NCBI RefSeq assembly: GCF_017940815.1
Contig: NZ_JAGAXX010000009.1
Coordinates: forward strand, 1 to 64,000
Origin: Methanobrevibacter sp.
GTDB lineage: Archaea; Methanobacteriota; Methanobacteria; Methanobacteriales; Methanobacteriaceae
Reading direction: 5' to 3'
DNA: 64,000 nucleotides
In this document: positions 1 through 64,000 of the stretch, piece after piece
Position numbering within the stretch: the stretch's first letter is position 1
How the letters are laid out: every line of letters starts with the position of its first letter
Position numbers and translations under genes: made by a program
Notes under the pieces: generated by a model
Databases searched by the model: none
What the model was told of the DNA's origin: nothing
Seen by the model: only the letters and a program-made list of their open reading frames with translations

Positions 1-91
1 CATTTACTTCCATTTTTGCCATTACTTCTCCGTCACCGTCGTTCATATGGGGAACGCTGACTTCCTTGATTTCATTGAAATTTATTATCAT
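1..91 (-). CDS. Cupin-like protein, N-terminal fragment (runs off the window)
   Basis: Only the first 30 codons are inside the window. They start at an ATG whose A overlaps the TGA stop of the upstream gene (ATGA arrangement), so the two genes are translationally coupled. The visible peptide starts MIINFNEIKEV and continues with a Gly/Asp-rich turn and AKM, which resembles the first strand of small single-domain cupins of methanogens. This is inferred from a short stretch; the metal-binding His motifs that would settle it lie outside the window. Confidence 0.45.
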   Translation of the reverse strand, partial: MIINFNEIKEVSVPHMNDGDGEVMAKMEVN

Positions 92-414
92 AAGCCTAAC
101 ACTTCCTTATCAGGGTTTGAATTTTTGAATAAGTTGATCTTGACATCCCTTCCCCATGTGAATTTCAATAGTCCCTGATGAATCAAGTCCAAATCATCAT
201 CTGAAAAGTTTTCAAGATAATAGATTTTACCTCTTTCTCCAACATTCACCAGAAATCTTATCATATGACCGTATACAATGACTGAATGAGGGTTACATAC
301 AATAATGTCATCTGTAATGTATTCAATCAGCTGTCCAATCTCGAAAAAATCTGGAGCAATTACTTCCACATCACATGTCGGGAATTTATCACGAATTATT
401 GTTTCATAATCCAA
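88..414 (-). CDS. Conserved hypothetical protein, 108 aa
   Basis: I do not recognise the family. The protein is acidic, with no signal peptide or membrane segment; hydrophobic strands alternate with short helices (for example DIIVCNPHSVIVYGH in the middle), suggesting a small alpha/beta fold. The start is a TTG directly preceded by a good GGTGG ribosome binding site, since no ATG in frame lies nearby. It overlaps the downstream cupin-like gene by 4 nt, so the pair is probably one operon reading off the left edge of the window. Confidence 0.6.
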   Translation of the reverse strand: MDYETIIRDKFPTCDVEVIAPDFFEIGQLIEYITDDIIVCNPHSVIVYGHMIRFLVNVGERGKIYYLENFSDDDLDLIHQGLLKFTWGRDVKINLFKNSNPDKEVLGL

Positions 415-622
415 AGTACCACCAATACTAAATTTATCAAATCAATTATTAAAAATATTCTAAATCAATGAAAAACCATAGGATTAGTTCAAATTGAAAA
501 ATTGAATCCTCCATTAAAAATTGATTTAACCAATCAATATTGCTTGAATTAATAACTTACTAATTTATAAACCATCAAATGAAATATTAAGAATGCAAAT
601 TAAATTTTTTAAAGGTTAAACC

Positions 623-1147
623 ATGAATGAGAAAGAATTCAAAATTAAAACTGAAATGATAAAAAACGATTTCAACGACCCACGAAAGATTAAACGCCAC
701 ATTCCCCAACATGATTTAAATCTTGATGGAGGAGTTCACCAAGGAGGAGACATTTTCGCCACAGAAGATGGAGAATTTATCAATTTAGAATACCAACTTG
801 TAGATTTTGACGAAGAGGAGTTAACAAAATACATCGAATTTGCAGAAGACCTTTATGAAAAACACCACAAGCATGTTTCAGTTTACTTAATATGTCCAAA
901 ATACGTTAAAATTACAGTAAAAGAGCAGACCATAAAATCTGAAGCGGATTTTACAATAAAACTATTTTGCAGCCAGGAAGATCCATGCAGGTTCATCCTC
1001 AATAAAGTCAAGGAAAAAATCAGCAGAAACGAAATCCTAAGCTATGACGATATCGAGGCCGTTAGATTGCTTCCGGTAATGTGCGATAAAAAAGACAGAA
1101 CATATTTTAGAGTGGAATCAATTAAGATAATCAATATGATTGAATAA
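623..1147 (+). CDS. PD-(D/E)XK (Rpn/YhgA-like) family protein, 174 aa
   Basis: Residues 40-75 read as the core of the PD-(D/E)XK nuclease fold as used in Rpn/YhgA-type proteins: an Asp in GGDIFA, a turn, then EYQ (the E-x-Q form of the motif), followed by a Tyr-rich helix and a strand ending in ICP. The same order is seen in the broken gene at 17974-18784, so the window holds two relatives. It is shorter than the ~280-300 residues I associate with full-length family members and lacks the usual C-terminal helical tail, so it may be a divergent short branch or a truncated copy. The start follows AAAGGTT at good spacing. Nuclease activity is inference. Confidence 0.5.
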   Translation: MNEKEFKIKTEMIKNDFNDPRKIKRHIPQHDLNLDGGVHQGGDIFATEDGEFINLEYQLVDFDEEELTKYIEFAEDLYEKHHKHVSVYLICPKYVKITVKEQTIKSEADFTIKLFCSQEDPCRFILNKVKEKISRNEILSYDDIEAVRLLPVMCDKKDRTYFRVESIKIINMIE

Positions 1148-2164
1148 TCATTTATTCCATCTTAAAATAGTTTTTCCGAAATGTGAAATGTAGTCCTTGT
1201 CAAATGCCTCTTTAAGGTCATTTAATGAATGGATTACACAAATGTTGGTGACAAGTTTTTCCAGATGTTCAAACAGTTGAGGATTTTGTTCGAGTGTTTC
1301 AACAACTCCAATAAAATCTTCCCTTTCGGACCTGCTGTTTCCCTGAATGGCCAATCCTTTTTCTAAAACCATACGAGTATTGATCGGTATAGGATATTCA
1401 CTCACTCCAAAGAGATTTATTGTTCCTTGAGGATTAATTAAATCTATGATTTGATCAATTGCTGATTGTGAAGCACTTGAACCAACACATTCAAATGCAT
1501 GGTCAATTGCCAAATCATCAGGCACATTATGTATCTGATAAGTTCCGTCAACAAATGAGAACAGGTTCAGGTTATCAAGATGTTTTCCAAACACAAGCAC
1601 CTTAGACTCAGGGAATTTTTCTTTTAGGAAAAGTGCAGTGATAAAACCTAGATTTCCATCTCCCCAAACTCCCAAAACATCCTTTGGAGTTATTGCAATT
1701 TCTGAAAACTTGGAAATGCCCTGATATGCCACGGATATGAGTTCTATAAAAGCACTTACATGAGGGTTGAAATCATCAGGCAGTTTCACCAGCCTATCTG
1801 AATCCATTTTTACCAAATCTGAAGTGAATCCATCAAATCCGCTTCCCCTAAACTTGGAGTTGTATGAGTAATTAGCTCTGCAAACATCCTCCCCCATAGG
1901 AGTGTTTGGTATCATTACGACTTTATCTCCTGACTTGAATTCACCTGAATTGTCAAAGACAACTTCCCCTATACCTTCATGAATCAATGCCATAGGCAAT
2001 TTCTTTTCAAGAACCTCAGCAGGCCTTGAACCTTGATAGTACCTTTGGTCTGCCTGACAAATTGAGAGATGGGATGGCCTCACAATGACGCCGTCCAATT
2101 CAATTTCGTCAATTGATTCCTCAAAAAACTTTGGAGATTTAAGTCTGTAAACAATGTTAATCAT
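1148..2164 (-). CDS. tarJ: Ribulose-5-phosphate reductase TarJ (CDP-ribitol pathway)
   Basis: Zinc-dependent medium-chain dehydrogenase of about 338 aa that reduces ribulose 5-phosphate to ribitol 5-phosphate with NADPH. The N-terminus (MINIVYRLKSPKFFEE) matches the characteristic TarJ start, which is why I use the ATG at 2164 rather than the upstream ATGs at 2176 and 2173. Cys in SICQADQ and the His-Glu pair in IHEGIGEV are the expected zinc-site residues, and GVWGDGNLGF is the nucleotide-binding loop. It overlaps the end of tarI by 8 nt, so both are co-translated. Partner and order match bacterial tarIJ loci that make CDP-ribitol for wall teichoic acid or capsule; in this archaeon the acceptor polymer is unknown. 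Confidence 0.8.
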   Translation of the reverse strand: MINIVYRLKSPKFFEESIDEIELDGVIVRPSHLSICQADQRYYQGSRPAEVLEKKLPMALIHEGIGEVVFDNSGEFKSGDKVVMIPNTPMGEDVCRANYSYNSKFRGSGFDGFTSDLVKMDSDRLVKLPDDFNPHVSAFIELISVAYQGISKFSEIAITPKDVLGVWGDGNLGFITALFLKEKFPESKVLVFGKHLDNLNLFSFVDGTYQIHNVPDDLAIDHAFECVGSSASQSAIDQIIDLINPQGTINLFGVSEYPIPINTRMVLEKGLAIQGNSRSEREDFIGVVETLEQNPQLFEHLEKLVTNICVIHSLNDLKEAFDKDYISHFGKTILRWNK

Positions 2165-2867
2165 TTTTATCATCAAGTATTGTATTGGCTAATTTCAAGT
2201 CATACGGATAAGTAATTTTGATATTTGTAACTTCTCCCTTAACCAGATGTACATCTTCATCCTTAAGTGTAAATATTTTGCATGCATCAGTTAGGATATT
2301 AGTTTCAGCTTCTGTTAAACTACTCATTAGATTAAAAAGTTTCTTTATATTGAAGCTCTGTGGAGTTTGGCCTTGGTAATAATAATCCCTCACGGGAATA
2401 CTTTCAATAGTCTCACCATTAACGCTTTCAACGATTGTATCAGTTGCAGGTATGACAGTGTCACAGGCACCATATTTTTTTGCAGCGTAAATATTGTCTT
2501 CAATTATCCTATGTGTTACAAATGGCCTGACTGAATCGTGAGTGAGAATTATTGAATCGTCATCAATGCCAAAATTCTCATCAATGTATTTGATACTGTT
2601 CATTAATGTATCATTTCTGGTTTGCCCACCTTCAATAACAATGATGTCCTCATTATCACCAATGTATTCCTTTATCAGGTGATTGGTATGGTTTATGAAA
2701 TTATTAGGTGTCAAAACAATAATCTTATCTATATTTTCATTTATAACAAACTTTTCAATAGTATGAATAATAACAGGTTTGTTTCCCAATGTTAGAAATT
2801 GCTTGGGAGTGTCTGTCCCACCCATTCTTGAGCCGATTCCACCTGCCAAAATTGCTGCAAAAATCAT
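2157..2867 (-). CDS. tarI: Ribitol-5-phosphate cytidylyltransferase TarI
   Basis: IspD-superfamily cytidylyltransferase, about 236 aa, which activates ribitol 5-phosphate with CTP to CDP-ribitol. Visible motifs in order: the nucleotide loop LAGGIGSRMGG, PKQF, THDSVRPF, YYQGQTPQSF and LTDACKIF; the last two are closer to TarI than to IspD. Archaea make isoprenoids by the mevalonate route, so an IspD function is unlikely, and linkage to tarJ supports TarI. I choose the ATG at 2867 because AAGGAG then sits 8 nt upstream; the ATG at 2873 would be only 2 nt from it. A 27-bp element shared with the next gene upstream lies about 45 bp before the start. Confidence 0.82.
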   Translation of the reverse strand: MIFAAILAGGIGSRMGGTDTPKQFLTLGNKPVIIHTIEKFVINENIDKIIVLTPNNFINHTNHLIKEYIGDNEDIIVIEGGQTRNDTLMNSIKYIDENFGIDDDSIILTHDSVRPFVTHRIIEDNIYAAKKYGACDTVIPATDTIVESVNGETIESIPVRDYYYQGQTPQSFNIKKLFNLMSSLTEAETNILTDACKIFTLKDEDVHLVKGEVTNIKITYPYDLKLANTILDDKND

Positions 2868-2912
2868 TTTCATTACTCCTTAAATCTGAATATAGTTAAT
2901 TATTAAATAATA

Positions 2913-2939
2913 ATCTTTAAAAAATAGTATATAATTATT
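2913..2939 (-). promoter_or_regulatory. Promoter-proximal repeat element, copy A (upstream of tarI)
   Basis: This 27-bp block (ATCTTTAAAAAATAGTAT and then WTAATTATT) is repeated with one mismatch at 3612-3638 ahead of the methyltransferase gene. Read on the minus strand it contains an A/T-rich TATA-like core ahead of tarI. It may be a duplicated promoter or a shared operator. Confidence 0.4.
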
Positions 2940-2990
2940 TTCCAAAAATAAGAGAAGTGGGAATATGAATATTCCCTCAGTTAAAACAAG

Positions 2991-3593
2991 CTAGTTTTTT
3001 TTAAACATGATTAGATAGTGAGATTTACCTTCAGGAATGTCCTCACCAATTTCTTCATTCAAGTAAATCTTTTTAAGACCATGCCTAGAGAACAATTCTT
3101 CCAAATCTTCAGGAGAGGATCTCATCTTGGTTGGAGGTCCGTTAGGAACATCCCATGCCTTATAGTCCATGATTGCAATTTTACCGTCATCTGAAACAAT
3201 TCTTCCAAGTTCTGAAACTGCCTCATCCAATTTTCTAGATGCTTTAAATCCATGGAAAACATTCACCAATAAAACAACATCGATTGAAGCGTCTTCAACA
3301 CCAGGAATTCCTTCAGTGATGTCGGCTTCGATATTGATTAAATTTTCAACATTGTTTTCTTTTTTATAGGTTTCCATATCCTCAATAGAAGCATCATAGA
3401 TATCTACTGCATAAACTGTTCCCTTATGATTGTAATCTTCCAAAACTTTAATTGCATTATGGCCATCACCACATCCTGCATCCATAAAAGTCTCATTGCC
3501 ATTCAAATTCAATTCTTGAAGAATTTCATCTGAATCCAAGAAATTTGCACTTGAAAATCCATGAGCTCTGTGTCCATTTTCAGGCATCATCAT
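2991..3593 (-). CDS. Class I SAM-dependent methyltransferase, 200 aa
   Basis: Soluble Rossmann-fold methyltransferase. Motif I is FMDAGCGDGHNA near residues 36-47, followed by an acidic strand end (VYAVDIYD) for the SAM ribose, an IEADIT adenine-site segment and the motif IV-like DVVLLVNVFHGF. The N-terminus GHRAHGFSSANFLDSDEIL resembles the UbiE/arsenite-methyltransferase-like group seen in methanogens. Substrate cannot be told from sequence. The AGGTGA ribosome binding site lies 4-10 nt before three consecutive ATG codons; I keep the first. It is a separate transcription unit upstream of tarIJ on the same strand, with about 120 bp between. Confidence 0.8.
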   Translation of the reverse strand: MMMPENGHRAHGFSSANFLDSDEILQELNLNGNETFMDAGCGDGHNAIKVLEDYNHKGTVYAVDIYDASIEDMETYKKENNVENLINIEADITEGIPGVEDASIDVVLLVNVFHGFKASRKLDEAVSELGRIVSDDGKIAIMDYKAWDVPNGPPTKMRSSPEDLEELFSRHGLKKIYLNEEIGEDIPEGKSHYLIMFKKN

Positions 3594-3611
3594 ATTATCA
3601 CCTATGATAAT

Positions 3612-3638
3612 ATCTTTAAAAAATAGTATTTAATTATT
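3612..3638 (-). promoter_or_regulatory. Promoter-proximal repeat element, copy B (upstream of the methyltransferase)
   Basis: Second copy of the 27-bp block found at 2913-2939, 26 of 27 bases identical, here ending 18 bp before the methyltransferase start. The different distances to the two start codons suggest either different leader lengths or a regulatory site rather than a plain core promoter. Confidence 0.4.
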
Positions 3639-3706
3639 GTCAATGTGAAAATTAGTAAATAACAGTCAAAAAATAGTTAAAATAATAAAAAAAAGTTATA
3701 AGAGGA

Positions 3707-3811
3707 TTATTTTTTCCAGGTTTGTTTTACTCCTCTTCCTCTTTTACTACCAGGTTTAGTATAACTTCTTTTTTGTCTGGTTCTTCTGTTAGTTCCTTTA
3801 ACTTTTGCCAT
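3707..3811 (-). CDS. Very small basic protein, 34 aa
   Basis: An ORF of 34 codons preceded by a near-perfect AAGGAGGGG ribosome binding site 4-5 nt before the ATG. The product (MAKVKGTNRRTRQKRSY, then a tail ending KQTWKK) has no acidic residue and about 15 Lys/Arg, with Gly/Ser/Thr turns, as in small ribosome- or nucleic-acid-associated proteins. I cannot name a family; S30e/L39e-like or a Methanobacteriales-specific RNA-binding peptide are possibilities. It stands alone between the methyltransferase and argJ. Confidence 0.6.
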   Translation of the reverse strand: MAKVKGTNRRTRQKRSYTKPGSKRGRGVKQTWKK

Positions 3812-3901
3812 GTTTTCCCCTCCTTAAAATTTATCATTACAAAATTAGAATTAAATCTATAACAAAAAAATATTTGTTTTCAAGATATTTAAAGGTTTTC
3901 T

Positions 3902-5125
3902 TTAAGTGGTGTATTCCGCATTAATTTTAACATAATCATAAGTTAAATCGCAACCCCACGCAGTAGCCTCACCATCACCCAAATCCATATCAATATTTAC
4001 AATGACATTCTTGGATTGCATGATTTTTTCAGCCCTTTCAAGATATGGAGTGTCTTCAAACGCTAAAATTTCACCCTTTTTAACAAGATCAACCTCATCC
4101 ACATCATCCGCAATGGATATTGTAACGATATCAGGATTCAAATCACAACCGGAATAACCGATAGCTGAAACTATCCTTCCCCAGTTAGGGTCACCACCAA
4201 ACACTGCAGACTTGAACAGGCTTGAAGAGATAATCGCTTTGGATGCCAGTCTTGCATCTTCTAAATTACGAGCTCCACAGACATTTGCTTCAATGAATTT
4301 GGTAGCTCCCTCACCATCACGAGCCATTTTCTTAGCCAAATCGATACATAGGTAATTCAATGCTTCCCGGAAATTAGGATCCATCTGTCCATCGTTTACA
4401 ACTTCAACACCAGATGCACCATTAGCCATCATTAGGCATGTATCGTTAGTACTTTCATCACCATCAACAACTATCATGTTGAAACTGATATTTGCAGCTT
4501 TCTTTAATGCTTTGTTGATTTCATCAGGGGAGACTATCGCATCAGTTACAATGAAAGACAACATTGTACCCATATTTGGAGCAATCATCCCACTTCCTTT
4601 GGTGATTCCTGCAATTTTAACTGACTTGCCATTTGTCAATGTAACCTCAACAGCACACTCCTTTGGAAAAGTGTCTGTGGTCATGATGGACTTTGCAGCC
4701 GCAAGAGAATTTTCAGGTCCATTACCCAATTTGGACAAGGATTCATATGCCACTTTTGAAATGACATCTATAGGCATTTCACGACCAATAACTCCTGTTG
4801 AAGCAATAGCAATCTCGTCAGAAGGTATTTTCAAATCTTTAGAAACGAGTTCGACTAATGTTTCACAATCTTTAAATCCTTGCTCACCCGTAAAACAGTT
4901 AGCATTACCACTGTTTACAAAAACAGCGGAAACTATTCCTTTTTTTAAAACGTTTTTTGTATATTTGACCGGAGCAGCAACAACCTTATTTGAAGTGAAA
5001 ACAGCTGAAGCGTTACTGTTGGGAGACAATATGATACTTACGCCAAATTTGCCTTCACGAGCTCCAGAAACCTTTAGATTTTCAATTACTGAAAATCCAC
5101 CATCAATTTCTTTAATAAAATTCAT
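3902..5125 (-). CDS. argJ: Bifunctional ornithine acetyltransferase / N-acetylglutamate synthase ArgJ
   Basis: Arginine biosynthesis enzyme that moves acetyl from N-acetylornithine to glutamate, and in bifunctional forms also makes N-acetylglutamate from acetyl-CoA. The 407-aa length is normal. VNSGNANCFTG and the autoprocessing site KGSGMIAPNMGTMLSF are clear: cleavage before the Thr of GTML yields the alpha and beta subunits with an N-terminal catalytic Thr. The C-terminal WGRIVSAIGYSG block is also typical. It lies 12 nt after the basic membrane protein gene and is probably the last gene of the minus-strand run starting at NAC. A start with TGTGAT upstream supports 5125. Confidence 0.93.
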   Translation of the reverse strand: MNFIKEIDGGFSVIENLKVSGAREGKFGVSIILSPNSNASAVFTSNKVVAAPVKYTKNVLKKGIVSAVFVNSGNANCFTGEQGFKDCETLVELVSKDLKIPSDEIAIASTGVIGREMPIDVISKVAYESLSKLGNGPENSLAAAKSIMTTDTFPKECAVEVTLTNGKSVKIAGITKGSGMIAPNMGTMLSFIVTDAIVSPDEINKALKKAANISFNMIVVDGDESTNDTCLMMANGASGVEVVNDGQMDPNFREALNYLCIDLAKKMARDGEGATKFIEANVCGARNLEDARLASKAIISSSLFKSAVFGGDPNWGRIVSAIGYSGCDLNPDIVTISIADDVDEVDLVKKGEILAFEDTPYLERAEKIMQSKNVIVNIDMDLGDGEATAWGCDLTYDYVKINAEYTT

Positions 5126-5137
5126 ATAATCACAATA

Positions 5138-5560
5138 TTACTCATTAATTATTTGATCAGTAGTTGTTTGCAACTGAGAAGTTGTATTTTCATTATAATC
5201 TATAGCATCAGTTGTTTTGTCATAATAAACATCCTCAGTTTCATTTAAATTGCTTGTCATGTCTTTAGTGACATTTTGATAGTGAGGCCCCTCATCAGCA
5301 TCCCCATTGTCAAAACTTAATGAAATGCCTATTCCCGCACCTATAACAAATGCCAATAATGCAATAATCATGACTAAAACGAGCTTCTTACTACGTTTAC
5401 TTTTAGTTCTACGAATACGAGGATTTCCAGGATTCCCATAACCTACATTATTTTTTTGTCTTCTAGGAATAAAATGACGATTACTTTTTAATCTTCTAGA
5501 ATTTGATTGACGACCATTTCCAGATCTTAAAACTCTCTTATCGTCTTTTTTTCGTCTCAT
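5138..5560 (-). CDS. Basic single-pass membrane protein, 140 aa
   Basis: Residues 1-59 are extremely basic (many Arg/Lys plus Asn/Gln/Gly), followed by one membrane helix around residues 60-82 (KKLVLVMIIALLAFVIGAGIG) and an acidic Thr/Asn/Asp-rich outer tail carrying N-x-T/S sequons. Positive-inside logic puts the basic arm in the cytoplasm, where it could touch nucleic acid or ribosomes, and the tail outside. No family recognised. It sits 23 nt after the cyclase-like gene and 12 nt before argJ in the same operon-like run. Confidence 0.65.
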   Translation of the reverse strand: MRRKKDDKRVLRSGNGRQSNSRRLKSNRHFIPRRQKNNVGYGNPGNPRIRRTKSKRSKKLVLVMIIALLAFVIGAGIGISLSFDNGDADEGPHYQNVTKDMTSNLNETEDVYYDKTTDAIDYNENTTSQLQTTTDQIINE

Positions 5561-5583
5561 AGTTTTTCTCTTTTACAATTTAA

Positions 5584-6786
5584 TTAAGCAACAAATGCAT
5601 AAACAAGAGCTAAAATAACTCCAATAAAACTAAACATTCCCAAACCTACAATTGACAAAAGATATGCAAATATAAATACGAATGCAAATACTCCAATCAA
5701 TTTTGGTTTTTCGTTTTCAACTAAATTAATTAATGTTCTTGTAAATTCTGAAGGAATGTTGTAAGCATATAACCCATTAGCTAATTCAAAAATAACTAAT
5801 GACAAAGGAGCAGCAGCATCAATATCATCAACCATTTGAGCCCTTTCACCTGCTTCTCTTCTGCTTCTTCCAATACCTGCTCTGATTTTAGCTCCATTAT
5901 CAAGAGCAAACCAAGCGGCATCAAGACCTGCACGTATTGCCAAGTCTTTTGATGGGAATCTTGCAATGAAATCGTCCCCACCTTCACGGTATCCTTCCAA
6001 TTCACCGTCACACTCTGTTTCGATGAATGTTTTAATACCATTCATTAAATCAACCAATTGGTTCCTACCATTCTTATTAATGAATTTGGTTGAATCGATT
6101 AAATCAATAAATAAATAATTTTCCAAATCTACTGGCCTTGATTCCTTAAGTAAAAACGGTGAATCGAATACTAATGCATATTCCCCACCGAGTTTTGTAA
6201 ATGCAATTCCTGGAAAGCTTCCCACACTTTGAGTGTAATGAATAGCTCTTTCAATTGAAGCTGCACCAGTCATACCCACAGCAGATATTACTTGAACGCC
6301 TTCGGACAATCCAATACCTATCAATTCAATGGCTACACGGATTGCATCATTTTTACTTAACATTTTTGCAACAAGTTCAGTAGCTGTTTTTTCCACAATC
6401 TCTCCTTTTTCAGATTGGATAATTTTAACAAAAATATCAATCAAACGTGAAGGTTGTGGAAGTTCAATGTAAAAATAACGGTCACTTCCCATAATAATAT
6501 TACTTACCAACGCGTATTCTTCAATCCTATTTTCAGCAGGTTTCAATTCATGAAATGTATAGTCCTTAGGAAGGTTTTCAGCACCCACATCACGAATAAG
6601 ATTTTCCAAAATAGTGTCTGAAGTTATTTCCGCTTTTTCAAGTTCAAATAGAATTGTTTGGGTTTGATTAAATAATTCTACATATTCTGTTTCAAGAGAA
6701 TTTGTTGGAAAAAACTTGGTTCCAACAGCAATTGGATTGAGTTTTGTTGTGAGTCTAATAAATGACTTTGTTAAACCATTAGCCAT
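5584..6786 (-). CDS. Membrane-anchored nucleotide-cyclase-like (GGDEF/class III palm) protein
   Basis: 400 aa. Residues 222-345 look like a palm-type nucleotidyl cyclase domain: FIDLIDSTKF (Asp228, Asp231) matches the first metal-binding strand of class III cyclases and GGDEF proteins, and EGGDDFIARF (Gly269-Gly270-Asp271-Asp272) matches the second hairpin. Both metal-site positions are acidic, so catalysis is possible. Residues 1-210 are an unassigned, largely helical domain with LIGIGLSEGVQVISAVG in the middle, possibly a sensor. Two C-terminal membrane helices (about 363-380 and 382-399) anchor it. The start overlaps the stop of the NYN gene by 8 nt (ATGGCTAA), so the two are translationally coupled. 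Whether it makes a cyclic mono-, di- or oligonucleotide cannot be told. Confidence 0.6.
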   Translation of the reverse strand: MANGLTKSFIRLTTKLNPIAVGTKFFPTNSLETEYVELFNQTQTILFELEKAEITSDTILENLIRDVGAENLPKDYTFHELKPAENRIEEYALVSNIIMGSDRYFYIELPQPSRLIDIFVKIIQSEKGEIVEKTATELVAKMLSKNDAIRVAIELIGIGLSEGVQVISAVGMTGAASIERAIHYTQSVGSFPGIAFTKLGGEYALVFDSPFLLKESRPVDLENYLFIDLIDSTKFINKNGRNQLVDLMNGIKTFIETECDGELEGYREGGDDFIARFPSKDLAIRAGLDAAWFALDNGAKIRAGIGRSRREAGERAQMVDDIDAAAPLSLVIFELANGLYAYNIPSEFTRTLINLVENEKPKLIGVFAFVFIFAYLLSIVGLGMFSFIGVILALVYAFVA

Positions 6787-7804
6787 CTAAATTACCTCCT
6801 TTTTCAAGTTCTATTTCAAATTCTCCAGGTTTTTCTAAAAGCATGTCTGGTTTTACAGAAACAAATGGGAATTTCCAAGATCCAAGTCTTCCAGCAATTG
6901 TACTTGCAATGTTTCTGGAATTTCTTTTGATAAATACTTCATCATGTTCGCTTACACGAACTAAAATGTTATATGGGGCTGCCTGAGTAACTTCATCAGC
7001 CAATAAGATATTCAATTCAAAAGTGCCTGGTTTTGTAAATAAATCATTACGCACTGCAATCAAAGGTTTTTTCTCAAGACCTAACCTGTCAGCAACAGTA
7101 ACGGAAATGTTACCTGCATTTTTCACAGCGACTTTATAATCTTTAGGATGTACTAATACAAAAATCACATATGGAGCGGCGATTTCAACATCGTCAACCA
7201 TTTCTACAATCTTATTAAACATAGGGATTTTTGCAAAAATATTTTCAAGTTTGGATTCGGCATTGTTCTCATTGTCAATACGAATAATGGCCTGTTTTGC
7301 AATGTTTAACGGGGAAATTTCCAAACCTTCTTTTCCAGTATATATTTCCCATTTCTTGAAGTTTAATTCTTTGATAATCTCATCACAGATATTTTGAAGG
7401 ATGTTTTTATCTTTTTTAGGTTTTTTTGGCTTTCCAAATGTGAGTCTGCCATTATCTATAATAAATGGAATTCTCATTGAAGAGATATTTCTAAATTCAG
7501 CAGCATAATCTCTGAATTTATCATTTGATAAAACTTTAGCCCTTTCACGAGTAGCAATATCCAAAATAAAATGATCTGCATCGTTACCTGCTGGAACTTC
7601 TTCTACATTTTCATTTTCCAACAATGTTAAAAATTTTTCTTTATCATCAATGTCATGACGGAGTGATGCATCGGCAATAATTACAAATTCATCTTCACTT
7701 TCTTCTAATGCTTTAACAGCAGCAAGAATATTTGACATTTGAGGTTGTCCATTTTCATTTTTAACATGATACGCCACATTAGAAGCATCTACGACCACTT
7801 TCAT
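6779..7804 (-). CDS. NYN/PIN-type ribonuclease-like protein with duplicated C-terminal domain
   Basis: 341 aa. The N-terminal ~115 residues carry the acidic set of NYN/Zc3h12a-like PIN ribonucleases: Asp6 in VVVDASNVAYH, Asp45 in VIIADASLR, Asp75/Asp77 in GNDADHFIL and Asp95 in VLSNDKFRDYA. A Lys/Pro linker (about 124-134) follows. The C-terminal half contains two similar ~75-residue units, each with an R/K-N...I..T.A.RLG block, then P(L/F)...V..D...KPG(T/E)FE; this looks like an internal duplication of an unrecognised domain. The start has AGGTGAT upstream and an A/T-rich promoter-like stretch (ATTTAAATATTTAAT) just before. It is coupled to the cyclase-like gene and follows a phosphodiesterase-like gene by 67 nt. 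Confidence 0.7.
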   Translation of the reverse strand: MKVVVDASNVAYHVKNENGQPQMSNILAAVKALEESEDEFVIIADASLRHDIDDKEKFLTLLENENVEEVPAGNDADHFILDIATRERAKVLSNDKFRDYAAEFRNISSMRIPFIIDNGRLTFGKPKKPKKDKNILQNICDEIIKELNFKKWEIYTGKEGLEISPLNIAKQAIIRIDNENNAESKLENIFAKIPMFNKIVEMVDDVEIAAPYVIFVLVHPKDYKVAVKNAGNISVTVADRLGLEKKPLIAVRNDLFTKPGTFELNILLADEVTQAAPYNILVRVSEHDEVFIKRNSRNIASTIAGRLGSWKFPFVSVKPDMLLEKPGEFEIELEKGGNLDG

Positions 7805-7871
7805 AATATCACCTAAAAATAATAATTAGTTCAATATAATATATTTATTTTATTAAATATTTAAATGTAAT

Positions 7872-8615
7872 TTACATTCTGTTACGGGAATATTTTCCAA
7901 ATAAAAATTTTTCACCCTTAACTTCATTCAGATATATTTCAATTTCATCATCTGTAATATTATAAACGTTATAAGAGTTTTTATTCTTTCCTCTAAGCTT
8001 ATAGGAACATAAAGACCCTGCATTTACAATCAAAGTATTGTTTATTCTCCAAATATTTGGAACATGTTTGTGTCCAGATAAAACTAAATCAACTTCATGA
8101 GTTGTTAAAGTTTTCAAGATATCTCCTGCATCAGATAAAACATTACGTTCTCGACCTGTTTGAGGAATGGAAACAACATGATGATGTAAAGAAACAATAG
8201 AAAAATTATCATTAATTACACATTCATCCAACTGATGTTCTAACCACATGTGTTGAGGAGTCCCAACATGTCCCTTGCTTTCATCGGGAGAACTGCTGTC
8301 CAATCCGATAACTGTAACCTGGTCATCCATAGTTAATTTCCAACTTCTCTCACCAATTAACTCTTCAAAAGTTTGATAACCCAGATTACGAGCATCATGA
8401 TTTCCAGGAATTGCAAATAATGGTGCTTCAAACATGGCCAAATATCGTTTAACCTGTTCAAATTCAGTGTAATATCCATTATTTGTAAGATCTCCAGTTA
8501 AAATTATCATGTCAGGCTGCATATTATTTATTTGAGTCACTGCAGTCATGAACATTTCTTCATCAAAATCTGATTTAGAAACATGCAAATCAGAAATATG
8601 TGCAATTAAAGTCAT
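7872..8615 (-). CDS. Calcineurin-like metallophosphoesterase (CpdA/Icc-type)
   Basis: 247 aa, soluble. All family metal-binding motifs are present in order: Asp9 and His11 (ISDLH), Asp42 (TGDLTNNG), Asn72-His73-Asp74 (PGNHD), a His cluster SLHHHVV, and SGHKHVPNIW near the C-terminus. The spacing and TGDLTNNG resemble the CpdA/Icc class III cyclic-nucleotide phosphodiesterases, though the fold also covers other phosphoesters. It starts 5 nt after the NAC stop with no strong separate ribosome binding site, so coupling to NAC is likely. Downstream lie the NYN nuclease-like and cyclase-like genes. Confidence 0.85.
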   Translation of the reverse strand: MTLIAHISDLHVSKSDFDEEMFMTAVTQINNMQPDMIILTGDLTNNGYYTEFEQVKRYLAMFEAPLFAIPGNHDARNLGYQTFEELIGERSWKLTMDDQVTVIGLDSSSPDESKGHVGTPQHMWLEHQLDECVINDNFSIVSLHHHVVSIPQTGRERNVLSDAGDILKTLTTHEVDLVLSGHKHVPNIWRINNTLIVNAGSLCSYKLRGKNKNSYNVYNITDDEIEIYLNEVKGEKFLFGKYSRNRM

Positions 8616-8620
8616 GTTAT

Positions 8621-8971
8621 CTATTGGTTCAATTTCATAATAGCTTCTGCCAAATCGCCTTTACATTCTTCAAGAGCTGCTCTTGCTTCATCCTCGGAAA
8701 CTCCAGCGGTGTTGGCTACCATTTCAATATCTTCATCAGGAATTTCAATTTCGTATTCTAATTCAACTTCACGAGCCTTACCGTCCACTTGATAAGTTTC
8801 CTGTCCCATCACATTCATCAAACTTACGCTAGGCTCATCGATTATTAACTCTTTATCGTCAAAACGGATAATGACTTCACGAACTCCTTCGAGCTCTTCC
8901 ATTTTCATACCCATTTTCTTCATTTGCCTTTCCATCTGTTTCATTTGCTTTTTATTCATACCAGGTATCAT
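8621..8971 (-). CDS. nac: Nascent polypeptide-associated complex protein NAC
   Basis: Archaeal homodimeric NAC, 116 aa, a ribosome-bound chaperone near the exit tunnel. The N-terminus MIPGMNKKQMKQMERQMKKMGM is the typical Met/Lys-rich ribosome-contact helix; the NAC beta-barrel follows (REVIIRFDDKELIIDEPSV, QETYQVDG), and the C-terminal ~40 residues form a UBA domain (EDIEMVANTAGVSEDEARAAL...). I choose the ATG at 8971: a longer frame opens with a TTG at 8986, but the family begins at MIPGMN and GAAGGT lies at proper distance before it. It is the first gene of the run continuing to argJ. Confidence 0.9.
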   Translation of the reverse strand: MIPGMNKKQMKQMERQMKKMGMKMEELEGVREVIIRFDDKELIIDEPSVSLMNVMGQETYQVDGKAREVELEYEIEIPDEDIEMVANTAGVSEDEARAALEECKGDLAEAIMKLNQ

Positions 8972-9033
8972 AATAAAAACCTTCAATAATCTAACTATTT
9001 ATAACTTTGGCATTAATTATTATTAAAATTAAC

Positions 9034-10176
9034 TTAATCGGTGAAACCGTATATTTCGGTTTCGAATGTCTTTGCGACATCTTTTAGAACTTCAGGAATG
9101 TTGATTTGCTGAGGACACTCTTCAATGCATGCCTCGCATTCAATGCAATCAGAAGCGATTCCGACACCGTCAAGCTTTGAATAATTCAAGTAAGCGTTAC
9201 CGAACTGTGTCCAATCATCCTTTTCCAAAAGCTTATGCTTGTTGTATAAGTCAAATACCTTTGCAATGTCAATATCTTCTGTGCATGAATCGACACAATA
9301 CCTGCATTTTGTACAGTCAACAGTGATGTTACTGTTGATGATTTCAGAAACTTCACTTAAAAGCTCCAACTCCTCATCATTTAATGGATCAGCATTCTTG
9401 AATTCTTCAATGTTGCTTTCAAGCTGTTCCATATTGCTTGCACCGGTGTAGACAACACTAACACCTTCAAGGTTGGCCACAAATCTCATTGCCCAGGAAA
9501 TCACTGACCTGTCTGAATCATATTCCTTCATGAGCTTTTCAGCCTCTTCAGGCACGTCTGCCAAAAATCCGCCCTTGAAAGGTTCCATAATCATTACGGG
9601 AACATTATACTTTCTTGCAACCTCAAGACACTTGCGTGACTCGATTCCTTCATCTTCCCAGTCGAGATAGTTGATTTGAAGCAATACAAACTCCAGTTCA
9701 GGAGGGTCAAACAGAAGTTCCTCCAAGAATTCCGCATTTCCATGAGTGGACAATCCTATGTGCTTGATGAATCCTTCCTCTTTTTTCTTTTGGATGAATG
9801 AAAACAAGTCAACGTTTTTCCAAGCGTTTTCAGTAAAACCGCTCACATTGTGCAACAGATAATAATCAAAGTAGTCAACTCCACAGTTTTCAAGCTGTTG
9901 AGCGAATATCGGCTCAAGCGGTGTGTCCTCTGTGATGATAAATAAAGGCAATTTTGTTGAAATCTTAAAGGATTCGCGAGGATACCTTTCAACCACGGAT
10001 TTTCTGAATGCCGCTTCACCGACACCCTCATGATAAACGTAAGCAGTGTCAAAATGATTGAATCCGCTTTCCATGTATGCATCAACCATCTTGTTTACCT
10101 GTTCCATATCAACGCTTGTCTGATCGTTTTCGTCCACTAACGGAAGTCTCATCATTCCGAAACCTAATTCTGTCAT
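9034..10176 (-). CDS. Aldo/keto reductase with C-terminal 2[4Fe-4S] ferredoxin domain
   Basis: About 380 aa. The first ~280 residues are an AKR TIM barrel: GFGMMRLPL, NHFDTAYVYHEG with the catalytic Asp and Tyr, and KISTKLP with the catalytic Lys. The tail carries CTKCRYCVDSC and CIECEACIEECPQQINI, each a CxxCxxCxxxC cluster set (the first lacks the usual Pro). Such iron-sulfur AKRs are common in anaerobes and probably exchange electrons with ferredoxin; the carbonyl substrate is unknown. The ATG at 10176 is chosen because AGGAGA lies 8 nt before it; the ATG at 10197 has no comparable site. Confidence 0.88.
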   Translation of the reverse strand: MTELGFGMMRLPLVDENDQTSVDMEQVNKMVDAYMESGFNHFDTAYVYHEGVGEAAFRKSVVERYPRESFKISTKLPLFIITEDTPLEPIFAQQLENCGVDYFDYYLLHNVSGFTENAWKNVDLFSFIQKKKEEGFIKHIGLSTHGNAEFLEELLFDPPELEFVLLQINYLDWEDEGIESRKCLEVARKYNVPVMIMEPFKGGFLADVPEEAEKLMKEYDSDRSVISWAMRFVANLEGVSVVYTGASNMEQLESNIEEFKNADPLNDEELELLSEVSEIINSNITVDCTKCRYCVDSCTEDIDIAKVFDLYNKHKLLEKDDWTQFGNAYLNYSKLDGVGIASDCIECEACIEECPQQINIPEVLKDVAKTFETEIYGFTD

Positions 10177-10312
10177 AATACTATCTCCTATTATCAACTA
10201 AATTAAATGAAATATATTACTTTGCCATTAATCCAACAATAATATGAATTAACAAATATAATTCAAAATAGATTAAAAATATATTTAAATTAAGTCAATG
10301 ATAAGTATTTTC

Positions 10313-10849
10313 ATGAAATGTGAAAGATGTTCATGGGCAGGAGACGATGAAATATACATCAGGTATCATGACGAGGAATGGGGAGTTCCGACACATGACG
10401 ACAGAGAGCTCTTTGAAATGCTTGTTTTGGAATCATTTCAGGCAGGACTGTCATGGATCACCATATTAAAAAAGCGTGAAAACTTCAGAAAAGCCTTCGA
10501 TGGCTTTGATATTGAAAAGGTGGCAAATTATGATGATGAAAAGATCGAGGAACTTCGCTTAAATGATGGAATCATCCGCCACAAGGGAAAAATCGCTTCC
10601 GCAATCAACAACGCACAGATATTCATTGAAATTCAGAAAGAATTTGGCAGCTTTGACGAATACATCTGGGGATTCACCGATGGCGAAATCATCAAGGCGG
10701 AATTTCTGACAGAATCAGATTTATCCAAACATATTTCAAAGGACTTGAAAAAAAGAGGAATGAAGTTTGTCGGCCCGACAATAATCTACTCATATCTGGA
10801 GTCAATTGGAATAATCGACAACCATCAGGAAAACTGTTTTAAGTATTAA
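10313..10849 (+). CDS. tag: DNA-3-methyladenine glycosylase I (Tag)
   Basis: About 178 aa base-excision repair enzyme removing 3-methyladenine from DNA. Family hallmarks run through the protein: an N-terminal Cys motif (MKCERCSWAG), YHDEEWGVPTHDDRELFEML with the recognition Glu/Tyr region, QAGLSWITILKKRENFR, and KFVGPTIIYSYLESIGIIDNH with the zinc-snap His near the end. A TATA-like AAATATATTTAAAT lies at 10277-10290, so the transcript would start close to 10305-10313; I therefore prefer the second ATG (10313) over 10298, and the mRNA may be nearly leaderless. Monocistronic, divergent from the AKR gene. Confidence 0.9.
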   Translation: MKCERCSWAGDDEIYIRYHDEEWGVPTHDDRELFEMLVLESFQAGLSWITILKKRENFRKAFDGFDIEKVANYDDEKIEELRLNDGIIRHKGKIASAINNAQIFIEIQKEFGSFDEYIWGFTDGEIIKAEFLTESDLSKHISKDLKKRGMKFVGPTIIYSYLESIGIIDNHQENCFKY

Positions 10850-10957
10850 GTCGAAAACAATGCAATATTTATGTTTAACTGAAATTTAATAAGTTAAAAT
10901 CAAAATTGATGATTAAAAATACTCAATTTTAAATATTGAGTTATTTAATGTATTATT

Positions 10958-11548
10958 ATGGATATTAAATACATTAAAGATAATTATATTTTTGAAACAT
11001 TAACCGAAGAACATGACTTAAGCGATTTTGAATGCGAGTCCGATGACTTGAATGACTTTCTGAAAACCGATGCCCTTAAGCAACAAAATGAGAAATTGAA
11101 CCTTATAAAACTGATAGTCTGCGATGGAGAGATAATAGGCTTTGTGTCCTTGTTAACTGATTCAATGAAACTTAAATTATTACGGGACGAAGTTGAAAAA
11201 GAGAAAATCAAAGGGAAACTAAATGTTTCTGAAAACAATACAATCCCAACAATTAAAATTGGAAGATTTGCAATTGACAAAAAATATGCCCGACATGGGT
11301 TAGGTTCACAAGTTTTAAGAAATGTTTTATATAACCTTAAAAAAATTGCAGAAAATAATGTGGGATTCAGGTTTGTAATAGTTGAGGGATATGCATCCGC
11401 ATACACATTTTATGTAACAAATAATCGGTTCAATAATCTCAAAAATGATGAACAACTTTTGAATAAAATAGATAAAATTAAAAAACAAGACCCAACACGA
11501 ACATTCTATCTTTATTATGATTTGAAAGATTTAGAGTTGGATTTATAA
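10958..11548 (+). CDS. GNAT family N-acetyltransferase, possibly toxin-like
   Basis: 196 aa GNAT fold. The N-terminus ...FECESDDLNDFLKTDALKQQ is typical of the GNAT subgroup that includes TacT-like tRNA-acetylating toxins and related proteins; the acetyl-CoA loop is IGRFAIDKKYARHGLGSQVL (R/Q-x-x-G-x-G/A form), and the later strand is FVIVEGYASAYTFY. Those toxins usually pair with a small antitoxin in the same operon; here the closest small gene (11562-11702) is convergent instead. Preceded by A/T-rich TATA-like sequence and an isolated promoter. Function as a toxin is inference; a housekeeping acetyltransferase is equally possible. Confidence 0.75.
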   Translation: MDIKYIKDNYIFETLTEEHDLSDFECESDDLNDFLKTDALKQQNEKLNLIKLIVCDGEIIGFVSLLTDSMKLKLLRDEVEKEKIKGKLNVSENNTIPTIKIGRFAIDKKYARHGLGSQVLRNVLYNLKKIAENNVGFRFVIVEGYASAYTFYVTNNRFNNLKNDEQLLNKIDKIKKQDPTRTFYLYYDLKDLELDL

Positions 11549-11561
11549 ATTAAAATAAGTC

Positions 11562-11702
11562 TCAAAAAGGTACGTTTCTTTGGGATTTAATTTTTTTAGC
11601 GAATTCAATCTCTTCTTCAGTTGGAGGTTCATTCATCTTTTTAAGAACTTCAAGAGCATCTGCACCATATAAAGTTGGAGTTTCACCTATTGGTTTAGCC
11701 AT
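11562..11702 (-). CDS. Small hypothetical protein, 46 aa, antitoxin-like
   Basis: The product begins MAKPIGETPTLYGADALEVL and ends in a helical E/K-rich tail (EEEIEFAKKIKSQ). The TPTLYGxDA block recurs, as far as I remember, in short archaeal proteins encoded next to GNAT or RelE-type toxins, in which the N-terminal motif binds the toxin or DNA. It is convergent with the GNAT gene, with 13 nt between stops. No strong Shine-Dalgarno is seen (AGGTTGTGT upstream). Treat the antitoxin idea as a lead only. Confidence 0.5.
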   Translation of the reverse strand: MAKPIGETPTLYGADALEVLKKMNEPPTEEEIEFAKKIKSQRNVPF

Positions 11703-11787
11703 TTAACACAACCTCACTAAATAATTTCTTTAATCAATCAAGATTATTTAGATTTTTCTCATTTAAATAATTTTTCTTTGGTTTAAC

Positions 11788-11820
11788 AGCAATTTTACAA
11801 AGTGAGAGCAATTTTACAAA
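11788..11820. repeat. Tandem direct repeat, two 14-bp copies
   Basis: AGCAATTTTACAAA occurs at 11788-11801 and again at 11807-11820, a 19-bp period, in the short gap between the small antitoxin-like ORF and the end of modC. It may be the double operator of the small ORF, which starts about 86 bp away, or a simple duplication. Confidence 0.5.
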
Positions 11821-11834
11821 CCAAAATTAACCAA

Positions 11835-12869
11835 CTACTCTTCCAACAATATGATGTTTTTAGGATCCACTTTCAGATACTCGGGAATCGCAAACTCATG
11901 CTCCCGCATCTGCTTGTCCAGTTTCCACAAAAGACCATTTGCCAGGGATATCTGCCATTCGAAAGGCATTTCCAGTTTTGTTGAATCAGCCGTAGCCACA
12001 GCATTTACATCATCCTTTTGGGCAGGATAGAAATCATGCGCCCTTATCCCAATATGGGAAATGGCAGATGAAACCTTTTCAGATACTTCAAATGTCACGT
12101 TCCAGTCCAAGGATTTGACATGATAATCGTCGACAATTTCGATTTTAGAGATGTTTTTACACCCTGTAAGCCTTGCAACTTCCACTTTTCTTGGATTTTC
12201 AAAGAGGTCAACTGTTTTTCCCTTTGCAATGATTTTACCCTTATCAAGAATAATGAGCTCATCGCAGAACTGGAATGCCTCATCACGGTCATGAGTAACC
12301 AGAATGGAAAATCCATTGAAATTGGCAAGGAAATTAGCCATTTCTCTACGCAATTGTTCCTTTAATACTGTATCCATTGCGCTGAAAGGCTCATCCAACA
12401 ATATTACGTCCGGACCGTATGCCATGATACGGGCCAATGCAACCCTTTGCTGCTGGCCTCCGGACAATTGTCTAGGATACCTTTTCTCCAACCCTTCCAG
12501 ATGAAAACGCCTGATCATTTCGGAAACTACCTTTTCATCGTTATTCTGAAGCCCAATGCCCACATTTTCCTCAACTGTCATGTTTGGAAACAGCGCATAG
12601 TTTTGAAATAGGTAACCCACGTTTCTCTTTTGGGGTTTCAAATTGACCTTATTGTCAGAATCAAAATAGACATGCTCTTTGCCAGTGGCCAAACTTACAA
12701 TCCCACTGTCAGGATCGACAATTCCTGCAATTGATTTCAATGTCATACTTTTGCCGCAACCGGAAGGACCAAGAATGCCCAAGCATCCGTTTTTCAATTC
12801 AAAATTAACATCCAAATCGAATTCCTTAAGTTTCTTGTGGATATCTACCTTCAATAATTTACCTGACAT
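11835..12869 (-). CDS. modC: Molybdate/tungstate ABC transporter ATP-binding protein ModC
   Basis: 344 aa ABC ATPase energising molybdate or tungstate uptake, the metals needed for formylmethanofuran and formate dehydrogenases. Walker A is GPSGCGKS, the Q-loop lies in VGYLFQNYALFPNMTVEENV, the signature is LSGGQQQRVALARI, Walker B is VILLDEPFSAMD and the H-loop VTHDRDE. The remaining ~110 residues are a TOBE-like regulatory domain that in homologs binds oxyanion. GAGGAAGG precedes the ATG. It is the third gene of modABC, 15 nt after modB. Confidence 0.9.
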   Translation of the reverse strand: MSGKLLKVDIHKKLKEFDLDVNFELKNGCLGILGPSGCGKSMTLKSIAGIVDPDSGIVSLATGKEHVYFDSDNKVNLKPQKRNVGYLFQNYALFPNMTVEENVGIGLQNNDEKVVSEMIRRFHLEGLEKRYPRQLSGGQQQRVALARIMAYGPDVILLDEPFSAMDTVLKEQLRREMANFLANFNGFSILVTHDRDEAFQFCDELIILDKGKIIAKGKTVDLFENPRKVEVARLTGCKNISKIEIVDDYHVKSLDWNVTFEVSEKVSSAISHIGIRAHDFYPAQKDDVNAVATADSTKLEMPFEWQISLANGLLWKLDKQMREHEFAIPEYLKVDPKNIILLEE

Positions 12870-12884
12870 AATCCTTCCTCGTTA

Positions 12885-13559
12885 TTATCTCCACTGTTTT
12901 TCCTTGCGCAAAGAGACATAATCCATGATGAAAATAGCTATGAATGATATGAAAACAATGACAATTACATAATCGAATGCAGTTCCCATATTTCCAGCAG
13001 CCACTTCTGAATATACTGCCATAGGAAGTGTTCTGGTCTGTCCTGCAATGTTACCTGCAAGCATTGCTGTAGCACCGAATTCACCCAAACCACGAGCATA
13101 GGCAAGAATTCCCCCACTTATGATTCCAGGCAGTGCATTGGCAAACAACACCTTCCAGAAAATTTTCCATTCAGACATTCCCAATGTACGGCCGGCATCG
13201 AGTAAATTTGAATCCACCTGCTCGAACGCCCCTCTGGCTGAACGGTACATCAAAGGAAAAGACATTACTACCGCAGCGATTACGGTTGCAGACCATGAAA
13301 AAGCGATTTTTGTGGCAAAAAAGTCTATGAAAAACTTTCCGATTGGTCCTCTAACACCAAATATGTACAATAAGAAGAACCCTACAACGGTAGGGGGCAA
13401 CACTATCGGCAATGTGAAAATACCGTCAAGAACGATTTTAATTGAGTCGTTTTTAATCTTAATGATTCCCCAAGCGACAATCAAGCCCACAAAGAATGTT
13501 ATGAGAATTGATAGGCTTGCTGTTTTCATTGAAATTAAAATAGGTGACCAATCATTCAT
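12885..13559 (-). CDS. modB: Molybdate/tungstate ABC transporter permease ModB
   Basis: 224 aa, five to six membrane helices. The cytoplasmic EAA loop is visible as LDAGRTLGMSEWKIFWKVLFANALPGIISGGILAYARGLGEFGAT, which docks onto ModC. The N-terminus (WSPILISMKTASLSILITFFVGL) and the LPPTVVGFFLL block are those of the ModB/CysTW-type permeases. Strong ribosome binding site GGAGATAATGC before the ATG. Between modA and modC in one operon; about 90 bp separates it from modA, so some internal regulation is possible. Confidence 0.9.
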   Translation of the reverse strand: MNDWSPILISMKTASLSILITFFVGLIVAWGIIKIKNDSIKIVLDGIFTLPIVLPPTVVGFFLLYIFGVRGPIGKFFIDFFATKIAFSWSATVIAAVVMSFPLMYRSARGAFEQVDSNLLDAGRTLGMSEWKIFWKVLFANALPGIISGGILAYARGLGEFGATAMLAGNIAGQTRTLPMAVYSEVAAGNMGTAFDYVIVIVFISFIAIFIMDYVSLRKEKQWR

Positions 13560-13650
13560 GCATTATCTCCATCAATATTCTATATTATTGAATTGAACAA
13601 TATTATATTAAAATTTATTTAAAAAAAAAAAGTAATCATGAATAGATTAT

Positions 13651-14478
13651 CTATTCATGAATAGTGAAACCGTATTCTACGAAGACATCTTTAGCTTCTT
13701 TGGTTTGCAAGAAGTCCATGAATGCTTTTGTAGCATCGGTATCATTAGTGTCTTTAATTGAAGCTACAGGATAGATAACTGGAGTTTTTAAAGCATCTTC
13801 AGGAGCTTCACAAATCACTTTAACGTCATCAGTGGATTTAGCGTCAGTTGCATATACAATACCACATTCAGCAGATCCTTGAGCTACTTGATTTAATACT
13901 GCGGTTACATCAGTACCTAATGATAATTTGGATTCCACATCATCCCAGATGCCAGTGTTGTTTAACACTTCTTTAGCGTATTGTCCAGCAGGTACGGATT
14001 CAGGATCACCGATAGCGATGTTTCCTTCAACATTTTTCAAGTCATCGAATGATGAGATGTTGGAGTTGGAATCAGCAGGTACGATTAAAACTACTTTGTT
14101 TTCCAAGAATTGAAGGTTGGTAGAGTTATCAATAATGCCTTTGTCAACTAAAGCGTTCATCTGTTTGTTAGCAGCAGACATGAATACGTCTGTTTCTAAA
14201 CCGTTTTCAATTTGGGTTTGTAAGTCCCCACTTGAAGCGTAAGTTGGAGTTACTTTTACACCAGGATATTGTTTTTCAAACATTGGGATTAACTTATCGT
14301 CAAAAACATTTTTCAAACTAGCTGCTGCAGCCAAATTAACTTCTTGTCCATCTAAACTGGTGTCAGTTGAGTTTCCTCCACTCAAAAAGTCAAAAAAACC
14401 AGCGGAACATGAACCTATGCTAACAACAACTACTGCCAATACAATAGCAACGAGTAATAATTTTTTCATAGATTTCAT
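13651..14478 (-). CDS. modA: Molybdate-binding protein ModA (lipoprotein)
   Basis: About 275 aa solute-binding protein. A hydrophobic leader (KKLLLVAIVLAVVVVSIGSC) ends in a Cys at a lipobox-like site with Gly at -2, slightly off consensus, implying membrane attachment; a Gly/Ser/Asp-rich linker follows. The mature domain shows the ModA signature: LAAAASLKNVFDDKLIP, TPTYASSGDLQTQIENG, DVFMSAANKQMNAL and IAIGDPESVPAGQYAKEVL. I use the ATG at 14478, since AGGAGA is 6 nt before it and abuts the earlier ATG at 14484. First gene of modABC. The 300-bp divergent region with the next gene carries a spaced direct repeat (14667-14696). Confidence 0.92.
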   Translation of the reverse strand: MKSMKKLLLVAIVLAVVVVSIGSCSAGFFDFLSGGNSTDTSLDGQEVNLAAAASLKNVFDDKLIPMFEKQYPGVKVTPTYASSGDLQTQIENGLETDVFMSAANKQMNALVDKGIIDNSTNLQFLENKVVLIVPADSNSNISSFDDLKNVEGNIAIGDPESVPAGQYAKEVLNNTGIWDDVESKLSLGTDVTAVLNQVAQGSAECGIVYATDAKSTDDVKVICEAPEDALKTPVIYPVASIKDTNDTDATKAFMDFLQTKEAKDVFVEYGFTIHE

Positions 14479-14666
14479 AACCATTCTCCTATAAATAAGT
14501 CACACTATCAGACAATTAAATGCAGAAATTAAGATAGAAACAAAATGAATTTATTTTCTATTCGGTGTAATAAATTTTTATCATATCATTCATTGAAAAT
14601 CTCTAATTTCAATTTAATCGGCTTAAATGCAATTAATATTTATATAACAAATGATATATAAATTTT

Positions 14667-14696
14667 TTCATATCGAAGTAAAGGCATTCATATCGA
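14667..14696. promoter_or_regulatory. Putative operator: two copies of TTCATATCGA spaced 20 bp
   Basis: The decamer TTCATATCGA occurs at 14667-14676 and at 14687-14696, exactly 20 bp (about two helical turns) apart, in the divergent region between modA (minus) and the flavin-reductase-like gene (plus). A TATA-like TTTAAATATA for the plus-strand gene follows at 14741-14750. Same-face spacing fits a dimeric DNA-binding regulator. Identity of the regulator is unknown. Confidence 0.45.
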
Positions 14697-14783
14697 TTAA
14701 ATATTACTTTTAAAAGATTAATGAAAAATCATATAAAATGTTTAAATATAACAACGATTAAATAAGAATTTAGAGGTATTATC

Positions 14784-15191
14784 ATGTCAGATATAGAAAA
14801 AGTAAACGATATAATCACAAAAGCTGAAACATTCTATCTTGCAACCGTTGACGGCGACAAACCAAAAGTAAGACCATTAGGTTTCCATCTGTTGGATGGC
14901 GACAAAATCTACTTTGGAGTGGGCACATACAAGGATGTCTACAAACAGATGGAAGCAAACCCAAATGTTGAAATTGCAGCATGGGACGGAGAACACTTCC
15001 TAAGATACTATGGAGTTGCAGACTTAAGCAAAAATGAGGAAATAGTTGAAAAGGCATTCGAACTCATGCCAGACATTGCGGAAGCATACAAGGAAAACGG
15101 CTGGGAAATGGGAATCTTTTTCCTCGACAAGGCAACAGCTGAAATCAGAAACATGATGGAAGTTGAAGAAACTTACGAATTTGAATACTAA
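14784..15191 (+). CDS. Pyridoxamine 5'-phosphate oxidase-like FMN/F420-binding protein
   Basis: 135 aa split-barrel flavoprotein of the PNPOx-like class. FYLATVDGDKPKVRPLGFHLLDGDKIYFGVGTYKDVYKQMEANPNVEIA shows the cofactor-phosphate contacts (RP, the Thr/Tyr-Lys pair in GTYKDVYKQ) and the dimer strand. Such small proteins reduce or bind flavins, nitro compounds (NimA-like) or F420; the substrate is unknown. A TATA-like box at 14741-14750 and TAGAGGT before the ATG define the unit. Divergent from modABC, possibly sharing the repeat at 14667-14696. Confidence 0.8.
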   Translation: MSDIEKVNDIITKAETFYLATVDGDKPKVRPLGFHLLDGDKIYFGVGTYKDVYKQMEANPNVEIAAWDGEHFLRYYGVADLSKNEEIVEKAFELMPDIAEAYKENGWEMGIFFLDKATAEIRNMMEVEETYEFEY

Positions 15192-15313
15192 TTAAACATT
15201 AAATTAGACCCAACCAATCATCACCAATTTAAATAACCAATACAACTCATTTTAAATAGATTAAGAATAACAAAAAAGAGAGAAATCCCAATTAAGGAAT
15301 CTCAATTAAATAT

Positions 15314-16027
15314 TTAAAACTCATTTACAATAGCCAATGCATTTAATGACCTTGGAAAACCGATATACGGCAAGATGACTGTAATTGCTGAAACCAGTTT
15401 TTCCTTATCATTGCCAACATTCAAATTGGCCTGAGTGTGGCCCCTCAACTGATTTTCACATCCCCCAAGTGTTGCGATGAATGTGAATGTTATCAGTTCC
15501 CTTTGCTGGTCATTCAATCCGTCACGGGTGTAAAAATCACCGAAACAGTATCCTTCAAGGAATGTATTGAAGTGCTTTTGGCCTTCTGGGGCATTGTCGT
15601 ACAATGCATCAATCATTTCAACACCAAAATATCTGTCCTGGATTTCACGGCCTTTCTGGCGTCTGTTTTCAGGAGTGGTGTTTGATCTCTCTTCCAAAGG
15701 TAAATCTATACCTTTTTTATCAAATACCTTAATTACAACTCCAAAGAAGTTGTGTGCACGGCCAAAGCCGACATAAGGCACTGACTGGTAGAGAAGTTCC
15801 TTTACCTCTTCCGGAGTTATGTATTTATTGATTGAAGAAAGCAAAATCTTCTTGAAGGCCTTCGGTGACTGGCAAGCTATCAATGATGCCAATGTCACCA
15901 AAACGGTTTCCTTTTCATCCAAATTAGAGTATTCAAGCACCTCATCATATGCGAAGTTTTCAAATATCTCATGAAATTCAGGATCGTTCTTTTCAATTCT
16001 TTCAAAATTGTCAAATAAATCTTTCAT
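15314..16027 (-). CDS. Carboxymuconolactone decarboxylase (AhpD-like) family protein, duplicated domain
   Basis: About 237 aa with two CMD units: residues ~35-100 (ETVLVTLASLIACQSPKAFKKIL) and ~145-230 (QRELITFTFIATLGGCENQLRGHTQANLNVGN). The AhpD-type CxxC-His catalytic set is only partly kept: the second unit has a single Cys (GGCENQLRGH) with the His, the first only Cys in ACQSP. It may therefore act as a lyase or redox protein without a CxxC disulfide. Start ATG at 16027 follows AAAGTGAT; the longer frame begins at a GTG inside that site. It lies 35 nt downstream of the SDR gene, likely co-transcribed. Confidence 0.8.
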   Translation of the reverse strand: MKDLFDNFERIEKNDPEFHEIFENFAYDEVLEYSNLDEKETVLVTLASLIACQSPKAFKKILLSSINKYITPEEVKELLYQSVPYVGFGRAHNFFGVVIKVFDKKGIDLPLEERSNTTPENRRQKGREIQDRYFGVEMIDALYDNAPEGQKHFNTFLEGYCFGDFYTRDGLNDQQRELITFTFIATLGGCENQLRGHTQANLNVGNDKEKLVSAITVILPYIGFPRSLNALAIVNEF

Positions 16028-16062
16028 AATAATCACTTTGGTTAATTAAATAATAATAATTA

Positions 16063-16890
16063 TCATTCAGGTCTTAACTTGCCGTAGAAGAATGATGCTG
16101 TTGCACCCCCATCTGCCAAGAAGTCACTTCCTGTGATGAATGCTCCCTTATCGGACATCAATAATTCTGCAACGTTTGCAACCTCATCGGCTGTTCCGGG
16201 CCTTCCTGATGGACAGTTTGCAAACATATTCTTGTAGAAGTTTCCCCTGGGGCCGTTGAACTCGTCAATGGCCAATGGAGTCACTATGATTCCTGGAGAA
16301 ATTGAGTTGATTCTTGCACCCTTTTCTCCCCATCTGCATGCCTCATACATCACCCTTTTAACGTTGCATCTTTTGGCCAGCTGGTATGCATGCAATGTAT
16401 CATCAATGTTTTCCGGCTGCAAAACTTCCAAATCCAACAATTCTTCGGTTGGTGTTGTTGCAAGCTGCTCGTCGATTTCAGCACCCAGTTGCTTCATCCT
16501 GTGACCTGACTGTGAGGATATTGTCACTCCAACGCCGCCTTCTTTTATGACTTTTCCAACCTCTTCAAGAAGCACTGCAGTTCCGTACAAATCCACTTTT
16601 AAGATTGTTTCTATTGGTGCCTGTGATGGTGAAACGCCTGCAGCATTTATGAAATATGCGATTTCACCGAATTTTTGAGCAAAATCTATTAAGCTTTTAA
16701 TTGAATCCCTTGATGAAATGTCACATTCCTTGATTTCTGTGTCAAATCCCGCTTCAGTCATGATTTTAGAAATGTTTTCAGCATTTTGAATGTTTTTATC
16801 GCCAATGACAATTTTTTTACCATGACCGATTCTTCTTGCGATTGCCATGCCTATCTGGCCCGCTCCGGTTAAAAGTACAACATCATTCAT
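16063..16890 (-). CDS. Short-chain dehydrogenase/reductase (SDR)
   Basis: About 275 aa NAD(P)-dependent SDR. Cofactor loop TGAGQIGMAIA near residues 9-19, the NAG-equivalent INAAGVSPSQAP, an active-site Ser in TISSQSGHR and the YxxxK pair in AYQLAKRCN. Compared with classical SDRs there is an insertion of roughly 35 residues between the catalytic Ser and Tyr (ELLDLEVLQPENIDD...). The end (GSDFLADGGATASF) is the standard SDR C-terminal strand. ATG at 16890 preceded by AAGTGAT. Cotranscribed with the CMD gene, suggesting a joint pathway of unknown substrate. Confidence 0.85.
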   Translation of the reverse strand: MNDVVLLTGAGQIGMAIARRIGHGKKIVIGDKNIQNAENISKIMTEAGFDTEIKECDISSRDSIKSLIDFAQKFGEIAYFINAAGVSPSQAPIETILKVDLYGTAVLLEEVGKVIKEGGVGVTISSQSGHRMKQLGAEIDEQLATTPTEELLDLEVLQPENIDDTLHAYQLAKRCNVKRVMYEACRWGEKGARINSISPGIIVTPLAIDEFNGPRGNFYKNMFANCPSGRPGTADEVANVAELLMSDKGAFITGSDFLADGGATASFFYGKLRPE

Positions 16891-17083
16891 AAAAATCACT
16901 TATGTAAAAATAGTATTTCAAAATATAAAAATGTTGTTATATGCAACAATTATTTATTTAAATGTCAAATATTTTAGATAAGCAATCCATTCACCAAAAA
17001 TATGTTTAAAAAAAAAAAAGCAAATACCGGAAATTCAATCCTTAAAAATTAGCATTATAGTTTAAAAATAAGTTAAAATTCAA

Positions 17084-17123
17084 TGTCTACAACATGTTTA
17101 ATACATGTTGGAACAGTTAGACA
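17084..17123. repeat. Nested inverted repeat in gene-poor region
   Basis: Perfect 8-bp arms CAACATGT (17090-17097) and ACATGTTG (17103-17110) with a 5-nt loop, enclosed by TGTCTA (17084-17089) and TAGACA (17118-17123). It may be an operator for the SDR-CMD unit, whose start is about 195 bp away, or an RNA hairpin. The stretch 16900-17205 holds no gene that I can see. Confidence 0.5.
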
Positions 17124-17206
17124 TCAAATAAATTCATTCATTTAAACTTTAGAATTTAAGTACCCTGAAAATGGACTTTAAACTCTAATGAATATTATGA
17201 AATAGA

Positions 17207-17220
17207 ATATATATATATAT
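17207..17220 (+). promoter_or_regulatory. TATA-like (AT)7 run upstream of candidate structured RNA
   Basis: Fourteen bases of alternating A and T followed by AAAC, centred about 30 bp before the left arm of the inverted repeat starting at 17244. The distance fits an archaeal TATA box for a plus-strand transcript beginning near 17240-17246. No transcription evidence is available. Confidence 0.35.
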
Positions 17221-17242
17221 AAACTTTATTGTTTTTTAATTT

Positions 17243-17345
17243 ATAAATTGCAGGAAGTGTTCCTTACAAATAAACAAACCCAAACATGACCGGTTAAGGT
17301 CATCGATAAACAATCATCATAATATTGAAGATTCCTGCAATTTAA
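17243..17345 (+). ncRNA. Candidate structured RNA element (unassigned)
   Basis: Two perfect 13-bp complementary arms, TAAATTGCAGGAA (17244-17256) and TTCCTGCAATTTA (17332-17344), close a ~100-nt element. Inside is a hairpin ATGACC-GGTTAA-GGTCAT (17286-17303); an alternative small hairpin GGAA-GTG-TTCC (17053+200, that is 17253-17263) competes with the closing stem. No coding potential is seen in it. It is more GC-rich than its flanks and lies about 25-30 bp downstream of a TATA-like run. Strand is inferred from that run; on the minus strand it would instead be the 3' region of the tiny ORFs at 17371-17562. Confidence 0.35.
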
Positions 17346-17370
17346 AGGAGAAATCAATTATAAGATAGGA

Positions 17371-17466
17371 TTAATAATAAATAATCCACATGATGACAAA
17401 TGCCAAACACCACGTTATAATGGTGTATATGAGCATTGCGGTCCAAAGCTTCCTTTGGATACTCAT
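17371..17466 (-). CDS. Tiny membrane protein, 31 aa
   Basis: ATG start with GGATGA 6 nt upstream. The peptide begins MSIQRKLWTAMLIY and is one long hydrophobic helix (aromatic/Ile/Trp-rich, ending IMWIIYY) behind a short basic N-terminus, as in small single-pass membrane proteins or accessory subunits of transporters. No family recognised. It directly follows the 29-codon ORF at 17473-17562, whose stop lies inside its ribosome binding site. The coding sequence also folds into two hairpins (17408-17426 and 17442-17459), so part of the signal could be RNA structure instead. Confidence 0.4.
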   Translation of the reverse strand: MSIQRKLWTAMLIYTIITWCLAFVIMWIIYY

Positions 17467-17472
17467 AAAGAT

Positions 17473-17562
17473 TCATCCATTTAAATGAATGAAACTGCCA
17501 AGAGGAGAGTTCATTAAAACAGATGTCTCAAATCCCTTCATCAGCAATATTATCCTGTTCAA
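17473..17562 (-). CDS. Tiny ORF, 29 aa, with strong ribosome binding site
   Basis: A TTG codon lies 7-8 nt after AAGGGAGGTGG, the best Shine-Dalgarno in the whole gene-poor stretch. The peptide starts MNRIILLMKGFETSVLM and is mildly hydrophobic at the N-terminus. No family recognised. It could be a leader peptide or the first cistron of a two-gene unit with the 31-aa membrane protein. The strong ribosome binding site is the main evidence that it is translated. Confidence 0.35.
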   Translation of the reverse strand: MNRIILLMKGFETSVLMNSPLGSFIHLNG

Positions 17563-17973
17563 AATAATACCACCTCCCTTTGGTCAAGAGTTTGATTAAT
17601 TATAATACTAGATTTAAGAGTATTTAAGATTTCTATTAAGTAAATAAAGACCTAAAAATTGTTTTTAACGTGAAATATTGATTTATATTCAAAAAATTTA
17701 CTTCACAATATAACGCCAAATTGCTTCATAATCCTAACATGAAAAAATTAGAAAAAATGCAAATCATTAACGTATGATTTGTATCCAAATATACGTTTCA
17801 TTTATATATTAAAAATTTAATGAATTGTCCTTAGTTTATAAAATTGATGCCATTTTGTAAAATTTACTTCAAAAAAACATCATATATAAGTTTATATGAT
17901 TTAAATCAAATATACAATGCTTTAAATATTAAAATACATAATTTAATATCGAAAATAACGAGAATGTGTTAAT

Positions 17974-18784
17974 ATGACAAGTTTCTCCGAAGATAAGATA
18001 TTTAAAAACATTAATAATGAAGATGCAAAGATATTGCTGGACATACTTGATGTTGATACTGTCAAGGTAAAGATTTGGACTAAAGAATTACGATTACTGA
18101 TCCAAAGGATTACATACCAGACATAATACTAGAATTGGATTTTGAAAATCTAATTATTGAAATTCAAAGCACACCAACAGACAATGAGTTTTCAAAAAGA
18201 GGATTAACTTATGTTGCTGTAGCTAATAGAGATAAAGAAAATGACAAGGAAGTCAATTTGATTGTTTTAAGCACTGCTGAAGAATCAAAAACAATTAAAT
18301 ATAAATTCAACAAGGATAGCGTGTTTACATATCGCATTGTTAGTCTCAATGATTTGAATGCAGATGACATAATGACAACTGTCGAATCAAAAATAAAAGA
18401 AGGATTAAAAATTGAAACAAAAGAATTAATATTGTATGCTTTAATTCCCATTATAGTTAGCAAAGACATTGAAAAATATATTAAAAGAATAGTCCATAAC
18501 TTATTACAAGTAAAAAATGTAACGGACTCTATTAAAAATCTATCATATGGGATTGAATGGTTAATTGTAGACAAATTCATAGAAAATAATGAAGATAGAC
18601 AAATATTATGCGATTTATTATAGGTGATAGAATGAGTTTAATATACGAATATGCAGAAAGAAAAGAAAAAAAAGCTTTAAAAGAATTCATATTAAGTTTT
18701 CTTAATTCCGGAACACCATTGAGTGAAATCTCCCAAAAAACCGGAAAATCCATTAAAGAACTTGAAGAAATATTGGATAGTTAA
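17974..18784 (+). pseudogene. Broken PD-(D/E)XK (Rpn-like) nuclease-family gene, two frameshifts
   Basis: Three consecutive frames give one recognisable protein. 17974-18092 encodes MTSFSEDKIFKNINNEDAK...WTKELR; reading continues one frame back (one base missing near 18093) with ITDPKDYIPDIILELDFENLIIEIQST, the family core with Asp in PDII and the ExQ motif, to a stop at 18621-18623; a second one-base loss there shifts to a frame encoding IIGDRMSLIYEYAERKEKK, the family's usual tail, ending at 18784. The tail alone could start at the ATG at 18632 (50 aa). Two independent frameshifts outside homopolymers argue for a decayed gene rather than sequencing error. Confidence 0.75.
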
Positions 18785-18830
18785 ATTATCCAATAATAAT
18801 TCTTATTTTAAAAAGTAAAAATAAGAGAGT

Positions 18831-18944
18831 TTAATCTCCCTTATTCCAGTTCACAATTCCATAAACAATACATAAAAGTGTTGACAGGATAATTCCAACA
18901 TATACTCCCCAGATCAGTGGGTCTTCAATACCTAAAATTGCCAT
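18831..18944 (-). CDS. Symporter small accessory protein, 37 aa
   Basis: One membrane helix: MAILGIEDPLIWGVYVGIILS, then a short cytoplasmic NWNKGD end. Tiny proteins with this GIEDP-x-IWG pattern accompany sodium:solute symporters and are annotated as symporter small accessory proteins. The ATG overlaps the stop of the symporter gene by 1 nt (TAATG), so the pair is translationally coupled. GAAGTGATGC precedes the start. Confidence 0.75.
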   Translation of the reverse strand: MAILGIEDPLIWGVYVGIILSTLLCIVYGIVNWNKGD

Positions 18945-20554
18945 TATGCATCACTTCCTTTTTTGTCTATGTTTTCAAATGCCTTATCAATTACCTCATC
19001 AGCAGGAGGTTTTGTGAGTAAGCTTACAACAATAGTGAATATTGCTGAAACCGGAACTGCTATCAACATTACATCAATGAACGGCCATGGAGCCGCAGGC
19101 AGGATTGTCTCCACACCAAGAATGAACTTACATAATCCAAGACCGACTGCAGTCTTTTTGAACACGAATATAAGCCAGAATAAACTGACAAATGTTCCGG
19201 ACAAAATTCCTGCAATTGCACCAAGTCTTGTGATTCCTTTCCAGTATAGAGCTCCCAAGAACACTGGCAAGAACGCTGCTGCACAGATTTCAAAGAACAG
19301 ACTTGTTCCGAGTGCAACCACACTTCCAGGAAGTGAGAATGCCATTACCAATGCGAGGATGATAGCGATTAGAATACCAACTCTTGAAATACTTACCTGA
19401 TCGAGCTTTTGTTTGGATTTGTCTCTTATTGTACCGTAGATGTCCACACCGAATGCAGTACCTTGGGTGTGCAATTGTGAGGAGATTGTTGACATTGCTG
19501 CCGCAATCAGGGACAATAGGAAGATGTACACGAACCATTCAGGCAGTGCCATTGTGATGAATGTCGGAATAATCTTGTCGATGTTTCCTCCGACCACATC
19601 AACCGCAATCTTTCCTAGCTTGTCGAAGAAGTATACATTGGAAAGTGATCCAACGATATAGGCGGTTGTTGGCATGATTGCAATGAATATACCTCCGATT
19701 AAAACTGATCTGTTCAATTCCTTATCGGATTTTACGGTCATGAATCTTACAATCAATGAAGGTTGTGCGAGAACCCCGATACCTACACCGATTAATGTGG
19801 ATGACACAAGTGACCACCAGAACGGTGTTCCAAATTCCGGAAACGAAGTCCAACCCGTTCCGCCCGTTGCCATGGCATCTGCAGGGTATAAGTGACCCAT
19901 ATTGGTAAGTGCTGTGTTTGCTGTGTCAACTCCACCGAGCAACCAGTATACGAATACTAAAAGGAACAGCATAGCAACAACCATGATGGTTCCCTGAAGT
20001 GCATCGGTATACATTACTCCACGTATTCCACCGAAAAGCACATAGAATGTGATAATGATGGATAAGATTAACAGTGCAATACTGAAATCGATTAATAATG
20101 AAGATTCCAGGAATCTTGCAGCACCAATCAATACAACCGCCGCATAAAGTGGCATTGCGCAGAAAATGATCAATCCGGATACATAATGGATGAACTTGGA
20201 GTCAAAACGTTTTCCCAAGAATTCAGGAAATGTCAAGGATTCCAAAGCGTGTCCCATACGACGAGTTCTTTTTCCTAAAAATACGAATGCAATAAATACA
20301 CCAATAATAATATTTAAAAATGCAAGCCATAATACACTCATCCCATATTGCCCTGCAACTCCACCAAAACCTACGATTGCTGCCGTTGAAATGAATGTTG
20401 CACCATAACTCATTGCCATGATGAAAGGATGCGTATCCTTACCTGCAATCATAAAGTCTTCAGAGGAATTGGTTTTTTTGTATGCATAGTATCCTACGAA
20501 TACTAAAGCAAATATGTAAACAATAAATATTATTGCCAAGATCATAACGTCCAT
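18944..20554 (-). CDS. Sodium:solute symporter (SSS family)
   Basis: 536 aa with about 13 membrane helices. Family marks: an N-terminal SSEDFMIAGK after helix 1, the unwound helix (YGATFISTAAIVGFGGVAGQYG), VLFGGIRGVMYTDALQG, the GIGVLAQPSLIVRFMTVKS segment and MSTISSQLHTQGTAFGVDIYG, containing the sodium-site Ser pair. It imports an organic solute with Na+; proline, pantothenate or a carboxylate cannot be distinguished. It runs into the 37-aa accessory gene. The start is ATG 20554 after AGAGGTAATT. No other linked catabolic gene hints at the substrate. Confidence 0.9.
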   Translation of the reverse strand: MDVMILAIIFIVYIFALVFVGYYAYKKTNSSEDFMIAGKDTHPFIMAMSYGATFISTAAIVGFGGVAGQYGMSVLWLAFLNIIIGVFIAFVFLGKRTRRMGHALESLTFPEFLGKRFDSKFIHYVSGLIIFCAMPLYAAVVLIGAARFLESSLLIDFSIALLILSIIITFYVLFGGIRGVMYTDALQGTIMVVAMLFLLVFVYWLLGGVDTANTALTNMGHLYPADAMATGGTGWTSFPEFGTPFWWSLVSSTLIGVGIGVLAQPSLIVRFMTVKSDKELNRSVLIGGIFIAIMPTTAYIVGSLSNVYFFDKLGKIAVDVVGGNIDKIIPTFITMALPEWFVYIFLLSLIAAAMSTISSQLHTQGTAFGVDIYGTIRDKSKQKLDQVSISRVGILIAIILALVMAFSLPGSVVALGTSLFFEICAAAFLPVFLGALYWKGITRLGAIAGILSGTFVSLFWLIFVFKKTAVGLGLCKFILGVETILPAAPWPFIDVMLIAVPVSAIFTIVVSLLTKPPADEVIDKAFENIDKKGSDA

Positions 20555-20661
20555 AAATAATTACCTCTAAACTAAAGAATTTTTATTCTTACGTATATTA
20601 TTTCTAATTAGGATACTTAATAAATATTACTATTGTATACATTGAGGTACATTTTTGTACA

Positions 20662-21459
20662 TTATATGATATAGTATTGGACACCATTGATTTTGCCGTT
20701 GTCAGTTTTATTCTCAACAAAATCAATCATTGCATCCAATGCATCATCCAAAGGAAAGTCCTCAGAATTGACAACCAACAGGTTAACGCACAAATCCTCA
20801 CATATCTGCTGATAGACCATTGCCTTAAACATCATCATATAATCGTTATCAAACTTATCCCCCTCCAAACCATTAATCAAATCGATACAAGCAGAATAAT
20901 TTTTAGAAAACAGCTTTAGTATGAAAACTGACATGAAACCCAACGGTCCACCATCCGAAAGCTCCAAGAGCCTATCCGAAACGTCATTTATGAGTTCATC
21001 ATCATCCAATCTCATGGCAACCAATGACTTTTCATACAATGCATCCTTAAAGTTTTCATCAATTTCTAAAGCCAAGTCACAGAATTTCAAAGCCTCATCA
21101 TAGATGTTCAATAGCTTATATAATTTGGCCACAAAAACCAAGTCATATTTGCTCCTTAAATCAATGAGACGAATAATTTCACCGATTGTAGCTAATGCTT
21201 TTTCCTCATCTTTTAGAAAAATTTGACACAATGCTCTGTTGAACCATGCCAATTTATTGTAAGGATTTAGTGAAATTAACTTGTCTACAACATCCAACGA
21301 GTCATCATACCTTTTCAATTCCATCAGGCAATTTGCTACAAACAATTGAGCATACTCATAATGTTCATTATTGGAATTCACCAGTTTAAAGTGATCTAAT
21401 GCTTTTTCATAATTTCCATTATCAAATTCATTTTTACCATTTTCAATATGATTATTCAA
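20662..21459 (-). CDS. Tetratricopeptide-repeat protein, about 265 aa
   Basis: Helical repeats throughout: GNYEKALDHFKLVNSNNEHYEYAQL, LKRYDDSLDVVDKLISLNPYNKLAWFNRALCQ, LNIYDEALKFCDLALEIDENFKDALYEKSLVAM carry the TPR positions W/L-x2-G/A-Y-A-A-P. The last ~100 residues are more divergent. It is a protein-interaction scaffold with no catalytic motif. I place the start at the TTG at 21459, 4 nt after GGTGA; the ATG at 21492 lies within a TATA-like TTTATATG, so it is probably not transcribed. No partner is indicated by neighbours. Confidence 0.75.
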   Translation of the reverse strand: MNNHIENGKNEFDNGNYEKALDHFKLVNSNNEHYEYAQLFVANCLMELKRYDDSLDVVDKLISLNPYNKLAWFNRALCQIFLKDEEKALATIGEIIRLIDLRSKYDLVFVAKLYKLLNIYDEALKFCDLALEIDENFKDALYEKSLVAMRLDDDELINDVSDRLLELSDGGPLGFMSVFILKLFSKNYSACIDLINGLEGDKFDNDYMMMFKAMVYQQICEDLCVNLLVVNSEDFPLDDALDAMIDFVENKTDNGKINGVQYYII

Positions 21460-21666
21460 TTTATCACCAATTAAATTAAAATTAAAAATCATATAAATAG
21501 TTTTATCAATTTTAAAGTAATTATTGATGTTAATTTATAATTTAACACGTTTTTAGTAATATTTATTTCAAGATGAATGTAAATTAAACAGTATAACAAA
21601 GTTTTTTATTGATAAGCAACAATATTTAAACATAATAAAAAAAATTTAGATTAAAATAGGGATACT

Positions 21667-22968
21667 ATGTTTTGGAATGAGAAAGCAGAATGTATGAATA
21701 AAGAAGAAAAAGAAGAACTTCAACTAAAAAGACTACAAGAAACTGTAAAATTAGCATATGAAAATGTTGAATTTTACAAAAAACGATTCGACGAAGCCGG
21801 ACTAAAACCGGAAGACATCAAGACCTTGAAAGACATTGAAAAAATTCCATTCACAACAAAAAGTGACCTAAGAGAAGCATATCCATTAGGATTACTTGCG
21901 GTTCCTCGTGAAGAGATTGTGGAAGTGCATGCATCCTCCGGAACAACCGGAAAACCAACAGTTACAGCATACACACAAAACGACTTGGACATTTGGGGAG
22001 AATGTATTGCTCGTGGGCTTAAGATGGCTGGTGCAGAACAAGACTACATCATCCAAAATGCTTACGGATACGGATTATTCACTGGAGGATTTGGTATTCA
22101 CCACGGTGGGAACAAAATGGGAGCAATTACAATTCCAATTTCAGCTGGAAATACCCAAAGACAGCTTGACACCATGGTAGATTTCCAAAGTGACATTTTA
22201 ACCTGTACCCCATCCTATGCAATGTATCTCGGAGAATCCAGGGAAAAAGCTGGAATCTCACTTGAAGACATTAACTTGAAGGCAGGAATCCACGGTGCAG
22301 AAATGTGGACCAGTGAAATGAGAAAAAGAATTGAAAAATCCCTTGGAATCAAAACCCATAACATTTATGGATTGACCGAGGTAATGGGACCTGGAGTGGC
22401 TCAGGAATGTGACTGTCAAAACGGAATGCACATACAGGATGACCATTTCTATCCTGAAATCATCAACTCCGAAACCGGCGAAACCCTTGATTACGGTGAA
22501 AAAGGAGAACTTGTATTGACCTCATTGACCAAAACTGGAATGCCTATTTTAAGATTCAGAACCAAAGACTTGACTTCCCTCATTGATGAGAAATGTGAAT
22601 GTGGAAGGACCACCGTTAGAATGACAAGAATCACCGGTAGAAGCGATGACATGCTTAAAATCAAAGGAGTAATGGTTTTCCCATCTCAAATTGAAAAAGC
22701 ATTGTTAAAAGTTGCAAAAGCAACACCTAACTACTTGATTCATGTAACAAGACCTGACCTTTTAGATGAAGTAGAAGTTAAAGTGGAAGCTTCCAAAGAA
22801 CTCTTCTCCGATGAAATGAAAGAAATGGAAAAAGTTGAAAAGCAAATCCAAGCATCAATCAGATCAGAAATAGGAATTAGAGTTGACGTGACAATCTGTG
22901 AACCTGAATCACTTCCAAGAAGTGAAGGTAAAGCTGTTCGTGTAATCGATGAAAGGAACTTTGAATAA
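21667..22968 (+). CDS. paaK: Phenylacetate-CoA ligase
   Basis: 433 aa adenylate-forming enzyme making aryl-acetyl-CoA. [16 protein letters not shown] near residues 88-103 is the phosphate loop, [15 protein letters not shown] the A5 motif, RFRTKDLT the A7 Asp and [20 protein letters not shown] the hinge, all typical for PaaK. Cys residues around residue 315 (CECG) match the family's zinc site. It is followed 9 nt later by an ACT-domain gene, as in many methanogens. Together with iorAB it links aryl acids to aromatic amino acids by reductive carboxylation. TATA-like AATATTTAAAC lies about 45 bp upstream. Confidence 0.92.
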
Positions 22969-22977
22969 GGTGGTAGT

Positions 22978-23409
22978 ATGGTAGTTAAACAAATTTCAAT
23001 TTTTGTAGAAAACAAAGAAGGAAGAATTAAAAAAGCAATTGACACATTGGCAAAAGCTGACATCAATATCCGTGCATTATCCATAGCAGACACAACAAAA
23101 TACGGAATTTTAAGATTGATTGTTTCAAACAATGAAAAGGCTATAGAAGCTCTTGAAAATGATGGATTCATTGTAAAGGAAAATGAAGTAATCGTTTTAG
23201 CAGTTCCTGATGAACCTAACGGATTAAACTCAACATTAGCAATTTTCGATGAAAAAGACATCAACTTAGAATACTTATACGCATTCGTAAGTAGTAAAAG
23301 TGATGAGGCAATCGTTGCTATGAGATTAGAAAACATGGACAAGGCTATCGAAGCTCTTGAAAACAGCAATGTTAAAATCTTAGAAGAATCAGACATCAAA
23401 GAATTATAG
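22978..23409 (+). CDS. ACT-domain regulatory protein, tandem ACT
   Basis: 143 aa with two ACT units: residues 1-68 (KQISIFVENKEGRIKKAIDTLAKADINIRALSIAD) and 72-143 (EVIVLAVPDEPNGLNSTLAIFDEKDINLEYLYAFV). The ligand-site Gly/Asn lie at the strand-helix turns. Stand-alone tandem ACT proteins next to phenylacetate-CoA ligase probably sense an aromatic amino acid and adjust the ligase. GGTGG precedes the ATG, 9 nt after the ligase stop; clearly one operon. Ends in a terminator hairpin. Confidence 0.88.
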   Translation: MVVKQISIFVENKEGRIKKAIDTLAKADINIRALSIADTTKYGILRLIVSNNEKAIEALENDGFIVKENEVIVLAVPDEPNGLNSTLAIFDEKDINLEYLYAFVSSKSDEAIVAMRLENMDKAIEALENSNVKILEESDIKEL

Positions 23410-23441
23410 AAAAGATTAACCTCTTTTCTAAACTTTTTTTT
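23407..23441 (+). terminator. Hairpin terminator after paaK-ACT operon
   Basis: TAGAAAAGA (23407-23415) pairs perfectly with TCTTTTCTA (23422-23430), 6-nt loop, followed by AAC and eight T. The stem begins at the stop codon of the ACT gene. Confidence 0.7.
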
Positions 23442-23492
23442 AAAAAATAGACTAAATAGATTAAATTATAAAAAAATAGTAAAAAAAGATAG

Positions 23493-23771
23493 CTAGAATT
23501 CTTTTAATAATTTAGCTATATCTTCTTTTGAATATCCTAAACGTACAAAAAGGCTTTTTAGTGGTTCATTTTCAGGAATAACACCTAATTCTCTCCAACT
23601 TTTAAAATCATTTTTAAGAATACCATTGATTAAAAGTTGAATTGTAATTAAATCATCACTTTTAATAGCAATAAATGCATCTTCATCTTTAAAAACGTTT
23701 TCTGGGTCAATTAGTGTTACTTTACCAGTACTATCCTTTTTTACAATAGCATTGTCAATTCTATAAGCCAT
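23493..23771 (-). CDS. Hypothetical protein, 92 aa
   Basis: No family recognised. It begins MAYRIDNAIVKKDSTGKV with beta-strand character, then DEDAFIAIKSDDLITIQLLINGIL and a helical tail (SKEDIAKLLKEF). Soluble, acidic. GTGGTA upstream of the ATG supports the start. It stands alone between the converging paaK-ACT and iorBA units, so context gives no function. Confidence 0.65.
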   Translation of the reverse strand: MAYRIDNAIVKKDSTGKVTLIDPENVFKDEDAFIAIKSDDLITIQLLINGILKNDFKSWRELGVIPENEPLKSLFVRLGYSKEDIAKLLKEF

Positions 23772-23825
23772 AATACCACAACTCTTTTATATACATTAAA
23801 TTTTAGTTTAAATACTATTTAAATA

Positions 23826-24410
23826 TTAACCTTTAATGGATTTATACCCACTTTCAATAGCCTTTAAATTCATTTCATGGAATTTAGGTTTTAAATTATT
23901 TTTCATTGCATCAATAACAGATTCCTTGGTTAAAGGGAACTTATCATCTGCAGTCACAGCACCTAAAAGAACCATGTTCAAGGACAAGACACTTCCAGCT
24001 TCAATAGCCAATTGTGTTCCATCAATAGGAAGAACATGTTTGAAATTTTCCTTTAAGGTTTTTGTAATGCTGTCAACACTTGGATAAGCTTTATCTGTTG
24101 ATGAAGGAACTATCGGATGAGTATTGTAAACAATTTTGGTTTCTGAGTTTACTTTATCCAAACCTCTGATTGTTTCAATAGGTTCAAAGGAAAGCAGCAT
24201 GTCTGCCCCTTGTTTTGGAATGATTGATGAATTGTATCCTCCAATCTTCAATTCGGTAGAAACAGATCCTCCTCTTTGAGACATTCCGTGAATTTCACTC
24301 ATCACAACATCCAAACCTTGATTCATTGCAGCTTCACCGATGATTGTGGAGGTCTTGATGATTCCTTGACCGCCCACGCCGCAAATATAAATACTATAAT
24401 GATTATCCAT
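23826..24410 (-). CDS. iorB: Indolepyruvate ferredoxin oxidoreductase, beta subunit
   Basis: 194 aa gamma-type domain of 2-oxoacid:ferredoxin oxidoreductases. YICGVGGQGIIKTSTIIGEAA at residues 8-28 is the characteristic glycine loop, and SEIHGMSQRGGSVSTELKIG the second conserved block. With IorA it oxidatively decarboxylates aryl pyruvates to aryl-acetyl-CoA, or in methanogens more likely runs the reverse carboxylation for aromatic amino acid synthesis. GTAGGTGAG precedes the ATG; it starts 4 nt after the iorA stop. Confidence 0.92.
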   Translation of the reverse strand: MDNHYSIYICGVGGQGIIKTSTIIGEAAMNQGLDVVMSEIHGMSQRGGSVSTELKIGGYNSSIIPKQGADMLLSFEPIETIRGLDKVNSETKIVYNTHPIVPSSTDKAYPSVDSITKTLKENFKHVLPIDGTQLAIEAGSVLSLNMVLLGAVTADDKFPLTKESVIDAMKNNLKPKFHEMNLKAIESGYKSIKG

Positions 24411-24414
24411 TTTC

Positions 24415-26307
24415 TCACCTACCTGCCTCTAAAGCGCCATATTTACATACCTGTATACATACATTACATCCGTCACATTGAGCAGTGTCGATTGTAATTT
24501 TACCATTGATTTTTGAAATGGCAGGACATGCAAGTTCACTTACACATTTGTCACAGTTATTACAGTTTTTCTCAACAAAACTTACAGGAGGTTTTTTGGT
24601 TAAACCTTTAATTAATGTACATGGAGCTTTTGAAATGATAACTGCAGTATCGTTTCTTTCTAGTGCTTCTTTATAAGTTTTAATTACTTGTTCCAAGTTG
24701 AACGGATTGATTACACGCACATAGTCACATCCGCAAGCAAGAGCCAATTTACGAATGGAAACTTCAGGAGCCTCATCCCCCATTCCATCGATTGGAATTC
24801 CAGGGTTTGGCTGACCACCAGTCATTGCGGTGATTCTGTTGTCTAGAACAGTCAATACAAAGTTGTGCTTGTTGTGAACCGCATTGATTAATGGTGAAAC
24901 ACCACTGTGGAAGAATGTTGAGTCCCCAATGAAGCTCACGACCTTTTGGTCGGTAGCAACTGAGAATCCGCATCCGTCCCCTACGCTGGAACCCATTGAC
25001 AATAGGTAATCAGCAGCATTGTAAGGAGGGTTTATTCCTAATGTGTAACATCCAATATCTGATGCAAATACAACATCTGATGGTTTTAATCCTAATTCCT
25101 CAATTGCGAGATTTACACCGTAATACATTGCCCTATGAGGACATCCTGCACATAATACCGGTGCACGGGAAGGAATGTCCTCCTGTAATTTTTCCAAGCT
25201 TGAGGAGTAGTTGACTTCACTGTCCTGTTTGAAGTTCAATAATTTGTTCAATCCATCAGCCACAACATCAGAGTTGAATTCATGATACAATGGGAAAGTG
25301 CCATCCAATTTACCGTGAACGGTGACATCAAGCTTTTCAGCTCCCACAACAGCCAAGGTGTCCCTTTCTATGATTGGATCGACTTCCTCAACTATGAAAA
25401 CCTCATCCAAGTCAGACAAGAATTCAGCGACCTTATCTTTAGGGAAGGGATATGAGAATCCCAGTTTTAGGATGTTAATGTCCAAGTTGTTGAACTTGCA
25501 GACATCGTGGGCATAATTGTAAGCGCTGCTTGAAGAGATTATACCGTATTTCTTTTCGTCAGATAAACTAATTACTTGGTTAAATTCGGTTTTGTTGGTG
25601 ATTTCTTCAATCTTGTGAATCTTATCCCATAATCTTACGTGCATTTCTCCTGCAAATGCTGGAACAGGAACATATTTTGACGGATCCTTGTTGAAGTGAC
25701 CTCTTTTCCAGTGATCGTCACAATTTGATGAGTTGTCCTTGACTTCACCGAACTCAACTATTCCCCTCATGTGTGAAACACGGGTTGTGGTTCTGACGAT
25801 TACAGGTATCTTGAATTGTTCTGACAAGTCGAATGCATATTTTACCATGTCCTTAACTTCCTGACAGTTGGACGGTTCTAAAATAGGCATGTTTGCCAAT
25901 TTAGCATAATTACGAGTATCCTGTTCGTTCTGGGATGAAAAAAGTGAAGGGTCGTCAGCGGACAAGATAACCATTCCACCGTTTACGCCTGAATACGCAG
26001 TTGTCATGAAAGAGTCTGCAGATGCATTCAAACCTACATGCTTCATGAATGTGAATGATCTTAATCCTGAAACAGCACCTGTTGCTGCAACCTCCATAGC
26101 AACTTTCTCATTAGTTGAAAACTCAAAATAGATATTGGCATCCTTAGCCAATACAGATAAAATATTTCCAATTTCTGATGAAGGAGTTCCTGGATATGTA
26201 GCTGCAATAGAAACACCTGCCTCTATAACGCCTCTTACAGCAGCCTCATTACCTAGCAAAAACTGTTTTTCGCCAGAATCTCCTGTGACTAATTCTTTTA
26301 AATTCAT
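24415..26307 (-). CDS. iorA: Indolepyruvate ferredoxin oxidoreductase, alpha subunit
   Basis: 630 aa TPP enzyme. The N-terminal pyrimidine-binding domain has TYPGTPSSEIGN and FEFSTNEKVAMEVAATGA; the TPP-diphosphate region is DIGCYTLG...GSSVGDGCGFS...FIGDSTFFHSG...LDNRITAMTGGQPNPG; CAGCPHRAMYYG is the central Cys motif. The C-terminus is a ferredoxin domain with CNNCDKCVSELACP and CDGCNVCIQVCKYGAL, giving two [4Fe-4S] clusters. GAGGAG precedes the ATG. Operon iorA-iorB, convergent with paaK-ACT: together a complete route between aryl acids and aryl pyruvates. Confidence 0.94.
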   Translation of the reverse strand: MNLKELVTGDSGEKQFLLGNEAAVRGVIEAGVSIAATYPGTPSSEIGNILSVLAKDANIYFEFSTNEKVAMEVAATGAVSGLRSFTFMKHVGLNASADSFMTTAYSGVNGGMVILSADDPSLFSSQNEQDTRNYAKLANMPILEPSNCQEVKDMVKYAFDLSEQFKIPVIVRTTTRVSHMRGIVEFGEVKDNSSNCDDHWKRGHFNKDPSKYVPVPAFAGEMHVRLWDKIHKIEEITNKTEFNQVISLSDEKKYGIISSSSAYNYAHDVCKFNNLDINILKLGFSYPFPKDKVAEFLSDLDEVFIVEEVDPIIERDTLAVVGAEKLDVTVHGKLDGTFPLYHEFNSDVVADGLNKLLNFKQDSEVNYSSSLEKLQEDIPSRAPVLCAGCPHRAMYYGVNLAIEELGLKPSDVVFASDIGCYTLGINPPYNAADYLLSMGSSVGDGCGFSVATDQKVVSFIGDSTFFHSGVSPLINAVHNKHNFVLTVLDNRITAMTGGQPNPGIPIDGMGDEAPEVSIRKLALACGCDYVRVINPFNLEQVIKTYKEALERNDTAVIISKAPCTLIKGLTKKPPVSFVEKNCNNCDKCVSELACPAISKINGKITIDTAQCDGCNVCIQVCKYGALEAGR

Positions 26308-26425
26308 TATTTTCTCCTCAAAATCTAGTTAATACATATATAATATAATTATTTTAAACTTATTAAAATTATGTATTTATCCAATTTTAGTGAAAATTAA
26401 CATGAAAAAATATAAAAACATTTGA

Positions 26426-26529
26426 TTCAAGTTCCCATAAAACTTGAAAATATTTTCCAATAAATCATGAAAATTCTATTTTTGACTATATTAATAGTAA
26501 GTATAATATATTTGTTAGGATACAAATAT
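26426..26529 (+). promoter_or_regulatory. tfrB upstream region with two dyads
   Basis: Two inverted repeats lie in the divergent region between iorA and tfrB: TTCAAGTT/AACTTGAA (26426-26433, 26441-26448, 7-nt loop) and ATATTTGT/ACAAATAT (26508-26515, 26522-26529, 6-nt spacer). The second overlaps the TATA-like GTATAATATATTT at 26501-26513, so it is a candidate operator for tfrB. Confidence 0.4.
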
Positions 26530-26573
26530 TATATTATAATGTTTTACAAGCTAATAAAATTGGAGAGGAGAAA

Positions 26574-28049
26574 ATGATTAAGGTTTATGTGTCTAGATTT
26601 AATAGTGAAACAGACAGCGAACCTCATTTAGAGTGTTATGAAATTGAAAAAACCCCTCAAATGAAGGTTCTTGACGCACTTCAAGCTATTAATGACAAAT
26701 ATGATGCTGACATTAGCTTTAGAAGCTCATGTAGAGCAGGACAATGTGGTTCTTGCGGAATTTTATTTAAAGGAAATGGAGCTCTTGCATGTCAAAAAGA
26801 AATTAAGGATGGAGCGATTATTGAGCCTCTTAATTTCCCAGTGATTAAAGATTTGATAGTGGACAAATCTAGCATTGAGGCCAAGGTCAAAGACTTAGAG
26901 CTATCTCTTCAATGTGACCATAAATGCGAAGGCATTGATGAAAGCATAACCAAAGATGATACAGTCGATACCAAAAAGGTGAGAAGCTGTATCGAATGTT
27001 ATTCATGTCTTTCAACCTGTCCTGTTGTAAACATTGCAACAGAAGAGTTTGGAGGACCTTACCTAATGAGATACATCAGGAAATTTGAAACTGACCCTAG
27101 AGACAACTTTGACAGACTCAAGGAAGCATTGGATGATGGACTTTACAACTGCACCAGCTGTGGAAAATGTCTGGCGGTTTGTCCTAAAAACATCAACACA
27201 TTCGGTGATGCAATAGAAAAAATGAGAGCTATTGCAGTTGCAAACGGTTCAGGACCTCTCCCAGAACACGTTGCATTCAGAGAAAACATCGAAAAGAGTG
27301 GAAGATCTGTTAAAACCAACAAAACTCCATTCATTGATGAGGCAGTCAATGAAACAGGTTCCAAAATTGCATTCTTCACAGGATGTATGGTTGACTACAA
27401 GTTCCCTGAAATCGGACACACATTGGTTAAAGTACTTAAAGAGAACGGAATTGATATTGACGTACCTGAAGGACAGGTTTGTTGCGGTTCCCCATTATTA
27501 AGAACAGGTCAGACTGACATCGTCCAAAAGCTTGTTGATACAAATAAGGAAGTCTTCAAGGATTATGACACTGTCATTACAATCTGTTCAGGTTGCGGAT
27601 CCACACTGAAAAACAATCATCCAGAATATGGTTCCAAATTGAATGTTATGGACATCAGCGAGTTTCTAGAAGACAAGCTCGATACCGACAAGCTAAAAGA
27701 AGTTAAAATGAAAGTCACATATCACGACCCATGCCACTTAGGAAGAGGACAAGGAATTAAGGATGCGCCTAGAAACATAATTGAAAAGATTCCAGGTGTT
27801 GAATTTGAAGAGATGAAATATCCTTGTCAATGCTGCGGTGCAGGAGGAGGAATCAAATCCGGAAAGCCTGAAATCGCTATGGACTTGTCAAAATCAAAAG
27901 CAGAAATGATTAAAGACACAGGCGCAGATGCTGTGGTTACAATCTGCCCATTCTGTGAATTGAACTTACAAGACGGATTAGATGCAATTGGTTGTGAAGA
28001 TGTAAAATCAATGCACATTCTTGAATTATTGAATAAAGCTTATGAATAA
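26574..28049 (+). CDS. tfrB: CoM/CoB-dependent fumarate reductase subunit B (TfrB)
   Basis: 491 aa. Thiol:fumarate reductase oxidises CoM-SH and CoB-SH to the heterodisulfide while TfrA reduces fumarate to succinate for 2-oxoglutarate synthesis. Order of domains: plant-type [2Fe-2S] region (SSCRAGQCGSCGILF ... ALACQ), two [4Fe-4S] motifs (CIECYSCLSTCP and CTSCGKCLAVCP), then two CCG domains as in HdrB (QVCCGSPLLR, CSGCGST, PCQCCGAGGG, CPFCELN) for heterodisulfide chemistry. This SdhB-HdrB fusion is diagnostic of TfrB. TfrA is not adjacent, which is also the case in related genomes. GGAGAGGAG precedes the ATG. Confidence 0.93.
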   Translation: MIKVYVSRFNSETDSEPHLECYEIEKTPQMKVLDALQAINDKYDADISFRSSCRAGQCGSCGILFKGNGALACQKEIKDGAIIEPLNFPVIKDLIVDKSSIEAKVKDLELSLQCDHKCEGIDESITKDDTVDTKKVRSCIECYSCLSTCPVVNIATEEFGGPYLMRYIRKFETDPRDNFDRLKEALDDGLYNCTSCGKCLAVCPKNINTFGDAIEKMRAIAVANGSGPLPEHVAFRENIEKSGRSVKTNKTPFIDEAVNETGSKIAFFTGCMVDYKFPEIGHTLVKVLKENGIDIDVPEGQVCCGSPLLRTGQTDIVQKLVDTNKEVFKDYDTVITICSGCGSTLKNNHPEYGSKLNVMDISEFLEDKLDTDKLKEVKMKVTYHDPCHLGRGQGIKDAPRNIIEKIPGVEFEEMKYPCQCCGAGGGIKSGKPEIAMDLSKSKAEMIKDTGADAVVTICPFCELNLQDGLDAIGCEDVKSMHILELLNKAYE

Positions 28050-28058
28050 ATTAAGGAG

Positions 28059-28964
28059 TTGATTAAAATAGGAGGAGATGCTGCAGTAAGTGAACAGAAA
28101 GTGGTTGAGACAACCGCTATGAATTCACCTGAAAAAAAGGAAGAAAGTGAAAAGAAAGCAACTTCAACAAAAAAAGCAGCATCCAAAAAGCAATCCCGAG
28201 GAACTGCTAGAGCAAAACTTGTAAGAGAGCAAGAGGAAAAAGAGATTCTTCTCTTTAAGGAAAACATTTATGTTGTTTTTGTGGAATGTGAAACCCCTGG
28301 AAATGTAGGTTTTCTTGCAAGAACAATGGCAAACTTCGGGCTTAAGAATTTAGTTTTAATCAATCCTCCAAAATTAACAAATGACGCTTATTATCAAGCC
28401 ACACATGGGAAATACATCGTGGAAAACGCTATGATATACAAGACATTGGATGAATTCTACCAATCCCAAAGAATTGACTTCAAGGTCGCTTCAACAGGAA
28501 CTGTTGGCGGAAGCTACAACCTAGCTAGAATTCCAATAAAACCCGAAGAACTTGGAAAATCTTTGAACGTTTCCAACAAAATAGCCATATTGTTCGGAAG
28601 GGAAGGTGATGGGCTTTCAAACAAGGAAATAGGAGACTGCGACATTTGCGTATCCATTCCAACCGACCCAACTTACCCAATCATGAACATCTCTCATGCT
28701 GCGGCAATAATATTCTATGAACTATTCAAAAACAAGCATGAATTTGGTGCTGAAGGTTTAAATGAAAGTACCTCATTGGAAAAAGACTATCTGCTTAAGG
28801 ACATGAAAGATCTGATAGATAGTTTAGACATTCCGGACCATAAAAAAAGAAACGGAATGAAAACTTTCAACAATATCATCTCACGTGCATTCATAACAGG
28901 CAGAGAAGCACATACCCTTAAAGGAATATTAAGAAGATTAAAAAATAAACTTGGTGAACAATGA
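28059..28964 (+). CDS. TrmH/TrmJ-family RNA 2'-O-methyltransferase (SPOUT)
   Basis: SPOUT methylase of RNA ribose. The catalytic core starts near residue 70: YVVFVECETPGNVGFLARTMANFGLKNL, AILFGREGDGLSNKEIG, and PIMNISHAAAIIFYELF, the three SpoU motifs with knot. The ~65-residue Lys/Ala/Glu-rich N-terminal extension is unusual and probably disordered and RNA-binding. The start is unclear: the frame opens at TTG 28059, where AAGGAG touches it; GTG 28101 and ATG 28119 are alternatives, and GGAGGAG at 28071-28077 has no standard start at normal spacing. The extension may thus be shorter than written. It overlaps the next gene by 4 nt. Confidence 0.85.
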   Translation: MIKIGGDAAVSEQKVVETTAMNSPEKKEESEKKATSTKKAASKKQSRGTARAKLVREQEEKEILLFKENIYVVFVECETPGNVGFLARTMANFGLKNLVLINPPKLTNDAYYQATHGKYIVENAMIYKTLDEFYQSQRIDFKVASTGTVGGSYNLARIPIKPEELGKSLNVSNKIAILFGREGDGLSNKEIGDCDICVSIPTDPTYPIMNISHAAAIIFYELFKNKHEFGAEGLNESTSLEKDYLLKDMKDLIDSLDIPDHKKRNGMKTFNNIISRAFITGREAHTLKGILRRLKNKLGEQ

Positions 28965-29791
28965 GACGTATTAGCTTCGCAGACATTAGTATTTTTGTCC
29001 TAAAATATATTTTCAATTGGAGATTTTGGATAGCAGAAATCACTAAAAAATCAAAAGCATATAAAAAAATCGTTGATAAAATGCTATTTGAAGACGATGA
29101 AATCATTGTTATTCCAAATACAATAAATGTCAACAAAAAGATTGAATCAGAAGGATCTGAATTCCTGCCTACCCAAGTAATTAAGGACGTAATCAAACGT
29201 TGCGACGACATTGTTATCATGAATTCATGTTTATGCAGAACCTCAAACAATTGTGAAGACTATCCTAAAGACATCGGATGCATATTCCTTGGGCCCACTG
29301 CCAGAAAAATTCCAAAAAATATTGGTCATCTTGCAACTGTGGAAGAAGCATTGGAACAGGTTGACAGAGCCGATGCAGCAGGATTAAGCCATATTATTGG
29401 AAGAAATAAAATCGATACAGTTTGGATGAATATCAGGCCTGGAAAAGGATTGTTAACCATTTGCCACTGCTGCCCATGCTGCTGTTTGTGGAAAGTGTAC
29501 CCTAATCTTGATGATTCTATTAGCGACAAACTGGAAAAGCTTGACGGAATCAGTGTAAAGCTTAATGAAGACAATTGTAAAATGTGCAAAAAATGTTTAA
29601 ATGAAGTTTGCATGTTCCAGGCAATCGAATTGAAGGACAATAAGATTTCTATTGATTATGACAACTGTAAAGGCTGCGGCCTTTGTGTTAACGCATGCAA
29701 GTTTGATGCAATTACAATTGACTATACTGATGAAACCATTGACAATGTTGTCAATAGAATGGATAACTTACTAGAAATTAGAGAATTATAA
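28961..29791 (+). CDS. Iron-sulfur protein with ferredoxin tail, 276 aa
   Basis: The last ~75 residues form a ferredoxin domain: CKMCKKCLNEVCMFQAI (one extra residue and Met in place of Pro) and CKGCGLCVNACKFDAI. Upstream there are further Cys: NSCLCRT and a dense CHCCPCCCLWK patch near residue 168, suggesting an additional cluster or metal site. The first ~40 residues are aromatic/basic and might touch the membrane. I know such proteins only as uncharacterised methanogen electron carriers. The ATGA overlap with the RNA methylase indicates coupling. Confidence 0.75.
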   Translation: MRRISFADISIFVLKYIFNWRFWIAEITKKSKAYKKIVDKMLFEDDEIIVIPNTINVNKKIESEGSEFLPTQVIKDVIKRCDDIVIMNSCLCRTSNNCEDYPKDIGCIFLGPTARKIPKNIGHLATVEEALEQVDRADAAGLSHIIGRNKIDTVWMNIRPGKGLLTICHCCPCCCLWKVYPNLDDSISDKLEKLDGISVKLNEDNCKMCKKCLNEVCMFQAIELKDNKISIDYDNCKGCGLCVNACKFDAITIDYTDETIDNVVNRMDNLLEIREL

Positions 29792-29818
29792 CGTTTATTA
29801 ATTTATTTGTGTGAAAAA

Positions 29819-30403
29819 ATGGCAATATTAAGTGATAAAACTATAAGAGAATATTTAGAAGAAGGCAAAATTACTATTGACCCTCTTTTAGACGAAAAAC
29901 AAATTCAACCATCCTCAGTGGATATGAGACTGGGAGATGAGTTTAAAGTATTTAAAGTGATTAGGAAACCATATATCGACCCTAAAGATGAAGATGAAAT
30001 AGCATCATACATGGAATCGACAACAGTTGAAGAAGGCGAAGCATTCATCATACATCCAAACGAATTTGCCCTTGCTACCACATTGGAGTATGTTAAATTG
30101 CCTGATGATCTTGTTGCAAGAGTGGAAGGTCGTTCAAGTATGGGTCGTTTAGGTGTTACAATGCACGTTACTGCAGGTTTCATCGATCCAGGTTTTGAAG
30201 GAAGAATCACTTTGGAAATTTCCAACATAGGCGCAATGCCAGTTGCATTATATCCAGGTCAAAGAGTATGTCAAATCGTTTTTGAAACCATGACAACCCC
30301 TTCTGAATTGCCATATGGACACCCAGATAGAAATAGTAAATATATGGGACAAACTAGCCCAGAAAGTAGTAGAGTTAAATTAGATTACGAATTAAAAGAA
30401 TAA
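29819..30403 (+). CDS. dcd: dCTP deaminase (possibly bifunctional with dUTPase)
   Basis: 194 aa trimeric enzyme converting dCTP to dUTP, and in some methanogens on to dUMP. QPSSVDMRLGDEF, VEGRSSMGRLGVTMHVTAGFIDPGFEGRITLEISN with the catalytic Glu, and the C-terminal lid YMGQTSPESSR are all present. The bifunctional MJ0430 type cannot be separated from the monofunctional type by eye. The ATG at 29819 (MAILSDKTI) is the family start; an upstream GTG at 29807 lies in frame but lacks a ribosome binding site. Confidence 0.92.
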   Translation: MAILSDKTIREYLEEGKITIDPLLDEKQIQPSSVDMRLGDEFKVFKVIRKPYIDPKDEDEIASYMESTTVEEGEAFIIHPNEFALATTLEYVKLPDDLVARVEGRSSMGRLGVTMHVTAGFIDPGFEGRITLEISNIGAMPVALYPGQRVCQIVFETMTTPSELPYGHPDRNSKYMGQTSPESSRVKLDYELKE

Positions 30404-30418
30404 TAGGAGTTAATTTTT

Positions 30419-32113
30419 ATGAATCATGATAAAATGAGCAATATCAGTGCTAAAAGAGGATTCTTATGGCCTTCATTTGAAATCTACTCAGGAGTATCCG
30501 GATTTACAGATTACGGACCTCTTGGAGCAAGCCTTAAAAATAACATCATGCAAAAATGGAGAAAACAATATGTCTCCGGTGAAGGATTTTATGAAATTGA
30601 AGGCCCAACTGTAATGCCAAAAGAAGTCCTTAAAGCATCAGGACACGTTGACAACTTTACCGACCCAATGTGCAAATGTGAAGAATGTGGAGAAGTTTTC
30701 AGAGCAGACCACATCATTGAAGAAGTAATCGGCGAAGATGTGGAAAGCCTAGAAAATGAAGAGCTTGACCAAATAGTAATCGACAACAACATAGTATGTC
30801 CCGAATGTGGAGGCAAATTATCCAACATTTGGAATTACAACCTGATGTTTAAAACCGAAATAGGTGCTAAAGGGGATAAAGTGGGGTACATGAGACCTGA
30901 AACAGCTCAAGGAATATTCATCTTATTCAAAAGATTAGAAAGATTCTTTAGAGGAAAATTGCCATTTGGAGCTGTTCAACTTGGAAAAGCATACAGAAAT
31001 GAGATTTCCCCAAGACAAGGTGTAATCAGACTTCGTGAATTCACACAAGCAGAAGCTGAAATCTTCTTAAACCCTAAAGACAAAACCCATCCTAAATTCG
31101 CACAAATCGAAAATGTGATGTTACGCTTAAACTCACAGGAAGTTCAAGAAAACGACTTAGAACCTTTAGAAATCACTGCACGTGAAGCGCTAGACAAAGG
31201 CATTGTCGCTAATGAAATGTTAATTTACCAATTATACCTAGCACGTAAATTCTTGACTGAAATTGGAATTCCTGAAGATGTTTTAAGATTCAGACAACAC
31301 TTGAAAGGAGAAATGGCACACTACGCTCTTGATTGTTGGGACGTTGAAGTTAAAACAGACAAATACGGTTGGGTGGAAATCATCGGTATTGCAGACAGAG
31401 GAGATTACGACTTATCTTCACACTCAAAATTCAGTAATGATGAATTAACTGTATTTATGGAATATGATGAACCTAAAAAAGTTCAAAAAATTGTAGTTAA
31501 ACCTAACTTATCTAAATTCGGACCTATATTCAAAGGAGATTCACCTAAAGTCAAACAGGCTATTGAGGATGCTGATGTTGATGAAATCAAATCCGCAATT
31601 GAAGCTGATGGCAAATTCACTGTTGAATTGGATAAAGTTTACGAAGTAACTGAAGATTTACTCATCTTTGAAGATGTTGAAGAAGAAATAACCGGTGAAA
31701 AAATTATTCCTCACGTTATTGAACCATCATTCGGTATCGATCGTATAACCTATTCAGTATTGCTACACTCATTTACTGAAACCGAAGAAAAAGATTACTT
31801 CAAATTCAACAAATCCGTAGCGCCAGTGCAACTTGGAATTTTCCCTCTTGTCAACAAGGAAGGTCCACGTGAAATAGCTCAAGAATTAACCGAAACATTA
31901 AGAATGGCAGGTTTCACTGTTGAGTATGATGCTACAGGAACCATTGGTAAAAGATATGCTAGAGCAGATGAAATTGGTATTCCTCTTGCAATTACAGTAG
32001 ATTTTGATACATTAGAAGACAATCAGGTCACTGTTAGAGACAGAGATACAGAAGAACAGGAAAGAATTCCTATTTCTGATTTAAATGAATACCTTGAAAA
32101 ATATTATAAATGA
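30419..32113 (+). CDS. glyS: Glycyl-tRNA synthetase (class II, alpha2)
   Basis: 564 aa archaeal/eukaryal-type GlyRS charging tRNA-Gly. The N-terminus KRGFLWPSFEIYSGVSGFTDYGPLGA leads into the catalytic core; a zinc-binding insertion CKCEECGEVF...CPECGGKL is present; YRNEISPRQGVIRLREFTQAEAEIF is motif 2; EPSFGIDRITYSVL is motif 3; and the C-terminal anticodon-binding domain starts at VAPVQLGIFPLV. TAGGAGT before the ATG. Follows dcd by 15 nt and ends with a bidirectional hairpin. Confidence 0.95.
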   Translation: MNHDKMSNISAKRGFLWPSFEIYSGVSGFTDYGPLGASLKNNIMQKWRKQYVSGEGFYEIEGPTVMPKEVLKASGHVDNFTDPMCKCEECGEVFRADHIIEEVIGEDVESLENEELDQIVIDNNIVCPECGGKLSNIWNYNLMFKTEIGAKGDKVGYMRPETAQGIFILFKRLERFFRGKLPFGAVQLGKAYRNEISPRQGVIRLREFTQAEAEIFLNPKDKTHPKFAQIENVMLRLNSQEVQENDLEPLEITAREALDKGIVANEMLIYQLYLARKFLTEIGIPEDVLRFRQHLKGEMAHYALDCWDVEVKTDKYGWVEIIGIADRGDYDLSSHSKFSNDELTVFMEYDEPKKVQKIVVKPNLSKFGPIFKGDSPKVKQAIEDADVDEIKSAIEADGKFTVELDKVYEVTEDLLIFEDVEEEITGEKIIPHVIEPSFGIDRITYSVLLHSFTETEEKDYFKFNKSVAPVQLGIFPLVNKEGPREIAQELTETLRMAGFTVEYDATGTIGKRYARADEIGIPLAITVDFDTLEDNQVTVRDRDTEEQERIPISDLNEYLEKYYK

Positions 32114-32135
32114 GTATTAAACTCATTTATTTAAC
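32108..32135. terminator. Bidirectional hairpin between glyS and regulator
   Basis: AAATGAGT (32108-32115) pairs with ACTCATTT (32121-32128) around a 5-nt loop. T-rich sequence follows on the plus side and the hairpin also spans the stop codons of both converging genes. Confidence 0.55.
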
Positions 32136-32896
32136 TTTTTAAAATTTTTAACCAAATTATTGGCCCAATCAAGTGCATCTGGACTTGAGGACACCAATAT
32201 CCTATTTTTATCAAAACTATTATCATTTTTAAAGAATCCTAAAATCATTATTTCATGAGTCAACACCAATAAAAAGTTATTTTCGCCTAAAAATGAAGAA
32301 ATGTATTTGACATCGGAGTTCTCTTCATAAATATCAAGGATATTTCTGGAAACAATCATTTCAACAAATTTATCTCTGTCCATCAATTCATTTAGTTTCT
32401 GATTGAATCCCTCATAATAAACCGGCAGGACACAAACCACACAATCTGCTTCAGCAATTTTCTCCTCAATGAAATTGATAACCAAATCAACATTTACAGC
32501 AGTGGATTCCAATAATTCAGCACCATGAAGCAAATGGAACTCCAATACTGATTCAATGGGAATGTTATCAACTACATGCCCCTCAATAATGTTGAAAATA
32601 TCCTCCAATAAATTTACGACAACTGAAAGATTCAATACATTATTCATTTGCAATTTAATATAGTTGTCTAGGCAATACCTGTTAGATTTACGGTATACCA
32701 TTCCCCTAAGTTCCAAGCTATGAAGTGTACTGGACACAGTACTGTAATTCATTTTAGCTTCCACAGTCAATTCTTTCATAGTTTTTGGATTTTCATATAA
32801 CATATTTAGAATTTTTAACCTAACTATTGAATTAGATATGAATTTAACGTCTTCTGAGACTTGATCATATTGCATTACATACTCTTTAGTTTTCAA
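32123..32896 (-). CDS. Winged-HTH transcriptional regulator with DUF1724-like C-terminal domain
   Basis: 257 aa. Residues ~15-75 are a wHTH: RLKILNMLYENPKTMKELTVEAKMNYSTVSSTLHSLELRGMVYRK. The rest resembles the DUF1724 effector region common in methanogen regulators (ADCVVCVLPVYYEGFNQKLNELM ... NFLLVLTHEIMILGFF ... VSSSPDALDWANNLV). The regulated gene is not evident; the divergent TatD-like gene starts 180 bp away. The start is a TTG at 32896 after AGGTGGTTAT; an in-frame ATG lies 7 codons in. Upstream, TAGTATTACTTAGATAGTATT may be an autoregulatory site. Confidence 0.8.
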   Translation of the reverse strand: MKTKEYVMQYDQVSEDVKFISNSIVRLKILNMLYENPKTMKELTVEAKMNYSTVSSTLHSLELRGMVYRKSNRYCLDNYIKLQMNNVLNLSVVVNLLEDIFNIIEGHVVDNIPIESVLEFHLLHGAELLESTAVNVDLVINFIEEKIAEADCVVCVLPVYYEGFNQKLNELMDRDKFVEMIVSRNILDIYEENSDVKYISSFLGENNFLLVLTHEIMILGFFKNDNSFDKNRILVSSSPDALDWANNLVKNFKKLNK

Positions 32897-33079
32897 ATAA
32901 CCACCTATGTAGTATTACTTAGATAGTATTTCTTATTACTAAAAATATAAAATCTCTTGAAGTGAGAAAATGTGTCCAGTAGCACTTGCAAAATATTTAA
33001 TAGAGATGACAACATGAGGTATTTTTTTAAAATATGAGGAACATAATAACTTTAACTAAAAAAAAACAGCGTGAATGAA

Positions 33080-33835
33080 ATGATTGACACACATATGCAT
33101 GCAGATGCCAGAAGTGGAGAAGACTTCGAAAAAATGTTTTTAGCAGGAATCGATACTGCAATAACCTGCAGCTATTACCCATACAAAATTCCTGATGAAA
33201 TCATACTTAGAAACCACTTAAACCGCATTTTAGAGTTAGACACATCAAGAGCCAAGGAACATGGCCTTGATTTGAAGGTAGCCCTTGGAATACATCCGAC
33301 AAATTCAAATATCAACCCTGAAATGATTTTTGAAGAGTTGTACAAATGGATAGAATCAAAACAGATTGTGGCCATTGGTGAAATAGGTCTTGAAGACCTG
33401 ACAGATTCAGAAATTGAAATCTTCAAAAGGCAATTGGACATAGCTGATGAAACAAGGTCAAAAGTGATAATTCACACCCCAAGGAAAAATAAAAAGGAAG
33501 TTCTAAAAGTAATTCTAGACATATTGCCTCAGCATTTAAGTGAAAATCAAGCAGTCATCGACCACATCAATACATCTGTTGTGAATGAGGTTATTGACAG
33601 AGAATGCATGCTTGGCCTCACCGTCCAACCTCAAAAGATGGATAAGTTTGAAGCCATATCCATTTTAGACGAATATGGATTCGACAAATTCCTATTGAAC
33701 AGTGACATAAGCAATAAGCCATCCGATCCCCTTTCAGTTCCCAAAACTGTTCGTGAACTTGAAAAACAAGGATATCAGGATAATGAAATTAAAAGAGTAG
33801 CTAGTCTAAACGCTGAAAAGTTCTTTAATTTATAG
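33080..33835 (+). CDS. TatD-like metal-dependent hydrolase
   Basis: About 251 aa amidohydrolase barrel. MIDTHMHAD carries the first metal-binding HxH, GIHPTN and IGEIGLEDLT the central His and Glu, VIIHTPRKN the third-strand His, and LLNSDISNK the last catalytic Asp. It differs from bona fide TatD (gene at 48304) by VIDHINTSV in place of the HCF motif. Such paralogs are widespread in methanogens without known substrate. I start at the ATG at 33080, directly at MIDTH; the upstream GTG (33071) would add 3 residues. It is followed 5 nt later by the transporter gene. Confidence 0.82.
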   Translation: MIDTHMHADARSGEDFEKMFLAGIDTAITCSYYPYKIPDEIILRNHLNRILELDTSRAKEHGLDLKVALGIHPTNSNINPEMIFEELYKWIESKQIVAIGEIGLEDLTDSEIEIFKRQLDIADETRSKVIIHTPRKNKKEVLKVILDILPQHLSENQAVIDHINTSVVNEVIDRECMLGLTVQPQKMDKFEAISILDEYGFDKFLLNSDISNKPSDPLSVPKTVRELEKQGYQDNEIKRVASLNAEKFFNL

Positions 33836-33840
33836 ATAAC

Positions 33841-34743
33841 ATGAATTTCATTGAAAAACTCCCAATACCTGTTTCAGGGTTGATACTTGCACTGTTTTCT
33901 CTTGGAAATTTGGTCCAGGACATTCACCCTAGCTTAAGATATTTATTCGGAGGCATTGGAGGAATATTTCTAATTTTAATGCTTTTGAAGATTATCTTAT
34001 ATTCTGAAACCATAAAAAATGACTTTAAAAATCCAGTCATTGTAAGCAGTTCAGGTACTTTTTCAATGGCTTTGATGCTTTTATCTACATACCTAACATC
34101 ATTTACACCAAGTATTGCATATACCATATGGATTATTGGAATTGCATTGCATATTTTGCTAATGATTTACTTCACATATAATTTCGTCATGCGTACTTTT
34201 GATATAAATACAGTCTATCCAAGTTGGTGGATCGTGTATGTTGGGATAACCATGGGCGCAATCACTGCCAATGCCCATGGAATCAATGAAATAGATTACC
34301 TGTTTTTCATACTAGGATTCATTTCAATGATAATCACAACACCATTGATTTTTTACAGATACATCAAACATCCAAACAAAATGGACATGAATAAACCCCT
34401 GATATGTATTTTTACCGCATTATTCAGTATTTTAATAGTGGGCTATCTGAATTCCGCACAGACAATATCAAACGAATTCCTTATCACATTATATGTCCTT
34501 GCATGCATATTCTACATATTTGCATTCTATAAGCTAATGGACTATAGAAACCTTGATTTTTACCCAAGCTTTTCAGCATTTACATTTCCATTTGTGATAA
34601 GTGCCCTTGCAACAAAGGCAATTGTAACAAAAATAAGTTCAAATGTTATATTAAATGGAATCTTAACAATAGAAACAGCAATAGCATTAATACTGGTAAT
34701 TTACGTATTAATTAGATATATGATATTCTTAAAAAAAGAGTAA
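33841..34743 (+). CDS. TDT family transporter (TehA/SLAC1-like)
   Basis: 300 aa, ten membrane helices. PIPVSGLILALFSLGNLVQ matches the first helix of the tellurite-resistance/dicarboxylate transporter family, and YPSWWIVYVGITMGAITAN the central helix containing the Pro kink and pore-lining Phe region; DFYPSFSAFTFPFVISALAT the later one. The family conducts anions or dicarboxylates. The start ATG lies 5 nt after the hydrolase stop, so the two are co-transcribed. The actual substrate is unknown. Confidence 0.85.
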   Translation: MNFIEKLPIPVSGLILALFSLGNLVQDIHPSLRYLFGGIGGIFLILMLLKIILYSETIKNDFKNPVIVSSSGTFSMALMLLSTYLTSFTPSIAYTIWIIGIALHILLMIYFTYNFVMRTFDINTVYPSWWIVYVGITMGAITANAHGINEIDYLFFILGFISMIITTPLIFYRYIKHPNKMDMNKPLICIFTALFSILIVGYLNSAQTISNEFLITLYVLACIFYIFAFYKLMDYRNLDFYPSFSAFTFPFVISALATKAIVTKISSNVILNGILTIETAIALILVIYVLIRYMIFLKKE

Positions 34744-34746
34744 AGA

Positions 34747-34764
34747 AGTAGAAATTAATCTACT
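34747..34764. terminator. Hairpin between TDT transporter and sepF
   Basis: AGTAGA (34747-34752) pairs with TCTACT (34759-34764) around a 6-nt loop, between two convergent stop codons. Short stem without a long T run, so moderate support. Confidence 0.4.
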
Positions 34765-35300
34765 CATCCTTTATTAACAACTTTCACCTTTTTAGGAGAA
34801 ATAATTATAAGATTTTTTTCTTCAGTACGGGAAAGCAATAATGCTTGAGCACCATAGTTTGTTCTCATTTGATTAATTTTATCTCCTGCCAATTTGAAAT
34901 TAAGAGGACTTTCCTTTTCTAGAAAAGACAAGTCTAAAATAACAGGATTTTTCTCTTCAAGAACTTGATCAACCACATAATTAATGTCATCAATTGTTTT
35001 TGGTCTGATTAAAACTATTTCATAAAAGGATTGTTCCGGAATAATTACATAATCATCAAAATCGTCATAGGTTTCAGCTTTTGGTGTAGGCCTTGGATTT
35101 GGAACAGTTCTAGGAGCTTGCCTAGGTTGTTGAGGGTTTGGCTTATACTGTTGTTGATTGCTTTTATGTTCACGATTGTTCAATTGAGAGTTTACAGTAT
35201 TACGAATCATTTCAGTAATACTTGGACCTTCTCTTTGCTTGTTATTGTCTTCAGTTTCTTCAAAACCCAAACTTCTTTTTAAATCATCTGTAAAACTCAT
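34764..35300 (-). CDS. sepF: Cell division protein SepF
   Basis: 178 aa. An N-terminal amphipathic segment (MSFTDDLKRSLGFE) for membrane binding, a Gln/Pro/Asn-rich linker (about residues 20-90), and the SepF core from residue ~95: FYEIVLIRPKTIDDINYVVDQVLEEKNPVILDLSFLEKESPLNFKLAGDKINQMR...YGAQALLLS. In archaea with FtsZ, SepF tethers the ring to the membrane and recruits the division machinery. AGGAGT precedes the ATG. It starts 5 nt downstream of the DUF1611 gene, so the two are likely one operon. Confidence 0.92.
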   Translation of the reverse strand: MSFTDDLKRSLGFEETEDNNKQREGPSITEMIRNTVNSQLNNREHKSNQQQYKPNPQQPRQAPRTVPNPRPTPKAETYDDFDDYVIIPEQSFYEIVLIRPKTIDDINYVVDQVLEEKNPVILDLSFLEKESPLNFKLAGDKINQMRTNYGAQALLLSRTEEKNLIIISPKKVKVVNKG

Positions 35301-35305
35301 TTAAA

Positions 35306-36367
35306 TTACTCCTTTAAATAGTCCAATATCGCATCTAATAATTTAGAAGCTCCATTATTATAAACATCTTCAACTGGTAAATCAAATTGAGATTCAAAGT
35401 AAGGAATATCTTCACCCTCATTTGCATTCTTAAGGTTGATTGAAATACCAACGACTTTTGTTGGTTCAACAGCTTCAATAGCTTTGATTTCTTCTGCAAT
35501 TCCTCTAGGTTCTCTGTAAGGGTGATTTGGTCTGTGTCCAACAATAACTGCATCAGGATTAGCTCCAATTAAAATAGCAGCAGATAAACCTCTTGGATGA
35601 GGATTTCCTTTTTCAGTTAAGCTAGATTGACCTTCAATGAAAATGATATCAGGCTGTTTGGTTTCCTCAACATATTTGATTGAAGACAACACTGCTGATG
35701 GAACATCCATAGCAGATAAACTTCCAGCTCTAAAGTTAAAATCAGTCGGCTCTTCAAGACCCATTTCATCAGTAGAAATAATTGCCGGAGTCATTCCTCT
35801 TTCAGCACTTGCTAAACCAAGCATTTTTGTAGTTGTTCTTTTTCCACACTCTTGAGATGATCCTCCAACAAATATAACTGGTGCTTTTGGTTCATAAGAT
35901 ATTTTAGGTAAAACTTCACAAGATTTTTCAGGGGCAATACCAGCTACCATCTCAACAACATCAAGTCTAGGACTAATCTCTTTAATAACAACATTTTTGG
36001 AATCAGCAAATTTCTTTAAAGATAAGTTTTCTTCAATGGACAATGATCTAAATGATGTGACAACGTTTAATCCAGCATCGATAGCCTGAACAGCATATTT
36101 CAATGCTGATCCTTCTGCACCTATTGGCAACATTATAACCAAAGATTTAGCTTCAGGCGCATCTTCTAAACATTTTTCAAGACTTCCTGAAACGATTTGA
36201 CCACAATATGGTTTTCCTTGCTTTTTAACATCATCATCTATAAATCCTACAGTTTCAATTCCATCAAGATTGGAGAACTTTTCTCCTCCACCTCCACAAC
36301 CCACTACAATGAATGGATTTAAATCCTGAATATCTTTAACTGATTTTACTGAATACAAAAATTTCAC
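35306..36367 (-). CDS. DUF1611 P-loop protein
   Basis: 353 aa. N-terminal Rossmann-like domain ([28 protein letters not shown]), then a P-loop domain with [19 protein letters not shown] (SxxxxGKRTT), a Walker-B-like [18 protein letters not shown], and [19 protein letters not shown]1611 members in bacteria include the DgcN acetyltransferase of D-glutamate metabolism, but the archaeal branch is uncharacterised. The start is a GTG with TAGGATAGGG just ahead. Tight linkage to sepF suggests, but does not prove, a division or envelope role. Confidence 0.8.
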
Positions 36368-36554
36368 CCCTATCCTAATAATTTATAACTTATAACTTAA
36401 TCACGAAATTAAATTGAATTTTTCAAAAAATAAATTTTCAAAAAAATGTTATATTATTAATTATTGTTTTTCACATTTATAAAGTATAATGTTTTATAAT
36501 AAAAAATCACATATATTAAAAATAATTAAAAAAATATTTTAGGAGAAAATTAGC

Positions 36555-37499
36555 ATGAGAAAACCTTATGTTATACTGATTGGAAGTGCATCAGGGATTG
36601 GAAAATCCACAATTGCTGCTGAACTTGCAAAATCACTGAACATCAAGCATTTAATTGAAACTGATTTCATTAGAGCAGTTATAAGAGGTATTATCGGCAA
36701 GGAATATGCTCCAGAACTGCACAGCTCATCTTATGATGCATACAAACACATCAGAAACAAGAATAGATTCAAAAGTTATGACGAATTGGTGTCTGCAGGA
36801 TTTGATGACCATGCATCCTATGTCATACCTGGGCTTGAAAAGATCATCCAAAGGGCAGTCACAGATTATGACGACATCATAATTGAGGGGGTCCATCTGG
36901 TTCCGGGATTGGTCAATATTGAGCAGTTCGAAGATGATGCTGAGATTTACTTCTTTATTTTGGCTTCGGATGAGGAATCCCATAAGGAACGTTTTGTAAA
37001 AAGGGCAGTTGAAATTCACCGGGGAGGAAAACAGCTGGACTTCTTTAGGGAAAACAGGATAATCCACGATCACCTATTGTCCCAGGCTGAAGCTAACGAC
37101 GTGAATGTGATTTATTCCGAATCAATTGAAAAGACCTTGGACAAGATATTGTCAATAATAAATAAATCATGCACAACCCTAAAATTGAAAAATACAGTTG
37201 ATGAACTTGAAGATGTCATCAACATCATTATTAACGAGAATAACGGAAGCCTAGAAAAGGTTACATACAACATCAAGGGATTTAAGGAACCTTTGGTGAG
37301 AAACATCAATGTTGGAGACAACGAATCCGCATTGAAATTCATTGAAAAACTTAATGAAGATGAAAACAAAAAGGAGTATTTAGATAAATTATATAACCTA
37401 TCAGAATATAGGGAAACCACAATCTGCGCTTCCAACCAAGAAAAACTAGATAAAATTATTAAAGAATTGAACGATAAAGGATATGTTTTAAATGAATGA
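36555..37499 (+). CDS. 2-phosphoglycerate kinase-like P-loop kinase
   Basis: 314 aa. IGSASGIGKSTIAAELAKSL at residues 9-28 is a Walker A of the kinase type, followed by ETDFIRAVIRGIIG, DHASYVIPGLEKIIQRA, DIIIEGVHLVPG and HKERFVKRAVEIHRGGKQ, the pattern of archaeal 2-phosphoglycerate kinases that start cyclic 2,3-diphosphoglycerate synthesis. The usual N-terminal ATP-cone part is absent, and a ~110-residue C-terminal domain of unknown role is present, so a different phosphoryl acceptor is possible. AGGAGAAAATTAGC precedes the ATG. It overlaps the ZPR1 gene by 8 nt. Confidence 0.72.
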   Translation: MRKPYVILIGSASGIGKSTIAAELAKSLNIKHLIETDFIRAVIRGIIGKEYAPELHSSSYDAYKHIRNKNRFKSYDELVSAGFDDHASYVIPGLEKIIQRAVTDYDDIIIEGVHLVPGLVNIEQFEDDAEIYFFILASDEESHKERFVKRAVEIHRGGKQLDFFRENRIIHDHLLSQAEANDVNVIYSESIEKTLDKILSIINKSCTTLKLKNTVDELEDVINIIINENNGSLEKVTYNIKGFKEPLVRNINVGDNESALKFIEKLNEDENKKEYLDKLYNLSEYRETTICASNQEKLDKIIKELNDKGYVLNE

Positions 37500-38073
37500 T
37501 GAAACCATTAATGAAATGATTATTAAGTGTCCGGTGTGCGGAATTGAAGGGGTTGCAAAGTCCATCATGAAAGAATTGGAAATCCCTCATTTCGGCCAAG
37601 TGATGGAAACAACAATCCAATGTCCGTCATGCGGATTCAGACACTCAGACGTTATAGCATTGGAACAGAATGACCCTGCAAAGTATGTTCTTGAAATAAA
37701 CAAAAACACAATGTCAGTGAGGGTTGTAAGGTCACAATCTGCAACAGTAATCATTCCCGAAGCGGGCGTTAAAGTGGAACCTGGTCCAAAATCAGAAGGT
37801 TATGTGACCAATGTGGAGGGAGTTCTCACACGTTTCGAGGATGCAGTGATAAAGGCATTGAACTTGTTTGAGGACGAGGAATCTCAAAAAAATGCAAAAG
37901 CTACCCTTGAATACATAAGAGAACTTAAAAAAGGAAATGAAACTGCCACATTAATCATTTTAGATCCGTTTGGACAAAGTAATGTAGTTAGTGACAGTGT
38001 TGAAACATTTGATATTCCTGAAGAGGAATTAAGAGAGTTAAAAACAGGTTTTGCTCATATTGAAGACAATTAA
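37492..38073 (+). CDS. ZPR1-type zinc-finger protein
   Basis: 193 aa. One ZPR1 unit: the C4 finger CPVCGIEGVAKSIMKELEIPHFGQVMETTIQCPSCGFRHSDV at residues 13-54, then the beta-rich domain (RVVRSQSATVIIPEAGVKVEPG ... VTNVEGVLTRFEDAVIKAL). Eukaryotic ZPR1 is an EF1A-folding chaperone; the archaeal single-unit protein is probably also a chaperone-like factor, but this is not known. It overlaps the kinase-like gene by 8 nt and ends next to the histone-like gene, with a hairpin at 38072-38090. Confidence 0.88.
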   Translation: MNDETINEMIIKCPVCGIEGVAKSIMKELEIPHFGQVMETTIQCPSCGFRHSDVIALEQNDPAKYVLEINKNTMSVRVVRSQSATVIIPEAGVKVEPGPKSEGYVTNVEGVLTRFEDAVIKALNLFEDEESQKNAKATLEYIRELKKGNETATLIILDPFGQSNVVSDSVETFDIPEEELRELKTGFAHIEDN

Positions 38074-38090
38074 GAAGAGTTATTCTTCTT
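38072..38090. terminator. Hairpin between ZPR1 gene and histone variant gene
   Basis: AAGAAGA (38072-38078) pairs with TCTTCTT (38084-38090) around a 5-nt loop, at two convergent stops. The right arm lies in the acidic C-terminal codons of the histone-like gene, so it may be incidental. Confidence 0.35.
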
Positions 38091-38517
38091 CATCTTCATC
38101 ATCATTCGCTGAGAAGTTCGCGAAAGTGTCTTCCTCGATTACGTCTTTCAATTTCATGGTTTTTTGAACATCCATTGACAATGCGTCACAGTCTGCTTTA
38201 ATAGCTTCCAAATGCAATAAAATTCTTTCTTTTTCTTGATTTATTCTTTCAATGTTGGTATATGGATAGATACATTCCTTAAGCATTTCATAATCAACAG
38301 TAGTGTATGGATATTCGTTTAATTGTGCACATACGTTTTCTAAAATTCTACCTAAAAACTTATTCATCTCGACTTTAACTTGTTCCCTAATCATCTTGTC
38401 ATCGTCAAGATTTCTTTTCATCAATTTTACGACTTCCGCTTTTGCAAAAGGCAATTTTTCTTTTTGTTCTTCTAAAACTGGTTCGGTTGCATTTTCAAAT
38501 TTTTCATTTTCAGACAT
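38080..38517 (-). CDS. Histone-fold protein with C-terminal coiled coil, copy 1
   Basis: 145 aa. Residues ~22-86 align with archaeal histones: [15 protein letters not shown] (cf. LPIAPIGRIIK), a long central helix [22 protein letters not shown], and [18 protein letters not shown] at the RKTIKAEDI position. The paired basic DNA contacts there are replaced by Tyr/Pro, so DNA binding must differ. A helix [36 protein letters not shown] follows with heptad-like leucines, then an acidic tail. It fits the coiled-coil histone variants described in Methanobacteriales, as I remember them. The ATG at 38517 (GAGGTATTAGTT ahead) is used, not the upstream frame opening at 38550. Paralog at 38879. Confidence 0.7.
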
Positions 38518-38550
38518 AACTAATACCTCAGACAATTTATTTACGCACAA

Positions 38551-38878
38551 TATGATTACATCATACTCATATTAATATATGCCTGAGACCATATATAAAG
38601 GTATTGATTATTTTAAATAACAGATTAATTATTTTAATACTTGAACTATAAAACTATCAAATAATTAATAGGAACATTTATAATTCTGATACCTAGAAAA
38701 TTTTAAAGGACGTGTAATTAAAATATGGAAACATAAAATTTAAAATTAAATCTATTGAAAATTCATGCCTGTAAAAATAGTGAAAAACAGCACTCAAAAT
38801 AAATGCAAACTTAAAAATGAAATTATTAGAATAGGCCAATTATAAAAAAAGTTAAAAAAAATAGTTTAAGGAAGAATA
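38551..38878. other. Intergenic region between the two histone-variant genes
   Basis: About 330 bp, strongly A/T-rich, with no ORF or clear structured element. It contains the copy 1 promoter: ATATATTAATATGAGTATGATG on the minus strand lies near 38560-38590. Confidence 0.5.
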
Positions 38879-39313
38879 TTATTCTTCTTCCTCTTCTTCA
38901 TCATCGTTTGCAGAGAAGTTCACGAATGAATCTTCTTCAACGACATCTTTTAATTTTAAAGTTTTTTGAACATCCATAGCTAATGCATTACAATCAGCTT
39001 TAATAGCTTCTAAATGCAATAAGATTCTTTCTTTTTCTTGATTAATTCTTTCAATGTTTGTGTATGGATAAGTAGACTCTTTAAGCATTTCATACTCAAT
39101 AGTAGTATATGGGTAATCATTTAATTGCTTACATACGTTTTTCAAAACATCTCCTAAGAATTTGTTCATTTCTACTTTTACTCTTTCCCTGATCATTTTG
39201 TCGTCGTCGAGATTTTCTTTCATGAGACGAACAACTTCAGCTTTAGCGAAAGGTAATTTTTCTTCATCTTCATCAAATTCTTCAGAAGTTTCAATAATTT
39301 CTTCTTCAGACAT
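38879..39313 (-). CDS. Histone-fold protein with C-terminal coiled coil, copy 2
   Basis: 144 aa, about 80% identical to copy 1 over residues 20-125 by eye, so the two arose by tandem duplication. The same blocks are present: [55 protein letters not shown], the coiled coil from [18 protein letters not shown], and a Glu-rich tail. They differ mainly in the acidic N- and C-terminal arms and in surface positions of helix 2. AGAGGTGTAATT precedes the ATG. Each copy has its own upstream region, so both may be regulated separately. Confidence 0.7.
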
Positions 39314-39579
39314 AATTACACCTCTTTTGAGTTTTTAAAATATTGAGTCAATCTGTAATTTTTCCTAAAAAATTATAATTACATCAATATCTATTTTATA
39401 ATTTATTTAAAGTTTTATATAAAGGTTTTGATTATTTTACAGAAATGGAGCAGTATTTGGCCAGTTATTGGCATAACATATAAAATTATCAATCGTGAAA
39501 TTAAGAATTCGCATACTTGAAAAATTTTGAAAAATCGTTTGAAAAAAAATAAGAAAAGTAGCATTGCTGCTACTTTAAT

Positions 39580-42500
39580 TTATCTTCTTTTTGAAATATT
39601 GCCCTCAAAAAATATTAAGGCAAAGACAAGTGCAAGCACTAATGTAAAAAATGGATTACCTGTAACATGTTTTTTCAAAATACCATCTGAATTTTTACTT
39701 AAATGCTTGTTAATGACCCCAATATCTTTTATAGGTTTATCAAATACATTTTTAGATACATTGACAATGGCATAATCATTGTTATTGTCCAAGTCATAAT
39801 CAAATGTGTCACTGGTTACAACAACAGAATTTTTTAAAATTCCTTCACCCATTGCAATGGCTTTGACATACAACCTTGCATATTCACCATATCCAAGACT
39901 TTCAATTGTCCAAGTAAATGAATTCCTATTGAATTTACCCATAGTGACCTTATATGATTTCAATTTTAGCAAATCATCCAAAATTTCACTAACTTTAATG
40001 TTGTGAGCAGTATCTGGACCATTATTGACTATCTCAATGACATATTCAACCACGTCACCAACACCATACTTGTATTTAGACGCAATTTTAGTAATTGACA
40101 AATCGCTAGCTGGAGGAGAACTAATGGATTCATCATCAAAATTGTCATCCAAATTAGGATCCAACTCATCACTTGAGACATTAACAGTATTGACAATATT
40201 TCCTGTTGAAGACACTTTACAGATAATTTCCAATGTTTTAGATTGTCCAACATCAATGTTTCCAACATTCCAAACACCATTGGAATACTTTCCATTGGAT
40301 CTTACAAAAGTCATCCCCTCAGGCAATACATCATGGACAATAACATTAGTTGCAACATTCGGACCATGATTTGAAACCAAAATCGTCCATTTTACCATTT
40401 CACCATATTTAGGTTTTGCATTATCAACGGATTTTTCAACTGACAAATCTGCAACTGGTTTGACATTAACGTAGGAAACATCCTTATTATTGAACTTATT
40501 CCAATCATATTGTTCTGATTCAACATCAACAGGGTTTATTATTTCGCCCAAATCATCGGTTATTGTTGAAATATTCAGATATTGGGTTTCCCCAACATTC
40601 AGGGATCCTATTTTCCATTCATCATCAGAATAGACTCCCTTAGTGGAATTATAATCTACAAACACCAATCCATGAGGTAAAACTTCATGTAAAACCACAT
40701 CTGTTGCGTTATCTGGACCATTATTTACAACCTTAATCTGCCATACAACACTCTCGCCAAATGACGGCTGAGAATTATCAACTTCAATCATAACCCCCAC
40801 ATCAACTGCCAATGGAACATCAATGGATTCATTATCCTGATTATTGGTAGTGTTTGAATCATACTCATCAGCATGGATTGTCGCAAGATTGGCTATTTCA
40901 CCTGTTGCATTAACTCTTGTGATTATGTCCAACCTTTGCACCTCTCCGTTTTCCAAGCAGCACATAACCCATAGTCCATTATCGTAAAATCCTTTTGTTG
41001 CAACATAGTCAACTAAAATCAATCCTTCAGGAAGAGAATCCCCAACATATATGTTTGTTGCCTTATCAGGACCCTTATTTGAAATGATCAATGTCCATGT
41101 AATCAAATCACCATAATTAGGATTGGTCTGGTTAACAATCTTATTAATCCAAACATCAGCGGATTTTTCCACATCGATTGTTTCATTATCCTGATTGTTG
41201 GTTAAATTGTAATCATGCTCACTGCAGTTGACAGAGACATTATTCCCAATCAAACCTGTGCCTTTTACCAAACATTCAATATTCAATTCAAACTCCTCAC
41301 CAACTTCCAGACAATCAATAGACAATACTCCAGTAGAGTGATTATATCTTCCGGAACTGTCATCACCAACCCATATTAATGACTTTGAAAGCACATCATT
41401 AACTGTGACATTGTGTGCAGCGTCAGGACCATCGTTTCTGACTGTTATTGTCCAAACGATTTCATCATCAAAATTCGGATTTGACTCTGAAACCTCCTTT
41501 ACAACAGACAAGTCACACGCAGGATTCACCACAATTGGTTCATCATCTTCATTATTTGTTAAATTAAAGTCATAGCAATCACTGGTTACATTTGCAACAT
41601 TTACAAATTCACCTGTGGCATTCACATATGACAATATTTCAATTTCAATGACATCCCCCACATTGACTGAATCGATGCTGAATGAATTGTTGGTATATTC
41701 AAGAGTCGAACTTATATAAATGAAACCCTCAGGCAACACATCAACTATTTTAACATTATTAGCATCGTCAGGACCGTCATTTGTGACAACCAATGTCCAT
41801 TTTACAGTATCCCTATAATTTACATTGCTTGTGTTTACAGTCTTTTCGATAGCCAAGTCACTTGCAGGATTTACAAAAATCAATTCCTCATCCTGATTAT
41901 TAGTAATGTCATAATCGAAATCTGAGCCATTTACAGTAACATTGTTTTGAGTTAAACCTGTTTTATTGACTAAACACTGAATGATTAGCTTGACTGATTC
42001 GCCATTTTCCAATGTCCCTATATTCCACATTCCTGTTTCAGCATCGTAATCTCCGTCACATTCAAGATAAATTAATGAATCTGGAAGCAAATCAACAACA
42101 TAAACGTCATGTGCAGTATCAGGACCATTGTTGGAAACTGTTATTGTCCAATTCAGATGGTCTTTATAATTGGGAGCGATATTTGATGCGGTTTTCATTA
42201 CAGACAAGTCGCATGCAGATGGAATGTTGATAATTTTTCCATCAAAGTTATTGGACAAATCAATATCTGTCTCATTAGAGGTTATGTTTACATGATTTGC
42301 AATATTGCCTGTTTTATTGACAACTGTCATTACTGTATACACAAGATTTTCACCAACATTCAACTCACCAATATCCAATTTTCCGGTTTTTGGATCATAT
42401 TTATCCCCAAATGTATGGTTTAATAAAATCAAACCTTCAGGGACAATATTGTATGCAATGACACCGGTAGAATTGTTAGGACCCAAGTTTGTAAGGTTAA

Positions 42501-44520
42501 CAGTCCAAATGACAACATCTTCAAAGTTGAATGATGAGTTTGTAGTGGATATTGTAATTTTATTATCGACTTTTGGATAAACATTGAAAGAAGAAACATT
42601 GGTTATTCCCTTATAATAAGTATCCTCGAAATGTTTTGCAGAAACAAAATACTTTCCAGGCTTTAAGTTAGTCAAATCAACATTTATTTCACCCAAATAG
42701 TTAGAATTGGATGAATCATTATAAACAACCGTTCCGTCTTCATGAGAAACTGTCAGCAATATAACCATATTATATTCACGACTGTCCTGATATAATCTGC
42801 CGTCATCAGTAGCACCAGATATTGGAGTTTCGGAATCTATCTCAATTTTATCAACCCCCGCAGCATTATAAATCGCATTTGACACTGCCAGATTATTGAA
42901 TTTTCCAATATTGTTTCCACCATATAGAATTACTTTAATTTCCTCAGTTTCGCCGTAGTAAATGTCTTTGGAAAAAATAGGCAAATGATATACCCATGCC
43001 TGGTTTTCAAATAAAACATTATCCGCCAATGTTAGGTTTTCACCCATTTTACCATAATATATTGCACTTCCATTTCTTGCGGTGTTAAATTTAAAGTTGT
43101 TCTGTAAAATTAATGTTTGGGTACTATTCACATAAATGGCTCCTCCCAAACCATCCTCCAATTTATCCTCATCGGGAAATGCGTGATTTGAAATAAATGA
43201 AGATTTCATTATTTGAGTGTTTTCACCATTTACGTATATCGCACCTCCATCAACATCCGCTGAATTGTTATAGAAATTAGAGTTATCCACATTAACATCC
43301 TTAGCAACAATATTGACCGCACCGCCACAATTGGTTGCATAATTGTCATTAAATGTTGAATTCAATAAATGAACATTCCAACCAATAGCTTGAACTGCAC
43401 CGCCATCAGGAGCATTGTTGCCTTCAAAAATACAATCCATAATTTCTAATATCATTGTTTCATACAGGTCACTTGATGAAATTGCACCTCCAAATATTTC
43501 TGCAGTGTTGTTTATAAAGGTACAGTTAGCTATTTTCCCTGATGCATGAAATGTCAATGCACCACCTTGACCTGCAGTATTATTGACAAACAAGCAATTT
43601 GTATAACTTACCCCATTTCTAACACAGCCAGCTCCACCATGGGAGTTTCCATCAGGGACAATTACACGATTGTTTTTAAATATGCACTGATCAACCAAAC
43701 AATAATTATCTGGTTCATTCAAACCAATTTGTAATGCTCCACCATAACTTTCAAGTTCTCCTTTAATCCAATTGGAATCAAAAATACAGTTTATAATTTG
43801 AGTGCCTTTTGAATAGGCAGCAACAGCTCCCGCCGCTGAATAATTTGAAAAATCATCATGATTTCCATGATTATTTGTAAAATTACAATTCAATATTTTT
43901 AAATTTTCACAACTTGTACTATTATAATCCGTCGCAATAGCTCCTCCTCCCCACAGGTAAGCATGATTATCCTCAAACTCACAGTCAGATATGGTAACAT
44001 TAACTGCTGAAATGCGAATAGCTCCTCCAGTAGTAATTTTACCATTGATAAATTTTAGATTGCTTATTACAACCCCATCACTTTTCACATTAAAAATTCC
44101 ACAAAGTCCTTTTCCATCAAGTGTTGCAGTGGACGAGGATGTTATTGTTACTTTTTTATTTATTGTCACTCTTGAAGAGTTATCACTGGCAGAATAATTA
44201 CCTGACAATCTAATTACATCCCCAGGATTTGCGCCATTAATGCAATTTTGAATATCCCTAAATGTATTTCCAACAGGGGCACGTTCAGTTGCTGTTAAAA
44301 CATCATCTTGAGAATCCACCTCCAGAATTTCGTTATTTTGAGAATTTACTAGTTTATTATCAATATCATATTCTACTCCTAATTCATAAGTATCATTGTT
44401 TATGTCACTTGCAAATGAGTCCTCCAGACCCAATCCGATTGATGTAAACATTAAACAGATGACAAATATGAATAACAGGAATCTTTTGTTAATATGCAAC
44501 ATCAAATTATTTTTTAACAT
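39580..44520 (-). CDS. Adhesin-like surface protein: beta-helix plus eight DUF11 repeats
   Basis: 1646 aa. A signal/anchor helix (residues ~12-30), then a right-handed parallel beta-helix to about residue 500 made of short repeats rich in GGAI/GGAV and NN (GGAIRISA, GGAIATDY, GGAVNIVA, GGAIYVNG), an Ig-like/beta linker, then eight ~115-residue DUF11 units (residues ~650-1600), each with a D-(L/V)-x-(V/I)-x-K start, NxGPD(x)A and LPEG(L)-type blocks, and finally one membrane helix (FFTLVLALVFALIFFEG) with a basic end. N-x-S/T sequons are frequent. Such proteins mediate contact with bacteria or host. AAGGTGATTAA precedes the ATG. Phase variation features such as long homopolymers are not evident. 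Confidence 0.9.
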   Translation of the reverse strand: MLKNNLMLHINKRFLLFIFVICLMFTSIGLGLEDSFASDINNDTYELGVEYDIDNKLVNSQNNEILEVDSQDDVLTATERAPVGNTFRDIQNCINGANPGDVIRLSGNYSASDNSSRVTINKKVTITSSSTATLDGKGLCGIFNVKSDGVVISNLKFINGKITTGGAIRISAVNVTISDCEFEDNHAYLWGGGAIATDYNSTSCENLKILNCNFTNNHGNHDDFSNYSAAGAVAAYSKGTQIINCIFDSNWIKGELESYGGALQIGLNEPDNYCLVDQCIFKNNRVIVPDGNSHGGAGCVRNGVSYTNCLFVNNTAGQGGALTFHASGKIANCTFINNTAEIFGGAISSSDLYETMILEIMDCIFEGNNAPDGGAVQAIGWNVHLLNSTFNDNYATNCGGAVNIVAKDVNVDNSNFYNNSADVDGGAIYVNGENTQIMKSSFISNHAFPDEDKLEDGLGGAIYVNSTQTLILQNNFKFNTARNGSAIYYGKMGENLTLADNVLFENQAWVYHLPIFSKDIYYGETEEIKVILYGGNNIGKFNNLAVSNAIYNAAGVDKIEIDSETPISGATDDGRLYQDSREYNMVILLTVSHEDGTVVYNDSSNSNYLGEINVDLTNLKPGKYFVSAKHFEDTYYKGITNVSSFNVYPKVDNKITISTTNSSFNFEDVVIWTVNLTNLGPNNSTGVIAYNIVPEGLILLNHTFGDKYDPKTGKLDIGELNVGENLVYTVMTVVNKTGNIANHVNITSNETDIDLSNNFDGKIINIPSACDLSVMKTASNIAPNYKDHLNWTITVSNNGPDTAHDVYVVDLLPDSLIYLECDGDYDAETGMWNIGTLENGESVKLIIQCLVNKTGLTQNNVTVNGSDFDYDITNNQDEELIFVNPASDLAIEKTVNTSNVNYRDTVKWTLVVTNDGPDDANNVKIVDVLPEGFIYISSTLEYTNNSFSIDSVNVGDVIEIEILSYVNATGEFVNVANVTSDCYDFNLTNNEDDEPIVVNPACDLSVVKEVSESNPNFDDEIVWTITVRNDGPDAAHNVTVNDVLSKSLIWVGDDSSGRYNHSTGVLSIDCLEVGEEFELNIECLVKGTGLIGNNVSVNCSEHDYNLTNNQDNETIDVEKSADVWINKIVNQTNPNYGDLITWTLIISNKGPDKATNIYVGDSLPEGLILVDYVATKGFYDNGLWVMCCLENGEVQRLDIITRVNATGEIANLATIHADEYDSNTTNNQDNESIDVPLAVDVGVMIEVDNSQPSFGESVVWQIKVVNNGPDNATDVVLHEVLPHGLVFVDYNSTKGVYSDDEWKIGSLNVGETQYLNISTITDDLGEIINPVDVESEQYDWNKFNNKDVSYVNVKPVADLSVEKSVDNAKPKYGEMVKWTILVSNHGPNVATNVIVHDVLPEGMTFVRSNGKYSNGVWNVGNIDVGQSKTLEIICKVSSTGNIVNTVNVSSDELDPNLDDNFDDESISSPPASDLSITKIASKYKYGVGDVVEYVIEIVNNGPDTAHNIKVSEILDDLLKLKSYKVTMGKFNRNSFTWTIESLGYGEYARLYVKAIAMGEGILKNSVVVTSDTFDYDLDNNNDYAIVNVSKNVFDKPIKDIGVINKHLSKNSDGILKKHVTGNPFFTLVLALVFALIFFEGNISKRR

Positions 44521-44974
44521 TTAATCACCTTTTGAGGACGATTATTAAAATTAATTAACAAAAAGTTATTAACTAGCAATTAACTTTTTATTTTAGTTTC
44601 TGATTTGAAAATTCTAATCACATAATCCAAATTTAACAATAATCTCCAAATTTATAGAGTAATCATCATTAAATAATTATCTAACACAGAATATTTTCAT
44701 AAATAAACTGACAAAATTTATTGATCACATCAATTTAGAGATAAATTAAAATTTATCAAACCATTACAAAATTTACCCTAAAATAAAAGATAATCATTCT
44801 AAATCCTCAAAAAAATTATTAAATTGGTTAATATTTAAAATTATGTACGTATATATTTCAAAATTAAGAATAAGTTATTTTAATTCATTTTTAAATAACA
44901 ATTGCAATTGGTGTAAAAAAATATTTTATTAATAAAAACAAAAGTAAAATATAACAAAAGTTAAGGTTAGAGAT
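44521..44974. other. Divergent intergenic region between two surface-protein genes
   Basis: 454 bp of very A/T-rich sequence holding promoters for the adhesin-like gene (minus) and the pseudomurein-binding protein gene (plus); CGTATATATTT at about 44847-44857 is TATA-like for the plus side, giving a leader of roughly 100 nt. No ORF, RNA or long repeat recognised. Confidence 0.5.
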
Positions 44975-46108
44975 ATGAAAAGACAAATTGCAATACTGAT
45001 TATGGTCTTATTAATAGTTGCCCCAGTTATTCAAGATGTAAGTGCTGCAAAAACTGTTTTCATTACATCAGACAATATTGTAGACCATGATACAGATTTA
45101 AAAGTATTAAATTCAATTAAAAGTTACATAGAGGAAATTAGCGGTGGAGAACTTCAAGTAATTGTAGACAACCAGGCTCCAGCAGCAGGAGAGGGATGGC
45201 GAGCAATCGAAGTTACTAGTGATGTGAGTATTACTTTGGCAGCATCAGATGCTGGAAACTACTTGCAACTAGCTTCATCTACAGTAAATTCAAACAAACA
45301 GATTGTTTTTGTAAATATTGGCGATTATGATTTAGACAACCATACTAACTTTTTAAGAAGAGCATGGGATGACAATTATTCTAATGAAAGCCTTGCAGGA
45401 TTGAAAGATCCAGGTACATTCTTGAAAAATGCTGGAATTTATTATGTGCAACCGACTAAAGAGTTCCCAGGCAATACTGATAACGGCATTTTAGACAGAT
45501 ATGATGAAGACATGAATAAGCAAATCGCTCAAGAGATTGTTGACATCATTAACACCCATGGAAACGACACAAAAGTATTAAGTGACAATCTAGTCTCACA
45601 AAATACCCTAAAACCAGGAGTTGTGGCAAATGCAAGTAAAGAATTGATAAACAGTGGCGATAAAGAAATGACCGGAACATATGGCAATTACACTGCACCA
45701 CAACTATTATATCAAACAAGTTCATATTTAAATGGAAATGGATTAGATTTTCCTAAATCATACGAAGAACCATCAAACCCTATGGGAATTTCATTTTTAG
45801 TAAAAGACACTTACTCCATTTACGATTATTTCAAAATGGCGGGAATTGTTAGGGAATATATGGATCAGAACGGTAGAGCACCAGATTCCATAGAATATGA
45901 AGGCGCACACATCGGATATTATGACTTATTGTATAATTTTGCAAAAATTACACAAAACCATACTGACGTTAAGCACATGGGTTTTGAAAGTGAATATCAC
46001 TTCGATAAAGTAAACGATTCAATATTACTACACGTCTTCCCATTTGTAGCAATATTATTCGTATTATTCCTTGCATATCTATTATATAAAAGAATAAGAA
46101 GATTTTAA
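44975..46108 (+). CDS. Cell-wall-associated membrane protein with pseudomurein-binding repeat
   Basis: 377 aa. Signal peptide (residues 1-24, ending VSAA), an extracellular domain with adhesin-like/cobaltochelatase-like TVFITSDNIVDHDTDLKVLNSI, NAGIYYVQP and N-glycosylation sequons, a pseudomurein-binding repeat around residues 285-335 (TYSIYDYFKMAGIVREYMDQNGRAPDSIEYEGAHIGYYDLLYNFAKI; consensus positions A.rV..yi..ng..P..v), and a C-terminal membrane helix FPFVAILFVLFLAYLLYK with basic end. It probably links wall and membrane. AAGGTTAGAG precedes the ATG. Divergent from the giant adhesin gene. Confidence 0.75.
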   Translation: MKRQIAILIMVLLIVAPVIQDVSAAKTVFITSDNIVDHDTDLKVLNSIKSYIEEISGGELQVIVDNQAPAAGEGWRAIEVTSDVSITLAASDAGNYLQLASSTVNSNKQIVFVNIGDYDLDNHTNFLRRAWDDNYSNESLAGLKDPGTFLKNAGIYYVQPTKEFPGNTDNGILDRYDEDMNKQIAQEIVDIINTHGNDTKVLSDNLVSQNTLKPGVVANASKELINSGDKEMTGTYGNYTAPQLLYQTSSYLNGNGLDFPKSYEEPSNPMGISFLVKDTYSIYDYFKMAGIVREYMDQNGRAPDSIEYEGAHIGYYDLLYNFAKITQNHTDVKHMGFESEYHFDKVNDSILLHVFPFVAILFVLFLAYLLYKRIRRF

Positions 46109-46145
46109 TAGAAAGACAAATTAAGATTACATCTGAGGGAAATTT

Positions 46146-46829
46146 ATGAAAAAGTATATATCAGAATTAATAGGAACAATGGTTCTTGTGCTATTTGGTT
46201 GTGGAAGTGCAGCCATAGCAGGTTCCGTTTTAGGCAATCTTGGAATTGCAATGGCATTCGGTTTATCTATAGTTGCTATGGCTTATGTAATTGGCGACAT
46301 TTCCGGATGTCATGTCAATCCAGCTGTTTCAATCGGTATGTGGATTGATGGAAGATTAGAAACAAAAGACTTAATCATGTACATTGTATTCCAATGTATT
46401 GGTGCAATTATTGGTATTGCTCTTTTAGCTTTAATCATTAACTCTGCTCCAAGTCTCGGAGGATATGCTGCTACCGGACTCGGTCAAAACGGATTCGGAT
46501 CCGCATCCAGCGTAGGACTTGGCGTTACAGGAGCAATCATTGTAGAAATTACCTTAACCTTTGTATTTGTATTCACCGTTCTTGGTGTAACTAAAAAAGC
46601 AGAAAATGGGGCTGTTGCAGGTATTGTAATTGGTTTAACCCTTGCATTCGTACACATCTTAGGTATTCCATTAACCGGAACCTCCGTTAACCCTGCACGT
46701 AGTTTAGCACCTGCATTATTCCTTGGTGGCCAAGCTTTACAACAAGTTTGGGTATTCATTTTAGCACCTATCGTTGGTGCAGTTATTGCAGGTTTATTAT
46801 TCAAAGGTTTAAACACAGAGGATGCTTAA
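46146..46829 (+). CDS. aqpM: Aquaporin (AqpM-type MIP channel)
   Basis: 227 aa, six membrane helices and the two half-helices with NPA boxes (HVNPAVSIGMW near residue 57 and SVNPARSLAPALF near residue 180). The selectivity filter is likely Ile/Gly-type, as in the Methanothermobacter AqpM, which conducts water and some glycerol and possibly CO2 or H2S. GAGGG precedes the ATG. It lies 37 nt after the wall protein gene and ends in a strong terminator; promoter sharing is possible. Confidence 0.92.
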   Translation: MKKYISELIGTMVLVLFGCGSAAIAGSVLGNLGIAMAFGLSIVAMAYVIGDISGCHVNPAVSIGMWIDGRLETKDLIMYIVFQCIGAIIGIALLALIINSAPSLGGYAATGLGQNGFGSASSVGLGVTGAIIVEITLTFVFVFTVLGVTKKAENGAVAGIVIGLTLAFVHILGIPLTGTSVNPARSLAPALFLGGQALQQVWVFILAPIVGAVIAGLLFKGLNTEDA

Positions 46830-46848
46830 ATCCTCTTTTTTTATTTTT
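46817..46848 (+). terminator. Strong hairpin terminator after aqpM
   Basis: AGAGGAT (46817-46823) pairs with ATCCTCT (46830-46836) around a 6-nt loop that contains the aqpM stop codon; T7-A-T7 follows directly. Confidence 0.8.
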
Positions 46849-47541
46849 TTAAAATTCAATACTTCCAGTATAAGTATATCCCTTAATATCTTCAAAACTA
46901 GTTTTTTTAATGAAATTAAAAGTATCTTCATTAGAGACATACAAATGAGCCAATGCAATTCCAACATCAATTGGATTCCATCTTTTAAGGACTTGGCGTT
47001 TTAAAATATTTTGTTTCACCTGATAAACATCAAATCCCTCATCAGCGTGTTTGAAATACCATGGTTGAGAGTTTATCGCCGATGGAGCGAGCTGTGCTGG
47101 AATCAGTTTATCATCTGCAAAATCAGATATTTTATTCAAATCCTTACGTTTAAATGAAGAGATGTCCCTAGTCATCTTATCGGACTTACCGAATGAGATA
47201 GTAATTACAAAATCATCCGTATTTTTCTTAGGTGAAGCCATTCCAACCCAACAGTTTCCAATGCCTACACTTTGAAGATATAATGAAAGTTGTTGGAATA
47301 TAAAACCTATGTTTTCCAGGTAATGTTCTTTTTTCTCACTATACAATGCCAAGTAATATGGTGCAGTCCAACGGGTGCGGACGTTAACTTCACTTGCAGG
47401 CAAGATTGTGTATGAGTAATCAATAGCCTCGACTAAAGGTTTGACATCTGACATGAAATCATGAATTAAATCCATGTCAACTTCATCATCTAAATAATTC
47501 CTGCAGGATTTTCTAACATAAATTTGTTCTTTTAAATTCAT
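46849..47541 (-). CDS. Nitroreductase-family protein
   Basis: About 230 aa FMN-dependent oxidoreductase. RKSCRNYLDDEVDMDLIHDFM is the family N-terminus (R-S-x-R-x-(Y/F)) for FMN phosphate contact; FQQLSLYLQSVGIGNCWVGMASPKKNTDD is the second conserved block, then LAPSAINSQPWYFKHADEG with the APSA(x)N(x)QPW loop placed late, as in the circularly arranged TM1586-like subgroup (NiRdase_TM1586). The substrate is unknown. I use the ATG at 47541; a TTG lies one codon earlier. Convergent with aqpM and separate from pyrH. Confidence 0.82.
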   Translation of the reverse strand: MNLKEQIYVRKSCRNYLDDEVDMDLIHDFMSDVKPLVEAIDYSYTILPASEVNVRTRWTAPYYLALYSEKKEHYLENIGFIFQQLSLYLQSVGIGNCWVGMASPKKNTDDFVITISFGKSDKMTRDISSFKRKDLNKISDFADDKLIPAQLAPSAINSQPWYFKHADEGFDVYQVKQNILKRQVLKRWNPIDVGIALAHLYVSNEDTFNFIKKTSFEDIKGYTYTGSIEF

Positions 47542-47617
47542 CAAAAATAGTTATTTACTTCATTACTATTAAAATTTAAATAATATCTAAAAGATACATT
47601 ATATATAAGGTGAATAT

Positions 47618-48295
47618 ATGAAAATTGTTGTTGCAATTGGAGGATCAATTTTACTTAAAGAATATAATTGTAAAAAATTCCAAGAATACAGTGCCATTTT
47701 AAAAGATTTGGCAAAAGAACATGAATTATTCGTTGTCGTAGGTGGTGGAAAACCGGCTAGAGAATATATTGGAGTAGTTCGTGACTTAGGTGCTGGAGAA
47801 GCACAATGTGATGATATTGGAATTGAAGTTACAAGAATTAATGCAAAATTAATGTTATCTGCACTCGGCGATGCAGCATACCAAAGAGTACCACATAACT
47901 TCCAAGAAGCATTAGAATTCTCTGCTACTGGAAAGATAATTGTTATGGGCGGAACTGAACCTGCACACAGTACAGATGCAGTTTCTGCAATTCTTGCAGA
48001 ATACATTCAAGCAGACAAACTAATCAACTTAACCTCTGTTGATGGAATGTACACAAAAGACCCTAACAAATTTGATGATGCAGAACTTGTTCCTGAAATC
48101 ACCGCAACTGACTTACTTGAATTTTTAAGCGGTAAAGAGGTTAAAGCTGGAACTTATGAATTCTTTGACAAAACTGCGGTTGAAATGATTAAAAGATCTG
48201 ACCTGGAAACCATTATTACAAACGGTTTTGAACCTGAAAACTTAATCAAAGCAGTCAATGGAGAAAATGTTGGAACCAGAGTTCTTAGCGAATAG
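47618..48295 (+). CDS. pyrH: Uridylate kinase PyrH (archaeal type)
   Basis: 225 aa amino-acid-kinase-fold enzyme phosphorylating UMP. Archaeal-type features: a short N-terminus [34 protein letters not shown], the UMP-binding region ([14 protein letters not shown]), [39 protein letters not shown] and the C-terminal [22 protein letters not shown] precedes the ATG. First gene of a plus-strand series running to 50975. Confidence 0.94.
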
Positions 48296-48303
48296 GTGAT
48301 GCA

Positions 48304-49092
48304 GTGGATAATCTTATAGATATTGGCTTAAACTTAATGCACTCTTCATTCAAAAAGGATAAAGTTGAAATAATTGAAGAGGCAAATAAAGTTGGAGTGA
48401 ATCAATTTATCATTACAGGAACCAACATTCATTCAAGCCAGATGGCTGCAGAATATGCTTCAAAATATCCTGGAGTATTGTTTTCCACATCAGGAGTTCA
48501 TCCACACGATGCAAAAACCTGCAATGGACACAGCATGTTTGAACTTGAAAAAATAGCTAGCAATGAAAGTGTTGTAGCTATTGGAGAATGTGGTCTTGAC
48601 TACAATAGAAACTTCTCACCACAAGACCTGCAAAGGAAATGGTTTGAGGCTCAGGTTGAACTAGCTGAAAGACTTGACATGCCGTTATTCCTACATGAGA
48701 GAGAAGCTCATAAAGATTTGTACTCCATTTTGGAAAGACATGACAGCGTTATTGAAAAATCTGTCGTTCACTGTTTTACCGGAACCAAAGCAGAAGCGCA
48801 AAATTACATCGATTTGGGTTGCTTTATTGGAGTGACCGGATGGATCTGTGATATGAAAAGAGGAAGAGACCTCCAGGAAGCTGTAAGCGTGATACCTCCT
48901 GAAAGGTTAATGATTGAAACGGATGCACCGTTCTTGATTCCAAAAAATTTTGACAAAAAACCTAAAAAAAATAGAAATGAACCTAAATATTTACCTCACA
49001 TCCTCGAGACAATTGCATTATGCATGGGAATTGATGCTGAAGAGTTAGCAATTCAAGTTACTAAAAATACTAAAGAATTTTTTAAAATATAA
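48304..49092 (+). CDS. tatD: TatD family DNase
   Basis: 262 aa metal-dependent deoxyribonuclease barrel. IDIGLNLMHSSFKKD, ITGTNIHSSQ, SGVHPHDAKTC, IGECGLDYNRNFSP, PLFLHEREAH, VVHCFTGTKAEA and IETDAPFLIPKN are all present, close to E. coli TatD. The start is a GTG 5 nt after GGTGATGCA, 8 nt after the pyrH stop. Role in DNA repair or degradation by analogy. Confidence 0.9.
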   Translation: MDNLIDIGLNLMHSSFKKDKVEIIEEANKVGVNQFIITGTNIHSSQMAAEYASKYPGVLFSTSGVHPHDAKTCNGHSMFELEKIASNESVVAIGECGLDYNRNFSPQDLQRKWFEAQVELAERLDMPLFLHEREAHKDLYSILERHDSVIEKSVVHCFTGTKAEAQNYIDLGCFIGVTGWICDMKRGRDLQEAVSVIPPERLMIETDAPFLIPKNFDKKPKKNRNEPKYLPHILETIALCMGIDAEELAIQVTKNTKEFFKI

Positions 49093-49104
49093 GGAGATGA
49101 TAAG

Positions 49105-49296
49105 ATGGCAGTAGAACCACATAAACATTGCCCAATCTGTGGAACCCCAATTCCACTAAATGAACTTGTATGCTCACCAGACTGTCAAAAAGTTTGGGAC
49201 GCTAGATTAAAACAAAGAAAAAGATCTCAAATAATCTTATATGTCGTAATAGCAATATTTTTAATAATTTGGGCTATAATGACATTCATGAAATAG
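49105..49296 (+). CDS. DUF2116 zinc-ribbon membrane protein, 63 aa
   Basis: A small treble-clef finger [20 protein letters not shown] (four Cys, residues 9-28), a basic stretch [12 protein letters not shown] and one C-terminal membrane helix ([19 protein letters not shown]). DUF2116 proteins are archaeal, function unknown. AAGGAGATGATAAG precedes the ATG, 12 nt after tatD. The first of five small genes of unclear role. Confidence 0.82.
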
Positions 49297-49303
49297 GGAT
49301 ACC

Positions 49304-49627
49304 ATGATTTTAACTTCATCAAACACATTGGAAAATAAAGAAATTATAGAATATAAGGGACTAGTTACTGGAGAGTCCCTAATTGGTGCTAATATCTATA
49401 AGGATTTATTTTCAGGTGTTCGTGATGTCGTAGGTGGAAGAACATCCAGATATGAAGAGGAAATTCAAAAAGCTCGTGACATTTCATTAAATAGTATGAT
49501 TGAAAAGGCGGAAAAACTAGATGCAAATGCAATTATCGGGCTTAAGATTTCTTATGATAATCTTGGAGGTACTATGGGAAATACTATATTAGTTACAGCT
49601 TATGGTACCGCAATTAAATTTGAATAG
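49304..49627 (+). CDS. YbjQ/UPF0145 family protein, 107 aa
   Basis: Typical stand-alone Ybj[84 protein letters not shown]. Pentameric fold; the family is annotated as possible heavy-metal binder, but function is unproven. It starts 7 nt after the zinc-ribbon gene and is followed after 3 nt by a gene whose C-terminal domain is a divergent copy of itself. Confidence 0.9.
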
Positions 49628-49630
49628 AAC

Positions 49631-50479
49631 ATGAAACTTAAATTTAAAGAACATAGTTCCCAATATAACAGAAGGGCGATCCTTTCTATTGCAATAGGTA
49701 CCGGTGTGGGACTTATTGTATACTTAATATTTCTTTATTTCCATATAGACATATATGGATGGAATTTAGGTTTGATTTTTGCACCATTGGCTGCGGGATA
49801 TGTTGAAACAATAGCTGCAGAGAGGCTAATTGGAGAAGATATCGGAGCTATAAGTGCATTTATCCTATTCATTGACACTACTTTTTACAGTTTTATTTTG
49901 AAAAATCCCACATTAGGATTCAATATCATTACCGCCGGGTCAATTATTGTAATCTTGCAGGCAGCATTTCCGACCTTAATCAATTACATTCTTTTAGTTT
50001 TAATTGGAGGATTCCTAAGTGGTTTTGCAAAGTCCATTAAAAGCTTTGAACGAAAATTAAAAACCCGTGTTGAAAATCAGCAGACATTTGCATGGGAAAC
50101 AAAAGATGAAAGAATGAATGATGGTCAAATTCATTACTTTGATGAGGATGAAAGCAATGCCAAACTGAACAACCTGGGATTCTATTTTCTGACAAGCACA
50201 GACATGAAAGACAGAGCCCACAACACTCTCGGAATTTTTCAAAGCGAAGTGATAATTGAAAAAGATGCAAGATTAATAGCAATGGATGCTGAAATAGCTG
50301 AACAGGAAAAGCTTAATATGATTAAGACAGGAAAGGATGAATGTCTAATCAAACTTGCAGACAAGATTCAAGATTATGGAGGAAATGGAATAATAGACCT
50401 GACCATGAACTACACCCTGATAGGAATGAGTGGAGAAATCCAAATAACTGCAATGGGCATGGGAATTTATATCAGATAA
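49631..50479 (+). CDS. Four-helix membrane protein fused to a YbjQ-like domain
   Basis: 282 aa. Residues ~18-140 contain four to five membrane helices (ILSIAIGTGVGLIVYLIFLYF, GLIFAPLAAGYVETIA, FILFIDTTFYSFIL, YILLVLIGGFLSG). After a charged linker, residues ~180-282 read as a YbjQ unit: FYFLTSTDMKDRAHNTLGIFQSEVIIEKD ... CLIKLADKIQDYGGNGIIDLTMNYTL ... QITAMGMGIYI. The fusion puts a cytoplasmic YbjQ oligomer on a membrane anchor, likely to partner with the soluble YbjQ 3 nt upstream. No clear Shine-Dalgarno; coupling from the upstream gene is likely. Confidence 0.75.
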   Translation: MKLKFKEHSSQYNRRAILSIAIGTGVGLIVYLIFLYFHIDIYGWNLGLIFAPLAAGYVETIAAERLIGEDIGAISAFILFIDTTFYSFILKNPTLGFNIITAGSIIVILQAAFPTLINYILLVLIGGFLSGFAKSIKSFERKLKTRVENQQTFAWETKDERMNDGQIHYFDEDESNAKLNNLGFYFLTSTDMKDRAHNTLGIFQSEVIIEKDARLIAMDAEIAEQEKLNMIKTGKDECLIKLADKIQDYGGNGIIDLTMNYTLIGMSGEIQITAMGMGIYIR

Positions 50480-50503
50480 TGATCATTAATAAGGAGGCTA
50501 TAA

Positions 50504-50749
50504 ATGAATAAGGAAGATTTTATTAGTGAATTAGTTAAACAAACAGGATTAACTAATGAACAAGGAGCTGCTGCAAATGACATTTTTGAAAATACATTTT
50601 TAGCTGGAAACAAAAATAAAGACTTGATTGTAAGTCAATTGACTGAAAAATTAGGAATTGACGAATCCAAAGCAGACATGATTTATACAGCAGCTATTGG
50701 AATACTTTCAAGTGGTGTATTAGACAAGGTAACTAGCATATTCAAATAG
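50504..50749 (+). CDS. Small helical protein, 81 aa
   Basis: Unrecognised family. Two similar helical halves: EDFISELVKQTGLTNEQGAAANDIFENTFL and DLIVSQLTEKLGIDESKADMIYTAAIGIL, each with (I/V)xx(L)xxx(L/T)GLxxxxA, so perhaps an internal duplication or a DUF2267/DUF2780-like helical bundle. AAGGAGG precedes the ATG. Located in the same gene string as the YbjQ proteins. Confidence 0.7.
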   Translation: MNKEDFISELVKQTGLTNEQGAAANDIFENTFLAGNKNKDLIVSQLTEKLGIDESKADMIYTAAIGILSSGVLDKVTSIFK

Positions 50750-50759
50750 AGGTGAAAAT

Positions 50760-50975
50760 ATGGAAAATAAAGGAACAATCATCATTCCAATAATCGGATA
50801 TATTATTGCATTAATATCTCCACTTCTTGGATTGATTTACGGAGCTATTTTAGTATTCTTTAAAAAAGACACTCCATTATACCAAAAGCACGGACGCTTC
50901 ATAATCTACTTTGCAATTTTAGTATTCATTATAAGCTTGATTTTAGTGTTCGGTTTAGGAATTAGATTTATTTGA
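50760..50975 (+). CDS. Small two-helix membrane protein, 71 aa
   Basis: Helices at residues ~6-33 (IIIPIIGYIIALISPLLGLIYGAILVFF) and ~48-70 (FIIYFAILVFIISLILVFGLGI) separated by a short polar loop KKDTPLYQKHGR. No family recognised; resembles DUF-type membrane proteins with the Y-x-K-H-G/A-R loop. GAGGTGAAA precedes the ATG. Last gene of the string, ending at a terminator hairpin. Confidence 0.7.
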   Translation: MENKGTIIIPIIGYIIALISPLLGLIYGAILVFFKKDTPLYQKHGRFIIYFAILVFIISLILVFGLGIRFI

Positions 50976-51009
50976 ATGAATTAACATTCATTCATTTAAT
51001 TTTTTTTAA
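50974..51009. terminator. Hairpin terminator after the small-protein string
   Basis: GAATGAAT (50974-50981) pairs with ATTCATTC (50986-50993) around 4 nt; a run of eight T (51001-51008) follows after an A/T stretch. Confidence 0.65.
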
Positions 51010-51354
51010 CCTATCTTTAAATTCCTGATTTTTACTGCAACCACTTATTGCTTTTTTTAATATTTCTTTTTCAGATTCAATGTCACCCTGTTTTTGATAG
51101 ATATTGGCCAATGATTCATAAGCTTTTGAAGAATCTGGCAAAGCAAAAATAACCTGTTTGTATAACTCAATCGCTTCAGTCAAATTCCCCTTATCTTCTG
51201 CATATTTAGCCTCACTCATGATATTGGAAATGTTTTTTAATTGACTATCATCTTTTTTAGGTTTGATTTTTCCCTCAACGTTTCTCAATTTATCAAATAT
51301 ATCGTTTGCTTCATCTATATCAAAATTTTGACCAGTTTTCCTATTATCACTCAT
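50992..51354 (-). CDS. Short TPR protein, 120 aa
   Basis: After a polar N-terminus, residues ~50-118 hold two TPR units: AKYAEDKGNLTEAIELYKQVIFALPDSSKAYESLANIYQKQGDIESEKEILKKAISG. No catalytic motif. AAGGTGATATT precedes the ATG. It is the gene immediately downstream of the TauE-like transporter (stop-to-start 9 nt), probably in one operon; the C-terminal codons overlap the terminator hairpin of the opposite strand. Confidence 0.8.
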   Translation of the reverse strand: MSDNRKTGQNFDIDEANDIFDKLRNVEGKIKPKKDDSQLKNISNIMSEAKYAEDKGNLTEAIELYKQVIFALPDSSKAYESLANIYQKQGDIESEKEILKKAISGCSKNQEFKDRLKKIK

Positions 51355-51363
51355 AATATCACC

Positions 51364-52173
51364 TTAAGGCAGGACTCCTAACATTTTTAATGACACATAT
51401 AACACCAATACTGAAAAAATTATCTTTAACTTTTTTTGAGGCACTTTGTGTGCAAATTTGGCTCCAATTGATGCTAAAGGCACTGAAAAACATGCAATCA
51501 GTGCAAGATTGATTAAACTTACATATCCAATTGAGTATGGAAATGTGCTTACGCCCCAACCGGAGACAATATAAGACAAAAATCCTCCAATAGCAGTCAG
51601 ACTAATGAAAATTGAAGATGTGCCTATTGCCTCAATCATTGAAAAGCCAAGAAGTGCAGTCAATATAGCGATCAAAAAGACTCCTCCACCAACCCCCAAC
51701 AATCCTGATGAAAAACCAACCAGCAATCCAATTATTGCACTTGTTAAAAGATTGAATGGAATCTTAGCATCTTCCCTCTCTTTATTTATGTTTACAACAT
51801 TATTTACAGTTATAAACAGCAACAAACATCCAAAGATTATTTCCAATACTCTTGAAGGCAACCCTGATGCTACAAATCCTCCAATTGCACCACCGATTAT
51901 TCCAAAAATCCCCAAACGAATTCCTGGTTTTATAATGTCATCCATTTTTCTGGTGTGCCTATAAGCTCCACTGAGAGATGTTGGAATAATAATAGCCAAA
52001 CTTGTACCTAATGAGATTAGCATTGCAAGGTCAGGCTCAACGCCAATATACTTCAATAAGAAGTATTGGAGAGGAACTATTAGAAATCCTCCACCTACAC
52101 CCAAAAGCCCTGATGCAAATCCTGCACAGATACCTATCAAGATTAACCCTATGTAGTATTCAATTGGAAACAT
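51364..52173 (-). CDS. TauE/SafE (TSUP) family anion permease
   Basis: 269 aa with eight membrane helices in two inverted halves, each with the family signature: GFASGLLGVGGGFLIVPLQY (residues ~18-37) and GFSSGLLGVGGGVFLIAIL (residues ~150-168). TSUP proteins export or import sulfonates, sulfite or thiosulfate, or organic anions; the substrate is not evident from context. AAGTGATGTT precedes the ATG. Confidence 0.9.
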   Translation of the reverse strand: MFPIEYYIGLILIGICAGFASGLLGVGGGFLIVPLQYFLLKYIGVEPDLAMLISLGTSLAIIIPTSLSGAYRHTRKMDDIIKPGIRLGIFGIIGGAIGGFVASGLPSRVLEIIFGCLLLFITVNNVVNINKEREDAKIPFNLLTSAIIGLLVGFSSGLLGVGGGVFLIAILTALLGFSMIEAIGTSSIFISLTAIGGFLSYIVSGWGVSTFPYSIGYVSLINLALIACFSVPLASIGAKFAHKVPQKKLKIIFSVLVLYVSLKMLGVLP

Positions 52174-52214
52174 AACATCACTTATTTAAAGTATTAACAA
52201 TTAAAGTATTGTTG

Positions 52215-53276
52215 ATGAGGATTAATAAAACTATACTAATTGGAATGATATTTATCTTATTTGCAGGTTTGATTTTCCTAACCGATGCATTTACCCCAAT
52301 CATAAGGCCAATTACATACCTGTTTTTAATGGGGTCATCCAAAGGCAAAGACATAATATTCTTTGGCCTTTTAGGTTTATTCCTAATATTGTCCCAATTA
52401 ATCAAAAAAGATGTTGACATGAGTAAATATTTGAAGGTTTCAATTGTTTTAGGTACAGTTTTATTAATTTCAGGCATATTTTTAGAGGTATTGTTCAGGA
52501 TGCAAATGGGCATTGGACTCAACACTGTTTTTTGCTCTATGACTAACGGCATGAGTTCCACAAGCATTTTACATACTCATCTGTTAAAGTCCATTTTAGG
52601 AGCAGTCCTATCCAAAATAATGGGACCATTTGTTCAAAGTGGAATCAACACTGGCGTTGGCCTATATGCATATCTTCCAAGTTTTGCATTTTTAGTGATT
52701 TTACTGATTCCAATACTTTTTGCAACAATTGTTCTCGCATCACAAAATCGCCCTTGGTTTACAAATTTCCTGATAGCATTCTTTTCAAGCTGCTTAATCA
52801 TAGGGATAATAGATGGAGGAATGTTTGCAACACCTTCATACGTTGGAATATTCGGACTTTATTTAGTTTACAGAAATGGTTATTACCTAAATTACATTCT
52901 AGGCATATTGTTAAATGATAAAAAATTGCTTGAATGCAATGAGTTAAACCCTCCCATTTACCGCAAACAAGATTTAGGACACATAAGATACATATTCAAC
53001 AGGCTCGGAATTTATATGCTAGTGGGTTTAGTCATACTGCTAAGGTTCACAATAGCATTTGCAGGTGCCGAACCTGATTATTACACTGTTGAAATAGTAG
53101 ACATCTCTGATGACGTTGATTTTGGAGACATTCCAATTACTCATATCAACAACACAACTTACCATGTAGATTCAAGCTACAATGAGATGCAGCTGATTAA
53201 TGACTTGAAAATTCCGTTAAACAACTCATGTGAGTATTATACGGTTTCATGGAACATCTATTCTTATTTAGAGTGA
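52215..53276 (+). CDS. Polytopic membrane protein of unknown function, 353 aa
   Basis: About eight membrane helices, one large cytoplasmic loop (LLNDKKLLECNELNPPIYRKQDLGHIRYIFNR) and a C-terminal extracellular ~70-residue domain after the last helix (AEPDYYTVEIVDISDDVDFGDIPITHINNTTYHVDSS), with N-x-T/S sequons. I do not recognise the family. The ATG at 52215 is the most sensible start; two TTG codons directly precede it in frame. It lies divergent from the TSUP gene by about 40 bp and 4 nt ahead of the EamA transporter, with which it is likely co-expressed. Confidence 0.65.
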   Translation: MRINKTILIGMIFILFAGLIFLTDAFTPIIRPITYLFLMGSSKGKDIIFFGLLGLFLILSQLIKKDVDMSKYLKVSIVLGTVLLISGIFLEVLFRMQMGIGLNTVFCSMTNGMSSTSILHTHLLKSILGAVLSKIMGPFVQSGINTGVGLYAYLPSFAFLVILLIPILFATIVLASQNRPWFTNFLIAFFSSCLIIGIIDGGMFATPSYVGIFGLYLVYRNGYYLNYILGILLNDKKLLECNELNPPIYRKQDLGHIRYIFNRLGIYMLVGLVILLRFTIAFAGAEPDYYTVEIVDISDDVDFGDIPITHINNTTYHVDSSYNEMQLINDLKIPLNNSCEYYTVSWNIYSYLE

Positions 53277-53280
53277 TTAT

Positions 53281-54171
53281 ATGAAAAAAATCTATTTGAT
53301 TTTGCCAATCCTAGCCGGATTCATGTTCGGATCAAGCGGAATTTTTGTTCGTACATTAACCCAAAACGGAATCGATCCAACCACATTGCTGTTCTTGAGG
53401 TTTTCAATAGCGATAATTCCATTGATGATTGCAATTCTTTTAACTGATAAGAAACTGCTGAAAATAAATCTAAAGGACATTCCATTAATTCTGATTTGTG
53501 CGATGTGCATCGTGGGGCTTAACTTATGTTACAATGAGTCAATGAACACTGTTCCACTATCCCTTGCGGCAGTATTGCTGTCCATAGCTCCAAGTTATGT
53601 GTTAATTCTCGCATACATTCTATTCAGAGAAAAGATAACCTCAAAAAAGATAATCTGCATGTTGCTTGCAATATTTGGATGCATCTTGATGACTGGCATT
53701 TTAGAAAACGACCTGTCCAACATACCATTGTTAGGAATCCTCTGCGGAATAGGTGCAGGGCTGTTTTGGGCGGTTTACCTCATGGCATCCAAAAAATCCA
53801 TCGAAAATGGAAATCACACTTACACAATACTAATCTATTCAATAATTTTCATCTCAATCGCACTGTTGCCGTTTACCGATTTCGGACAAATCAACAATTT
53901 TGTCAACATCAACCCAACATTAACAGTGTTGTTTTTGATTGTGCACTCCACATTTTCATTTGCACTACCATATATCTTTTCAACTTTGAGTTTAAACTAT
54001 ATAGACTCAGGAACTTCATCAATATTCATGTCTGGCGCAGAGCCATTGGCAGCATTGATTTTCGGATTTTTGATATACTCCGAGGTTCCGACAATTTTTA
54101 TGTTTTGTGGATTCATCCTAACAATAATTGCAATGATGAGGTTGAGCAGAACTGATAAAGTAAAAAATTAA
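53281..54171 (+). CDS. EamA/DMT family transporter
   Basis: 296 aa, ten membrane helices in two EamA repeats: PILAGFMFGSSGIFVRTLTQNGIDPTTLLFLRFSIA and LGILCGIGAGLFWAVYLMASKKSIENGNHTYTILIYS, the latter ending in the SLNYIDSGTSSIFMSGAEPLAALIFGFLIYSE segment typical of the family. Likely a metabolite exporter; the substrate cannot be read. GTGATTAT precedes the ATG. Confidence 0.9.
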   Translation: MKKIYLILPILAGFMFGSSGIFVRTLTQNGIDPTTLLFLRFSIAIIPLMIAILLTDKKLLKINLKDIPLILICAMCIVGLNLCYNESMNTVPLSLAAVLLSIAPSYVLILAYILFREKITSKKIICMLLAIFGCILMTGILENDLSNIPLLGILCGIGAGLFWAVYLMASKKSIENGNHTYTILIYSIIFISIALLPFTDFGQINNFVNINPTLTVLFLIVHSTFSFALPYIFSTLSLNYIDSGTSSIFMSGAEPLAALIFGFLIYSEVPTIFMFCGFILTIIAMMRLSRTDKVKN

Positions 54172-54622
54172 TTACATCTAAGAGAGGTGTATTTCAACTG
54201 TAAATGCTTTAAATTAAAAAATAAGAGAAAATAAATCTAATTTTAAAAATTAAAGTAATTTTAAGCCCAAAATTAAAAAGCAATATAAATAATCATGATA
54301 TAATAAAATTGTGTTAAAAATATGGACTTACTCGGAAAAGATTTTCATACAGTAAATGGCCAAAATCTAGCCAAATTTAATATAAACATGAAAAAACTAT
54401 TACTGATGGAATAAAAAATCATAAAAATGAAATTTGAGCAAATGAAAAAATTTAAGATTAGACCACGATGAAATAATAATTTTAAAAAAAATTGAATTTA
54501 ACGTGAATTTTTTCATCTCCAGTAATAAAATAAAATTCAAGAAAATTATTTAAATCTAATCAATTTACACAAAAGTGCATAATTTACAAAAATTTATTTA
54601 TTTTAAAAACAAACCTTTACAT
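54172..54622. other. Intergenic region, 450 bp
   Basis: Highly A/T-rich. A 30-codon frame at 54322-54414 (starts MDLLGKDFHTV) has a plausible TATA-like ATAATAAAATT but no ribosome binding site, so I do not call it. A TTTATTTATTTT stretch near 54593-54604 could be the TATA box of the glycosyltransferase gene, giving a leaderless start at 54623. Confidence 0.45.
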
Positions 54623-56518
54623 ATGATTCTAAGCATTATTATACCCACCTACAATGAAGAAGAATACCTCCCAAAATTACTTGACAGTATTAAAAGCCAA
54701 AGCTTTGACGACTATGAAATAATTGTGGCCGATGCCAACTCAACAGATAAAACCAGAGAGATTGCTGAAAGCTATGGGTGCATTGTAGTTGATGGAGGGC
54801 TTCCAGGAGTGGGTAGGAATAATGGTGCTCGTGTTGCAAAAGGAGAATACTTATTATTCCTAGATTCCGATTTAGTGCTAACTGATGATTATTTGAGAAA
54901 TGTCATATATGAATTTAGAATGGAACATCTGGGAATTGCAATAACTCAAATGTTGCCATTATCAGATAAAACTACAGACAAGTTATTCCATGACTTTGCA
55001 AATTATTTCATGATAGGAGTGGAAAAAATCAAGCCTCACGGTGCAGGATGCTACGGTATGATTGCCAAAAGATCACTGCATGAAGAATTAGGCGGTTTTG
55101 ATGAATCCCTAACTTTCGGTGAAGATACAGATTATATTGAAAGATTAGCTCAAAAAGAACGCTTCAGAGTCATAAGAAACGCAAAGATTGGCGTTTCAAC
55201 CAGAAGACTGGAAGAAGAGGGTCTTGTCACTTTAATCAGACAATACGGAAAAAGTACTGTGAATGACTTTTTAGGAAAAAGGACCAGTGCTGAAGATTTG
55301 AATTACACTTTTGACCATGGAGCAAACAAGATGACTCCTTCAAGATTGGATTCACTTATCAAAAGGGCTGAAAGCATCAATAAGATTAAGGAACAATACG
55401 ATAAATCCATGAAGATAGTTAAAAGATCTCAAAACCAGCTCAAAAGCCCACAAATTAGAAGCAAAAAAGTTGTTTTTTACTGTGTATGTGGCGAAGGAAT
55501 GGGACATTCAATCCGTACAGGAGTAATCGTCAACAAACTTCAGGAAATTTATGACGTGTACATTTTCACACATGGAAATGCATTTGACTACTTGAGTTCC
55601 AAATTTGACAATGTCTATGAAATCGGCGGATTCAATACTGTATATATCAACAACAAGGTTGACAACGTGAGAACTCTTGTCAGCGCATTGAAGAGAAACC
55701 CTCATAATCTAAAATCAAATTATGACGAATTATACAAGAAAGCTAGAGAGTTATCCCCTGACGTCATTGTAACTGATTTTGAAATGTACTCAACATATGT
55801 GTCCAAACTATTGAACATTCCTCTCATAAGCTTAGACAATATGCATATAATCACACAAGCTGAGATATCATACCCTCAAAATCAGAGACTTGAAATGCTT
55901 AAGGCAAAGGCAGTAATCAAAACATATGTCGTCAAGCCAAAAGTTCACATTATCACCAGTTTCTTTTATCCAAAAATTAGATCAAACAAAAATGCAGTCA
56001 TATATCCTCCAATCATCCGTGAGGATATCTTGAATTTACAACCAACAACCAAAGACCACATTGTCGTTTACCAAACCAGTAAAGAAAGTGTAAAACTTAT
56101 AAAACGCCTAAAAGAATTAAAAAATGAAAAATTTATCGTTTATGGTTTTAACAAAGATGAAATTGACGGTAACTTAACATATAAACAATTCAACGAGGAC
56201 GAGTTCTATGATGACCTGGCCAGTGCCAAGGCGGTTATCTGTAACGGAGGATTCACATTCATTACAGAAGCCATAACCCTTAAAAAGCCTATATATTCCG
56301 TTCCAGCCAGAGGAAACTTTGAACAATTGCTTAACGGATATTATGTCCAAAAACTCGGATTTGGAGAATATCATGATAAAATGAGTGTCAACAGACTTGA
56401 AAAATTCTTGAATAGGCTCCCGAAATATCAAGAGAAATTATCCAAAGTTAAAAAGACAAGTAATGATGGAATAATAAAAGAATTGATTTATAGAATTGAT
56501 AAATATTCTAAAAATTAA
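54623..56518 (+). CDS. Two-domain glycosyltransferase (GT2 fused to GT28/MurG-like)
   Basis: About 631 aa. N-terminal GT-A domain: LSIIIPTYNEEEYLPKLLDSI, ADANSTDKT, GVGRNNGARVAKGEYLLFLDSDLVLT (DxD-like DSD), and GFDESLTFGEDTDYIERL. After a basic helical linker (~250-300), a GT-B-like domain: VFYCVCGEGMGHSIRTGVIVNKL, DVIVTDFEMYSTYVS, and the C-terminal acceptor signature ICNGGFTFITEAITLKKPIYSVPARGNFEQLLNGYYV, as in MurG/MJ1255-type enzymes. Both domains look complete, so one chain probably performs two transfers in envelope or glycolipid synthesis. The ATG at 54623 (MILSIIIP) is chosen over the GTG at 54575. Confidence 0.85.
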   Translation: MILSIIIPTYNEEEYLPKLLDSIKSQSFDDYEIIVADANSTDKTREIAESYGCIVVDGGLPGVGRNNGARVAKGEYLLFLDSDLVLTDDYLRNVIYEFRMEHLGIAITQMLPLSDKTTDKLFHDFANYFMIGVEKIKPHGAGCYGMIAKRSLHEELGGFDESLTFGEDTDYIERLAQKERFRVIRNAKIGVSTRRLEEEGLVTLIRQYGKSTVNDFLGKRTSAEDLNYTFDHGANKMTPSRLDSLIKRAESINKIKEQYDKSMKIVKRSQNQLKSPQIRSKKVVFYCVCGEGMGHSIRTGVIVNKLQEIYDVYIFTHGNAFDYLSSKFDNVYEIGGFNTVYINNKVDNVRTLVSALKRNPHNLKSNYDELYKKARELSPDVIVTDFEMYSTYVSKLLNIPLISLDNMHIITQAEISYPQNQRLEMLKAKAVIKTYVVKPKVHIITSFFYPKIRSNKNAVIYPPIIREDILNLQPTTKDHIVVYQTSKESVKLIKRLKELKNEKFIVYGFNKDEIDGNLTYKQFNEDEFYDDLASAKAVICNGGFTFITEAITLKKPIYSVPARGNFEQLLNGYYVQKLGFGEYHDKMSVNRLEKFLNRLPKYQEKLSKVKKTSNDGIIKELIYRIDKYSKN

Positions 56519-56558
56519 TTTTTACTTATTTTAAAAAAAGATAAAAAATAAAGCATAA

Positions 56559-57551
56559 CTATAAAGTTACGCCCATTTCTAATTGTTCAGTTAATTCTTT
56601 GTACCTGTTACGTATTGTAACTTCAGTTACACCAGCAATGTCTGCAACATCCCTTTGTGTTTTTCTCTCACCGAGTAAAACGGATGCAATGTATAATGCA
56701 GCTGCTGCCACACCAGTAGGTCCTCTTCCAGAAGTCAATCCTTTCTCCATTGCTTTTTCAATGATTTCAATAGCCTTGGATTGTGCTTCTCCAGATAAAC
56801 CAAGTTCTGATGCGAATCTTGGCACATAGTCAACTGGGGAAGTTGGCGGCAATTTTATATTTAACTCACGAGTGAGGAACCTGTAAGTTCTTCCAACTTC
56901 TTTTTTGGTTACACGAGAAACTTCAGCAATTTCATCCAAAGTACGAGGCACGTTACAACGTCTGCATGCGGCATATAATGATGCGGCAACTACTCCTTCG
57001 ATACTTCTTCCTCTAATTAATTTATTATCTACAGCACTTCTGTAAACAACACTTGCAGCTTCCCTTACGCTTCTTGGAAGACCTAACCTTGAAGAGTCAC
57101 GGTCAAGTTCACTTAGTGCAAATGCAAGGTTTCTTTCAGTAGCACCTGAAATTCTGATTTTTCTTTGCCATTTTCTTAGTCTGTACCATTGAGCTCTATT
57201 CCTTGCTGGAATGTCACGACCATAGATGTCTTTATTTCTCCAGTCAATCATGGTACTTAGACCTTTATCGTGAATAGTATAAGTAATTGGAGCTCCAACC
57301 CTTGTACGTTTATCTCTTTGTTCGTGGTCAAATGCTCTCCATTCAGGACCCATATCCACTAGATTTTCATCAATAACTAATCCACAGCGAGCACATACTA
57401 CTTCTGCTCTTTCATAGTCTCCAATTAATTCTTCAGAACCACATTCAGGACATACTGTTTGTTTTGAATCATCGTAAACGTCATTAGATCTTTTACTTTC
57501 GATTTCTGCTTTACGTCCTCTTCTAGGAACTTCTTCTATTTTTTCTGTCGT
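56559..57551 (-). CDS. tfb: Transcription initiation factor IIB (TFB), non-canonical start
   Basis: The general transcription factor bridging TBP-DNA and RNA polymerase. The coding frame begins with a zinc ribbon ([11 protein letters not shown]...CARCGLVI), then B-reader/linker [34 protein letters not shown] and two cyclin folds (residues ~115-205 and ~210-300) with [16 protein letters not shown] and the [29 protein letters not shown]. No ATG, GTG or TTG exists in frame between the ribbon and the upstream stop (57570-57572). The best initiator is ACG at 57549-57551, 8 nt after a perfect GGAGG (57560-57564). It overlaps the end of gar1 by 16 nt. An ATA at 57537-57539 overlapping the gar1 stop is a second option. 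Confidence 0.88.
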
Positions 57552-57823
57552 GGTTTCATCCTCCTTTTTCTATGTTTCTTGGATTTTGGTTTTGATACAA
57601 ATAGTTTTTCGCCACTATTTTTATTTAATTCATCTCTATCGGCTGATTTGAAAAGACGAATTGAGATGTATGGTTGTTTGGTAGGTCCAAAAACATAGCT
57701 AACCTTACCTATCTTGTTCTTCTTACTATCAAAAACAATCCCACCTGGTGAAGGTGTTTTGGTAGATCTAGCTATTAATTTTCCAGAGTTTGCAACATGC
57801 AAACTATTTCCTAAAAATTTCAT
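57536..57823 (-). CDS. gar1: H/ACA RNP protein Gar1
   Basis: 95 aa subunit of the archaeal pseudouridylation complex (with Cbf5, Nop10, L7Ae). Small beta barrel: [54 protein letters not shown], then a basic tail ([19 protein letters not shown]) for RNA contact. gar1 next to tfb is a conserved archaeal pair. Its terminal codons contain the Shine-Dalgarno and the probable start of tfb. Confidence 0.92.
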
Positions 57824-57934
57824 ATAATCAAACTTAAAATCAAATCTGTATCACTTAAATAATTAGAAATAAGTTATATATAAATGTATCGCATAGATTT
57901 ATATATAAATATTGATTTCTATTTAAATGTTTTT

Positions 57935-58678
57935 CTATTTTTTTGTGAAGCCAACTATCTCTGCAAGAGTCTTGCCATTTGAGATATCTTTGATGATATG
58001 TGATTCCTTGATTTTCACACCTAAACTTGCAATCATGGTTTTTGTGAATAGTTCTTTAGGAATCACAACAATACCACTTTCATCTCCAAAGAAGAAATCT
58101 CCAGGATTTACTGTAGTGCCTTCAACATCGATAGGTTCATTTAATGTGCCTAACCCTAAGGCTGAACCTGCATTAGGACAGAAATTACTTGCAAAAATTG
58201 GGTAGTCCATGTATAAAAGCGCATCCAAGTCACGGGCAGATCCGTAAATCACGGTTGCCTTGATGCCGTTATCCCTTGCACAAGTGGAAGCGAGCTCACC
58301 CCATATTGCCTTATCGTCATCATCTACTTTAAAAAATAAAATGTCTCCTTCACCAGCAGCATCTATGGCTAAAGCTGAAGTTCCCCAATCGTCACTAACG
58401 GTTTCGGCAGTGAATATGGTTCCCCAAACCTTCTGATTGTTGATTGGCTTGATTGATTGAATAACACCTGATCTTCTTGAAATGCCATTGTATGCATCTG
58501 AAATTTGACATGCAGTAATGTTATCAAGTAAAGACTGCAAATTAATATATTGACTGTAATTCTTTCCATTGAACTTCAAGTCCTCAATAGTAACATCATC
58601 TAATTTAATATCATTAACATCAACACGTTTGTTTAAATTTTTATTTTTATTTAAAACATCACTCGGACTAATTGACAT
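57935..58678 (-). CDS. RraA-like family protein (aldolase/dimethylmenaquinone-methyltransferase-like fold)
   Basis: 247 aa. An N-terminal ~45-residue extension precedes the RraA-like core: LLDNITACQISDAYNG, GTIFTAETVSDDWGTSALAIDAAGEGDILFFKVD, ELASTCARDNGIKATVIYGSARDLDALLYMDYPIFA (the G-x(20)-R-D motif) and PGDFFFGDESGIVVIPKEL. In the superfamily these residues bind a divalent metal and pyruvate, giving 4-hydroxy-4-methyl-2-oxoglutarate or oxaloacetate activities; RNase E regulation does not apply to archaea. AAGTGATAAGTT precedes the ATG. Single gene. Confidence 0.85.
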   Translation of the reverse strand: MSISPSDVLNKNKNLNKRVDVNDIKLDDVTIEDLKFNGKNYSQYINLQSLLDNITACQISDAYNGISRRSGVIQSIKPINNQKVWGTIFTAETVSDDWGTSALAIDAAGEGDILFFKVDDDDKAIWGELASTCARDNGIKATVIYGSARDLDALLYMDYPIFASNFCPNAGSALGLGTLNEPIDVEGTTVNPGDFFFGDESGIVVIPKELFTKTMIASLGVKIKESHIIKDISNGKTLAEIVGFTKK

Positions 58679-58980
58679 AACTTATCACTTCAATACTTAA
58701 TATATCCGACACTATTAAAATACATTTCACACACTTTATATATTAGTTTAACCAAAATATTATTTGTAGTATTGAAGAAATACTTGAAATTATTATATAC
58801 TTATTGAGTTTATTTACATTATTCATTATTATAATTATTATTAATTAAACAAATCGAGGAGAAAAATTATTATTAGGACAAAATAAAGAAATATTATAAA
58901 TTAAATTATCAAAAAAAAAATTAGTATAACTTAGTAATCCTTATAGTAAAACTCTCCAAATGTATTAACTCTTTTTAGTG

Positions 58981-58988
58981 TATAAAAG
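58981..58988 (+). promoter_or_regulatory. TATA box of dnaG
   Basis: TATAAAAG at 58981-58988 predicts a transcript start near 59007-59010, which coincides with the first base of the leader inverted repeat. The rest of 58680-58980 is A/T-rich with no gene recognised. Confidence 0.5.
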
Positions 58989-59009
58989 GTCGAAAGATCA
59001 AATTATCGT

Positions 59010-59072
59010 ATAATTTATGCAAGTTACTCGCCTAAAAATAATTTATATTTTTAGTTTTATTACATAAATTAT
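59010..59072 (+). promoter_or_regulatory. Structured 5' leader of dnaG (nested stem-loops)
   Basis: ATAATTTATG (59010-59019) pairs perfectly with CATAAATTAT (59063-59072). Inside is a 9-bp hairpin CTAAAAATA/TATTTTTAG (59032-59040 and 59046-59054, loop ATTTA). The leader ends with AGGAGG (59090-59095) before the ATG at 59105. A coupled regulatory stem-loop in the mRNA of an RNA-exosome subunit suggests autoregulation of message stability or translation; this is inference. Confidence 0.45.
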
Positions 59073-59104
59073 CCCGATTGAATTAAGCTTAGGAGGCTTA
59101 AAAT

Positions 59105-60355
59105 ATGGGAAAAGGTGAAGAATTAACAACAACAAAATATTTAATCCATGCCCAAATTACAGCTAATGGTATTGTTGAAAAACCAGATGTTGTTGGTGCT
59201 GTATTCGGGCAAACTGAAGGTTTACTTAGTAACGATTTAGATTTAAGAGAACTCCAAAGAACTGGAAGAATCGGAAGAATCCAAGTTAACATTCACTCAA
59301 ACAGTGGAAGAGCAAAAGGAGAAATCGTGATTCCATCCAGTTTAGACAGAGTTGAAACCGCCATACTCGCTGCATCACTCGAAACCATCAATAGAGTTGG
59401 TCCTTGTGAAGCAGAAATTCAAACTTTAAAAGTTGAAGATGTAAGGGCTGTCAAAAGGGAACAAGTTGTTAACCGTGCAAAAGAAATCTACAAAAACATG
59501 GTTGAAAGCGTTGGCCCTACCAGCATGAAAATGATTGAAGAAGTAAGAGAAGCAATGAGAGTTCATGAAATCTCTGAATACGGTGACGATCGCCTTCCTG
59601 CTGGCCCAAGTATCCACACATCCGATGCAATTATTGTTGTCGAAGGACGTAGTGACGTTTTAAACTTACTTAAATACGGAATCAAAAATACCGTAGCAGT
59701 TGAAGGAGTAAGCGTACCTCGTTCCATTGGTGAATTAAGTAAAAAAAGAACAACAACTGCATTTGTTGATGGTGACAGAGGCGGAGAATTGATCTTAAAA
59801 GAATTATTACAAATAGGTGATGTGGACTACATTACCCGTGCTCCAAAAGGAAAAGAAGTGGAAGACTTGGAAAAAGACGAAGTATTAGTCGCTCTTAGAG
59901 ACAAAGTCCCTACTGCACAGTTCTTAGCTACATCCAACATTTTAAATGATTCCAATAACAACAATAACAAAAAAAGAGAAAACAATAGAAATAACAGAAG
60001 AAATCAAAAATACAACCGCCATGAAAAACAACAAAAAGTTGTAAAAGAGCCGGAACCTGAAATTGAAGATGATGAAGTAAGCTTAATGAAAGACATGCTT
60101 AAAGAATTTGAAGGAACCGGATGCGGAGCTATCTTAGATGAAGCATTGAATATGACCAAAGAAGTGGAAGTTGAAAATATTTATGAAGAAATCAAAAATA
60201 TTGAAGGCACCGCCGACACTGTAATATTCGATGGAGTCATCTCACAAAGATTATTGGACGTTGCTTCCGAAAAAGGAATCAACAAGTTAGTCGCTTTTAA
60301 ATCAATGAACATTGTTAAAAAGCCACATGACGTCAAAATCATTACTATTGACTAA
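59105..60355 (+). CDS. dnaG: DnaG primase-like protein (archaeal exosome subunit)
   Basis: 416 aa. N-terminal ~160 residues are the archaeal DnaG domain (TTTKYLIHAQITANGIVEKPDVVGAVFGQTEGLL, RTGRIGRIQVNI). The TOPRIM domain follows: IIVVEGRSDVLNLLKYGIKNTVAVEG and TTAFVDGDRGGEL with the catalytic Glu and DxD. A low-complexity Asn/Lys/Arg linker (residues ~282-315) separates a C-terminal domain. The archaeal protein binds the exosome via Csl4 and promotes poly(A) degradation; a primase role is unclear. AGGAGG precedes the ATG; see the leader structure at 59010-59072. Confidence 0.93.
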   Translation: MGKGEELTTTKYLIHAQITANGIVEKPDVVGAVFGQTEGLLSNDLDLRELQRTGRIGRIQVNIHSNSGRAKGEIVIPSSLDRVETAILAASLETINRVGPCEAEIQTLKVEDVRAVKREQVVNRAKEIYKNMVESVGPTSMKMIEEVREAMRVHEISEYGDDRLPAGPSIHTSDAIIVVEGRSDVLNLLKYGIKNTVAVEGVSVPRSIGELSKKRTTTAFVDGDRGGELILKELLQIGDVDYITRAPKGKEVEDLEKDEVLVALRDKVPTAQFLATSNILNDSNNNNNKKRENNRNNRRNQKYNRHEKQQKVVKEPEPEIEDDEVSLMKDMLKEFEGTGCGAILDEALNMTKEVEVENIYEEIKNIEGTADTVIFDGVISQRLLDVASEKGINKLVAFKSMNIVKKPHDVKIITID

Positions 60356-60356
60356 A

Positions 60357-60390
60357 TGAGAATATTATATTCTCAACTTTTTTTATTTTT
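60357..60390 (+). terminator. Hairpin terminator after dnaG
   Basis: TGAGAAT (60357-60363) pairs with ATTCTCA (60369-60375), 5-nt loop, followed by ACT7 and more T-rich sequence. Confidence 0.7.
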
Positions 60391-60491
60391 AAAACTGTTT
60401 AGTTTTTGTTAAATAAATAAGCAAAAGTCAATTAATAATAAATAACATAATTAATAAATATATTATGGGATTCGAAATTGGAGGAAATAAA

Positions 60492-61100
60492 ATGAATATA
60501 AATATGGAAAATTATTACAGTACTAGGAAAAATGTTTTTGAAAGAATACAAGACGCTAGTACCGCAACTAAGGTTATAATGTCCTTGATCATGGCATGCA
60601 TAACCGGTATTATGGCACAAATAATTATCCCACTCCCATGGACTCCAGTCCCTATCACTGCTCAAACTTTTGCAGTTTTATGTTCTGGTTTATTCTTAGG
60701 TAAAAAATATGGATGCTTAAGCCAAATCTTTTACGTTGTATTAGGAGTAGCATTTATCCCATGGTTTGGAGGAATGACTGGAGGAATTGAAGTTTTACTC
60801 GGTTCAACCGGTGGATTCTTAATTGGATTTATTATTGCAGCATACTTTATCGGATTAATTACTGAAAAATATGCTCATGCACGTAGCTTCACAAAAATGG
60901 CTGTTGTCATTGGAGTTGCTAACTTCGCAATAATTTACATTCCAGGTTTAGCAGGTCTTGCTTTATTCCTTTCTTCACAAGGAATGGCCTTCGGAATTTA
61001 TGATCTCTTAATGATGGGCCTTATTCCATTCATCGCTGGAGACATTGTAAAAATCTTAGGTGCAGCAGCATTATCCAAAGCATTTTTACCAAAAGACTAA
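60492..61100 (+). CDS. bioY: Biotin transporter BioY
   Basis: About 202 aa, six membrane helices; the S-component that binds biotin for an ECF transporter. TATKVIMSLIMACITGIMAQIIIPLPWTPVPITAQTFAVLCSGLFLGKKYGCLSQIFYVVLGVAFIPWFGG is the characteristic BioY stretch, with GGIEVLLGSTGGFLIGF following. Whether it uses a shared EcfAT module cannot be seen here. The ATG at 60492 is preceded by GGAGG at 8 nt; a frame opening at 60465 (MGFEIGG) reads through that site and is not the start. Ends in a terminator hairpin. Confidence 0.92.
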   Translation: MNINMENYYSTRKNVFERIQDASTATKVIMSLIMACITGIMAQIIIPLPWTPVPITAQTFAVLCSGLFLGKKYGCLSQIFYVVLGVAFIPWFGGMTGGIEVLLGSTGGFLIGFIIAAYFIGLITEKYAHARSFTKMAVVIGVANFAIIYIPGLAGLALFLSSQGMAFGIYDLLMMGLIPFIAGDIVKILGAAALSKAFLPKD

Positions 61101-61127
61101 AAAGGTTTTTAAAACCTTTCTTTTTTT
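61101..61127 (+). terminator. Hairpin terminator after bioY
   Basis: AAAGGTTTT (61101-61109) pairs with AAAACCTTT (61111-61119) nearly without loop, followed by C and T7 (61121-61127). Confidence 0.7.
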
Positions 61128-61146
61128 ATTTATTTTACGGATTTTC

Positions 61147-61545
61147 ATGAAACTTGTTTTAAGAGGACATCACCTGTTATGCCTTAAGGGATTTCAGGGC
61201 TATGGCTATGATGAGGACTTTACAAAAAATATGACTGAAGTCAATTCCAAACGAAAACAACCTAACACCACAATTTCTCTTGTCTCCTCACCCGATGACA
61301 TATGTTCAGCATGTCCCAACCTAACAGATAATCTTTGCGAAAATGAAAAGCAAAATCAGAGAATCATTGACATGGACAATGAGGTTCTGAAGAGACTTGA
61401 CACCACAAGGGAATACGATTCAATAGAATTGTTTGAAAAAATTGATGAGATTTTTACTACAAAAGAAAGTGTCGACAAAATCTGTTTAAATTGTATGTGG
61501 CACGAAAAATGTTTATTTTATCAAAAATTATCAAATCACCGATAG
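61147..61545 (+). CDS. DUF1284 cysteine-rich protein
   Basis: About 132 aa. MKLVLRGHHLLCLKGFQGYGYDEDFTKNM is the DUF1284 opening (RGHHLLC, G-YSxxF-like), with Cys at CSACPNL, LCENE and LCLNCMWHEKCLFY toward the end, enough to hold an iron-sulfur or zinc centre. Function unknown. The ATG at 61147 is chosen because the family starts at MKLVLRGHH; the long frame to 61060 overlaps bioY and the terminator. No strong ribosome binding site; likely leaderless or weakly expressed. Confidence 0.8.
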   Translation: MKLVLRGHHLLCLKGFQGYGYDEDFTKNMTEVNSKRKQPNTTISLVSSPDDICSACPNLTDNLCENEKQNQRIIDMDNEVLKRLDTTREYDSIELFEKIDEIFTTKESVDKICLNCMWHEKCLFYQKLSNHR

Positions 61546-61579
61546 GTTTAAATACTACATGATAAATATATATTAAATG

Positions 61580-61672
<93 letters not shown>

Positions 61673-61699
61673 CTCAACTAACTTTTTTTGGATATTTTT

Positions 61700-62827
61700 A
61701 TGGAAAAGCTATTACTTATTGGAATTGATACAAGAAGTATGCTTAACAGTGCTTTAAAATTAGATTACGATATCTATTCCACCAGCTATTTTTCAACTTC
61801 AGACACACCCACAATCAAAAATCAAAAGATTATTCTAAAGGAAAGTGAAGATGAAAGCTGCGGAATCTTTGAAGACAGTTTTGACAGCAAGCACATTTTA
61901 GAAATATCTGCAGATTTCATTGATGAGGTTGACCACATCATACCTATTTCCGGAATATCTCCAAGTGACTTTTCAAAAAAAGATCAAAAGAAGATTCTGG
62001 GAAACAAGAACGTCAAGGACATTGAGAACAAGTACAAATTTTTCAAGAAAATCAAAAATGAATTCCTAACTCCTATGACTTTTAGTGTGAATGATGTAGA
62101 TGAAGCCATTGAAATAAATAATTCTTATCCCGAAAGTCAATTTATTTTAAAACCCCTTCAAGGAAGTGGAGGCTATGATGTCAACCTACTAAATAATGCT
62201 AGAGGTATGGAATTTAATGATACTGAATTCATCTTGCAGGAATATGTTCATGGAGTGAACCTAAGTTCATCAGTACTTGCAAGTGATTCGGAATATAAAA
62301 CCATCACAAACTCAAGATTGCTGACAATGAATGACTTTAACAAAAATGACAGTTTCATATATGTTGGAAACATACTCCCATTGACACAGGAGTCAATCAT
62401 GACCAACACTGAAAACATTGATGAAATCATTGAGTGCATGAAACACACCAGCGAAAATTTGGCTCAAAAATTTAAACTAATGGGATCAAACGGTGTGGAT
62501 TACATACTTAATGAAAATGGGTTATATGTGATTGAAGTCAATCCTAGAATTCAGGGAACATTCGAATGTGTGGAACAGGCTTATGGAATCAACATGCTTG
62601 ACGCTCACATCAGGGCATGCCAGGGGGAAATAATTGAAATTCCAAAGGCGGAATATTACTCATACAAAAAAATAATCTATTCCCCAACAAGAAACAAATA
62701 CTCAAAAATCAACCTGGACAACATTTATGACCTTCCTCACATAGGGTCAATTACAGAAAAAGACGAACCATTGCTAACAATTATTGACAAATCCAGTGAT
62801 TTTAAAAAATTATGTGAAAAAGTTTAA
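61700..62827 (+). CDS. ATP-grasp carboxylate-amine ligase-like protein
   Basis: About 375 aa. ATP-grasp core: QFILKPLQGSGGYDVNLL (ATP loop with Lys), EFILQEYVHGVNLSSSVLASD, MGSNGVDYILNENGLYVIEVNPRIQGTFECVEQAYGIN containing the metal-binding ExNPR motif. The N-terminal pre-ATP-grasp domain begins LLLIGIDTRSMLNSALKLDYDIY. The closest group I can name is the archaeal COG2232-type; methanofuran or other coenzyme ligases (tyramine-glutamate ligase MfnD) also have this architecture, so a role in coenzyme synthesis is possible but unproven. The ATG at 61700 is taken over the TTG at 61688. It is the first gene downstream of tRNA-Gln. Confidence 0.72.
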   Translation: MEKLLLIGIDTRSMLNSALKLDYDIYSTSYFSTSDTPTIKNQKIILKESEDESCGIFEDSFDSKHILEISADFIDEVDHIIPISGISPSDFSKKDQKKILGNKNVKDIENKYKFFKKIKNEFLTPMTFSVNDVDEAIEINNSYPESQFILKPLQGSGGYDVNLLNNARGMEFNDTEFILQEYVHGVNLSSSVLASDSEYKTITNSRLLTMNDFNKNDSFIYVGNILPLTQESIMTNTENIDEIIECMKHTSENLAQKFKLMGSNGVDYILNENGLYVIEVNPRIQGTFECVEQAYGINMLDAHIRACQGEIIEIPKAEYYSYKKIIYSPTRNKYSKINLDNIYDLPHIGSITEKDEPLLTIIDKSSDFKKLCEKV

Positions 62828-62855
62828 AAAAGTAGTGAAATTGTAAATAACGCAG

Positions 62856-63005
62856 CTAGAATAAACCAACTAGATGCATAATAAATAGTATTACTCCAAT
62901 TGTTATCATAAAAGTAGTAATTATCATTGCACGAGTCATCCAGATGAATACTTTAGCCTTATTGTCTGGGTCTTTCATAAATTGGTCAATTGGATTTCTT
63001 TTCAT
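62856..63005 (-). CDS. Small membrane protein, 49 aa
   Basis: Begins MKRNPIDQFMKDPDNKAKVF and has one membrane helix (residues ~22-48, rich in Ile/Met/Thr/Phe). Cytoplasmic N-terminus with NPIDQFMKDPDN, hydrophobic C-terminus. No family recognised. It precedes, on the same strand but 147 bp downstream in the transcription direction of the A-type ATPase operon, and may be its last cistron or a separate gene. AAAGTGTGTTTAAA precedes the ATG, a weak ribosome binding site (GTGT). Confidence 0.55.
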   Translation of the reverse strand: MKRNPIDQFMKDPDNKAKVFIWMTRAMIITTFMITIGVILFIMHLVGLF

Positions 63006-63152
63006 TTTAAACACACTTTCTTGAAATTTCTAGTAAAAAAAATTTTTACAGTAACTTGATAAAAATAAATATTTTTAAAAATAACAACTTATTTTGATTT
63101 TAATTAAAAAAATAATAAAAAATAAAAGAAAATGAAGAAAATTAAGAAAAAT

Positions 63153-63836
63153 TTAAGCTTCTGCATTTTCAGCTTCTTTAGCTGCTGCAGCCTTTTCATT
63201 CTTCTCAATTGTAGATCTAATCATTTTCAATCTTACAAAGTTTTCCCTTTCCATTTCTTGGAGTCTCATATCAATATACTTTTCAGTATTTTGGAATCTT
63301 GGAATCATAATGTGCTCTAAAGCATTTACCCTACGTTTAGTAGCTTCGATTTCCTCAGCAAGTAAGTAAATAGTTTTTTCTACTTCACCAAGTTCAATCA
63401 AATACTTAAGAGATTCCTCGAATTTCTTTGCAGCTTCGTCTAATTGGATAGTTGTGTCAGAAAAACCGTAACCCCTGTCAATAATGGATCTTTCTTCCAT
63501 TTTAACATTGGTTACAGGTACTGCTACACCCATAACACTTCTTGATGTAATGTCTACATCAATAGATTCTTTAACGGATAAAGCAGCTTTTCTTACAGCC
63601 AAATCACCCATAGCAATTTGAGCTTCAACTAAAGCTTCATTTGCTTCTTTAAGACTTAATTCTGCATTTTCACGAATACCTTTGACACGATCCAAGATAT
63701 CAAAAAACTCTTTGATTAAAGCATCTCTTTTTTCCTTGAGTAAACCATGCCCTTTAACAGCTAGTTTAGTCCTGTTTTTAAGAGATAATAATTCCATACG
63801 AGTTGGATTAATTCCATCTATAATATCTTGTGCCAT
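63153..63836 (-). CDS. atpD: A/V-type ATP synthase subunit D
   Basis: 227 aa rotor stalk subunit. Starts [45 protein letters not shown], the hallmark of the D subunit, followed by two long coiled helices and ending in an Ala/Glu-rich tail ([15 protein letters not shown]). TAGGTGATTAA precedes the ATG. It lies 28 nt after the B-subunit stop. Confidence 0.95.
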
Positions 63837-63864
63837 TTAATCACCTACATTTACTGTAATGAGA

Positions 63865-64000
63865 TTAGTCATCTTTTGGAAGGTATTGTTCAATAAATTC
63901 TTCTTTAACCCTTTTGAGTTCGGATTTAGGTAAGATTTTGAGTAAGTTCCAACCAAGATCTAATGTTTCGAAGATAGTTCTGTCTTCATCTTTACTTTGA
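63865..64000 (-). CDS. atpB: A/V-type ATP synthase subunit B, C-terminal end
   Basis: The last 44 codons before the right edge: [43 protein letters not shown], the typical subunit B tail, where the conserved W-x-LL-x-x-LP is followed by a helix ending in YLP. Together with atpD it is the end of the ahaABD-type operon on the minus strand; upstream subunits lie outside the window. Confidence 0.9.

Follow-up and report, generated by a model that had tools for sequence, protein, structure and literature searches.

The conserved unit at this locus is a pair of genes. One encodes a tandem-palm, class III cyclase-like protein, below called CYC, and the other a predicted NYN nuclease with a duplicated C-terminal domain (CTD), of which Methanopyrus has only the CTD; the two are adjacent in Methanopyrus and in almost all Methanobacteria. 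CYC is most likely an active purine-nucleotide cyclase that is functionally coupled to the CTD protein. The preferred reading, in which CYC is a membrane-anchored cyclase of class III type coupled to the CTD and proposed to switch the NYN RNase, is given a probability of roughly 0.4. The original prediction described a three-gene signalling system; here the idea is narrowed to two paired genes, and the cyclase-like protein of the pair appears competent for catalysis, judging by its sequence and its predicted structure.

Gene layout and the two palms of CYC

The window, i.e., the whole analysed stretch of 64,000 nucleotides from Methanobrevibacter sp., contains three consecutive minus-strand genes for a metallophosphoesterase (MPE), the NYN protein, and CYC (Table 1), and all of these open reading frames are found as originally described. 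The expected overlap of the last two genes is exactly 8 nt long (6779-6786, ATGGCTAA), and an open frame of 400 codons has a chance probability of ~1e-13 under a random-codon model. The NAC gene noted just upstream of MPE is confirmed as alpha-NAC by TIGR00264 (130 bits, cut-off 80).

Table 1. Genes and predicted features of the locus, in coordinates of the window
Feature	Coordinates	Strand	Evidence
CYC, 400-aa tandem-palm, class III cyclase-like protein, predicted membrane-anchored	5584..6786	-	ORF; Foldseek, hmmsearch, AlphaFold
C-terminal hydrophobic helices of CYC, residues 361-399, predicted membrane anchor	5590..5706	-	model and hydropathy
C-terminal palm of CYC, residues 222-345, predicted metal-binding	5752..6123	-	AlphaFold, Foldseek, invariants, hmmsearch
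G269-G270-D271-D272, hairpin with second predicted metal Asp	5971..5982	-	invariant 32/32, aligned with Rv1900c GD motif
D228, first predicted metal Asp (FIDLIDST corresponds to FTDIVGST of class III cyclases)	6103..6105	-	invariant 32/32, aligned with Rv1900c
First (N-terminal) palm of CYC, residues 100-208, metal Asp absent	6163..6489	-	secondary structure, internal duplication
NYN protein, Zc3h12a-like nuclease domain and duplicated CTD, 341 aa	6779..7804	-	Pfam PF11977, Foldseek
CTD, residues 133-341, sole part kept beside CYC in Methanopyrus	6782..7408	-	profile search
GGAGGT, Shine-Dalgarno-like site for CYC, within the NYN gene, 5' of the CYC ATG	6794..6799	-	sequence
NYN/PIN nuclease domain, residues 1-134, D6/D45/D77/D95 invariant 27/27	7403..7804	-	Pfam, Foldseek
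MPE, CpdA-like, calcineurin-type, 247 aa, facultative neighbour outside the core pair	7872..8615	-	Pfam PF00149
Alpha-NAC (NAC and UBA domains), neighbour	8621..8971	-	TIGR00264

According to the AlphaFold model, built on the window sequence and those of 33 close relatives (mean pLDDT 80), CYC consists of a less certain N-terminal region, two successive palms at about residues 100-208 and 222-345, and two hydrophobic helices at the C-terminus. The alignments used for structure prediction are shallow, as they comprise only the window and the relatives' loci at 65-97% identity. The C-terminal helices (361-379 and 383-399 in the model), together with a hydropathy peak of 2.6, fit the membrane anchor that had been proposed. 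A palm fold at residues 220-345, on which the original prediction depended, is present with its metal Asp intact according to AlphaFold, Foldseek, and hmmsearch, and the motifs FIDLIDSTKF and GGDDF indeed occupy positions 226-235 and 269-273. Region 15-97 was also considered as a third palm and rejected (hhalign probability ~1%).

hhalign aligns the two palms with each other at a probability of 98 and an E-value of 1.7e-13, which identifies them as an internal duplication. In this alignment the first palm has E108 at the position of D228 (Methanopyrus has T or R there) and T136 at that of D271, and is thus metal-dead. It has invariant residues of its own, Methanopyrus included (T173, A175, A176, E179, R180, K198, and E202). 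As for the second palm, D228, S232, G269, G270, D271, D272, and K280 are invariant in 32 of 32 sequences, i.e., 28 from Methanobacteria and 4 from Methanopyrus (family f12, whose member G181 we take to be Methanopyrus kandleri AV19), and D228, G269, G270, D271, and D272 stay so down to ~25% identity. The base-specificity positions are ambiguous, with R/K267 conserved in the second palm and E132 near the equivalent place of the first. In the model and its secondary structure, beta-4 of the second palm runs directly into a helix with no evident class III dimerisation arm. Both points count against the cyclase reading.

Relatives of CYC and readings of its activity

Among PDB structures, Foldseek relates the CYC model to class III cyclases with E-values from 1.8e-6 to 1e-4, the top matches being the soluble C1/C2 domains of AC9, Ma1120, and Rv1900c (1.8e-6, 2.9e-5, and 7.1e-5, respectively); GTP cyclohydrolase III (GCH III, 2qv6) is also reported at 7.1e-5. 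Whole-chain TM-scores are low (~0.2 when normalised by the query, 0.4-0.55 when normalised by single-domain targets), and the relative placement of the CYC palms is therefore different or uncertain. Profile searches with hmmsearch against PDB sequences point in the same direction. A profile of Methanobacteria alone reaches Rv1900c at E 0.0022, and with Methanopyrus members added the values are 1.3e-5 for Rv1900c, 0.002 for Ma1120, and 1.5 for 3mr7, with all six sequences at E<=10 being class III cyclases. By both sequence and fold, the nearest relatives of CYC are class III adenylyl cyclases.

No cyclase model of Pfam or NCBIfam recognises CYC, which counts against the cyclase reading; PF00211, the family profile of class III cyclases, gives no match to it. 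The GGDEF profile PF00990 matches neither CYC nor anything else in this genome at E<=10, and the identity of a GGDEF diguanylate cyclase is rejected on these grounds. The palms of minimal CRISPR polymerases (mCpol) and Cas10 are absent from the best 50 Foldseek matches. Another palm protein, the archaeal GGDEF relative MK0296 of Methanopyrus, is predicted to be an active enzyme (PMC2904730, PMC1183210) and is probably not the same protein as CYC. In Methanopyrus genome G181 CYC lies at 101-102 kb and a GGDEF-like palm ORF, putatively matching MK0296, at 285 kb; since the positions differ, membership of CYC in the MK0296 family is rejected.

CYC shares with Rv1900c, Ma1120, and the mammalian C1/C2 domains the palm fold, the FxDI..ST metal motif, the GD hairpin, and two palms per active unit. 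Unlike them, it is a single-chain fusion of two palms, one of them metal-dead; it shows no evident arm, is negative for PF00211, and combines a CTD/NYN partner with a C-terminal tail anchor. With archaeal GCH III (ArfA, MJ0145, 2qv6) it shares the tandem palms in one chain, a GGD-type hairpin, and AGIG after beta-4, but differs in the extra N-terminal region and the membrane anchor. The canonical GCH III, however, is a separate protein: PF05165 matches only at C65 in this genome and is present in 40 of 40 genomes searched, while hhalign aligns CYC with GCH III at a probability of just 2-4%. With a separate orthologue and no significant profile similarity, CYC is rejected as GCH III itself.

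A broader version of this idea makes CYC a metabolic nucleotide converter, either GCH III-like or catalysing some other NTP hydrolysis or ring-opening, with the NYN/CTD protein serving RNA or cofactor metabolism. The tandem palms, AGIG, and the 2qv6 match (E 7e-5, rounded) are consistent with it, as is the status of CYC as a near-universal single-copy core gene of the order. The separate GCH III, the sequence likeness to class III cyclases instead, and a membrane anchor that would be unusual for such an enzyme argue against it, and we consider this converter unlikely.

CYC may also be seen as a pseudo-cyclase, which would anchor CTD/NYN at the membrane and signal NTP levels by binding them without turnover. 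The loss of metal ligands in the first palm, the tight pairing with the CTD, and class III Asn/Arg transition-state residues that are not identifiable in CYC agree with such a sensor. Nevertheless, the metal Asp and the GGDD hairpin, invariant even in Methanopyrus, are hard to explain without either catalysis or metal-NTP binding, and the odds are clearly against a protein devoid of turnover. That CYC is an active NTP-converting enzyme is, in contrast, a prediction we regard as probable, and for a cyclic nucleotide as its product the chances appear about even.

Phosphoesterase, CTD, and conservation of the pair

MPE is a clear match to PF00149 (74.5 bits), and its catalytic motifs DxH, GD, GNHD, and GHxH are also kept in 98 of 99 relatives. 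Against the CpdA equivalog NF008359 it scores 60.9 bits, below the cut-off of 225. NAC-MPE-NYN-CYC is the common gene order, found even in the deep-branching class member G150, with MPE-NYN gaps between -8 and 1215 nt (median 142). In 2 genomes (G047 and G091) MPE has moved together with NAC away from the pair; in 3 others (G011, G046, and G067) it lies elsewhere in the genome without NAC; and in 8 (G022, G025, G030, G040, G093, G028, G037, and G102) no orthologue-level match to it is detected while NYN-CYC is kept. Methanopyrus has an MPE homologue at 40-43%, also unlinked.

Since MPE is separable or missing where the pair stays, synthase, eraser, and RNase do not constitute a conserved three-part module. 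Of the claim that the three genes are conserved together, only the side-by-side placement of NYN and CYC stands. MPE cannot be the required eraser of the NYN-CYC unit that it was proposed to be, although it may act as an eraser where present. As for the suggested link to stress or translation, linkage to NAC is uninformative. A three-part system, with CYC as the source of a cyclic nucleotide, the CpdA-like MPE as its eraser, and the NYN RNase as the effector, would account for the prevailing gene order, the intact MPE motifs, and the short MPE-NYN gaps of some lineages. It is less probable still than the two preceding alternatives, given the genomes without a linked MPE, the low CpdA score, and the missing nuclease domain in Methanopyrus.

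The NYN protein exceeds the PF11977 cut-off of 23 with 61.9 bits, and Foldseek relates its nuclease domain to ZC3H12B (E 1e-5), ZC3H12C, Regnase-1, and KHNYN. It is a probable nuclease of the Zc3h12a-like (Regnase-like) group, as predicted from sequence and model, and the four acidic residues previously said to be intact are so throughout the Methanobacteria proteins compared (Table 1). The NYN fold and acidic residues are shared with Regnase-1/ZC3H12, KHNYN, and CRISPR-associated NYN proteins (PMC11346440), from which the protein differs by a clade-specific duplicated CTD and a cyclase-like partner. The CTD is composed of two repeats, residues 212-271 and 278-338 (hhalign E 3.9e-12). Its model is poor (pLDDT mostly 25-60) and reveals neither a ligand site nor a contact surface, which is counted against the cyclase/CTD reading, and tautomerase- or ribosomal protein-like matches from Foldseek were discarded owing to E-values >0.05 and the quality of the model.

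Within the order, CYC is a single-copy gene detected in 146 of 150 genomes and NYN is detected in 144. With two exceptions, every genome with NYN has both genes on one contig; in G135 both are possibly at contig ends, and in G136 CYC lies within a contig that lacks NYN. The two are separated by ~2.5 kb in G098. Across 39 diverse loci the gap ranges from -14 to 464 nt with a median of 0. All 4 genomes without CYC lack NYN too, which a shared assembly gap could cause. Outside the class, a convincing CYC is found only in Methanopyrus among ~100 archaeal genomes searched; weak profile matches (E 0.002-0.24) from seven further archaeal genomes are regarded as noise, since they are short, fall outside the catalytic palm, or contain stops.

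In all five Methanopyrus genomes CYC is adjacent to its partner, which there is the CTD alone (profile positions 113-340, E from 1e-72 to 3e-81) without the nuclease domain. The constant companion of CYC is therefore the CTD and not the nuclease. No further family with the CTD is found among 80 genomes searched, and three other genomes contain a match to the NYN domain without it. As for the proposed RNA-cutting effector, its assignment as a Zc3h12a-like protein with intact acidic residues is supported, but it is not a universal component.

Functional coupling between CYC and the CTD protein is very probable. Adjacency by itself is no proof, and the genes are apart in G136 and G098; still, it is kept all the way from Methanobrevibacter to Methanopyrus although the other neighbours vary, gaps are centred on zero, and even a CTD-only partner stays next to CYC, which makes co-transcribed neighbours without joint function a very improbable explanation. 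Finally, a defence module similar to type III CRISPR or CBASS, with a cyclase and a nucleotide-activated nuclease, bears a superficial resemblance to a palm cyclase beside a nuclease and is rejected, as PADLOC yields no match for CYC and only noise for NYN (E 0.0098), and a near-universal single-copy core gene with housekeeping neighbours is not patchy in distribution.

Proposed mechanism and earlier reports

In membrane adenylyl cyclases, catalysis is divided between the C1 and C2 domains, and the catalytic reading of CYC is based on this division of labour. D228 and D271 (with D272) in the second palm of CYC would hold both metal ions, and the metal-dead first palm would close the active site on its opposite face, taking the role that C2 has towards C1. 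The predicted substrate is a purine nucleoside triphosphate, from which CYC would form a nucleotide that is cyclic or rearranged in some other way. The constant partner of CYC would be the CTD of the adjacent gene product; in Methanobacteria, where it carries the Regnase-like NYN domain, CYC may hold the RNase at the membrane and switch it, by contact or through its product. MPE and NAC, neighbours in many lineages, would remain outside this core. For this pair, fold, motif conservation, duplication, and pairing are computed observations, and we infer the rest: that CYC is a catalyst, what it produces, that it contacts its partner, and that the RNase is controlled.

An RNase gated by a messenger is plausible, but we would not bet on it. 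Equally tentative is a core second-messenger circuit of Methanobacteria and Methanopyri, in which CYC would make the messenger, the CTD would receive it, and, in Methanobacteria, NYN would turn it into controlled RNA decay. Such a circuit could conceivably use as its messenger either a new molecule or the unexplained Methanothermobacter cAMP.

The presence of 3',5'-cAMP in Methanothermobacter was reported in 1986 (Leichtling et al., as cited in PMC8646023). According to PMC8646023, few of the predicted archaeal cyclases belong to class III, and class IV (CYTH) proteins are in doubt as the source of archaeal cAMP, since the Sulfolobus protein turned out to be a phosphohydrolase. As a candidate, CYC is near-universal and single-copy, with intact predicted catalytic residues, in a genome where PF00211 and PF00990 are silent. 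At stake is whether a cyclic nucleotide is produced in these methanogens, both gut-dwelling and thermophilic, and whether RNA turnover is under its control; with the CYC/NYN pair, a nucleotide signalling circuit of their own and the origin of the reported cAMP become testable questions.

The system was originally called undescribed, which holds in part. Table 1 of a 2025 pangenomics study (PMC11915815) contains a "cluster D" of OG0001213, an NYN ribonuclease, and OG0001214, a nucleotide cyclase, which very probably corresponds to NYN-CYC, to judge from its taxa, annotation, and TM segments and from the pairing itself. It was listed there and set aside as not related to pseudomurein, and the main text of that study offers no analysis of its fold, catalytic residues, duplication, CTD, or phosphoesterase. 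The present analysis goes further in that it recognises the tandem palms as a duplication, examines the catalytic residues, identifies the CTD as the constant partner, and shows that Methanopyrus lacks the nuclease domain and that the phosphoesterase is separable from the pair.

GGDEF-like palms outside the conserved pair

Archaea are said to carry GGDEF domains only rarely. The palm encoded at locus L198 of Methanopyrus and the membrane-anchored, cyclase-like CYC are separate proteins. In addition to the two matches at L173, one GGDEF match each is also found in genomes G145 and G077. The L198 ORF may correspond to MK0296 of PMC2904730.

Features within and outside the window
Feature	Location	Strand	Details
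GGDEF-like palm ORF	L198 17243-17554, ~285 kb of Methanopyrus genome G181	-	DLDRFG ... SLGVGVG ... ALREAKRRGGN
Two adjoining GGDEF matches	L173 (G026:C1:1001644-1002841)		both above Pfam cut-off; genome of the window's genus
D-ribitol-5-phosphate cytidylyltransferase and zinc alcohol dehydrogenase-like gene, overlapping	window 1148-2873	-	NF001183
Small basic protein, 1 TM segment	window 5138-5560	-	between CYC and ArgJ
Molybdate-type ABC transporter operon	window 11835-14484	-	ModA, TIGR01256 193.6 bits

Gene spacing and other genes of the window

The small basic protein is weakly conserved, yet detectable in several genera of the family. As for the phosphoesterase, in some relatives (L090, L112, and L115) a long interval of 594-1215 nt separates its gene from that of the NYN protein.

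The cytidylyltransferase matches its family model with 371.6 bits (cut-off 166), and its gene stays paired with the dehydrogenase-like one in several relatives. The two genes are a TarI/TarJ-like pair, which might provide for CDP-ribitol synthesis in an archaeon. The molybdate-type operon is ordinary.
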